Shown: piece by piece, positions 1 through 36,796 of the stretch
Layout: the number at the start of each line of letters is the position of its first letter
Position numbering within the stretch: the stretch's first letter is position 1
Origin: Anaerolinea sp.
GTDB taxonomy: Bacteria > Chloroflexota > Anaerolineae > Aggregatilineales > Aggregatilineaceae
Length of the DNA stretch: 36,796 nucleotides
NCBI GenBank assembly: GCA_020725705.1
Contig: DYEN01000353.1
Coordinates: 1 to 36,796, forward strand
Direction: 5' to 3'
Notes under the pieces: generated by a model
Databases searched by the model: none
The model's input: the letters and a program-made list of their open reading frames with translations, nothing else
Told to the model about the DNA's origin: nothing
Made by a program: the position numbers and the translations under genes

Positions 1-1254
1 ATCGCCGGGTTTGCGCCGGATGACGCCTGGGAGATGGCCGCCGACGGGCCACTGGCGCTGGATGTGCCCGGCCTCAGCGATACGACCGTGCTGACCTGGG
101 GAGTTGGGCCGGATGGCGCTTCGGCGCGGGCGGCGGCGCTCCGGCTGGCCTCGGAAGACCCCTACCGCCTGCTGGAACAAACCCGCGCCGTCTGGCACGC
201 GCGCCGCAGCGACGGCGTGGGCGATGACCTGGCCTGGCGCGGCCTGGCCTACGGCTGGATGATGGGCGTGCCGGTCGGTGAGACGCTGTGCATCCTGACC
301 GATCACATGCTGCTGCCGCTGGCGTGGAACCGCGATGCCTATTACGTGGCGCGCGCGCTGCTCGGCTGGCGCGACGAGGCCAACGACTTTGTGCGGCGTC
401 ACCTGCTGTGGCTGTTCGAAACGGCTGAGCGCGTCGACGGCGCCTGGGGGCGCTGCTATCTGGCGAATGGCCGCGTCAAAGATCGGGCGTACCAGCTTGA
501 CCAGCAGCTCTACCCCGTGCTGGAGCTGGCCGAGTATGCGCAGGAGACGGGCGACTGGCGGACCTGGGAGCGTCTGCGGCCGCAGGTGGGGCAGGTGTTC
601 GACGCGCTGCTGGCGCGCCGCGCTGGCGATCGCTGGCTCTTCTCCACCGAGGAGACCCCCGCCGACGACCCGATGCCGATGCCCTATCACCTCTCCAGCC
701 ACATTCTGCTGTGGCGCGTGCTGCGTCGCATGGCGCAGATCGAGCCGGACGGCGCGTGGGCAGGCATGGCCGCCGCCGTGCGCGACGAGGTGCAGCGCAG
801 CTTCATCGCGCCGCGCAACGGAACGCCGATCTACGCCTACGCCACCGACGGCGGGCGCCGCCATCACTTCTACCACGACGCCAACGACGTGCCCCTGGCG
901 CTGGCGCCCGCGTGGGGCTTTGTGTCCGCCGAGGACCCGGTCTGGCTGGCGACGGTTGAATTCGCCTTCTCTCCGGCCAACGAGGGCGGTCATTACGCGC
1001 GCCGCCTGGGCTCGGTGCACACCCCCGCACCCTGGCCGTTAGGCGATATTCAAGAGCTGATCATCGCGCAGCTTCAGGGTGACGAGGGGCGGGCGCGGCG
1101 TGCCCAGGCGCGGCTGGCTGCTGCCGCGCAGTGGGACGGAGCGCTGCCCGAAGCGACCGCGCCGGACAGCGCGCGCGTCGTCTCGCGGCACTGGTTTGCC
1201 TGGCCCAACGCGCTGCTGGCCTGTGTGGCGCGGGGCGTGCTGATGCGGCCCTAG
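1..1254 (+). CDS. GH125-like / six-hairpin glycosidase, 5'-truncated by window edge
   Basis: Frame open from base 1; C-terminal 'GSVHTPAPWPLGDIQELI...RHWFAWPNALL' resembles GH125 signatures; 'LPLAWNRDAYYVARALL' fits an (alpha/alpha)6 barrel. Confidence 0.6.
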   Translation: MAGFAPDDAWEMAADGPLALDVPGLSDTTVLTWGVGPDGASARAAALRLASEDPYRLLEQTRAVWHARRSDGVGDDLAWRGLAYGWMMGVPVGETLCILTDHMLLPLAWNRDAYYVARALLGWRDEANDFVRRHLLWLFETAERVDGAWGRCYLANGRVKDRAYQLDQQLYPVLELAEYAQETGDWRTWERLRPQVGQVFDALLARRAGDRWLFSTEETPADDPMPMPYHLSSHILLWRVLRRMAQIEPDGAWAGMAAAVRDEVQRSFIAPRNGTPIYAYATDGGRRHHFYHDANDVPLALAPAWGFVSAEDPVWLATVEFAFSPANEGGHYARRLGSVHTPAPWPLGDIQELIIAQLQGDEGRARRAQARLAAAAQWDGALPEATAPDSARVVSRHWFAWPNALLACVARGVLMRP

Positions 1255-2624
1255 CGCGTCGGGGCGCTTTCTTCCTGCATGGTCTGCCGGGCCAGCGCGT
1301 TCACTCGCGGCCAGGTGACCGCGATGGTCAGAGCGACTGAGGCGATGTAATAGAGGTTGATGCTCCACGCCCCGCCGACCGCCCCCCAGGCGCGGATTAG
1401 GACGAGCGCAGGCAGGGACGCGATTCCCAGCGCAGCCAGCTTGACCAGCAGGATCTCGCGCATGATGCGCAGCGAGCGATACAGCGGCCCGAAGATGCCG
1501 CCGATGCCCGTTACCGTCCCATAGACGCCGAGCACAATGAGCGCCGGGACGGCCGGTCGGTAGTCTTCGCCATAGACGAGCGGGACGAGCAGCGGCGCCA
1601 GCAGGCTGAACGTCCCGAAGACGGCGATTGAGAGCGGGATGATCCAGCGCAAGACGCGCAGAAAATTGGCCCGCAGCCGGACGTAGTCGCGCCGCCCGTA
1701 GTCCGCCGGAACCTGCACCGACATATTGATCAGGATGCCGCTGAAGAACAGGGCCGGGCGTTCCAGCGCGCTGAGCGCCATACGCAGATAGCCCGCCGCC
1801 TGGGGCGTGGCCCACATGCCCAGCATTTGCAGCGGCAGCAGCGTGTAGAGCTGGCTGATATTCTTGTCCAGCGCGAGCTGAAACCCGAAACGCCAGTAGG
1901 GACGCGGCGAGGTTGTGCGCAGTGCGCGCGTGACCTCGCCGGGCGTCGGTAGCGTGGTGGAGTGCCGCCGTTGGAGCCGGGCGTACACGCCGAGGCTGAG
2001 CAGCGCGCCGGCAACCGCGCCCAGCACCCGCGCAATGACCACGCCCCACGCTGTGCCGTCCAGCACGATCGCGCCCAGGATCAGCAGCGCGTCGAGCACG
2101 GCGGTCACGTTCTCGAAGACGGTGAACGCCTGCATCGACCGCGTGCTCTTCAAGATGGTGAGGACCAGATTCTGGACGGGCGTGAAGAACAGCGTGAAGA
2201 TGTAGATTTGCAACAGCACGCCGATGGAGCGCTCGTCATAGGACCGGGCGGCGACCGCCGGGCCAAAGGGCAGCGCCAGCGCGGTTGCCACCAGCGCCAC
2301 GCCCGCGGACATTTGCAGGTAATATGCCATCACGCGCGCCGTCTCGGCGCGGTCCCCGGCGGCGACGGCCTCGCTAAGTTGCGTGGTGGCGCTGGGGCCC
2401 AGCCCGGTCAGGTTAAGCGTCATCAGCAGGCCGTACATGGTCAGCATCAGGCTGTACAGGCCGTACTGGGCGCTGCCCAGCCCGCGCACCAGGATGATCG
2501 ACGCCACCACGCCGACGGCGATCCCAAACAGGTTGCCGGCCTGCAAGGCGATTGTGTCGCGCACGAATTTGATCGCGAGAAGCTGGCCGAGCCACCGGCG
2601 CGCGCGCTGAACGGCGTTTCTCAT
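1251..2624 (-). CDS. Polysaccharide biosynthesis / oligosaccharide flippase (Wzx/MATE-like) membrane protein
   Basis: 457 aa, many TM segments; 'LQAGNLFGIAVGVVASIILVRGLGSAQYGLYSLMLTM' typical of the flippase N-terminus. Confidence 0.8.
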   Translation of the reverse strand: MRNAVQRARRWLGQLLAIKFVRDTIALQAGNLFGIAVGVVASIILVRGLGSAQYGLYSLMLTMYGLLMTLNLTGLGPSATTQLSEAVAAGDRAETARVMAYYLQMSAGVALVATALALPFGPAVAARSYDERSIGVLLQIYIFTLFFTPVQNLVLTILKSTRSMQAFTVFENVTAVLDALLILGAIVLDGTAWGVVIARVLGAVAGALLSLGVYARLQRRHSTTLPTPGEVTRALRTTSPRPYWRFGFQLALDKNISQLYTLLPLQMLGMWATPQAAGYLRMALSALERPALFFSGILINMSVQVPADYGRRDYVRLRANFLRVLRWIIPLSIAVFGTFSLLAPLLVPLVYGEDYRPAVPALIVLGVYGTVTGIGGIFGPLYRSLRIMREILLVKLAALGIASLPALVLIRAWGAVGGAWSINLYYIASVALTIAVTWPRVNALARQTMQEESAPTR

Positions 2625-3385
2625 CAGGCGGACGCATCCTCAAGCACGTAGACCATCGCCTGCCCAAAGAGCGCGGGCCACAGGCGGCGCAGGAACGGCG
2701 TGCCCTCGTATGCTTCCTCGACCACGATCCGGAAGCCCATCTGCCGCGCCCACCAGCGGAAGTCCGCCAGCGTCCAGAAGCGCAGATGCTCGCCCGGCGT
2801 GACGACCCACTGCAGCGGAAACCTGCCGAGCAGCAACCGCAGCCGGTGCTGGTAATAGCCGGTGTTGGGGATGCTCACGATCAGCCGGTCGGTGTGCGGG
2901 CGCAGCGCGTTGAGCAGGCGCTCCGGGTCGGGGATGTGCTCGATGATCTCGCTCAGGATGACGGCGTCGAAATGTCCGTCGAGCGCGTCTTCGATGGGCT
3001 GGTTGATATCCGCGAGGTCCACTTTCAGCCCCTGCGCCCGGCAGAACTCGACCGCCTTGGGCGAGATGTCCAACCCGTAGCCGTCGATCTGGCGCTGTTC
3101 GATCAGGTATTTGAGGATCGCGCCGTCGCCCACGCCCAGGTCAAGCACACGCGCGCCGGGCCGGAGCACGCGGGCGAAGACGTCCGCGCGCCGCCGCCGG
3201 AAGGTCGAGAGCCTGCCCATGCCGGTCGAGGCTTTGGCGTCCCAGTACTCGTCATAGTCCGTTGCGCCAACCCGCGCCGTATCCGGATAGCCGGTCAGGC
3301 GGCGAACGGTGCGCTTGATCTCGGCCAGGCGCTCCCACAGCGCGCGGGGCAACAGGCGGCGAGCGGTGTGTTTTAGCTTGCTCAA
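2624..3385 (-). CDS. Class I SAM-dependent methyltransferase (MetW/UbiG-like)
   Basis: 'GARVLDLGVGDGAILKYL...GYGLDISPKAVEFCRAQGLKVDLADINQP...FDAVILSEIIEHIPDPERLL'. ORF track extends to 5329 but the upstream part is antisense to GH13. Likely start is TTG at 3385 or ATG at 3481. Confidence 0.8.
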   Translation of the reverse strand: MSKLKHTARRLLPRALWERLAEIKRTVRRLTGYPDTARVGATDYDEYWDAKASTGMGRLSTFRRRRADVFARVLRPGARVLDLGVGDGAILKYLIEQRQIDGYGLDISPKAVEFCRAQGLKVDLADINQPIEDALDGHFDAVILSEIIEHIPDPERLLNALRPHTDRLIVSIPNTGYYQHRLRLLLGRFPLQWVVTPGEHLRFWTLADFRWWARQMGFRIVVEEAYEGTPFLRRLWPALFGQAMVYVLEDASA

Positions 3386-3520
3386 GACGGCGTTCTCCCT
3401 CAATTCCAGACGGCGCAGAGAGTGTAGCACTGCTCTGCCCAAAGAAAAATAGGCGGCAGCGTGCGGTTGCAGTATGCTCATAAGCCCGGAGCGACGTTGC
3501 GAGCAGAGGGATAGGGCAAC

Positions 3521-5140
3521 ATGGAAGACTTCATCTTTGGGACGCTGGCAACCGACGAATTGAAGCTGGTCCATCACCGCGCCGCGCGCCAGGGCTGGCA
3601 GCACGCGCACGATCTGACCCCGCGCGATCCGCGCCCCGGCGAGCCGATTACGATCCGCGCGCGCGCCGGGGTCGATCGCGCGGTGACGCACGCCGCGCTC
3701 TACTACACGACCGACGGGCGCATCCCCGACGGATCGCGGGGCGTGGCAACGACCGGGCAGGCGATCCCGCTGCGGCGCGTGGGGATTGAGTGGGACACGC
3801 TGGCCTGGGGCTACGTCGCGGTGTGGGAAGCGACCCTCCCCGCCCAGCCCGAAGGCACGGTGATCCGCTACCGCATCGGGGCGTGGCACGCCGACGGGCC
3901 GGAGATCTTCGCGGATTGGCCCGATCCGCAGTGGCGGACCGAGCAAGCCGCCGCCGCCCACTTCCGTCAGAAGCCGCTGCCCGAACCGCGCCCCGACGAC
4001 CCGCCCGGCACGCAGACCTTCACGCTGCATGTCGACCGCCTCGCGCCGCCGGACTGGGCGCGCCGGGCGGTGATCTATGAGATCTTCGTCGATCGCTTCT
4101 ATCCCGGCGACGGGCGCGAGTGGCTCCAAACGGACGATCTGCGCGGGTTTTTCGGCGGGACGCTGTGGGGCGTGCGCGACAAAATGGACTATATCGCCGC
4201 GCTGGGCGCGACCTGCATCTGGCTGACACCGGTCTTCCCCAGCCCGACGCCGCACGGCTACGACGCGACCGACTACACCTGCGTCGAGCCGCGCCTGGGC
4301 GGCGGCGACGCGCTGCACGCGGTGGTCGAGGCGGCGCACGGGCGCGGCATCCGCGTCCTGCTCGATTTTGCGTGCAGCCATGTCTCGAACACGCACCCGT
4401 TCTTCCAGGACGCCCTGCGCGACCCGGACAGCCCGTACCGCGCGTGGTTCCACTTCGATGACTCGCCCGCCGGCTACCGCGCCTTCTTCGGCGTGCCGAG
4501 CATGCCAAGCCTGAACGTGGCGTATCCCCCCGTGCGCGACTACCTGATCGACGCGGCGCGCATGTGGCTGCGCGAGTTCGACGTCGACGGCTTCCGGTTG
4601 GACTACGCCAGCGGCCCCGGCCCGGATTTCTGGGCGGACTTCCGGGCGGCGTGCAGGGCGGAGAAAGCGGACGCCTTCTGCATGGGCGAGGTGGTAGACA
4701 CGCCGGACGCGCAGCGCCGCTATGTTGGGCGGCTGGACGGATGCATCGACTTCCATCTGGCCGACGCGCTGCGCAAAACCTTCGCCTGGCGCCGCTGGAG
4801 CGAGGCCGACCTGGAGCGTTTTGTCGAGCGCCATCTGGCCTATTTCCCGGACGATTTCCTGCTGCCGGGCTTCCTCGACAACCACGATATGGACCGCTTC
4901 CTGTTCATCGCCGGGGGCGACACGGCGGCCCTGCGCCGCGCAGCGGCATTTCAGATGCGCCTGCCCGGCCCGCCGATCATCTATTACGGCACCGAGATCG
5001 GCCTGAGCCAGACCGCCAGCCGCCACGACGCCTGGGGGCTGGAAGCCAGCCGCGCGCCGATGATCTGGGACGGGCGCCAGGACCGCGATCTGCTCGCCTT
5101 TTACCGTGCATTGATCCGCGAGCGACACGCGACGCGGTGA
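3521..5140 (+). CDS. GH13 alpha-amylase family (neopullulanase/cyclomaltodextrinase-like), apparently lacking C-terminal beta domain
   Basis: 'VIYEIFVDRFYPGD', 'DGFRLDYASGPGPDF', 'GEVVD', 'FLDNHDMDRFLF', 'GPPIIYYGTEIGLSQ'. Ends at 'DLLAFYRALIRERHATR*', where domain C normally begins. Confidence 0.85.
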   Translation: MEDFIFGTLATDELKLVHHRAARQGWQHAHDLTPRDPRPGEPITIRARAGVDRAVTHAALYYTTDGRIPDGSRGVATTGQAIPLRRVGIEWDTLAWGYVAVWEATLPAQPEGTVIRYRIGAWHADGPEIFADWPDPQWRTEQAAAAHFRQKPLPEPRPDDPPGTQTFTLHVDRLAPPDWARRAVIYEIFVDRFYPGDGREWLQTDDLRGFFGGTLWGVRDKMDYIAALGATCIWLTPVFPSPTPHGYDATDYTCVEPRLGGGDALHAVVEAAHGRGIRVLLDFACSHVSNTHPFFQDALRDPDSPYRAWFHFDDSPAGYRAFFGVPSMPSLNVAYPPVRDYLIDAARMWLREFDVDGFRLDYASGPGPDFWADFRAACRAEKADAFCMGEVVDTPDAQRRYVGRLDGCIDFHLADALRKTFAWRRWSEADLERFVERHLAYFPDDFLLPGFLDNHDMDRFLFIAGGDTAALRRAAAFQMRLPGPPIIYYGTEIGLSQTASRHDAWGLEASRAPMIWDGRQDRDLLAFYRALIRERHATR

Positions 5141-5145
5141 TGCTT

Positions 5146-5267
5146 GCCTCACCCGTGGCCTTTCTCCCGCAGCGAAGCACACAGGGAGAGGGGAAATGCG
5201 CTGCTGAAAAGAGGTAGTCCTCTCTCTGTGTGGCTGTGCCACGGGGAGAAGCACCGGGGCGAGGGGA
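5146..5267. repeat. Imperfect intergenic palindrome, about 122 bp, MITE/REP-like
   Basis: Left arm CCTCACCCGTGGCCTTTCTCCC...GAAGCACACAGGGAGAGGGG is imperfectly complementary to the right arm CCTCTCTCTGTGTGGC...CACGGGGAGAAGCACCGGGGCGAGGGG. Confidence 0.65.
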
Positions 5268-5335
5268 TTCGCGCTCAAACCGGCACATCTCCCCTGACAT
5301 TGCGCCGGACTCTTTGGGAAAGATGTCACAATTTA

Positions 5336-5364
5336 TTGCTGCCCGGACTATTCCACCATAGAAT
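5336..5364 (+). promoter_or_regulatory. Putative sigma70-type promoter for the PadR gene
   Basis: TTGCTG (5336-5341), 17-bp spacer, TAGAAT (5359-5364); ATG at 5371. Confidence 0.5.
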
Positions 5365-5370
5365 AGGGTC

Positions 5371-5904
5371 ATGCTGAAGCTGACTCCGGACGATACCCTG
5401 CTCGGCTTGCTGGCCGCGCACAGCCAGCACGGCTACCAACTGCTCGAGGTGTTCCGCGACCCTGACCAGTTGGGGCGGGTGTGGTATGTCAGCACCAGCC
5501 AGCTCTACGCCGTGCTGAAGCGGCTGGAACAGCAGGGGTTGATCGCCGGGACACAGGTCACCTGTGCGGACGCGCCCCCGCGCACGGAGTACACGCTGAC
5601 CGACGCGGGGCGGGCGCGGCTGGACGCCTGGCTCGACGAGCCAAGCCCGTCGCCCAGCCTGCGACGCATCCGGGTCGAGTTTTTGAGCCGGTTGTATATC
5701 GCGGGGCTGCTGGGGCGCCCGGCCGGGCCGATCATCGCCCGCCAGCGGGCCGCCTGCCGGCGCCGCCTGGACGGCCTGCGCGCCAGGCGCGAGCAACCGC
5801 CGCAGCGTGTCGGCGATCTGGCGCTGGAGATGGTCCGCGCGCAGCTTGAGGCGATTGTCGAGTGGCTGGATCTGTGCGAGGCAGTGCTCCAGCCCCAGGA
5901 GTGA
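5371..5904 (+). CDS. PadR family transcriptional regulator
   Basis: 'LGLLAAHSQHGYQLLEVF...VWYVSTSQLYAVLKRLEQQGLIAG...RTEYTLTDAGRARLDAWL' is a classic PadR winged helix. Confidence 0.85.
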   Translation: MLKLTPDDTLLGLLAAHSQHGYQLLEVFRDPDQLGRVWYVSTSQLYAVLKRLEQQGLIAGTQVTCADAPPRTEYTLTDAGRARLDAWLDEPSPSPSLRRIRVEFLSRLYIAGLLGRPAGPIIARQRAACRRRLDGLRARREQPPQRVGDLALEMVRAQLEAIVEWLDLCEAVLQPQE

Positions 5905-5952
5905 TCCCGTTTTTCTGTCAGGTCATACTTTTTTCGGAGGCTATTCTGTCGC

Positions 5953-7395
5953 ATGGTGCCCTCACAGATGTTGAACACGCGAACTCTGAAAGCGGTCTGG
6001 CTGAGCCTGCTGGTCGGGGCGATGTTGCTGGGCGCGGCGCTGCCCGCCACCTCAACCGCTCAGGGGCAGGAGATCGTCGTCACCACGCTGGCCGATGAGG
6101 CTGCACGCGAGATTGTGGATGCCTGGATCGCGGCCTATGGCGCGCAGCATCCCGGCGCGGTCTTCGACGTCACTTATGCCCCCGCCGCTGAGCTGCTCGA
6201 CCGGCTGGGCGAGAACGTCCTGCTGCTAACGGGCGAAATGCCCGACGATCTGCCGGTCGCGTACGAGTGCGGCGCGATCGGCGCGGTCCGCATGCTGCTG
6301 CCCGATCTGGCCGGGCGCTATCTGTCCAGCGAGGACTGCGGGGACGATCTTTCTGCACCGGCTGCCGCCGCGCGCGACTTTCTCAAATGGGTGACCGGGC
6401 CGGACGGCCAGCAAGTGGCGATCGATCTGGGGCTGCTGCCGTCTGAGGTGACGGTTACCGACCAGGCGGGGATGACGGTCACCGTGCCGCAGCCGGTCCG
6501 CCGCGTGGTGTCCGCTTACGGCGTGGCCCCGTTCTATGTCTACGTCGTGGGGGCGGGCGACCGGCTGGTTGCCGCCAACTACATCGGCATCCGTGACGAA
6601 CAATCCGTCGCCGCCATGATGCGCCTGGATCCGCGCTTCGACGAGATTTCGCAGCGGATCAGCTCCATGAACCAGGGCGAGACCAACCTGGAAGAGATCG
6701 CAGCGGTGGAGCCGGACCTGCTGCTGACCAGCACCCGCACGGCCTGGCTGGATGCCGCGGGCGAGCTGAGGGTGCCGATCTTGCGCTTCGAAGGCGAGAC
6801 GCCGGAGCGGCTCAAGGAAGCGGTGGCGCTGGTTGGGGCGGTCTTCGGCCCGGACGCTGCCTACCGCGCCGCGCAGTTCAACGCGTTCTACGACGAGGTG
6901 CTCAGTTCGATCCGCGCGCAGATGACCGGCATCGAGAACCCGACCAGGGTGCTGTTCACCGGCACCGAGCCGCTACGCGTTGCCAGCGGCGGCATGTACC
7001 AGACCGCGATGATCGAGGCGGCGGGCGGCGTGTCTGTCAGCAAGGACGCGCCCGGCAGCGGCTGGCAGAACGTCAACCTGGAGCAGATCTACACCTGGAA
7101 CCCGGATGTGATCTTTGTCCCGACCTACGGCGGTGCGTCGGTCGAAGCCTTTACTGAAGACCCGCAGTGGGCGCCGATCCAGGCTGTGGCGTCGGGCAAT
7201 GTGATCCAGCTCCCGCGCCTCACAGGTCCGCTGGACATCCCCGCGCCGGACTCGATCATCGGGATTATCTGGATGGCGAACAAGCTCTATCCGGGCCAGC
7301 TTGACCTCGACTGCCAGGCGCTGACGACCGAGTTCTATAACCGTTTCTACGAGTACGCCATCACGGCAGAGGAAGCGAGCACGCTCTGCTCATGA
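5953..7395 (+). CDS. ABC transporter substrate-binding protein, BtuF/FecB-like (class III), with extra N-terminal type-II-SBP-like segment
   Basis: Signal peptide; 'VRRVVSAYGVAPFYVYVVGAGDRLVAA...EEIAAVEPDLLLTS...WNPDVIFVPTY'. N-terminal 'DFLKWVTGPDGQQVAIDLGLLPS' resembles the end of a ModA/PstS-like domain. Confidence 0.8.
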   Translation: MVPSQMLNTRTLKAVWLSLLVGAMLLGAALPATSTAQGQEIVVTTLADEAAREIVDAWIAAYGAQHPGAVFDVTYAPAAELLDRLGENVLLLTGEMPDDLPVAYECGAIGAVRMLLPDLAGRYLSSEDCGDDLSAPAAAARDFLKWVTGPDGQQVAIDLGLLPSEVTVTDQAGMTVTVPQPVRRVVSAYGVAPFYVYVVGAGDRLVAANYIGIRDEQSVAAMMRLDPRFDEISQRISSMNQGETNLEEIAAVEPDLLLTSTRTAWLDAAGELRVPILRFEGETPERLKEAVALVGAVFGPDAAYRAAQFNAFYDEVLSSIRAQMTGIENPTRVLFTGTEPLRVASGGMYQTAMIEAAGGVSVSKDAPGSGWQNVNLEQIYTWNPDVIFVPTYGGASVEAFTEDPQWAPIQAVASGNVIQLPRLTGPLDIPAPDSIIGIIWMANKLYPGQLDLDCQALTTEFYNRFYEYAITAEEASTLCS

Positions 7396-8456
7396 TCCGG
7401 ACGCTCGGCCAGCGTGTGGCCGTTCACCTACCGTTTTCGGTGCAGCAGCGCCAGCTTGTGCTCTACTGGCTGGTGCTGCTGATCCCGCTTCCGCTGGCCG
7501 TCTACGCCATCGGCCTGGGGCGCTACCCGATCGCGCCGGGCGAGGTGATCGAGGCGCTGGTGCGTTTCGTGGTCGATCCGCCTGAGGCGGGCGCGCAGCC
7601 GGACCTGGTCTACAACGTGGTGACGCGCATCCGGCTGCCGCGCATCAGCGCCGCGCTGCTGATCGGCGCCAACCTGGCCGTGACCGGCGTGGCGTTCCAG
7701 GGCATCTTCCGCAACCCGCTGGTGGACTCAAATATCCTCGGCGTCACCAGCGGGGCGGGTTTCGGCGCGGCGCTGGCGCTGCTGCTGTCTGCCGGCGCCG
7801 GGATCGTGCAGCTCTCGGCGTTTGGGTTTGGGCTGCTGGCCGTGCTGCTGGCGTATAGCATCAGCCGGCTGTACTACAGCGCCCCGCTGCTGGTGCTGAC
7901 GCTGGTCGGCATCCTGATCGGCTCGTTCTTCGGATCGCTGACGTCCGTGCTGAAGTACATCGCGGACCCGCTAGACAGCCTGCCCGCGATCACCTACTGG
8001 CTGCTCGGCGGGTTGACGGATGTCACGCTGGCGGATGTGCCGCTTCTGGGCATCATCAGCCTGGGCGGGATGGTGTTTATGTGGGGTATGCGCTGGCGGC
8101 TGAACGTGCTGTCGCTGGGCGATCACGAGGCGCTGGCGCTGGGCCTGAACCCCGCGCGCCTCAAACTGCTGATCATTCTGTTCAGCACGCTGATGACCTC
8201 GGTCGCGGTGTCGGTTGGCGGCGTGATCGGGTGGGTCGGGCTGGTGATCCCGCACGCGGCGCGGACACTGGTCGGCCCCGATCACCAGCGGCTGATCCCG
8301 GCCACGATGGCGATGGGGGCGTCGTTTCTGCTGGTGATCGATACGCTCTCGCGCACGCTGTGGGCGACGGAAGTCCCGCTGGGGGTCTTCACCGGGCTGG
8401 TGGGCGTGCCGCTGCTGCTCGTGATCCTGCGCATCAACAAGACGGGATGGAAGTGA
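7392..8456 (+). CDS. FecCD-family iron-siderophore/cobalamin ABC permease
   Basis: 'RLPRISAALLIGANLAVTGVAFQGIFRNPLVDSNILGVTSGAGFGAALALLL', 'GWVGLVIPHAARTLVGPDHQRLIPATMAMGASFLL' are FecCD signatures. Confidence 0.93.
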   Translation: MIRTLGQRVAVHLPFSVQQRQLVLYWLVLLIPLPLAVYAIGLGRYPIAPGEVIEALVRFVVDPPEAGAQPDLVYNVVTRIRLPRISAALLIGANLAVTGVAFQGIFRNPLVDSNILGVTSGAGFGAALALLLSAGAGIVQLSAFGFGLLAVLLAYSISRLYYSAPLLVLTLVGILIGSFFGSLTSVLKYIADPLDSLPAITYWLLGGLTDVTLADVPLLGIISLGGMVFMWGMRWRLNVLSLGDHEALALGLNPARLKLLIILFSTLMTSVAVSVGGVIGWVGLVIPHAARTLVGPDHQRLIPATMAMGASFLLVIDTLSRTLWATEVPLGVFTGLVGVPLLLVILRINKTGWK

Positions 8457-9274
8457 TGCTCGAGGCGAGGAATATCCACTACGCATACGTCGCGGATCAG
8501 CCGGTGCTGCAAGGCGTCAGCCTGACCGTGCCCGGCAAGACGGTCGTTTATCTGTTGGGGCACAACGGCTGTGGCAAGACCACGCTGCTCGAAATCCTGG
8601 GCGGGGTGCGCGCGCCGCAGCGCGGCGAAGTGCGGCTGGACGGGCAAAACGTGCACCATCTTCCCTCGCACCAGCGGGCACAGCGCGTCGGCCTGGTGCC
8701 TCAGCTTCACACGCCCGTCTTTGCCTACACCGTGCGCGAGCTGGTGCTGATGGGCCGCACGCCGTACCTCAAGCTGCTTGGCACGCCGGGCCGGGCCGAT
8801 TATGAGATCGCCGACGAGGCGATCGAGCAGGTTGGCCTGTCGCATCTGCGCCACCGCGCGTATACCGAGCTGTCCGGCGGCGAGCGGCAACTGGCGATGA
8901 TCGCGCGGGGGCTGGCCCAGCAGACCGACATCCTACTGCTGGACGAACCAACCGCGCATCTCGACCCGCGCAACCAGCGGCTGGTGCTGGAAACGGTCGT
9001 CGCGCTGGCCGAGCAGAGCGTTTCGTTCGTGATCTCGTCGCACAACCCCAACAGCGCGCTGCTCTACGCACAGCAGGTGATCGTGATGAAGGGCGGGCGC
9101 GTGGTGGCGGATGGCTCGCCCGCGTCGGTGTTGACCGAGGACACGCTCTCGCAGGCCTATGACATGCCGGTCGAAGTTATCTACAACGCGGACCGTGTCG
9201 CGCGGGCGGTGATGCCGCGCCGCACCAACGGTCACGGCGCCAACCGCCACGAACACCGCGTCCGCGTGTTCTGA
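8447..9274 (+). CDS. ABC transporter ATP-binding protein (FecE/BtuD-like)
   Basis: Walker A 'GHNGCGKTT', signature 'LSGGERQLAMIARGLAQ', Walker B 'ILLLDEPTAHLD'; start ATG 8447 or 8456 overlaps the permease stop. Confidence 0.93.
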   Translation: MEVMLEARNIHYAYVADQPVLQGVSLTVPGKTVVYLLGHNGCGKTTLLEILGGVRAPQRGEVRLDGQNVHHLPSHQRAQRVGLVPQLHTPVFAYTVRELVLMGRTPYLKLLGTPGRADYEIADEAIEQVGLSHLRHRAYTELSGGERQLAMIARGLAQQTDILLLDEPTAHLDPRNQRLVLETVVALAEQSVSFVISSHNPNSALLYAQQVIVMKGGRVVADGSPASVLTEDTLSQAYDMPVEVIYNADRVARAVMPRRTNGHGANRHEHRVRVF

Positions 9275-9287
9275 GCGCAACCCCTTC

Positions 9288-9316
9288 TTGATTGTCCGCG
9301 CCGAACGTGGGACAAT
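9288..9316 (+). promoter_or_regulatory. Putative promoter overlapped by an 8-bp inverted repeat
   Basis: TTGATT, 17 bp, GACAAT; GATTGTCC (9290-9297) / GGACAATC (9310-9317). Confidence 0.4.
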
Positions 9317-9469
9317 CGCAGGTATTCATCGCAGGCGTTTGCCGCGCCCAGAAGCCTGACCCATCGCGTCTGCCCTGTGTCCCTCGCCACGCGCGGCGAG
9401 AGGCCGGGGGCCAGATTCTGCCCGGCGACCCTGCTGGCCCGTGCGGGTGAGACATCCGAGGCTTGCCAT

Positions 9470-10420
9470 ATGACGACTGAACAGGCACAGGTGCAGCCTT
9501 CTCGCGCAGCGGTCCCGGCCTGGCGGCCCTACGCGGCGCTGGTGCTCGGCGTGTTCGCCGTCTCTACCGCCGCGATCTTCATCCGGCTGGCGCAGGGGGC
9601 GGACGCGCCCTCGCTGGTGCTGGCCGCAGTGCGTATGAGCGTCGCCGCGCTGGTGCTGACGCCGGTTGTGCTGGCACGCCACCGTAACGAACTGCGCCAC
9701 ATCGCCCTCAGCGATCTAAAATGGGCGCTGGTAGCCGGGCTGGTCTTGGGCATCCACTTCGCGACTTGGATCTCGTCGCTGGAATACACGGCGGTGGTCA
9801 ACAGCGTGACCATCGTGACGACCGCGCCGCTGTGGGTGGCGCTGGCCTCGCCGCTGGTGCTGCACGAGGCGATCGGGCGGCAGACGGCGCTGGGCATCGC
9901 GGTTGCGCTGGCCGGCGGCGTGATCGTCGGCCTGAGCGGCGAGGCGGGTGCTCCGCCGACGCGCCATGATCCGCTGCTGGGCAACGGACTGGCGCTGGTC
10001 GGGGCGTGGGCGGCGGCGATCTATTTCATCCTGGGGCGGCGGCTGCGCGCCCGGCTGAGCGTGGTGCTCTATATCTGGCTGGTCTACAGCACTGCCGCGA
10101 TCCTGCTGGTCGTCACGGTCGCGGCGGCCGGCCTGCCTCTGGCGGGATTCCCGCCGGAAACGTATGTATGGATGGTGCTGCTGGGGCTGGTGCCGCAGTT
10201 GATCGGGCACTCGTCGCTCAACTTTGCGCTGGGCTATTTCCCGGCGGCGTATGTCAGCCTGGTGGTGCTCGGCGAGCCGATCGGCAGCGGCCTGCTGGCG
10301 ATCGCCTTCCTGGGCGAGTGGCCGGTCCCGCTGCAACTGGTGGGGACGGCGCTGGTGCTGGCCGGGATCGCGCTGGCGACGCTGGAGCGACCGGTGGAAA
10401 AAAAGCCTGCCACGCGCTAA
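9470..10420 (+). CDS. DMT superfamily transporter (EamA domain)
   Basis: About 10 TM segments in two repeats; 'GVFAVSTAAIFIRLAQGADAPSLVLAAVRMSVAALVLTPV', 'VVLGEPIGSGLLAIAFLGEWPVPLQLVGTALVLAGIAL'. ORF extends upstream to 9377. Confidence 0.85.
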   Translation: MTTEQAQVQPSRAAVPAWRPYAALVLGVFAVSTAAIFIRLAQGADAPSLVLAAVRMSVAALVLTPVVLARHRNELRHIALSDLKWALVAGLVLGIHFATWISSLEYTAVVNSVTIVTTAPLWVALASPLVLHEAIGRQTALGIAVALAGGVIVGLSGEAGAPPTRHDPLLGNGLALVGAWAAAIYFILGRRLRARLSVVLYIWLVYSTAAILLVVTVAAAGLPLAGFPPETYVWMVLLGLVPQLIGHSSLNFALGYFPAAYVSLVVLGEPIGSGLLAIAFLGEWPVPLQLVGTALVLAGIALATLERPVEKKPATR

Positions 10421-10456
10421 AGTAGGCGGCGTGCGGTTGGAGCGATCGAGGCAGGG

Positions 10457-10909
10457 ATGGACGGGATATTCGGTGTCGGCGTTGCAGAGATGATCATCAT
10501 CGCGCTGGTGCTGTTCATCATCGGCGGGCCGGAGAACACGGCCAAGTGGGCGCGCCAGGCGGGGCGCTACGTCCGGCAGATGCGCGAGATGTGGGCCGAG
10601 TTCGTCAAGGATATCGAGACGGAACTGGGGCCAGAGGGCAAAGAGCTGATGGACGTCACGCGCGAGCTGGGCCAGAGCGCGTCGGAGTTCCGCCGGGCAA
10701 CCTCGCCGCGCCGCCTGGTGGCCGATTCGGCCCGCTATGTCGAGTCCCTGGCGCGCGACAGTGAGCCATCCCCGGCCCGCAAGTCTGCCGCCGCGGCGGA
10801 CGCGGAGCAGAACCCCGCGCCGGCCAACACGCCGGAGCCGCCTGCTACGGCAGCCACCGAACACAGCAACGATCGCTACCGCGCCTGGCGCCCCCCGGAC
10901 GACCACTGA
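10457..10909 (+). CDS. Sec-independent protein translocase TatA/TatB-like
   Basis: 'IFGVGVAEMIIIALVLFIIGGPENTAKWARQAGRYVRQMREMWAEF': single N-terminal TM, hinge and amphipathic helix typical of TatA/B. Confidence 0.75.
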   Translation: MDGIFGVGVAEMIIIALVLFIIGGPENTAKWARQAGRYVRQMREMWAEFVKDIETELGPEGKELMDVTRELGQSASEFRRATSPRRLVADSARYVESLARDSEPSPARKSAAAADAEQNPAPANTPEPPATAATEHSNDRYRAWRPPDDH

Positions 10910-10968
10910 GCGCTTGCCCCGGAAAACTGACGTTCTTCCCCCTTTTGGCGACAAATGTCCTTTTCCCC

Positions 10969-10997
10969 TTGCCCGGTGCGGGATGTTGGCCTATACT
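10969..10997 (+). promoter_or_regulatory. Putative sigma70-type promoter for the GntR gene
   Basis: TTGCCC (10969-10974), 17-bp spacer, TATACT (10992-10997). Confidence 0.55.
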
Positions 10998-11007
10998 ATG
11001 CACAACG

Positions 11008-11040
11008 ATCGGATTGATCCGATTGATCAGATGATTGATC
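11008..11040. promoter_or_regulatory. Operator-like repeat cluster: palindrome ATCGGATTGATCCGAT plus three GATTGATC copies
   Basis: GATTGATC at 11012-11019, 11021-11028 and 11033-11040, immediately downstream of the predicted start site. Confidence 0.55.
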
Positions 11041-11068
11041 GGACCGGGCGCGTGATGGATCGGCTCGT

Positions 11069-11809
11069 ATGCCCGCTGTCAAGCTGGATTCGGATCTGTT
11101 GCAGTACATCGTTGATCGCCAGGTGCAGCCCGGCGACCGCCTTCCGACGTTGACGGAGCTGAGCGCCGAGCTGAATGTCAGCGTCAGCAAGGTTCGCGAG
11201 GAATTGGAAGTTGCCCGCACGCTCGGTCTGGTTCAGGTCAAGCCGCGCACCGGCTCATTGGTGCAGGCGTATGATTTCACCCCGGCGGCGACGCTCAGCG
11301 TGCTGTACGCCATCGGTCAGGATCCCGCCCATTTCCATCACTTCGCCGATCTGCGCAAACACCTGGAACTGAGCTACTGGACGGAAGCCGTCGCCTGCCT
11401 GACCCCGGACGATGTGCTGGCCCTGCGCCAGATCCTCGACCGGGCCGCCGAGAAGCTGACGCACGTCCCGATCGAGGTGCCGGTCGAGGAACACTGCCAA
11501 CTGCATCTGCTTTTCTTCCGGCATCTGGCCAACCCGTTTGTGCAGGGGCTGCTGGCGGCGTACTGGACGGCCTACAAGACGTTTGGGATCGCGCTCCACG
11601 CGCCGCTGAGCTATCACCGCGAGGTGTGGGCTTATCACGAGCGGATGGTGGACTGCGTGGCACGCGGCGACTATGAGGGCGGGCGGCGTCTGCTTCAGGA
11701 GCACATGGCGCTACTGCGCTATGCTTCGCAGGCCGGGGACGAGTCCTCGGAGCGCGAGGCTGAGCAGGCAGCCAGCCCTACCGGCTATACCTTCAGTATT
11801 TTCGAGTGA
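11069..11809 (+). CDS. GntR family transcriptional regulator with FCD-like C-terminal domain
   Basis: 'LLQYIVDRQVQPGDRLPTLTELSAELNVSVSKVREELEVARTLGLVQVKPRTGSLV' (GntR HTH); all-helical 'DLRKHLELSYWTEAV...YHERMVDCVARGDYEGGRRLLQEHM' (FCD-like). Confidence 0.88.
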   Translation: MPAVKLDSDLLQYIVDRQVQPGDRLPTLTELSAELNVSVSKVREELEVARTLGLVQVKPRTGSLVQAYDFTPAATLSVLYAIGQDPAHFHHFADLRKHLELSYWTEAVACLTPDDVLALRQILDRAAEKLTHVPIEVPVEEHCQLHLLFFRHLANPFVQGLLAAYWTAYKTFGIALHAPLSYHREVWAYHERMVDCVARGDYEGGRRLLQEHMALLRYASQAGDESSEREAEQAASPTGYTFSIFE

Positions 11810-11906
11810 GTGCAGGCAAAAAGATTAGGCAAAAAAGGTGGCGCGTATCGAAGGATGATTACCGGCGGGGCACAGCGCCCCAACTTTCCCCCCATGTGCT
11901 GGATGA

Positions 11907-11946
11907 CTGGATGCCGCATCGAAAGGTCTAGAGGCACGGCAGCCAG
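11907..11946 (+). promoter_or_regulatory. Stem-loop in the korA 5' region
   Basis: CTGGATGCCG (11907-11916) pairs with CGGCAGCCAG (11937-11946) with one mismatch; 20-nt loop. Confidence 0.35.
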
Positions 11947-11977
11947 AACGAAACACTGAGCAGGAGCGATAGCACGT

Positions 11978-13810
11978 ATGAGCACAATCCAGGATCTTCC
12001 GCTGGAAGACATGCTGGCCGAAAAACCAGCGGTCGTCAATGACTTCCAGATCATGATCGCCACCGTGAACGGCTCGGGCAGCCAGACGGCCAACACCGTC
12101 CTGCTGCGCGCCATGTTTCGCATGGGCATTCCGGTGAGCGGCAAGAATATCTTTCCGTCGAATATCCAGGGACTCCCCACCTGGTACACCATTCGCCTGA
12201 GCAAAAACGGTTACACAGCGCGGCTTGAGGACTATCACGTCCTGGTCGCCATGAACCAACAAACCATCGCCGACGACATCGCCAATCTCGCACCCGGCGG
12301 CGCCTGCTATTACCCCGAAGAGTGGAACCTCAAGCACGAGCGCGACGACATCGTGTACTACCCCATGCCGGTCAAGGCGCTGACCGATGCCAGCGACGTG
12401 CCGGCCAACCTGTCGTCGTACATCGCCAACATGGTTTATGTGGGCGTGCTGGCGACCATGCTCAACATCGAGCTGTCGTACATCGAGGGCGCGCTCGACT
12501 ATCACTTCAACGGCAAAGCCAAGCCGGTTCAGATGAACATGAAGGTCGTGCAGGCCGCCTACGACTGGGCGCAGGATCACCTCGCCAAGCGCGATCCGTA
12601 CGCCGTCGAGCCGATGAACGCCACCGAAGGCCGGCTGTTGATGGACGGCAATTCGGCGGCGGCGCTTGGCGCGGTCTTCGGCGGCGTGACGTTCGCCGCG
12701 TGGTATCCGATCACACCCTCGACCAGCCTGATCGACGCGCTGCGCGAAGACCTGGCGAAGTATCGGATCGACCCGGAGACGGGTAAGGCGACCTTCGCCG
12801 TGATCCAGGCCGAGGATGAGATCGGCGCGCTCGGCATGGTGGTCGGCGCGGGGTGGGCCGGCGCGCGGGCGATGACCGCCACCTCTGGCCCCGGCATTTC
12901 GCTGATGACCGAGTTCGCGGGCCTGGCGTACTACGCTGAGGTCCCGGCGGTGATCTGGGACGTGCAGCGCATGGGTCCCAGCACCGGGCTGCCGACGCGC
13001 ACCTCGCAGGGCGACCTGCTGACCTGCTACCTGCTCGGTCACGGCGACACGCGCCATGTGGTCCTGCTGCCCGGCACGATCAACGAGATCTTCGAGTACG
13101 GCTGGCGCGCCTTTGACCTGGCCGAGCGCCTGCAAACGCCCATCTTCGTGCTGTCCGATCTGGACCTGGGCATGAACCTGTGGATGAGCGATCCGTTCGA
13201 GTATCCGGCTGAGCCGATGGATCGCGGCAAGGTGCTGACGGCTGAGGACATCGAGCGGGCGGGTCGCTTCGCGCGCTATGAGGATGTGGATGGCGACGGG
13301 ATCGGCTATCGCACGCTGCCGGGGATCGATCACCCGCTCGGTGCGTACTTCGCCCGTGGGACCGGCCATAACGCCCGCGCCGTCTACAGCGAGCGCCCGG
13401 ACGACTGGGTCGAGAACATGGCCCGGCTGCGGCGCAAATGGGAGACGGCCCGCACGCTGGTGCCCAGGCCGGTCGTTGACCAGGTGAGCGGCGCGGAGAT
13501 CGGGCTGATCGCCTTTGGCTCGACAGACCCCTGCGTGGTCGAGGCGCGCGACCAACTAAGCGCGCGCGGGATCGCGACCAGCTATCTGCGTCTGCGTGCG
13601 CTGCCGCTGGAAGACACCACGCGCCGCTTCATCGAGAGCCACGAGCGCGTCTACGTGGTGGAGAACAACACCGATGGCCAGATGGCAAGCGTCCTGCACA
13701 TGGAGTACCCGGATCTGGCCTCGCGCATTCACTCGATCGCATATTCCGACGGCCTGCCACTTTCGCCGCGCTGGCTTACGGCCGCCGTTCTAGAACAGGA
13801 AGGTCGCTAG
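11978..13810 (+). CDS. korA: 2-oxoacid:acceptor oxidoreductase, fused gamma/alpha subunit
   Basis: 'GSGSQTANTVLLRAMFRMGIPVSGKNIFPSNIQGLPTWYTIRLS' (gamma), 'GNSAAALGAVFGGVTFAAWYPITPSTSLIDAL' (alpha), 'MTEFAGLAYYAEVPAVIWDVQRMGPSTGLPTRTSQGDLL'. Confidence 0.93.
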   Translation: MSTIQDLPLEDMLAEKPAVVNDFQIMIATVNGSGSQTANTVLLRAMFRMGIPVSGKNIFPSNIQGLPTWYTIRLSKNGYTARLEDYHVLVAMNQQTIADDIANLAPGGACYYPEEWNLKHERDDIVYYPMPVKALTDASDVPANLSSYIANMVYVGVLATMLNIELSYIEGALDYHFNGKAKPVQMNMKVVQAAYDWAQDHLAKRDPYAVEPMNATEGRLLMDGNSAAALGAVFGGVTFAAWYPITPSTSLIDALREDLAKYRIDPETGKATFAVIQAEDEIGALGMVVGAGWAGARAMTATSGPGISLMTEFAGLAYYAEVPAVIWDVQRMGPSTGLPTRTSQGDLLTCYLLGHGDTRHVVLLPGTINEIFEYGWRAFDLAERLQTPIFVLSDLDLGMNLWMSDPFEYPAEPMDRGKVLTAEDIERAGRFARYEDVDGDGIGYRTLPGIDHPLGAYFARGTGHNARAVYSERPDDWVENMARLRRKWETARTLVPRPVVDQVSGAEIGLIAFGSTDPCVVEARDQLSARGIATSYLRLRALPLEDTTRRFIESHERVYVVENNTDGQMASVLHMEYPDLASRIHSIAYSDGLPLSPRWLTAAVLEQEGR

Positions 13811-13812
13811 TC

Positions 13813-14856
13813 ATGGCAGCAAACGCTCGCGTCAACGAAATCGGCCTCAGCCGCAACGATTACAAGGGCGGGGTCTCGACCCTGTGCCAGGGCTGCGGCC
13901 ACAACTCTATCGCCAACCAGATCATCGCCGTCGCCTACGAGATGTCGCTCGATCCGCACCAGATCATCAAGCTGAGCGGCATCGGCTGCTCCAGCAAGTC
14001 GCCGGCCTATTTCCTCAACCGCTCGCATGGCTTCAACGGGCTGCACGGACGTATGCCCGCTCTGGCGACGGGTGCGACGACCGTCAACCGCAGCCTGATC
14101 GCGATCGGCGTCAGCGGCGACGGCGACACCGGCAGCATCGGTCTGGGCCAGTTCAAGCATATGGTCCGCCGCAACGTGCCGATCGTCTATATCGTGGAGA
14201 ACAACGGCGTCTATGGCCTGACCAAAGGGCAGTTCTCGGCCACGGCGGATTACGGCCAGGAACTGAAATACGCCGGTGTGAACGAACTGCCACCGATCGA
14301 TATCTGCCTGGAGGCGCTGGCAGCGGACGCGTCGTTTGTGGCGCGCTCGTTCGCGGGCGATTCCAAGCAGGTTCGCGAGCTGCTCAAGGCCGCGATCGCC
14401 CACCGGGGCACGGCTGTGCTGGACATCATCAGCCCGTGCGTGACGTTCAACAACCACGAAGACTCGACCAAGAGCTATGCGTACGGCAAGGCCAAAGAAG
14501 AGCCGCTGCACGACATCACCTTCATCCCGTTCTACGAGCCGATCGAGATCGAGGATCAGGAACCGGGGCAGGTGCGCGCGGTGAAGCTCTACGACGGCTC
14601 GCATCTGATGCTCAAGGCGCTCGATCCCGCCAAGCACGACCCGACCGACCGGATGGCGGCCTTCCGCCTGCTGGAAGAGGCGCGCGAGCAGCAGCTGTTC
14701 ATCACCGGCCTGATCTATGTGGACGAGAACCGCGCCACGCTGCCGGAGATCAGCCGTCTGGTCGATACGCCGCTGGTGCACTTGCCGCCCGAAAAGCTGC
14801 GTCCGCCGCGCGAGGTGCTGGACGAGATCAACCGCCGCCTGACGTGCTGCAATTGA
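13813..14856 (+). CDS. korB: 2-oxoacid:ferredoxin oxidoreductase subunit beta
   Basis: 'LCQGCGHNSIANQIIAVAYEM', 'SGIGCSSKSPAYFLNRSHGFNGLHGRMPALATGA', 'GVSGDGDTGSIGLGQFKHMVRRNVPIVYIVENNGVYGLTKGQFS' (TPP-binding). Confidence 0.94.
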   Translation: MAANARVNEIGLSRNDYKGGVSTLCQGCGHNSIANQIIAVAYEMSLDPHQIIKLSGIGCSSKSPAYFLNRSHGFNGLHGRMPALATGATTVNRSLIAIGVSGDGDTGSIGLGQFKHMVRRNVPIVYIVENNGVYGLTKGQFSATADYGQELKYAGVNELPPIDICLEALAADASFVARSFAGDSKQVRELLKAAIAHRGTAVLDIISPCVTFNNHEDSTKSYAYGKAKEEPLHDITFIPFYEPIEIEDQEPGQVRAVKLYDGSHLMLKALDPAKHDPTDRMAAFRLLEEAREQQLFITGLIYVDENRATLPEISRLVDTPLVHLPPEKLRPPREVLDEINRRLTCCN

Positions 14857-15105
14857 GCTAAAAGCAGCGAAGGGCAGCTAAAAGCAGCGAAAGGCAGCGA
14901 GAAGCAGCTAGAAGCAGCTAGAGGCAGCTAGAAGCAGCGAAAAGCAGCGGGGAAGTGAACACAGTTCACGCCGCTGCTTTTTTTTGCTGTTCCTTGCTGC
15001 TCTTTGCTGTTCTTTGCTGTTCCTTGCTGCTCTTTGCTGTTCTTTGCTGTTTTTCGCTGCCTCTTGCTGTTCTTTGCTGTTCTTCGCTGCTCTTTGCCTG
15101 TCCTC
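14857..15105. repeat. Inverted decamer-array element, copy 1
   Basis: Left arm of 10-bp units (AAAGCAGCGA / GAAGCAGCTA / AAGGCAGCGA) 14857-14950; centre GCAGCGG-20 nt-CCGCTGC followed by T8; right arm of 10-bp units (TTTGCTGTTC / CTTGCTGCTC), about 12 copies, to about 15105. Confidence 0.9.
14941..14985 (+). terminator. Terminator-like hairpin at the centre of decamer array 1
   Basis: AAAGCAGCGG ggaa GTGAAC aca GTTCAC g CCGCTGCTTTTTTTT: nested stems followed by a T-tract. Confidence 0.7.
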
Positions 15106-15114
15106 GCCCGCTTT

Positions 15115-15142
15115 TTGTCCGGCCCTGACGCGGTGCTATACT
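15115..15142 (+). promoter_or_regulatory. Putative sucCD promoter
   Basis: TTGTCC (15115-15120), 16-bp spacer, TATACT (15137-15142). Confidence 0.45.
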
Positions 15143-15209
15143 TCACAATGGGCCATGCGAGGCCCAACTCCCCTGTACTAGAATTGTGGTCCGTTCCGGA
15201 GGCTACTCA

Positions 15210-16355
15210 GTGAACCTACACGAATATCAGTCGAAATTACGCTTCGCCGAATTCGGCATTCCCACCCCGCAGGGCAAAGTCGCCCACGATCCACAACAGG
15301 TCTATGAAATCGCCAAGGACCTCGGCAGGCCGGTGGTGGTCAAGGCCCAGGTGCTGACCGGCGGGCGCGGCAAGGCAGGTGGGGTTAAGCTGGCGCAGAC
15401 GCCCGAAGAGGCCCAGGCCCGCGCCGACGAGATCCTGGGGATGACCATCCGGGGGCACAAGGTGCTCAAGGTCCTGGTCGATCCGGCGGCTGAGATCAAA
15501 GCTGAGATCTATCTGGGGGTGACCAACGACCGCACCGCCCGCAAGCCGGTGATCATGGCGAGCGCCGAGGGTGGGATGGATATCGAAGAGGTCAACCGCG
15601 TCTCGCCGGAGAAGATCATCCGCGCGCATGTGGACCCTTTTCTCGGCCTGCGTGATTATCAGATTCGCAACCTGGCCTACGGAATTGACCTGCCGCGCGA
15701 CCTGTGGAAACAGTTTATGCACATCGCGCGGGCGCTCTATCGCTGCTATGTGGAAAGCGACGCGACGCTGGCCGAGATCAACCCGCTGATCATCGACGGC
15801 GAAGGTAATCTGCTGGCGGTCGATGGCAAGATGTCGATCGACGACAACGCGCTCTTCCGTCATCCGGACCTGGCCGAGATGCGCGATACCAGCGCCGAGC
15901 CGCCCGCCGAGACCGAGGCTCGCGCGGCGGGCCTGAGCTATGTCAAGCTGGACGGCGAGATCGGGTGCATGGTCAACGGTGCCGGGCTGGCGATGGCAAC
16001 CATGGATATGACGCAGCTTTTCGGCGGCTCGCCGGCGAACTTTCTCGATATTGGCGGCGGCGCGCGGGCGGACAAGGTCGCCGCTGCGCTGCGGATCATC
16101 GTCAGCGATCCGAATGTGAAAGCGATTCTGGTCAACATCTTTGGCGGCATCACGCGCGCCGACGAGGTCGCCCGCGGCATCCTTGAGGCGCTGGAAACGG
16201 TCAAGATCGATTTGCCGCTGGTGGTCCGGCTGGTGGGGACCAACGAGGAAGAAGCGCACCAGATCATGGCCGACGCGGCACTGCCCAACATGGTCAGCGC
16301 GACAAGTCTGGCGGATGCGGCGCAGAAAGCGGTTGCTGCCGCGCGTGGAATGTAA
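15210..16355 (+). CDS. sucC: Succinyl-CoA synthetase (ADP-forming) beta subunit
   Basis: GTG start preceded by GGAGG; '[21 protein letters not shown]...[18 protein letters not shown]...[20 protein letters not shown]'. Confidence 0.96.
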
Positions 16356-16367
16356 GGGGACGAGAGC

Positions 16368-17222
16368 ATGGCGATTCTGGTTGATAGCAGCACCCGGCTG
16401 CTGGTGCAGGGCATCACGGGACGCGAAGGGCTGTTTCACACCGAGCAGATGATCGAGTACGGGACCAATGTGGTCGGCGGCGTGACTCCCGGCAAAGGCG
16501 GCGAGTGGGTGTTGGGCAAGCCGGTGTTCGACACGGTCAAGGCCGCGCGCGACGCGACCGATGCCAACGCCAGCGTCATCTACGTCCCCGCCGCGTTCGC
16601 CGCCGACGCGATCTTCGAGGCGATCGACGCGGGGATCGAGCTGATCGTGTGCATTACCGAGGGGATCCCCGTGCTGGATATGATGAAGGTTCGCGCCTGG
16701 CTGGATCAGAGCAACAGCCGGCTGGTCGGGCCGAACTGCCCCGGCCTGCTGACGCCCGGTCAGGCGAAGGTCGGCATCATGCCCGGCCACATCGCCACAC
16801 CGGGCAACGTGGGGGTGGTCTCGCGCAGCGGCACGCTGACCTACGAGGTGGTCTACGCGCTGACGCAAGCGGGCATCGGCCAGACGACCTGCGTCGGTAT
16901 CGGGGGCGACCCGATCAACGGCACGAGCTTCATCGACGTGTTGCAGATGTTCGAGGACGACCCGGCGACCGAGAAAGTGGTGCTCATCGGCGAGATCGGC
17001 GGCACCGACGAGGAAAAGGCGGCGGCCTTCATCGCGCAGTCGATGACTAAGCCGGTCGTCGCGTTCGTCGCCGGGCGGACGGCGCCCCCTGGCCGGCGCA
17101 TGGGCCACGCCGGGGCGATCGTCGAGGGCGGCAGCGGCACCGCCGAAGACAAGATCAAGGCCCTGGCCGAGGCCGGGGTGCGGGTGGCCGAGCATCCGGA
17201 GCAGATCCCGGAACTGCTGTAG
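16368..17222 (+). CDS. sucD: Succinyl-CoA synthetase alpha subunit
   Basis: '[35 protein letters not shown]', '[14 protein letters not shown]', '[22 protein letters not shown]', '[22 protein letters not shown]'. Confidence 0.97.
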
Positions 17223-17235
17223 GCGCGTGGCACCC

Positions 17236-17264
17236 TTGACCCTGTCCCGGCGCTGTGGTATGCT
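17236..17264 (+). promoter_or_regulatory. Putative sigma70-type promoter for the T-box leader
   Basis: TTGACC (17236-17241), 17-bp spacer, TATGCT (17259-17264). Confidence 0.6.
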
Positions 17265-17270
17265 CTCGGC

Positions 17271-17540
17271 ATAACGGCGACGACGGAAACGAGTACGCTT
17301 GTCCCGGCGGTCAGCGAGCCTGGGTGTGGTGCGAGCCAGGTCCGGCGGCCGAGCGGAAAATCCTTCCTGAGCCGCAGGCTGAACGCGCGCCGCGCCAGTA
17401 AGCTGTGCCGGATTGGTCCCCGTTATCCGGACCGGGCCATGGTGGTGGCCGCAGAGTGCCCTGCCCGCACGGGTGGGGAAATAGGGTGGTACCGCGAGAG
17501 CGTGCGCTCCCGTCCCTTGCTTGGATGGGAGCGTTTTGAT
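17271..17540 (+). ncRNA. T-box riboswitch leader, probable tRNA-Ile specificity
   Basis: T-box sequence AGGGTGGTACCGCG at 17483-17496; AGTA motif in 'gaaacgAGTAcgc'; AGCGAGCCTGGGTGTGGTGCGAGCCAGG distal stem I; 'GCGGAAAATCCTTCCTGAGCCGC' with candidate specifier ATC at 17360-17362; CCCGTTATC stem III-like motif. Confidence 0.88.
17505..17537 (+). terminator. T-box-regulated intrinsic terminator
   Basis: CGCTCCCGTCC cttgctt GGATGGGAGCG TTTT, directly after the T-box antiterminator sequence. Confidence 0.85.
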
Positions 17541-17575
17541 TGTGGGGCGCGTGTGCGCCCGGCAGGGTGGAATCG

Positions 17576-18124
17576 ATGACGCACAAACGCTCGCAGACCG
17601 CGCTGATCCGCCCGGTCGAGCCGCGAGACGCCGCCGCCATCGCGCGGCTGTGGCAGATGCTGACCGATTATCATGTGGCGCTGGATCCGCGTCTGCCCGG
17701 CGCGACCGAGGGCGCGGCGGAACGGTACGCGGCGCGCCTGATCGAGCGGCGCAGTGACCCGTCTGCCCTGACGTTGGTCGCCGAGGTAGGCGGCGAGGTG
17801 GTCGGCTACGTGCTCGGCGCGATCGTCGACCTGCACCCGGACCTCTTCGAGCGGGTGGACGCGGGCTTCATCGCGGATATCTTTGTCGACCCGGCCTGGC
17901 GGGGGCGCGGCATCGCGCGTGAGCTGGTCACCACGCTCAACGGCTGGTTTGCGCAGCGCGGCGTGGACCGGGCCGAGCTGCAGGTTGCCACGCGCAACCG
18001 GGACGGCCTGCGTTTTTGGGAAGCCATGGGCGGCGAGCCGCTGATGGTCCGGATGCGGATCGATCTGGCTGCGGAGAATGGGCGCCGCCGCGTGCGGCGC
18101 ATCCGTGTGCGTCGCGAGGAGTAG
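17576..18124 (+). CDS. GNAT family N-acetyltransferase
   Basis: 'ALIRPVEPRDAAAIARLWQML...IADIFVDPAWRGRGIARELVTTLNGWFAQRGVDRAELQVATRNRDGLRFWEAMGG'. Confidence 0.9.
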   Translation: MTHKRSQTALIRPVEPRDAAAIARLWQMLTDYHVALDPRLPGATEGAAERYAARLIERRSDPSALTLVAEVGGEVVGYVLGAIVDLHPDLFERVDAGFIADIFVDPAWRGRGIARELVTTLNGWFAQRGVDRAELQVATRNRDGLRFWEAMGGEPLMVRMRIDLAAENGRRRVRRIRVRREE

Positions 18125-18130
18125 GCGAGG

Positions 18131-19144
18131 ATGGTGCGATCGCTGGTGCGCTGGTTTGGCCCGCGCCGGTTCGCCGGGCTGGTGGCGCTGGCGGTGCTAG
18201 CGCTGGCAGCCGGCGCCGCGCTTCAGATTGCCTATGCCGGGGCGGACTGGTTGCCCGCCGCGCAGCTTGCGCTTTTCTGGCTGGTGTTGGCCGGGTTGGG
18301 CGTGGCGCTGTGGAGCCGCGTGCCACGCGCGGCGCGAGGACGGGTGCTGCTGGCGTTCGGGCCGGGCCTGGCGCTGGTGGCGGCCGGTGTGCTGGCTCCC
18401 GACCTCGGCGTGTTCTTCGGCGGGGCCGGCCTGGGCTGGATCGCGGCTAGCTACATCGTCGGGCGTGGGCCGACCAGCATGACCTATCAGGCCGCCGTGC
18501 GGCACCTGCGGCGCAACGAGCTGCCGCAAGCGATCGCCGTCATGGACCGGCTGATCGAGGGGCAGCCGGGCGACGCCGAGCATCTGCGTTTCCGCGCCGA
18601 GCTGCATCGCCTCAATGGCTCGCCGGAGCGCGCCCGGCGCGATTATGAGCAGGCGGTCAGGCTGGCGCCGGACGCGCCGGCGGGCTATCTGGGGCTGGCG
18701 GAACTGTATCTGCAGCAGGGGCAGCTTGACCGGGCGCGTGCCTATGCCGTGCAGGCCCTCGACCGCGATCCGGCGAGCTGGCAGGCGGCGCATACTCTGG
18801 GCATGATCGCCGACCGCCAGGGGGACGCGCCGGCGGCGATTGAGGCGCTGGAGCGTGCGCATCGCGCGGGCATCCCGGACGCCCACTACCGTCTGCTTGC
18901 GCATCTGTGGCTGGCGCGCGCCCACGCGCGGATGGGACAGGGCGCGGCTGCCGCTGCGCAGGTCGAGGCGCTGCGCGGGCAGGCCGGGGCGCTGAAAGCC
19001 TGGCGCGTGGTGCTCGCCGGCGAGCAGGCCGCGCCGCTGCGGGCGCTGCTGGATGCCGATCTGGTGCTGGCGCAACAGCTGATCGACGGCGCGGTAACTG
19101 CCGGGTCGCTGGCCGGTGCGGAGCGGACCGATGGACGCGCGTAA
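18131..19144 (+). CDS. Membrane-anchored tetratricopeptide repeat protein
   Basis: N-terminal TM segments; TPR-like 'AIAVMDRLIEGQPGDAEHLRFRAELHRLNGSPERARRDYEQAVRLAPDAPAGYLGLAELYLQQGQLDRARAYAVQALDRDP'. Confidence 0.8.
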   Translation: MVRSLVRWFGPRRFAGLVALAVLALAAGAALQIAYAGADWLPAAQLALFWLVLAGLGVALWSRVPRAARGRVLLAFGPGLALVAAGVLAPDLGVFFGGAGLGWIAASYIVGRGPTSMTYQAAVRHLRRNELPQAIAVMDRLIEGQPGDAEHLRFRAELHRLNGSPERARRDYEQAVRLAPDAPAGYLGLAELYLQQGQLDRARAYAVQALDRDPASWQAAHTLGMIADRQGDAPAAIEALERAHRAGIPDAHYRLLAHLWLARAHARMGQGAAAAAQVEALRGQAGALKAWRVVLAGEQAAPLRALLDADLVLAQQLIDGAVTAGSLAGAERTDGRA

Positions 19145-19619
19145 CGCCCCCGGCGGCCCTGGCGCCAGTCCCGCGCGCAGGCGGCGCCGGGCGCTTGGCG
19201 CGCTGGCCGCGCTGATCGGGCTGGGCGTGGTCATCGCGGCGGGGTATCTGGCGCTGCGCGCGAGCCGCAACCGCCCGCTGGACGTCCCGCTCTATCCGGA
19301 CGCGCGCGAGATCGGCCGCGAGCGCGTTTATGACGGGTTGCAGCGGGTGCAGTACGTGGTCGATGCGCCGCTCGACGCGGTGGACGGGTTCTATCACGCC
19401 CACGAGGGGATGGTCTGCCAGCGCCAGTACGCCCGCGTGAGCGAGCGTCCGGGGCAAGAACCGCTGCGCGAAGGGCATGTGTTCACGCGCTGCCAGCTCG
19501 ACCGGTCATGGCTCAACCTGACGCAGTACGCGATTGTCACGATCCGGCCCATTGCCGGGGATAATGGCGAGCCGGGAGAGGCAACCCTGATCGACATCGA
19601 GCAGGTCTGGGGAGATTAG
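19131..19619 (+). CDS. Hypothetical membrane-anchored protein (paralog A)
   Basis: TM at N-terminus; start overlaps the TPR gene end; weakly similar to the following gene. Confidence 0.65.
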   Translation: MDARNAPGGPGASPARRRRRALGALAALIGLGVVIAAGYLALRASRNRPLDVPLYPDAREIGRERVYDGLQRVQYVVDAPLDAVDGFYHAHEGMVCQRQYARVSERPGQEPLREGHVFTRCQLDRSWLNLTQYAIVTIRPIAGDNGEPGEATLIDIEQVWGD

Positions 19620-19622
19620 GCG

Positions 19623-20081
19623 ATGGAGTCTGAAGCGACCAAGCGCGGGCTGCGGATTCCGCTGTGGGTCGGGCTGTTGGGTATGGTCGCGGCGTTGGGG
19701 GTCGCGGCGCTGATCCTCAGCCGGGTTTCCGGGCCGCTGTACGGGCTGGTGTTCCGGAGTGGCGTCCCTGTGCCGGATGGTGCGATCGAGATCGAGCATG
19801 TCAAACCCGACAAGGGCGCGGCGTACCGGATCTACCGCACCGAGCAGGCCGGGCGCGAGGTTGCGGCCTTCTACGAGGCGGCGGGCGGGACGTGCGTCTA
19901 CAGCGTCGCGCCGGCCAACCCCGATTTGTCGGATTCCGCCCGGCCGGACCAGGCGCACAACGTGGCGCGGTGCCGCGGACGCTCCGAGAACGCTGCGCGC
20001 GGCAGCGGGTGGGAAGTCTTTATCGCCGAAGGTTACGGCCCGGACGAAGGGCCGACCATCTTTCGCGTGTACGAGTACTGA
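19623..20081 (+). CDS. Hypothetical membrane-anchored protein (paralog B)
   Basis: TM at N-terminus; 'VAAFYEAAGGTCVY...ARCRG' pattern echoes 'VDGFYHAHEGMVCQRQY...FTRCQL' of the preceding gene. Confidence 0.65.
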   Translation: MESEATKRGLRIPLWVGLLGMVAALGVAALILSRVSGPLYGLVFRSGVPVPDGAIEIEHVKPDKGAAYRIYRTEQAGREVAAFYEAAGGTCVYSVAPANPDLSDSARPDQAHNVARCRGRSENAARGSGWEVFIAEGYGPDEGPTIFRVYEY

Positions 20082-20132
20082 GCCAGCCACGATTTCGCAC
20101 ACTAGCGAACCGTTTCCGGTCAAGGAGGGACG

Positions 20133-23100
20133 ATGTTCGAACCGGTCACGCCACGAGTGGATATCGACGCGCTCGAGAAGCGCCAGCTTGAGTTCTGGCG
20201 CGAGCGCGACATCTTCCGGCGCACGATGGACGAGCGCAAGGACGCGCCGCGCTGGGTGTTCTACGAGGGTCCGCCCACGGCCAACGGCCGGCCCGGCACG
20301 CATCACGTCCTGGCGCGCGCCTTCAAAGACATGTTCCCGCGCTATCACACCATGCGTGGCAAGTACGTGCTGCGCAAGGGCGGATGGGATACGCATGGCC
20401 TGCCGGTCGAGATCGAGGTCGAGAAAGAGCTGGGCTTCACTCACAAGCGCCAGATCGAGGAATACGGCATCGCGCGCTTCAACGAAAAGTGCCGCCAGAG
20501 CGTCTTCCGCTACATCCGCGAGTGGGAACAACTCACCGAGCGGATCGCCTTCTGGGTGGATCTCGAAAACGCCTATGTGACGTACAAGAACGAGTATATC
20601 CAGAGCGTGTGGTGGATCCTGCGCCAGTTCTGGGACAAGGGCCTGCTGTACCAGGGCTTCAAGGTGGTGCCCTACTGCACGCGCTGCGGCACGCCGCTGA
20701 GCAGCCACGAGGTCGCGCAGGGCTACGAAGAAGTGGCCGATCCCAGCGTCTTCGTGCGCTTCCCGCTCAAGGACCGGCCCGGCACGTTCTTCCTGGTGTG
20801 GACGACCACACCCTGGACGCTGCCCGGCAACGTGGCCCTGGCCGTCAACCGCCGCGCAACGTATGTGACCGTCGAGGGGCCGGCGGCGAGCGGCGAAGGC
20901 ACCGAGCGGCTGATCCTGGCCGAGGCGCTGCTGGACAAGGCGCTGGTCAACCGCGAGCAGTACAGCGTCGTCGAGACGCTGCGTGGCGAGGACTTGCTGG
21001 GGCTGCACTACGAGCCGCTCTATCGCTTTTTGCCGGTCGAGCAGGATTACGCTTACGTGGTGCATGGCGACTTCGTCAGCATGGAGGACGGCTCCGGCAT
21101 CGTCCACATCGCGCCCGCGTTCGGCGCGGACGACATGGATGTGGGCCGCGAGCACGGGTTGCCGGTCCTGCTGACCGTCGATGAGACGGGCGCGTTTGTC
21201 CCGGACGTGACGCCCTGGGCGGGGATGTGGGTCAAGGACGCCGATCCGCTGATCACCGACGAGCTGAAGGGGCGCGGCCTGCTGTATAAGGTCGAGAAGT
21301 ACGTCCACAACTACCCGTTCTGCTGGCGCTGCAGCACGCCGCTGCTCTACTACGCCCGCTCGACGTGGTACATCGCTACCACGCGCTACCGTGACGCGAT
21401 GATCGAGCAGAACAAGACGATAAACTGGGTCCCGGCGCACATCCGGGATGGGCGCTTCGGCAACTTCCTCGACGAACTGCGCGATTGGGCCTTGGGCCGC
21501 GAGCGCTATTGGGGCACGCCGCTGCCGGTGTGGGTCTGCGACAACCCGAACTGCGACCACCGTCACTGTGTCGGCAGTGTGGCCGAGCTAAGCGAGCTGT
21601 CGGGCAAGGACCAGTCCAACCTGGACCTGCACCGCCCCTATGTGGACGAGGTAACCTTCCCCTGCCCGCAATGCGGCGGGACGATGCGCCGTGTGCCGGA
21701 GCTGATCGACGTCTGGTTCGACAGCGGCGCGATGCCGGTGGCCCAGTGGGGTTATCCGTTCCAGAACCAAGAGATGTTCAAGGACCAGTTCCCGGCGGAC
21801 TTCATCTGCGAGGCGGTGGACCAGACGCGCGGCTGGTTCTACAGCCAGCACGCCATCAGCACGATGCTCTTCGGGCAGACCGACTTCAAGAACGTGATCT
21901 GCCTGGGGCACATCCTCGACGAGCAGGGGCGCAAGATGTCCAAGAGCCTGGGCAACATCGTCGAGCCGTGGAGCGTGCTGGATAAGTACGGGGCGGACGC
22001 GTTCCGCTGGTACATGTACACCGCCGGGCCGCCCGGCGAGCCGCGCCGGTTCTCGGTCGAGCTGGTCGGCGACGTGGTGCGCAACTTCTACCTGACACTG
22101 TGGAACGTCTACAGCTTCTTCGTAACCTATGCCAACCTCGACCGCTTCGATCCGGCGGCGCCGCGCGTGCCGGTTGCTCGGCGCGAGCTGCTCGACCGCT
22201 GGATCCTTAGCGAGCTGCACATGCTCGTCCGCGAGGTGACACAGGCGTATGAGGAATACGACGTGCCCTCTGCCACGCGCCCGCTCGAGCAGTTCGTGGA
22301 CCGGCTGAGCAACTGGTATCTGCGCCGCTCGCGCCGCCGCTTCTGGAAGAGCGAGAGCGACACCGACAAGCTGGCTGCCTACCAGACGCTGTACGAGTGC
22401 CTGGTGATGGTCAGCAAGCTGCTGGCGCCGGCCATGCCGTTCCTGGCCGAGGCGATGTATCGCAACCTGGTCACCCGCGTTGACGCCGACGCGCCGGAGA
22501 GCGTGCATCTGGCGACGTGGCCGGACTGGGACGAGGCGTTGATCGACCGCAAGCTGATGGACGACATGCGCCTGGCGCAGAAGCTGGTCAGCCTGGGGCA
22601 CGCCGCGCGCAACAGCGCCAATCTCAAGGTGCGCCAGCCGCTGGCCGAAGCGGTGTTCGTGCTGCGCGCCGAGTCCGAGCGGCCGGTGGTCGAGGCGCTG
22701 CAGGGCACCATTGCCGAAGAATTGAACGTCAAACAGGTGCGCGTCGCCGCGTCGGGGGCGGAGATGGTGAGCTACAGGCTCAACCCGCTGCCGCAGGTGC
22801 TTGGCCGCGCGCTGAAGGGCGACTTCCCGAAGGTGCAGAAGGCGCTACGCGAGGGCGCGCCCGAAGACGTTGATCGCTGGGCAAAGGCGCTGCTGACCGG
22901 CGAGCCGATCAGCGTCGAGGTGGACGGGCAGACGTACACCGTCACGCCCGATCAGGTCGAGGTGCAGCAGGAAGCGGCGGCGGGCTACGCTGTGGCGGAA
23001 GACTACGGCTATCTGGTCGCTCTGTCCACCCGGCTCACCGACGATCTGGTGCGCGAAGGGCTGGCCCGCGAGTTTGTGCGCCGTGTCCAGACGCTGCGCA

Positions 23101-23309
23101 AAGACGCCGATTTCGAGATCAGCGATCGCATCACCGTGACCTACCAGGCCACCGATCGCCTGCGTGCGGCGGTTCAGGCGCACCGCGACTATATCCAGGC
23201 CGAGACGCTGGCCGATGCGCTGGTCGAGGGGATGCCCGCGGACGGCGCGCACGGCGACACCTTCGAGTTCGACGGCGAGACGGTCACGATCGGCGTGCGT
23301 CGGGTCTGA
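20133..23309 (+). CDS. ileS: Isoleucyl-tRNA synthetase
   Basis: 'FYEGPPTANGRPGTHHVLARAFKDMFPRYHTMRG' (HIGH region variant GTHH), 'DEQGRKMSKSLGNIVEPW' (KMSKS), 'DQTRGWFYSQHAISTMLF'. Confidence 0.97.
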   Translation: MFEPVTPRVDIDALEKRQLEFWRERDIFRRTMDERKDAPRWVFYEGPPTANGRPGTHHVLARAFKDMFPRYHTMRGKYVLRKGGWDTHGLPVEIEVEKELGFTHKRQIEEYGIARFNEKCRQSVFRYIREWEQLTERIAFWVDLENAYVTYKNEYIQSVWWILRQFWDKGLLYQGFKVVPYCTRCGTPLSSHEVAQGYEEVADPSVFVRFPLKDRPGTFFLVWTTTPWTLPGNVALAVNRRATYVTVEGPAASGEGTERLILAEALLDKALVNREQYSVVETLRGEDLLGLHYEPLYRFLPVEQDYAYVVHGDFVSMEDGSGIVHIAPAFGADDMDVGREHGLPVLLTVDETGAFVPDVTPWAGMWVKDADPLITDELKGRGLLYKVEKYVHNYPFCWRCSTPLLYYARSTWYIATTRYRDAMIEQNKTINWVPAHIRDGRFGNFLDELRDWALGRERYWGTPLPVWVCDNPNCDHRHCVGSVAELSELSGKDQSNLDLHRPYVDEVTFPCPQCGGTMRRVPELIDVWFDSGAMPVAQWGYPFQNQEMFKDQFPADFICEAVDQTRGWFYSQHAISTMLFGQTDFKNVICLGHILDEQGRKMSKSLGNIVEPWSVLDKYGADAFRWYMYTAGPPGEPRRFSVELVGDVVRNFYLTLWNVYSFFVTYANLDRFDPAAPRVPVARRELLDRWILSELHMLVREVTQAYEEYDVPSATRPLEQFVDRLSNWYLRRSRRRFWKSESDTDKLAAYQTLYECLVMVSKLLAPAMPFLAEAMYRNLVTRVDADAPESVHLATWPDWDEALIDRKLMDDMRLAQKLVSLGHAARNSANLKVRQPLAEAVFVLRAESERPVVEALQGTIAEELNVKQVRVAASGAEMVSYRLNPLPQVLGRALKGDFPKVQKALREGAPEDVDRWAKALLTGEPISVEVDGQTYTVTPDQVEVQQEAAAGYAVAEDYGYLVALSTRLTDDLVREGLAREFVRRVQTLRKDADFEISDRITVTYQATDRLRAAVQAHRDYIQAETLADALVEGMPADGAHGDTFEFDGETVTIGVRRV

Positions 23310-23318
23310 CGACCTGGG

Positions 23319-23369
23319 CCGGACTCGCGCCCGGAACGGCCAGAAGTGGCTCCCCGCGCGCGAGTCCGG
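23319..23369. promoter_or_regulatory. Perfect 12-bp inverted repeat upstream of the TraR/DksA gene
   Basis: CCGGACTCGCGC (23319-23330) / GCGCGAGTCCGG (23358-23369), immediately before TACAAT (23370-23375). Confidence 0.5.
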
Positions 23370-23430
23370 TACAATCGTCGTTGTGCCGTGGGATCACGGC
23401 GCAGCTACGTTCAACGAGGTTGACGACGCC

Positions 23431-23790
23431 ATGGTAACCACAAAGGATGAGTTGTACAGCGAACTCATCGCGCTGCGCGACGGCCTGCAGGCGCAAGTGA
23501 TCGAGATGGAAAGCGCGGACGAGATGGACGAGCCGGGGACGGGGTACACCAACCACCAGGCCGACGATGCCACCGCCGTCTTCGACCAGACCGCCAACCG
23601 TTCCGCGCTGCAGGCAGCCCGCGACCGGCTGCGTCAGGTGCACGACGCGCTGGCACGCTATGAAGCGGGCACATACGGGATCTGCGAGAACTGCGGGCGC
23701 GAGATCGACATCGCGCGTCTGGAAGCCATCCCCTATACGCCCTTCTGCCTGCGCTGCGCCGAACAGCGGGATTATATCGCCGGGATGTAG
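23431..23790 (+). CDS. TraR/DksA-type zinc finger protein
   Basis: 'LARYEAGTYGICENCGREIDIARLEAIPYTPFCLRCAEQRD' (C4 zinc finger). Confidence 0.9.
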   Translation: MVTTKDELYSELIALRDGLQAQVIEMESADEMDEPGTGYTNHQADDATAVFDQTANRSALQAARDRLRQVHDALARYEAGTYGICENCGREIDIARLEAIPYTPFCLRCAEQRDYIAGM

Positions 23791-23792
23791 CG

Positions 23793-24368
23793 GTGAGCGA
23801 CGCTGGGTATATCCGAACGACACGCCCCGGAACGTCGCTGCGTCACTGGCTGTTTCTGGCCGGAGTCGCCGGTCTGGCGATCGCCGTCGATCAGGCCACC
23901 AAGGCGTATGTCGTGGCGCATCTGGCGCGCGGCGAGTCGTGGATGCCGGTGGAGTTCATCGCGCCCTATTTTCGCATCACCCACGTGCGCAATACCGGCG
24001 CGGCGTTCGGGGTTTTCCCAGGCGGCGGTCAGGTCTTCCTGGCGATCGCCGCCGTCATCTCGCTGCTGATCCTGTATTTCTATCGCCAGCTTCCGCGCGG
24101 GGCCTGGCCGGTGCGAACTGCCCTGGGATTGCAGTTGGGCGGGGCGCTGGGCAACGTCATCGACCGGCTGCGCCTGGATTTCGCGGTGATCGACTTTCTG
24201 CACGTGCCAGGCTTTCCGGTGTTCAACGTGGCCGATAGCTGCATCTCGATCGGGGTGGCACTGCTGGCGGTGGTGATGCTGCGCGAAGAATGGCGCGCGC
24301 GCCGCGCGGCAGGGGCCGGCGGCGAGTCGGCGCGCGGCGGCTCCCAGGAAAACACGCCGGTTCGTTGA
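23793..24368 (+). CDS. lspA: Lipoprotein signal peptidase II
   Basis: 'DQATKAYV', 'RNTGAAFGVF', 'LQLGGALGNVIDRLRLDFAVIDFLHV...FPVFNVADSCISIGVALL'. Confidence 0.96.
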   Translation: MSDAGYIRTTRPGTSLRHWLFLAGVAGLAIAVDQATKAYVVAHLARGESWMPVEFIAPYFRITHVRNTGAAFGVFPGGGQVFLAIAAVISLLILYFYRQLPRGAWPVRTALGLQLGGALGNVIDRLRLDFAVIDFLHVPGFPVFNVADSCISIGVALLAVVMLREEWRARRAAGAGGESARGGSQENTPVR

Positions 24369-24569
24369 AGCGAAGAACAGCGAAATACAGCTAAAAGCAG
24401 CCAAGAGCAGCGAAGAACGGCTACGAACAGCGAAGAGCAACAAGAAAGCAGCGGTATGAAGTGTCCTCGCTTCCCCGCTGCTTTTTGCTGTTGTATGGCT
24501 GCCTCTAGCTGCCTTTAGCTGTCTTTAGCTGTCTTTAGCTGCCTTTGGCTGCCTCTAGCTGCTTTTAGC
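24369..24569. repeat. Inverted decamer-array element, copy 2 (opposite orientation to copy 1)
   Basis: 10-bp units CGAAGAACAG / CTAAAAGCAG on the left; centre GCAGCGG-20 nt-CCGCTGC (24448-24481); 10-bp units GCCTTTAGCT / GTCTTTAGCT / GCCTCTAGCT on the right up to the AKR stop. Confidence 0.9.
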
Positions 24570-25541
24570 TTACCAAGCGTACGCTTCGGGCGCCGGGCCG
24601 CCGGGGCCGGGCCAGATCTCATCGAGGGCTTTGAGATCGTCGTCGCTCAGCTTGATCTCAAGCGCGCGCAGGCTGCCGGTGAGCTGCTCCATCGTGCGCG
24701 GGCCGATGATCGGCGCGGTGACCGCCGGCTGATGCAGCAGCCAGGCCAGCGCGACATCCGCGGGATGCTCACCTCGCTCCTTGCACCACGCTTCCCACTT
24801 TTCAAGCTGCGGGCGCAGCTTCTCGATCCGCTCCTGGACCCAGTCTTCTGTGCGGCGGCCTTCGGATGCTTTCGCCAGCGCGCCCGCCAGCACCCCGCCC
24901 GACAGCGGACTCCAGGGGATAATGCCCACGCCGTAGGCCTGGCAGGCCGGGATCACTTCCAGCTCGATGGTGCGCGCGGCGAGGTTGTAGAGGCTCTGCT
25001 CGGACACCAGCCCCATGAAATGGCGCTGTTTGGCAAGCTCGTTGGCCTGGACGATGTGCCAACCGGCGAAGTTGCTGCTGCCGACGTAGATGACCTTGCC
25101 TTCCTGCACAAGCTGCTCCATCGCCTGCCAGATTTCTTCCCAGGGCGTATTGCGGTCGATGTGATGCATCTGGTAGAGGTCGATGTAGTCGGTTTGCAGG
25201 CGCTTGAGGCTGCCTTCGCAGGCTTGCTTGATGTGCCGGGCCGAAAGCTTTGACTCGTTGGGCCAGTCACCCATCTTGCCGTAGACCTTGGTCGCCAGCA
25301 CAACCTTTTCGCGCCGACCGCCGCCCTGCGCCCACCAGCGCCCGATGATCTGCTCGGTAATGCCTTCGCCCTGTTTGCGCCCGTAGACGTTGGCCGTGTC
25401 GAAGAAGTTGATGCCCAGATCGAGGGCCTTGTCCATGATGGCGTACGAATCTGGCTCGGTGGTATAGGGGCCGAAGTTCATTGTCCCCAGGCACAGCCGG
25501 CTGACCTGCAAGCCCGTGCGTCCGAGATAGGTGTATTCCAT
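24570..25541 (-). CDS. Aldo/keto reductase
   Basis: 'MEYTYLGRTGLQVSRLCLGTMNFG', 'DKALDLGINFFDTANVYG', 'DLYQMHHIDRNTPWEEIWQAMEQLVQEGKVIYVGSSNFAGW'. Confidence 0.93.
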   Translation of the reverse strand: MEYTYLGRTGLQVSRLCLGTMNFGPYTTEPDSYAIMDKALDLGINFFDTANVYGRKQGEGITEQIIGRWWAQGGGRREKVVLATKVYGKMGDWPNESKLSARHIKQACEGSLKRLQTDYIDLYQMHHIDRNTPWEEIWQAMEQLVQEGKVIYVGSSNFAGWHIVQANELAKQRHFMGLVSEQSLYNLAARTIELEVIPACQAYGVGIIPWSPLSGGVLAGALAKASEGRRTEDWVQERIEKLRPQLEKWEAWCKERGEHPADVALAWLLHQPAVTAPIIGPRTMEQLTGSLRALEIKLSDDDLKALDEIWPGPGGPAPEAYAW

Positions 25542-25627
25542 CGTTGCTCGCTCCTTGTTGTGCGTATATCACCCGCTTGCCTGATGCGGCACAAGATTCT
25601 GCGCGGCGTAATAGAGCGGCGCCGCGC

Positions 25628-26878
25628 TCAGGCATCCATATTCTGGATCACCGTCGAGGCGAACATGCTGGTGCTAACCTCGGTCGCGTCCGGCATCTGC
25701 CGCGCGAAATCGTAGGTCACGATCTTTTGCGCCAGCGTCTTCTCATAGGCAGCAGTGATCAACTCGGCGGCTTCGTTCCAGCCGAGGAACTCCAGCATGG
25801 TGACGCCGCTGAACATCAGCGAGCCGGGGTTGACTTTGTCGAGATCGGTGTATTTGGGCGCGGTGCCATGAGTTGCCTCGAACAGCGCGACGTGGTCGCC
25901 GATGTTGCCGCCGGGCGCGATGCCCACGCCGCCAACCTCTGCCGCGACGGCATCGCTCAGATAGTCGCCGTTCAGGTTCGGCGTGACGATCACGTCGAAT
26001 TCCTTCGGGCGCAGCAGCATATGCTGGAACATAATGTCTGCAATGCGGTCCTTAATGACGATCTTGCCTTCCGGCACCTGACCGCCATATTGATCCCACA
26101 GCTCGTCTTCGGTGATGGTCTGCTCGGGGAATTCCTCGCGGGCGACCTCGTAGCACCAGTTGCGGAAGGCGCCTTCGGTGAACTTCTGAATGTTGCCCTT
26201 GTGAACGATCGTGATGCTGGAGCGGCCGCGCTCCAGCGCGTAGCGCAGGGCAAAGCGCATCAGGCGCTTGGTCCCGAAGGCGCTGATAGGCTTGACGCCC
26301 AGGCCGCTGCCCTCGAAGAACTGCGCGCCCAGCTCCTCGCGCAGGAAGCGCGCCAGCTTTTCGTTTTCGGGCGTTCCGGCAGCATATTCGATCCCCGCGT
26401 ACACGTCCTCAGTGTTTTCGCGGAAGATCACGACATCGATGTCCTCGGGGTGGCGCAGCGGGCTGGGAACGCCCCTGTACCACTTGACCGGGCGGACGCA
26501 AGCGTAGAGGTCAAGCTCCTGGCGCAGCGTGACGTTCAGGCTGCGAAAGCCGCCGCCGACCGGTGTCGTGAGCGGGCCTTTGATCCCGACCAGGAACTCG
26601 CGCAGGGCGTCGAACGTCTCCGACGGCATATAATCGCCATCGTACAGCCTGGCGGCTTTCTCGCCCGCGTAGATCTCCATCCAGGCGATCTTGCGCTGGC
26701 CGCCGTAGGCTTTCTCGACGGCGGCATCCCAGATGCGCCGGGATGCGTTCATGATGTCGCGCCCGATGCCGTCGCCTTCGATAAAGGCAATGATCGGGTG
26801 ATCGGGCACGCATTTCGGGTCGCCCAGGCAGGTGATCTTCTCCCCCTCAGCCGGCACGACAATGTGTTGGTAGCTCAT
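25628..26878 (-). CDS. icd: NADP-dependent isocitrate dehydrogenase
   Basis: '[16 protein letters not shown]', '[44 protein letters not shown]', '[17 protein letters not shown]', '[27 protein letters not shown]'. ORF extends upstream to 27316 antisense or out of frame. Confidence 0.95.
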
Positions 26879-26969
26879 GCTCGGAACGCTCCTTATCGGT
26901 GTGACAGGTTGGGACAGGAATCGGTGGATCGCATGGCGGTGCGCGCCGCCCGGCGAGGCCGCTCGCCAG

Positions 26970-27503
26970 CTAGCTCCGCCATTTGATTGTACAGCCGACG
27001 GCCGGGGTTGTCTCGACCGGCGGTTTTGTGCCCGACAGCACCGCCTCGATCGCGTCGCGCAGGTAGGTGTGCCGGACCGCTTCGGGACGCTCGTAGTTGT
27101 CGTCGATCGCGCCGCGATAGCGTAGCACGCCCTGGCCGTCGAGCAGGTAGACGTGCGGCGTGCGCTCGGCCCCATAGGCACGGGCGACATCCTGGCTTTC
27201 GTCGTGCAGATAGAGGAAATTAAAGCCCTTTTGCTGCGCGCGGCGCCGCATGCCCTCGAAGCTGTCTTCGGGGTAACGGGTTGCGTCGTTGGGGTTGATC
27301 GCCACCAGCACCACACCGCGCTCGCCGTATTCGCGTTGCAGCGCGATCATCCGGTCTTCCCATGCCTGGACGTAGGGGCAATGGTTGCAGCTAAAGATCA
27401 CGGCGACGGCGCGGTGACCGTGTAGCAAATCTTGCAGGCGATAAGTCCGGCCGTCGATGCCGGGCAGGGTGAAGTCGGGCGCGGTCTGTCCGATCTCAAG
27501 CAT
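26970..27503 (-). CDS. Thioredoxin-family/AhpC-TSA-like redoxin
   Basis: '[27 protein letters not shown]', '[18 protein letters not shown]', '[23 protein letters not shown]'. Confidence 0.9.
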
Positions 27504-27527
27504 GTATCTATCCTTTCCTGGTATATC

Positions 27528-27848
27528 CTATTCCTCGCCGGCGCGGGCGGCCTCGATCGCGCGGCGGATGGCGGCGTAAGACGGCAGGGGCGATGGGCGC
27601 CCGTCCTCGTGAATGTACAGCCGGCACGTCAGGCGGGCATCGCTCTGGGGTTGGGGGTCGATGTCCTGCCCGTTGATCAGAATGGTCGGTGAGCCGGGAA
27701 AATGCCAGCGCTGCGCGTCGTCCTCGCTGGTGATTTCGATGCGCTCAAGCTCGGCCTGGACTCCTAATTGATCGAGAACCTCGTGCAGGCGGCGCCAGGC
27801 ATCGGGGTGTGATGGACATTCTTCCCAGAACAGGAACTGGATCTTCAT
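27528..27848 (-). CDS. Small thioredoxin-fold protein with single-Cys CPSH site
   Basis: 'MKIQFLFWEECPSHPDAWRRLHEVL...FPGSPTILINGQDIDP'. Confidence 0.75.
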   Translation of the reverse strand: MKIQFLFWEECPSHPDAWRRLHEVLDQLGVQAELERIEITSEDDAQRWHFPGSPTILINGQDIDPQPQSDARLTCRLYIHEDGRPSPLPSYAAIRRAIEAARAGEE

Positions 27849-27935
27849 GATGCGCCTTCCATCTGGATTTGCGTGGCGGTGGCAACAAAGCTCAACGGGG
27901 AACTGCGATGCCACGATGAATGTTTCCTTCCTATG

Positions 27936-27964
27936 AATATAGCGTGAACAGCCGGGGAGTCCAA
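27936..27964 (-). promoter_or_regulatory. Putative promoter for the thioredoxin-fold genes
   Basis: On - strand TTGGAC (27964-27959), 17-bp spacer, TATATT (27941-27936). Confidence 0.55.
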
Positions 27965-28097
27965 CGACGACAAGCGCCAGATCGGCCCGTTGGGAAGGCT
28001 GTACCAGTGGTGATGGCCGCCAATCGGGGTATACTGATGGTATCGGGACCGGAGCACCGCAGTTTTTCTCGACCGCCATCTAGTCAAAGCCCAGCAT

Positions 28098-28898
28098 TTG
28101 TCCATGATCTGGCTCTTTGCTTATTATGCGCTGCTGCTCGGCGGCCTTGCCGTGATGCTGATCGACGGGCTGGGGTGGGTGGCGTTTCTCGCCTATTTTG
28201 CCGGGATGCCTCTGGGCGCGCTGGCGGTCTGGTGGCTCAACCGCCGGTCGCTTGCGGCGCTTGGGACGGCGCCCTATCGCGGAATGCTGCGTCAGGTTGT
28301 GGTGGGGATGGTGGGGGCGGCAGCGGCTGCCGGAGCCGTATACGCCCTGCTGGCGGCGGCGGGATGGGCGTCGTTGGCCGGGCCGGAGCGGGCCGTGGGC
28401 CGGTTCTTGATCCTGCTGGCAGGGCAGCAATTGCTGGTCGCCGGGGTCGAGGAGCTGGCCTTCCGCGGGGTGCTCCAGTCGCTGCTGGTGGACCGTCTGG
28501 GTGGCGCGCGCGGCCTGGGAGCAGCTTCGGCGCTCTTCGGTGCGTTTCATCTGCCGAATCTGTTATATCAGGGCGTACCGGCCGGTCTGATCCCCATAGC
28601 ATTGATCGCTTTGACGGCGATGGGCGTGGTGTTTGGCGCGGCGTATGAGCGCAGCGATCGGCGGCTGGCGTTTCCGGTGGCGCTGCACGCCGGGTGGAAT
28701 ATCGCCGCCTATACCCTGGAAGACGGGCTGGGGCTGCGCCTGAATGGCCCGGCCTGGCTGGTGGGCCGTCCGGAATGGTTCCCGGAGTCTGGCCTGGCGA
28801 GCCTGGTCGGGCTGGCCCTGGTGGGTGGGCTGGTCTGGGTGCTGACGGCCCGGCCGTCTGGCGAGCCTGCGGCCAGAGTCGCGGAGTGGGGGCGTTAG
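28098..28898 (+). CDS. CPBP family intramembrane metalloprotease
   Basis: 'VAGVEELAFRGVLQSLL' (EExxxR), 'SALFGAFHLPN', 'FPVALHAGWNIAA'. Confidence 0.88.
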   Translation: MSMIWLFAYYALLLGGLAVMLIDGLGWVAFLAYFAGMPLGALAVWWLNRRSLAALGTAPYRGMLRQVVVGMVGAAAAAGAVYALLAAAGWASLAGPERAVGRFLILLAGQQLLVAGVEELAFRGVLQSLLVDRLGGARGLGAASALFGAFHLPNLLYQGVPAGLIPIALIALTAMGVVFGAAYERSDRRLAFPVALHAGWNIAAYTLEDGLGLRLNGPAWLVGRPEWFPESGLASLVGLALVGGLVWVLTARPSGEPAARVAEWGR

Positions 28899-28899
28899 A

Positions 28900-31800
28900 A
28901 TGGTTAGGGTGCGGGTCGGTGATGAGCTGTTACGGGCGCTTCCTGCCCCGCTGCTGGTGGTAAACAGCGAGACGCTGCGGATTGTCTTCGCCAACGCCGC
29001 CGCCGAAGAGCTTTTCGAGCAGAGCAACGATGCGCTCGAACGATGTACTCTGCCGGAGCTATGTCTTCCGGACAGGCGGGCGCGCGTGACGCGAGCGCTG
29101 CGAACACTGGAAGACGGGCAGCAACTTCGCCTGCGCGAGGCGTTGTGGGTGGGCCATACGCGGCAAATGACCGCCGAATGGAACATCAGCACGGCATCTC
29201 TGGGCGGCGAGCGCGTGTTGCTGGTTATCGTCCGCGACGTTGGCGCGCCGGGCGAGAGCGAGCGCCGCGCCCGTTCGCGCGGCACGCGGCGGCGCAGCCG
29301 GGATGAGCGGCGCCAGGACCTGGTTGTGCGCGTCGATCCGCAGGGGTGCTTTATCTCGGCCAACGACGCCTGTTGCCGGCTGTTCGGCCGCACACGTGAA
29401 GAACTGGTCGGGAGCAACGCCCTGTCGTTTGTTCATCCGGATGACATCCCCGCCGCGATGAGCGCGCGCCGCGCCCTGCGCTCCGGCACTCAGCGGGTCG
29501 AGGTCGAGTTGCGTGTCCGGACGGTACACGGGTGGCGCTGGCTGCGCTGGGAGAGCCACCCGGTACAGAATGATGCGGAGCACGTGACGGAGATCCACTC
29601 CATCGGGCGCGACGTGACGGGCGAAAAGCTGGACGAGGCGGCTCACACTCAGTCGGATGAGATGGTGCGCGCGCTGCTCAACGCGCCGATGTACGCCGCG
29701 GTGCTGGTGGATCGCGAGGGGAAAATTCTGGTCGCCAACGAAACTGCCGCGCACTACCTGAACACCACAGCCGCCGAGCTGACCGGGCGCTCGTTCCAGC
29801 TTCTGCTGCCCGACGACGGCGTCAAGGAACGGTCTGTGCGGCTGCGGCGCGCCTTTGAAACAGGCGAACCGCAGCACTTCGAGGACGAGCGCGACGGCAA
29901 TATTTTTGAGATTGCCATCTACCCCCTGCGCAACAGCCAGAATCAGGTGGATCGGGTCGCGATCTTTGCCCGCGACATGACCGGCCAAAAGCACGCCGAG
30001 GACGCCATGCGGCGTCAGGATATGCTGCTGCAGGGCGTCGCCCGCGCCACCCAGCGCTTGATGCAGCCGGGCGACCACGAGCGTGTGGTGAACGAAGCCC
30101 TGCAGATCTTGGGGCAGGCATCCGACAGCGATTACGCGTATATTTTCCAGATCGTCCCGCTGTCAGACGGCAGCGACATCCAGCTTGTGCAGCAGAATTT
30201 GTGGTCTCGCCTGGGCGACGGCGAGGCCGGCGTAGGCTGGCCTAATCCGATTCTGGTGCGCGCCAACGGCCTGGAAAACCTCTACGCCCTGCTGGAGCGG
30301 CATGAGATCGTCAGCGGCAGCACCGAGACCCTGGCCGCGCTGCGCACACCGTTTCTGGAACGGTGGGGAATCCGCTCGCTGCTTGCCGCGCCGATCTTCA
30401 TTGACGCGCGGCTGTGGGGGTTCGTCGGGCTGCACGACCGCTGCGAGGCTCGCGAGTGGTCCCGGCAGGAAGCCAGCGCGCTACAGACGATGGCCGCCAG
30501 CATTGGCGCGGCCAAACAGCGCGAGCAGGTCGAAACCCGGCTGCGGCGCGAGCGCGAGATCGCCGACACGCTGCGCGAAATCGGCACGGTGCTGACCTCA
30601 ACGCTCGACCTGGACGAAATGCTGGCCCGGCTGCTGGATCAGGCCCGCCGGATCGTCCCCTATGACTCGGCCAACGTGATGCTGATCCGCGACAACGAGG
30701 CGCGGATTGTACACTGCATCGGGCACGATGCCTTTGGCACCCCGTTGGAGCTGGTCCGGCAGGTGCGGTTCTCGCTGGACGGCTCGCCGTATATCGGGCA
30801 GATCGTCCGGCGTGGCACACCGTTGCTGGTGCCGGATGTCGCACGCAGCCCGGTCTGGAAGCACACGCCGGGGACGGCGCATATCCGCTGCTGGCTGGGG
30901 ATGCCGATCCTGGTGCGGGGCGAGGTGGTGGGGCTGTTCGCGCTGGACTCGGTCACGCCGGAGTATTTCAACGACGAACATATTCGCATGTTGCTACCGT
31001 TTGCCCAGCAGGCTTCGGTCGCGTTTGAAAACGCCCGGCTCTACGAGCAGCAGCGCGCCCAGGCCGCCGAGCTGGCCGCGCGGCTTGAGCAGCTCGACGC
31101 GCTTCACAGCGCCAGCCAGTCGATCCTCTCGACGCTGGACCTGGACGTGATCCTCTCGCGCTTCGCCGAGCAGATGACGCACCTGACGCGCTCGGCCAGC
31201 ACGACGATCTGCGATTTCGACGTCGAGACGCGTTCCGGTGTGGTGCAGGCGGTCTGGCCCGAAGATGATCGTGCTTGCAAGCGCGGCGACCGCGTGGATT
31301 TCGGCTCACCGCTGCTGCAGCCTGTGATCGACGAGCACCAACTCGTGCGTCTCACCGCCGACGAAGCGTGCCAGGCGTTCCCCGGCAGGCGCTTCCTGGA
31401 GCGGATTCACGAGCTGGTCGTCGTGCCGGTGTTCAGTCACACGCGCACGCTGGGTGTGGCGCTGCTGCGCGATTACGAGCCGACGCATGCCTTCAGCGAG
31501 GACGACCTGCAAACCTGCCGCGCGCTGGCGAACCAGGCCGCAATCGCGTTCGAACAGGCGTTGCTGTTCAGCGATATTCGCGAGCTGGAGCGCGTCAAGT
31601 CCGAAATGATCCGCCTCGCCTCGCACGACTTGCGCGGGCCGCTGACCCGGCTTCAGGCGTATCTGGAAGTCTTCGCCGGCCAGTTCGAGCACCTGCCCCC
31701 CGAACGGCGGCAAATGTATCTACGCCAGGCACGTGAGACGGCGGACCAGATGCAGCAGATCGTCTCCGATCTGCTCTCGCTGGAGCGGATCGAGAAGCAG

Positions 31801-32277
31801 CACCGCGTGGCACAGCCGCTCGTCTGGGCGGACCTGATCGCGCGCGCGCTGGACACCGCCCAGGCCGAGCTGGCTGAAAAGCATCACGAGCTGGTGGTCG
31901 AGTGCGCGGATGATCTGCCGGTTGGGCGCGGTGACCCGGTCCGCCTGGCGCGCGCGATCTACAACCTGATCGCCAACGCGATCAAATACACCCCCGCCGG
32001 GGGCCGGATCACCGTGCGCGGGCGCGTCAAACTTTACGGCGACACGCCCTGCGTGGCGATCGAAATCGAAGACACCGGGATCGGTATTCCCCTGGATCAG
32101 CAGGCCCGGCTGTTCGAGCCGTTCTACCGCGTCGAGCAGGACGCCGCCGCCGATATCCCCGGCCTGGGGCTGGGGCTGTCGGTCGTCAAGGCGGCGGTTG
32201 CCTACCACAACGGCAAAGTCTACGTGGATAGCGAACCGGGCAAGGGCAGCCTGTTCGGCTTCTGGATCCCGGTTTAG
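28900..32277 (+). CDS. Multi-PAS, multi-GAF sensor histidine kinase (1125 aa)
   Basis: Three PAS-like and three GAF-like segments; HisKA 'EMIRLASHDLRGPLTRLQAYLE'; HATPase 'NLIANAIKYTPAGGRI', 'EDTGIGIPLDQQARLFEPFYRV', 'GLGLGLSVVKAAVAYHNGKVYVDSEPGKGSLFGFWIPV'. Confidence 0.92.
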   Translation: MVRVRVGDELLRALPAPLLVVNSETLRIVFANAAAEELFEQSNDALERCTLPELCLPDRRARVTRALRTLEDGQQLRLREALWVGHTRQMTAEWNISTASLGGERVLLVIVRDVGAPGESERRARSRGTRRRSRDERRQDLVVRVDPQGCFISANDACCRLFGRTREELVGSNALSFVHPDDIPAAMSARRALRSGTQRVEVELRVRTVHGWRWLRWESHPVQNDAEHVTEIHSIGRDVTGEKLDEAAHTQSDEMVRALLNAPMYAAVLVDREGKILVANETAAHYLNTTAAELTGRSFQLLLPDDGVKERSVRLRRAFETGEPQHFEDERDGNIFEIAIYPLRNSQNQVDRVAIFARDMTGQKHAEDAMRRQDMLLQGVARATQRLMQPGDHERVVNEALQILGQASDSDYAYIFQIVPLSDGSDIQLVQQNLWSRLGDGEAGVGWPNPILVRANGLENLYALLERHEIVSGSTETLAALRTPFLERWGIRSLLAAPIFIDARLWGFVGLHDRCEAREWSRQEASALQTMAASIGAAKQREQVETRLRREREIADTLREIGTVLTSTLDLDEMLARLLDQARRIVPYDSANVMLIRDNEARIVHCIGHDAFGTPLELVRQVRFSLDGSPYIGQIVRRGTPLLVPDVARSPVWKHTPGTAHIRCWLGMPILVRGEVVGLFALDSVTPEYFNDEHIRMLLPFAQQASVAFENARLYEQQRAQAAELAARLEQLDALHSASQSILSTLDLDVILSRFAEQMTHLTRSASTTICDFDVETRSGVVQAVWPEDDRACKRGDRVDFGSPLLQPVIDEHQLVRLTADEACQAFPGRRFLERIHELVVVPVFSHTRTLGVALLRDYEPTHAFSEDDLQTCRALANQAAIAFEQALLFSDIRELERVKSEMIRLASHDLRGPLTRLQAYLEVFAGQFEHLPPERRQMYLRQARETADQMQQIVSDLLSLERIEKQHRVAQPLVWADLIARALDTAQAELAEKHHELVVECADDLPVGRGDPVRLARAIYNLIANAIKYTPAGGRITVRGRVKLYGDTPCVAIEIEDTGIGIPLDQQARLFEPFYRVEQDAAADIPGLGLGLSVVKAAVAYHNGKVYVDSEPGKGSLFGFWIPV

Positions 32278-32669
32278 CCTGCGCCGGGTGAGGGGTCGCC
32301 GGACCCGGCGGCGCGCTCGGCGAGCAGCACGTCCATCGTGTCGAAGGCGTGCCGCAGGTGCGGGATCACGATCGACCCGCCGACGATCAGGCCCACATTC
32401 AGCGCCTCGATCAGTTCCTCTTCGCTCAGGCCGAGCGCCACACACTGGATCAGGTGATAGTCGACGCAGTCGTCGCAGCGCAGCACCAGCGACGCAACCA
32501 GCCCCAGCAACTCCTTGGTGCGCGCGTCGAGCGCCCCGTCATGGTAGGCGGACGTGTCCAGGTTGAAGAACCGCTTGATGCCGAGATGATCGGCGCTGAG
32601 GATGCGCGCGTTCTGGCGCTCGCGCTCCTGCCGGAATCTCTCCAACCGCGCGCGCCGTTCGTCGTTCAT
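32274..32669 (-). CDS. Carboxymuconolactone decarboxylase / AhpD-like protein
   Basis: 'ALDARTKELLGLVASLVLRCDDCVDYHLIQCVALGLSEEELIEAL' with CxxCxxxH motif. Confidence 0.88.
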   Translation of the reverse strand: MNDERRARLERFRQERERQNARILSADHLGIKRFFNLDTSAYHDGALDARTKELLGLVASLVLRCDDCVDYHLIQCVALGLSEEELIEALNVGLIVGGSIVIPHLRHAFDTMDVLLAERAAGSGDPSPGAG

Positions 32670-32685
32670 GGGGTGTGCTCTCCTG

Positions 32686-32931
32686 TCAACCGCCCGCAAT
32701 GTACGGAAAGATCGAGATCTGGTCGCCGTCGTGCAGGACGGTCTCAGGCTCGGCCTGCACGCCGTTGACCGCCAGATGCCAGACCGGGACGTGATCGTGC
32801 AGCGCGGGGATCTCGGCCAGCAGGCGTTCGACGGCCTGGCCGAGCGTCGCGCCGGCGGGCAGGTCCAGCATGACGCCGGGCCGGCCCGCAGTTGTCCTCA
32901 GGCTCGCCAGAAAACGCACGTCAACGTTCAT
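32686..32931 (-). CDS. MoaD/ThiS-family ubiquitin-like sulfur carrier
   Basis: 81 aa; 'VNGVQAEPETVLHDGDQISIFPYIAGG' with C-terminal Gly-Gly. Confidence 0.82.
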   Translation of the reverse strand: MNVDVRFLASLRTTAGRPGVMLDLPAGATLGQAVERLLAEIPALHDHVPVWHLAVNGVQAEPETVLHDGDQISIFPYIAGG

Positions 32932-34037
32932 CGGCTGTCTGTGCTCTCCTCGCCGGCGGGTTCTGCTTTGGCGCGGCGGCGGGCGGCGCGCTGCACCTCG
33001 GCCTTGAGCTGCCCGCACCCGGCCTGAATGTCGATCCCGCGCCGGACGCGCACCGTGCTGGTGATGCCGTGGCGCGTCAGAACGCGCTGGAACGCGGCGA
33101 CGCGCTGCGGATCCGAGGGACGCCCGCCGTACTCCGGGGTGGGGTTGAGCGGGATCAGGTTGACGTGCGCTTTGGTCCCTTCCAACAGCGCGCCGAGCCG
33201 CTCGGCCTGCTCCGGCGTGTCATTCTCGCCAGCGATCAGCGCCCACTCAAACGTAACGCGCCGCCCGGTGCGCGCGATGTACTCGCGGACCGCGTCCATC
33301 AGTTCGCGCAGGGGCCAGCGCCGGTTGATCGGCAGCAGCTTACTGCGTTCCTCGTCGGTGGCCGCGTGCAGGCTGATCGCCAGCTTGACCTGCAAGCCCT
33401 CGTCCGCGAAGCGGCGAATGGCCGGGACCAGCCCCACCGTGCTGACGGTGATGTGGCGCTGGCCGATGTTCAGGCCGCGCTCGTCGTTGAGCCGCCGGAT
33501 GGCTTCGAGCGTGGCGTCGTAGTTGTGGAACGGTTCGCCCATGCCCATCAACACGACGTTGCTCAGGCGCTCGCCTTCGGCTTCAAGCTGGCGCGCGAAA
33601 ATCAGCGCCTGTTCGACGATCTCGCCCGCCGTCAGGTGCCGGGCAAAGCCCATCTGGCCGGTGGCGCAGAAGACGCAGCCCATCGCGCACCCGGCCTGCG
33701 TGCTGATGCAGGCGGTCCGGCGCTCGTCGTCATATTCCATCAGCACGCTCTCGATCATCTGGCCGTCCGGCAGGCGCAGCAGATGTTTGACCGTCTGCCC
33801 GTCGCTAGAGCGCAGCTCGGCGACCGGTTCCAGCCGGGTGATGGTGAACTCATCGGCCAGGCGTGCGCGCAGGTCTGCCGGCAAGTTGGTCATGGCCGCG
33901 AAGTCCGTCACCTTGCGGCGATAAAGCCACTCCCAAAGCTGCCGCGCGCGGTAGGCGGGTTGATGCCATGTGGCCAGCAACCCGGTCAGTTCGTCCAACG
34001 AGAAATCGTAGATCGCTTTCTTCACATCAGTCCTCAT
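32928..34037 (-). CDS. rlmN: 23S rRNA (adenine2503-C2)-methyltransferase
   Basis: 'ACISTQAGCAMGCVFCATGQMGFARHLTAGEIVEQ' (CxxxCxxC radical SAM), 'NVVLMGMGEPFHNYDATLEAIRRL', 'LAISLHAATDEERSKLLPINR'. Confidence 0.96.
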   Translation of the reverse strand: MRTDVKKAIYDFSLDELTGLLATWHQPAYRARQLWEWLYRRKVTDFAAMTNLPADLRARLADEFTITRLEPVAELRSSDGQTVKHLLRLPDGQMIESVLMEYDDERRTACISTQAGCAMGCVFCATGQMGFARHLTAGEIVEQALIFARQLEAEGERLSNVVLMGMGEPFHNYDATLEAIRRLNDERGLNIGQRHITVSTVGLVPAIRRFADEGLQVKLAISLHAATDEERSKLLPINRRWPLRELMDAVREYIARTGRRVTFEWALIAGENDTPEQAERLGALLEGTKAHVNLIPLNPTPEYGGRPSDPQRVAAFQRVLTRHGITSTVRVRRGIDIQAGCGQLKAEVQRAARRRAKAEPAGEESTDSR

Positions 34038-34046
34038 TCCGTCCGG

Positions 34047-35624
34047 CTAGCGCCGCCGTAGCAGCAGCCCCACCCCGATCAGCACCAGCGCCGACCCCGC
34101 CGCCACAAACGCCGCGCCCAGCATCCCGGTTTCGTCCAGGCGTGCCGCGCTTGCGGCGGGCGTTGCCTGGGTGGGGCGCGGGGCCAGAGTCGGCAGGCTG
34201 CCGGGCGGCAGCGGCGTGTTGGTTGGGGGGCGGGGGTCGGTGGGCAGCGCCCGCATGTCGATCACAGGTGGGGCCACGTTGCCGAGCAGCGTCGGCGTCG
34301 GCGAGGGCGAGGGCGTCGGCGTGTGGCTTGGCGTCGGGCTGGGCGGGATCGGCGTCGCGGTCGGCGCCAGAGTGGGGCTGGGCGCCGGAGTCTGATACAG
34401 CGTCCGGCTGGCCGCCCGCCCGGCCTCGTCGAACCCGATCCACTGCTGCCAGGTATCCCATAGCGCCGCCGGGAGCGTGTCGTCCAGCGCCGCCAGCGCC
34501 TCGTCAAACGGTACCCCGTCTGCCACCGCCCGTGCAACCTCAAACGGCGTGTCGGGACCGTTGCGATCGGCCAGATAGCGCACCAGCAGCGCGCTCTGCG
34601 CCTGCCACAGCTCGCGCTCGTAGCGCGAGGCGCCGGCGGCGGGTTGATCGGCCAGCGCGGCGGCGGGCAGCAGCGCGCCGTCTTCCAGGGCGGCGCGCGC
34701 CATTTCCAGCGCGGCGAGATCGCCTCGCGGGCGGTAGAGCGCGGCCAACCCGGCAGCGAACCAGGCCGGGACCTCGACCCCGGACTCCTGCCATAGCGCG
34801 CCGTACGTCCGCCGCGCCATCTCGACCGCCAGCCGGTCGCGCAGGTCGCTGAAGCCAAACGACGTCCGCTGCACGAAGATCAACCCGGCCCCGCTGTAGA
34901 CGCGCTCGTGCTGCTCGACGGGGCAGGCGAACATCCGCCCGTTGACCGGCGAGAGGATGCCGGGCGCGCGCGTGCCGGTCCCCGGATCGGTGATCGTCAG
35001 GCAGAGCGGCGCGTCCGGATCGTAGATCACGAACTCGAAGGACGGCTGCTGCCCGGTGTGCGCGCGCAGGGCGGCCAGGACCGGCTCCAGCTCGGCGGCG
35101 ATGCGCGCGCCGCCCAGGCTGGCGTTGTGCCAGCGCAGCACCAGCGGCGGCTGCCCGGCAGCGTGCCAGTCAAAGCGCGGATCCTGATAGGGAGCCTCGC
35201 CGCCGGCCACCGACGGCACGCCATCTTGCGTCTCGACGGTCCAGGTGTACGCAAGCGGCTCGAACGGTCGCGGATAGGGCGGGCCGTCCAGTTCCCATGT
35301 GACGAGCAGATCGGCGGATGTCTCGCCGCGGCGCAACAGGTACGGCTCGACGTCGGCGGCGGAGAAGGTGCGCAGCACGTCCCCGTGCTGGCGGATGACC
35401 AGCTCAACACGGGCGATGGCGTCCGGCGGCGCTTCGACCCCGGCCACGAACTGGATCGCGGCCGGGAAGATCACGGTCATGCTGGTGAAGGCAATCGCGC
35501 CGGTTTCCGGCTCTAGCGTGCCGTCCTGCGCAGCGACCCGGGCAGGCGGCGCCAGCAGCAAGCTGCTGACCAGCACCATGATCATCAGCACCCCTGCGCT
35601 CCGCGAGCGTTCGACTCTCGGCAT
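34047..35624 (-). CDS. Peptidase-MA-like surface protein with Pro/Thr-rich stalk and C-terminal TM anchor; catalytic residues apparently lost
   Basis: Signal peptide; 'VEVPAWFAAGLAALYRPRGD' in place of WFNEG; 'LAVEMARRTYG' in place of HExxH; PT-rich linker, then 'GMLGAAFVAAGSALVLIGVGLLLRRR'. Confidence 0.75.
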   Translation of the reverse strand: MPRVERSRSAGVLMIMVLVSSLLLAPPARVAAQDGTLEPETGAIAFTSMTVIFPAAIQFVAGVEAPPDAIARVELVIRQHGDVLRTFSAADVEPYLLRRGETSADLLVTWELDGPPYPRPFEPLAYTWTVETQDGVPSVAGGEAPYQDPRFDWHAAGQPPLVLRWHNASLGGARIAAELEPVLAALRAHTGQQPSFEFVIYDPDAPLCLTITDPGTGTRAPGILSPVNGRMFACPVEQHERVYSGAGLIFVQRTSFGFSDLRDRLAVEMARRTYGALWQESGVEVPAWFAAGLAALYRPRGDLAALEMARAALEDGALLPAAALADQPAAGASRYERELWQAQSALLVRYLADRNGPDTPFEVARAVADGVPFDEALAALDDTLPAALWDTWQQWIGFDEAGRAASRTLYQTPAPSPTLAPTATPIPPSPTPSHTPTPSPSPTPTLLGNVAPPVIDMRALPTDPRPPTNTPLPPGSLPTLAPRPTQATPAASAARLDETGMLGAAFVAAGSALVLIGVGLLLRRR

Positions 35625-35699
35625 CTTCCTGATCCTGTCTGCGGCAGTTGCGCCCTGAATCCTAGCATCATCTCCGCGCGCTGTCATCCGCACGGGACG

Positions 35700-35728
35700 A
35701 AAAAAGGCCGCCCACCGGGGAGCGGCCC
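35700..35728 (-). terminator. Intrinsic terminator for the 35764-36796 gene
   Basis: On - strand GGCCGCTCCCCGGTGGGCGGCCTTTTTTT. Confidence 0.8.
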
Positions 35729-35763
35729 TGTCCGCACGCGGCGCGGCGACCGGGCAGCGTGCC

Positions 35764-36796
35764 TCAGCGCCCAAACGGCGTGACCGTCGGGAAGGTGAAG
35801 AGCGTGGGCGTCGGAACGAGTGTCGGCGCAGTTTCCGAGGCGCCGAGCCACACACGCCAGCGGCTCTCGATCTCGCGCAAGCTCAGGCCGGTGACCTGCT
35901 CCAGCGCGGCGTTGCGCCCGGTTCCGCCGCGGATAAGCTGCATCAGCTCGCGGTGCGCCTCGATCCCGTAGGTCTCGGTTAACCACAGGAAGAAGGTGTA
36001 GCCGATGTCGTAGCCGTCGCGCGCGTTGGTCCCGCGGATCGACGGGCCGGAATCTTCGAGCAGGTTCGGCAGGCGACCGCTGCGCGCGATTTCGCGCACC
36101 CGCGCCAGGTAGTCGTACTGCTGGTTGGCCTCGAAGAAGGTGGCGTTGCCTTCGTTGAACCAGCTCACCGGCAGAAAGCCGACGAATTCGTCCTGATACA
36201 TATGCGCGATCTCGTGCGGAACGGTGCCGTAGGCCAGATCGTGGTAATCGGTTCCGTTGACGCGCTGCACGGTCGCACCCCAATCCGAGCTGGTCGTGCC
36301 CAGGATACGCGGGTTGACATAGGTGATCTGCCATTCTTCCCACGCTTCGCGGTCGCCGAAGAGGATGGCGCGCGGCTTATAGGGCAGCAGGCCGCCCCAC
36401 GCTTCGCGGAACAGCTCGCGCTGCTGCGCCATGGCGTCAACCACCATCTCGCCGACTTCGGCGGGCAGGCTCTCGGTGAAGACGATGATGTCTTCGCTCT
36501 CGGTGCGGATCCACTCGCGCGAGGGGTCCTCGTACTCAACCGAAACCGGCTCGGAGACGAAGCTGTTCCCGGCGGTGTCGGTTGCCTGCCAGGTGTAGGT
36601 GACGCCCAGCCACGGGGGGACGGCGTCTGCACCGCTGGCTTCCCACGTCGCGACCCAGCGATCCGTCTCCGGGTCGTACTGCGCCGGGCGGCTGCGCTGC
36701 GTGCCCGGGGCGTGTGACCAGACGACTCTCGCCCGCGCTACGTCGCCCGCGCTGCTGGTGATCTGCGCGCTGAAGCGGAAGCCTGCCGGGTACTGG
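35764..36796 (-). CDS. Peptidase MA-like (gluzincin) metallopeptidase, 5'-truncated by window edge
   Basis: 'VPHEIAHMYQDEFVGFLPVSWFNEGNATFFE' (HExxH plus downstream E); frame stays open upstream to 36796 (QYPAGFRFSAQITSSAGDVARARVVWSH...). Confidence 0.85.
   Translation of the reverse strand, partial: QYPAGFRFSAQITSSAGDVARARVVWSHAPGTQRSRPAQYDPETDRWVATWEASGADAVPPWLGVTYTWQATDTAGNSFVSEPVSVEYEDPSREWIRTESEDIIVFTESLPAEVGEMVVDAMAQQRELFREAWGGLLPYKPRAILFGDREAWEEWQITYVNPRILGTTSSDWGATVQRVNGTDYHDLAYGTVPHEIAHMYQDEFVGFLPVSWFNEGNATFFEANQQYDYLARVREIARSGRLPNLLEDSGPSIRGTNARDGYDIGYTFFLWLTETYGIEAHRELMQLIRGGTGRNAALEQVTGLSLREIESRWRVWLGASETAPTLVPTPTLFTFPTVTPFGR

Follow-up and report, generated by a model that had tools for sequence, protein, structure and literature searches.

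Inverted decamer arrays in the 3' flanks of genes in one genus of Chloroflexota, with predicted terminator cores at korB and lspA

Background

REPs are palindromic units or stem-loops of 20-40 bp with GTAG or CGTC tags, which favour the 3' flanks of genes and can supply stop codons (PMC3733652). Like REPs, BIMEs and REPINs, the decamer arrays described here are interspersed, intergenic and inverted overall, with a bias for gene 3' ends and a possible supply of stop codons (PMC3733652; PMC3116915). REPs, however, are tagged stem-loops with (GTAG) RAYT links, whereas decamer arms are untagged 10-bp tandem arrays of variable number and have no linked transposase. The uptake-signal terminators of Neisseria and Pasteurellaceae are comparable in using a genus-wide word of 9-11 nt, inverted pairs of which form terminators at gene ends; these are closely spaced pairs of a highly conserved word present in at least 1,000 copies (PMC1852404), in contrast to the phased arrays of the decamer family, for which no link to uptake is known.

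Two of the elements considered, those behind korB and lspA, display the GC hairpin, preceding A tract, following T tract and gene-end position of intrinsic (Rho-independent) bidirectional terminators. Their core is nevertheless wrapped in decamer arms on both sides, and many other elements lack a canonical core. Bacterial minisatellites (VNTRs) also consist of a tandem unit whose copy number varies between close relatives, but the decamer family forms two mirror-oriented arrays, frequently differing in subtype, at roughly 100 loci. No characterised family was matched: Rfam gave no hit at gathering score in the window (the whole stretch of 36,796 nucleotides analysed here), and no description of this repeat was found in the literature. 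The family looks new, as lineage-specific interspersed 3'-flank inverted repeats made of variable-number decamer arrays, though it resembles known palindromic (REP-like) repeats.

Elements present in the window

A sequence-only reading of the window had proposed a helically phased, inverted decamer array anchored on the korB stop codon. TRF and a position-weight detector agreed with it, delimiting 10 and 12 units which face inwards around a hairpin and together span positions 14854-15101 (Table 1). TRF placed the left arm at 14856-14948 (9.3 copies) and the right arm at 14975-15097 (12.3 copies). The twelve right-hand units of that reading were retained, while its estimate of about nine left-hand units was raised to 10 by the detector and its unit was redefined as RCAGCNRRRR. 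The central hairpin and T8 tract that it described were located at 14944-14985, with GCAGCGG at 14944-14950 separated by 20 nt from CCGCTGC at 14971-14977. The first array unit (TGAGCTAAAA) includes the korB TGA (14854-14856), and 108 bp of array-free, ordinary sequence separate the end of the element from the sucC start at 15210.

The convergent genes lspA and aldo/keto reductase have a second element between them, which runs from stop to stop (24367-24572) and leaves no part of the gap free. Gene models were those of a home-made codon-score caller.

Table 1. Coordinates of the two decamer elements of the window and of neighbouring genes
Feature	Position	Strand	Source
korB-like gene, 2-oxoacid:ferredoxin oxidoreductase beta	13813..14856	+	gene model; Pfam PF02775 (TPP_enzyme_C)
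korB element, left arm: 10 decamers RCAGCNRRRR, purine strand on +	14854..14953	+	detector
korB element, core hairpin GCAGCGG-N20-CCGCTGC, predicted bidirectional intrinsic terminator	14944..14977	+	
korB element, T8 tract after core hairpin	14978..14985	+	
korB element, right arm: 12 decamers of complementary flavour, purine strand on -	14981..15101	-	detector
sucC-like gene (ATP-grasp_2, Ligase_CoA), downstream of korB element	15210..16355	+	gene model; Pfam
Second element, left arm: 8 units, beginning at lspA stop (lspA 23793-24368)	24367..24446	+	
Second element, core hairpin GCAGCGG...CCGCTGC, then T5; TTTCTT on the other strand	24448..24481	+	
Second element, right arm: 10 units including part of core, ending at TAA of the convergent aldo/keto reductase gene (24570-25541, -)	24472..24572	-	

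Unit, arm subtypes and borders

The unit RCAGCNRRRR displayed CAGC at 90-97 % per position, purines elsewhere and a free position 6, these conservation figures being upper estimates because the detector favours this motif. Steps between consecutive units were exactly 10 bp in 928 out of 977 cases. All 54 simple two-arm elements (from a biased set of 79 elements) had the purine strand first, so that pyrimidines follow the hairpin on both strands; the reverse order, with the pyrimidine strand first, was encountered only in contigs taken to be N-masked.

Two arm subtypes could be distinguished, type I with a more frequent T at position 6 and A/G at position 10, type II with A/G at position 6 and GA at positions 9-10. 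Pairs of types I/II and I/I numbered 40 and 11, respectively, while II/II was never found (p = 2e-6, an optimistic value because orthologues were counted separately). Judged by eye, the left arm of the korB element belonged to type I and its right arm to type II. Arm type was linked neither to transcription direction (9 versus 8 in tandem elements) nor to local GC skew (p = 0.6).

The proximity to a stop codon noted at korB recurred throughout the family. Stop-facing borders lay at most 10 bp from a stop codon in 82 out of 89 cases, and in 64 out of 89 the stop fell within the array, most often at unit positions 6-8 (TAA/TAG), 1-3 (TGA/TAA) or 2-4 (TAG). In two genes, one nth-like and the other left of L127:3764, array sequence has taken the place of the stop and the final native codons. 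Start-facing borders (n = 43) displayed a median distance of 71 bp; 16 of them were within 27 bp, i.e. directly upstream of the expected ribosome-binding site, and about a third of the start-side borders leave no room for a promoter. An array between divergent genes was kept in two species directly upstream of a likely ribosome-binding site (L133:10112-10284 and L061:1996-2109), where a 5'-UTR role or a tolerated insertion is possible.

Distribution and genomic incidence

A 25-mer pattern composed of three GCAGC in 10-bp phase was found, with two mismatches or fewer, at 338 places in the genome versus none in the reversed control, which disposes of the concern that the two elements of the window might be the only copies. 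Exact matches amounted to 50 in the window's genome, 51 and 10 in G001 and G002 of the same genus, and one in G003 of the same family; this sole G003 match failed the position-weight detector. None was found in 37 further relatives, and 300 genomes of Chloroflexota gave one. The window's genome, a draft assembly in 590 contigs, has an estimated contamination of 6 %; the family was nevertheless found in three assemblies. Decamer arrays were found in quantity only in this one genus of Chloroflexota.

The arrays seen outside the genus, in scattered taxa, were all of single orientation. GCAGC arrays of 26-37 units in 10-bp phase, devoid of a mirror arm, were found in Neptuniibacter (L076), Paenibacillus (L059), Clostridiales (L084) and Massilia (L043). 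Apparent two-arm elements of L048, whose arms share the same coordinates, were rejected as a probable masked-N artefact, and decamers in L151, L159, L161 and L162 were dropped, these contigs, with whole-contig matches on both strands, being taken to be N-masked.

The detector was first run on about 0.5 Mb of the window's genome and about 0.37 Mb of G001, picked mostly for containing arrays. A census of 1.13 Mb contiguous sequence of G001, slightly biased in that its five long contigs were already known to hold at least one array, yielded 25 elements (about 22 per Mb) and no control match. Extrapolation from this census gives about 100 elements per genome, of which the korB element is one; the family is not korB-specific. 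Neighbour genes were convergent for 13 census elements, tandem for nine and divergent for three, against a background of 14 %, 71 % and 14 % of adjacent gene pairs, respectively, and no element lay inside a gene.

Relation to CRISPR and to REP-type mobile elements

The array had initially been set apart from both CRISPR and standard REPs, and this was confirmed here. Decamers are contiguous, with none of the unique spacers that separate CRISPR repeats. A miniature mobile element of REP/REPIN type, moved by a RAYT or another Y1 transposase, would account for arrays that are interspersed and palindromic overall and for the one copying event reported below; REPs too have been described as biased to 3' flanks and as donating stop codons (PMC3733652), and the intergenic, mainly convergent or tandem placement (22 out of 25) is that of REPs as well. 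The unit is nonetheless a 10-bp tandem repeat and not a fixed palindrome of 20-40 bp, the GTAG tag was present at only 10 out of 135 array ends, and none of the six PF01797 loci in G000-G003 had arrays within its flanks of ~1.5 kb. Mobility by RAYT or Y1 transposases is thereby largely refuted, and we regard it as very improbable. The PF01797 (Y1 transposase) domain was located inside an open frame of unusual length, about 1050-1090 codons, in G003 and in each of the three genomes of the genus (L259, L263, L260, L261).

Turnover between sister species

The sister genome G001 displayed an array at the orthologous site for 22 out of 23 elements, with flanks ~94 % identical. Unit number differed in 25 out of 30 orthologous arms, by three on average, and 7.6 % of the 14-mers were in common between orthologous arms versus 3.2 % between unrelated ones; the arms therefore turn over within themselves, as a self-expanding repeat, one of the roles first suggested for the korB array, would do. 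Subtype and orientation were retained where checked by eye. Tandem slippage within each arm probably underlies its lengthening and shortening.

G001 lacks element L127:4412-4549 and has 27 bp in its place; the element is a near-copy, in inverted orientation, of another one 420 bp away. Elements within 4 kb of each other had more 22-mers in common than distant ones (p = 1e-4). Both results indicate that local copying accounts for at least part of the spread of elements.

The CAGC and purine pattern stays constant across loci despite this fast turnover, which hints at possible selection on the unit itself. Two variants were observed in G002: L061:3190-3343, where the inner units of both arms read CAGA instead of CAGC, a motif drift parallel on two sides, and L040:1360-1560, where an orthologous array shows 13-bp units in one of its arms and both arms have amplified CAATA-type variants.

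Predicted terminator cores

At both korB (-17.4 kcal/mol, T8) and lspA (-19.7 kcal/mol, T5), a T tract came immediately after a GC-rich hairpin. In the korB core, the window's genome and G001 were set apart by a paired change (GTGAAC/GTTCAC to GTGAGC/GCTCGC) which left the stem intact, and the T tract was kept, as T8 in the former and T7 in the latter; the core stem of the lspA element was also preserved in G001. A hairpin with a T tail followed korB in 10 out of 15 family outgroups by scan, the other five displaying hairpins with short T runs by eye, whereas a GCAGC core with arrays was found at this place only in the window's genus.

The orthologous place of a pyruvate:ferredoxin-oxidoreductase-like gene also held a terminator in nine out of 13 family outgroups by scan, one weak. 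A general rule by which array sites carry a terminator in outgroups fits this gene and korB but was rejected, as no clear terminator was found at the orthologous places of ychF and of the gene left of L127:3764; arrays are thus not always on old terminators. At one locus, G002 had an array with a core hairpin where the window's genome has an ordinary hairpin (L124, ~2400).

According to a simple, uncalibrated terminator scan, 12 out of 42 sense strands of tandem elements and 16 out of 84 strands of convergent ones combined a tail score of at least 3.3 with a dG of -10 or lower. The strictest U-tail class (tail score of at least 4) comprised 4/42 sense, 0/42 antisense, 5/84 convergent and 0/14 divergent strands. 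The predicted terminators with the longest U tails were thus on the sense strand rather than the antisense strand, while the difference between these strands across all terminator scores was not significant (p = 0.37). Arrays abutting a ribosome-binding site were no less terminator-like than the rest. The canonical GC core plus T tract was present in a minority of elements only, those at korB and lspA included.

Pairing between arms

The korB element gave a predicted RNA fold of -134.7 kcal/mol (z = -7 against dinucleotide shuffles), and the giant stem of ~245 nt that had been described stands as a strong predicted fold. It was rejected as a selected structure. Watson-Crick complementarity between the arms of an element was only about 65 %, units of opposite arms displayed no in-register covariation (z about -0.4), and exact inverted 11-mers common to the arms of one element numbered 64, versus 177 for same-type arms of other elements (z = -3). 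This deficit would be consistent with removal of perfect palindromes. Selection for the giant stem is further unsupported because terminator likeness was equal in arrays that reach up to the next gene's ribosome-binding site, a place at which termination would do harm. As canonical cores are a minority, arms lack register covariation and such abutting arrays are equally terminator-like, the putative terminator function is assigned to the core where present, and the arms are probably mostly repeat-driven. Of the bidirectional terminator with a processive 3'-end structure initially envisaged, the predicted bidirectional terminator at the core thus remains, without the processive giant stem.

Predicted DNA curvature

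Curvature was predicted by a wedge model whose parameters were checked on a phased A-tract control. The predicted end-to-end/contour ratio was 0.89 for arms, versus 0.98 for the genome and 0.96 for 5-mer-permuted arrays, and 96 % of the arms were more bent than the genome's 5th percentile. The earlier suggestion of curved DNA is supported as a predicted property of the arrays, not as an established function.

Since arms are predicted to be bent, phased protein binding stays compatible with these data. A protein might read CAGC at each helical turn on one face of curved DNA and assemble inwards from both sides, forming a chromosome-organising or transcription-roadblock site at the ends of genes. 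The strict 10-bp spacing, the conserved CAGC with its free position 6, the strong predicted curvature and a motif that is constant although sequence turns over are in its favour. We consider such a scaffold improbable, as no candidate protein is known, phasing is 10.0 bp rather than 10.5 bp, the curvature depends on a wedge model and its parameters, the unit period may be simply inherited and the preference for 3' flanks would be left unexplained.

Discussion

The elements share the architecture (RCAGCNRRRR)n - centre - (complement)n, with arms facing inwards in gene 3' flanks. The reading we put forward, at about even odds, is that of a lineage-specific inverted decamer family driven by slippage, which fills gene 3' flanks around a bidirectional terminator that works at korB and lspA. 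Arms would lengthen and shorten by slippage, whole elements would now and then be copied to a nearby site, and arrays would take over non-essential sequence up to functional borders, namely the stop codon on the 3' side of a gene and the ribosome-binding site or promoter on the 5' side. At korB and lspA, the GC hairpin and T run would be the working part of an intrinsic terminator: nascent RNA would fold GCAGCGG...CCGCTGC, and RNA polymerase would pause on the U tract and release, in both directions. The arms may contribute redundant weak hairpin/U4 steps and would be mostly carried along.

A neutral or selfish repeat, deprived of any 3'-end function and maintained by slippage and local copying, selection only removing insertions that damage genes or promoters, is possible though less probable; the korB terminator would then be coincidental. 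Placement in the order convergent, tandem, divergent is what insertion tolerance predicts, and fast arm turnover, observed local copying, terminator likeness indifferent to context and the ordinary hairpin that the window's genome has at the site of the G002 array point the same way. Such a repeat should however be scattered through 3' flanks, yet its stop-facing borders nearly all touch a stop codon; it accounts poorly for positions preserved at orthologous sites, for a unit motif near-constant genus-wide and for a korB core hairpin conserved with a compensatory change.

Beyond the terminator-centred reading preferred here, it is conceivable, if doubtful, that the decamer is itself the recognised unit. 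A lineage-specific factor, either a protein or linked to RNA polymerase, would then read phased CAGC converging on the centre and punctuate gene 3' ends, the phased motif being selected for and perfect palindromes against. If true, this would represent a new kind of 3'-end punctuation drawn from a hypervariable repeat. Should the arrays act in termination, bidirectional terminators would here be iterated in an unusual architecture. At about 100 loci per genome, sister species agree in position and motif while nearly the entire sequence has been rewritten, so that the family offers a natural experiment on the way in which tandem repeats take over gene ends, write over stop codons and C-termini, and appear to avoid perfect palindromes.

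Follow-up and report, generated by a model that had tools for sequence, protein, structure and literature searches.

The spacer between the convergent lspA and aldo/keto reductase (AKR) genes of an Anaerolinea sp. contig raises the question of what kind of sequence fills a gene junction from one stop codon to the other. We use "the window" for the whole stretch of DNA analysed, 36,796 nt long. Between the lspA stop and the AKR stop (24369-24570), the spacer is entirely occupied by two inverted arrays of a 10-bp unit (copy 2), and tandem-repeat, inverted-repeat and pattern scans also located decamer arrays at 14856-15097, after korB (copy 1), in both cases with purine units 5' and pyrimidine units 3' (Table 1). 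A two-unit pattern matched the window 26 times, against 0.09 matches expected by chance. A preliminary description of this DNA had proposed that the spacer holds a second, homologous array in inverted orientation. With one copy reversed, the two are indeed 79% identical over 202 nt and 84% identical over their 49-nt centres, and the arm order of copy 1 is opposite to that of copy 2. As had been described, the arm next to the korB stop and next to the AKR stop is the A-type one, and in copy 2 the lspA stop adjoins the other arm.

Table 1. Features of the two decamer-array elements and their neighbouring genes in the window.
Feature	Position	Strand	Detail
korB	13813..14856	+	Upstream neighbour of copy 1
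Copy 1 A-type arm	14856..14949	+	Shares the final base of the korB TGA (14854-14856)
Copy 1 core hairpin	14940..14981	.	AAAAGCAGCGG / 20-nt loop (14951-14970) / CCGCTGCTTTT, then T8
Copy 1 B-type arm	14979..15097	-	12 pyrimidine-strand decamers on +
lspA (signal peptidase II)	23793..24368	+	Left convergent neighbour of copy 2; orthologues in sister genera
Copy 2 left arm, B-type	24369..24443	+	Begins one base past the lspA stop (TGA 24366-24368); purine-strand decamers AGCGAAGAAC AGCGAAATAC AGCTAAAAGC AGCCAAGAGC AGCGAAGAAC GGCTACGAAC AGCGAAGAGC
Copy 2 core hairpin	24445..24484	.	AAAGCAGCGG / 20-nt loop (24455-24474) / CCGCTGCTTT
Copy 2 right arm, A-type	24480..24570	-	First A is the final base of the AKR TAA; from the AKR stop, AGCTAAAAGC AGCTAGAGGC AGCCAAAGGC AGCTAAAGAC AGCTAAAGAC AGCTAAAGGC AGCTAGAGGC ...
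Aldo/keto reductase (AKR)	24570..25541	-	Right convergent neighbour of copy 2

Each copy has a core stem CAGCGG/CCGCTG closing a loop of exactly 20 nt. The copy 2 stem is T-rich immediately outside on both strands, and its core is 91% identical to the orthologous core over aligned columns; the copy 1 loop contains an inner stem, GTGAAC-ACA-GTTCAC, with an A-T to G-C double change in the related species. The 20-nt loop noted earlier is thus present in both window copies but is not a general property, as the orthologous lspA/AKR element has a loop of 18 nt and the gap between innermost units ranges from -3 to 115 nt across elements. Relative to dinucleotide shuffles, the folding z of copy 2 was -6.3 on one strand and -6.2 on the other, and that of copy 1 was -7.6 on the + strand. 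Neither window element was flagged by a simple scan for terminators with loops of 3-8 nt, and Rfam covariance models at gathering score gave 0 matches in the window. Judged by eye from their translations, the neighbouring genes include korA-korB followed by sucC-sucD (11978-17222) and an isocitrate-dehydrogenase-like gene near AKR (25628-27316), together a 2-oxoglutarate/succinyl-CoA gene group.

The arrays were then collected from the window's genome (G000; a 4.1-Mb draft in 590 contigs, of which the contigs examined were those chosen by array content) and from two other species of the same genus (G001 and G002), all three being fragmented draft or metagenome assemblies. The database genus name "Thermoflexus sp." on two records (L031 and L036) looks doubtful, as the window IleS is only 59-60% identical to the IleS of named Candidatus Thermoflexus species. 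In total, 78 paired elements were collected (34 in G000, 36 in G001 and 8 in G002), with 1059 units, at about 35 sites per genome and with element lengths of roughly 100-290 nt. A loose unit pattern matched G000 286 times, against 11 matches for the reversed control, and G001 and G002 were likewise rich, whereas 28 genomes of the same family and order gave 0-2 matches. A strict pattern gave 111 matches, against 0 with reversed-pattern controls, and none in 249 other genomes sampled from the class; with three member species examined, the family is restricted to one genus. In IMG/VR the strict pattern retrieved only 6 stretches, apparently unrelated, and a viral origin was rejected on this result. 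Two IMG/VR entries, 3300001450_000956 and 3300025168_000012, carry perfect tandem copies of AGCCAAGAGC at or near the stretch end (L262 1-101, L263 1-101 and the end of L261), with letters identical to a B-type unit; these repeats are probably unrelated. A literature search, mostly covering papers outside subscription, found such arrays neither described in general nor in work on Chloroflexota termination. The decamer-array element is real, genus-restricted, strongly patterned and apparently undescribed.

The decamer phase was confirmed across elements, with 585 unit spacings of exactly 10 and 71 of 20, the latter having one non-matching unit between. To derive the unit consensus, we used middle units lying between strong neighbouring units, with no requirement imposed on the middle unit itself. 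The result is AGC-N-A-R-R-R-R-C, with G2 at 99.8%, C10 at 99.1%, A1 at 97.8%, C3 at 96.6% and A5 at 95.1%, A or G at each of positions 6, 7, 8 and 9, and position 4 essentially free (A.25, C.10, G.22, T.43). Since position 4 drifts within the same fast-turning arrays, the near-invariance of the other positions is best explained by constraint and not by homogenisation alone, in keeping with the selection suggested in the preliminary description. Dispersed single units showed no enrichment outside arrays (13 intergenic and 25 coding, against 16 and 43 for the reversed control).

All 78 paired elements have the purine arm first, and the reverse order was never found. A generic palindrome could take either order; with the purine arm always first, both transcripts have the U-rich arm on their 3' side, which is what bidirectional termination requires. 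By gene calls from our own hexamer caller, as opposed to a published one, convergent pairs hold 15 of the 35 G001 elements (p = 7e-5) and 18 of the 32 G000 elements (p = 8e-8), against a background of 15% (108 of 723 gene junctions). Anchoring to stop codons, first noted for the window copies, proved general, with 95 of 107 arms that face a gene end lying within 20 nt of its stop. The stops fall at discrete positions relative to the unit phase (-16 in 9 cases, -6 in 21, -2 in 8, -1 in 18 and 0 in 6), because the array often includes the stop, either as TAA/TAG in AGCTAA or through the A that it shares with TGA/TAA. Of 35 elements between convergent genes, 28 have both arms extending to the stops, which leaves no other terminator between those genes. 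Nevertheless, the array is not the organism's general terminator, as it occurs in only 9 of the 108 convergent pairs on whole-fetched G001 contigs; many array-free G001 convergent pairs have, by eye, ordinary-looking hairpins. G001 convergent spacers and some cores also contain a second repeat, of the type CCCTCACCCCAACCCC..CTCTCCC / GGGAGAGGGG, which lies inside at least one element core, e.g. that of the L240 element at about G001:C13:8087.

The two arms of an element are not equivalent. A mixture model separated A arms (T4.51, A7.85, G8.42) from B arms (G7.67, A8.87), dividing the elements into 37 AB, 29 BA, 8 AA and 4 BB. One arm of each class is thus present in 66 of 78 elements, against 39 expected (Fisher p = 4e-10), which bears out the two arm types first recognised in the window, and the G7 content of an element's two arms correlates at -0.68. 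The further proposal that the A arm faces an incoming gene end did not extend beyond the window: codirectional contexts have the A arm at the stop in 12 cases and the B arm in 16. Between orthologues, 17 AB/BA pairs keep the A/B orientation and 3 have it flipped. We found no relation of A/B polarity to GC skew or gene strand.

Beyond this difference in class, the arms of one element avoid mutual complementarity, which the preliminary description had not reported. Arm pairing within elements is 0.796, compared with 0.812 +/- 0.004 between arms of different elements, and the longest exact arm-arm run averages 6.9 within an element and 8.8 +/- 0.7 across elements. The mean arm-arm MFE is -37.5 kcal/mol, against -41.6 +/- 0.7 kcal/mol for re-paired arms, and 0 of 1000 permutations was as weak. 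The weaker folding was seen separately for innermost and outermost units and in G000 and G001, whose results are not fully independent as their elements are partly orthologous, and it persists inside the AB-only (p = 0.003) and BA-only (p = 0.025) sets. Register-specific, compensatory pairing was considered and rejected, as in-register pairing (0.796) lies among the shifted values (0.78-0.80) and below that with other-element arms (0.812). The avoidance is not an assembly filter, since the exact matches between arms average only 7-10 nt, much shorter than the k-mers commonly used in assembly. The arm difference would most simply be explained if long hairpins or cruciforms, whether of DNA or of RNA, are filtered out; in E. 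coli, palindromes are known for their instability through SbcCD.

Comparison between species shows arrays that stay in place while their contents are rebuilt. The flanks of orthologous G000 and G001 elements are about 94% identical, whereas the arms differ in unit number and sequence, with identical lengths in only 6% of 50 arms (r = 0.24). When G000 elements were placed on whole-fetched G001 contigs by flanks of 88% identity or more, the array was kept at 19 of 19 sites; the remaining placements, at 69-81% identity, look like paralogous matches and were not counted among the 19. Unit turnover with the architecture kept, suggested earlier from the two window copies, is therefore seen between species as well. 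The lspA/AKR site has an array in all three species, and the korB site keeps its array in G001, while the G002 korB contig stops where its array begins. Comparing G002 with G001, at least one array is without a G001 counterpart and another is eroded in G001. The site of presence and absence (G002:C60 460-860, L257) consists of array pieces and non-coding sequence with no evident target duplication, and its G001 counterpart (L240, G001:C13 about 5300-6600) has a tyrosine-recombinase-like gene and no array. Within arms, units are homogenised, with a lag-1 identity of 0.77 compared with 0.72 for random units.

Outside the genus, the lspA/AKR spacer of most sister genera is 57-98 nt long and contains one strong simple hairpin (for example GAACGAAACGGGCAGGCC..GGCCTGCCCGTTGTTGTTC), with A/T-rich flanks in several cases; the exceptions are L272, where the hairpin is weak, and L273, where the spacer is longer and unrelated. 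Such a terminator-like hairpin in most sister genera, like the restriction of the arrays to one genus, had not been part of the preliminary description.

Any explanation has to account for the anatomy, location and turnover of the arrays, the constraint on their sequence, the avoidance between arms and the terminator-like hairpins at one sister-genus site. Purine-first order, a U-rich 3' arm on both strands, placement and the sister hairpins together point to bidirectional termination. We propose that the arrays are hypervariable bidirectional terminator-type 3'-end hairpins, built into two inverted decamer arrays with the arms kept imperfect; as a reading of sequence, we give it roughly an even chance of being correct. 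The transcript of either gene would pass from its stop codon through purine-rich units (AGCNARRRRC) and a short core into U-rich units (GYYYYTNGCT), and the RNA would form a long, imperfect hairpin whose 3' arm is U-rich. The likely function of the element would be to end both transcripts. The array may also serve as a ladder of pauses behind the growing hairpin. Slippage or unequal recombination would let arms gain, lose and homogenise units, and elements with over-complementary arms would probably be lost through hairpins or cruciforms in DNA or over-stable RNA, so that an A-type arm (T4, A7) and a B-type arm (G7, A8) remain.

A more specific form of this proposal is a genus-specific terminator class in which the 10-nt repeat, matching in length the RNA-DNA hybrid of RNA polymerase and in layout the consensus pause geometry, makes a bidirectional ladder for pausing and termination, and the arms are actively kept different against unstable palindromes by a breaking of A/B symmetry; we put it forward tentatively and think it unlikely.

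Both forms of the proposal draw on the consensus pause geometry, abbreviated G-10Y-1G+1. U-rich sites of this form make up 8.0% of 3'-arm positions, compared with 0.11% of the genome, and fall to less than 1% when units are re-spaced to 9 or 11 nt, as each 3' unit ends in T and the next begins with G, so that a 10-nt step recreates G-10, Y-1 and G+1 over a U-rich hybrid. The match is only suggestive, since any 10-nt repeat containing YG has this geometry; the strong pause determinant G-2 is absent from the arrays, and a founder may simply have handed down the 10-nt period. Sequence of the hybrid and of the fork junction matters in the elemental pause (PMC6336406). A GC-rich stem with a U-tract is clear in both window cores and several others, and many cores are without a long GC stem and T-run. 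A/T content shows no increase toward the core, and the unit next to the core has no terminator-like A/T enrichment. Changed core pairs between species include 56 broken and 36 retained, so that covariation argues only weakly for the core pairing.

The stop codons could point to another function. In a REP-like 3'-end element, a hairpin flush with the stop would stall the last ribosome or block 3'-5' exonucleases, and REPs within 15 nt of a stop are reported to stall ribosomes (PMC12306157). The long, stable 3' structure suits this, as do the discrete unit phases of gene stops and the many arms that supply a stop, since A-type units contain TAA/TAG and a 10-nt repeat offers them in all three frames. 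We nevertheless consider it unlikely, as it explains neither the strict purine-then-pyrimidine order nor why two convergent genes should both rely on one element, and it overlaps with termination instead of excluding it. Alternatively, the constraint could act on DNA, with phased 10-bp sites on one helical face binding a protein or placing a bend or supercoil sink in the manner of a BIME. A period near one helical turn, nearly invariant AGC and C positions and the enrichment between convergent genes would all fit such sites; outside arrays, however, isolated or short copies show no enrichment (13 intergenic, compared with 16 in the reversed control), an A4 tract occurs in only about a fifth of units, and arm polarity follows neither GC skew nor gene strand. 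As phased sites also predict neither arm avoidance nor a constant purine-first order, we regard this as quite improbable.

It may instead be that nothing maintains the arrays, and that slippage-duplicated A-rich and T-rich terminator flanks, or a dispersed founder, gave rise to selfish or neutral repeats that merely persist. Very fast unit turnover, internally homogenised arms, homologous window cores and the eroded and missing copies between G002 and G001 are what one would expect of it. We find it rather improbable, because in arrays whose position 4 varies freely the adjoining positions are 95-99.8% fixed, and because 19 of 19 sites are retained; slippage arising independently at each locus would not yield a common unit at about 35 sites per genome, and founder dispersal does not by itself predict that some avoidance persists within the AB and BA classes. 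An assembly artefact or chance low-complexity sequence is hardly credible. Repeats are hard to assemble, the assemblies are all fragmented, and three G000 contigs end inside an array, but arrays recur at matching sites, between unique flanks, in three species that were assembled separately, and the exact arm-arm matches are far too short for assembly k-mers. The preliminary description had taken random orientation relative to stops, or a variable loop length, as the mark of coincidental low-complexity sequence; the A/B orientation is random and the loop is variable, yet with no reversed-pattern matches against 111 the element is clearly not coincidental.

Among described systems, the closest in placement are bidirectional intrinsic terminators, in which a hairpin is flanked, on both strands, by A-rich sequence 5' and T-rich sequence 3' (PMC1852404). 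Similar to these, the arrays occur at convergent and operon-final gene ends, lie at gene 3' ends in 95 of 107 arms and form a stable RNA hairpin on both strands, as in copy 2. In contrast to a single hairpin, they comprise roughly 100-290 nt of tandem decamers, are flush with or supply the stop codon, share one unit across their sites and have arms kept imperfect. As the U-tract is found only in part of the cores and termination is deduced, we do not class the arrays as proven bidirectional intrinsic terminators. The DUS/USS of Neisseria and Pasteurellaceae are also lineage-specific short motifs that recur as inverted pairs at terminators (PMC1852404). These are pairs of an exact word, whereas the arrays are of a tandem, degenerate unit with no dispersed single copies, its pattern found only in the three genus members examined; an uptake sequence, for which many dispersed copies are expected, was rejected because isolated units do not exceed the reversed control. 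REP/BIME elements share the abundance of extragenic palindromic repeats close to stop codons but have a fixed palindrome of 20-40 nt, while the arrays have a period-10 tandem structure and a position fixed between species as the inside turns over. A REP/BIME unit was excluded since the array repeat is a non-palindromic degenerate decamer and not a conserved 20-40 nt palindrome, and a MITE was excluded by the 19 G000 sites all shared with G001 and by stop-to-stop arms without constant ends. Finally, hairpin-cluster terminators have clusters of short separate hairpins near the stop (PMC8355165) and resemble the arrays in having several hairpin-forming segments acting together there; the array instead forms a single long, nested hairpin that is made of repeated units and read from both strands.

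If the terminator reading is correct, these elements would be terminators that evolve like a satellite repeat, with position, orientation and key letters preserved. They would offer a natural experiment on what a terminator arm requires, with about a thousand unit copies, many variants among them, at shared sites in two species with about 94% identity in the flanking DNA. Through arm self-avoidance, selection against long hairpins would leave a signature that can be measured in genomes. The decamer period would also make it possible to test directly, and at low cost, whether pauses fall at multiples of the RNA-DNA hybrid length.

Some individual arrays stand apart from the paired form. A one-sided array of at least 20 units is found at G000:C175 289-549 (L149), and its orthologue at G001:C4 about 122942-123011 (L173) has 7 units; with the opposite arm undetected, this is possibly a single-arm form. 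At G001:C4 about 216060-216282 (L177), one arm alternates AGCTACAAGC and AGCTAAAGAC several times, making a 20-nt higher-order repeat that looks like a very recent expansion.
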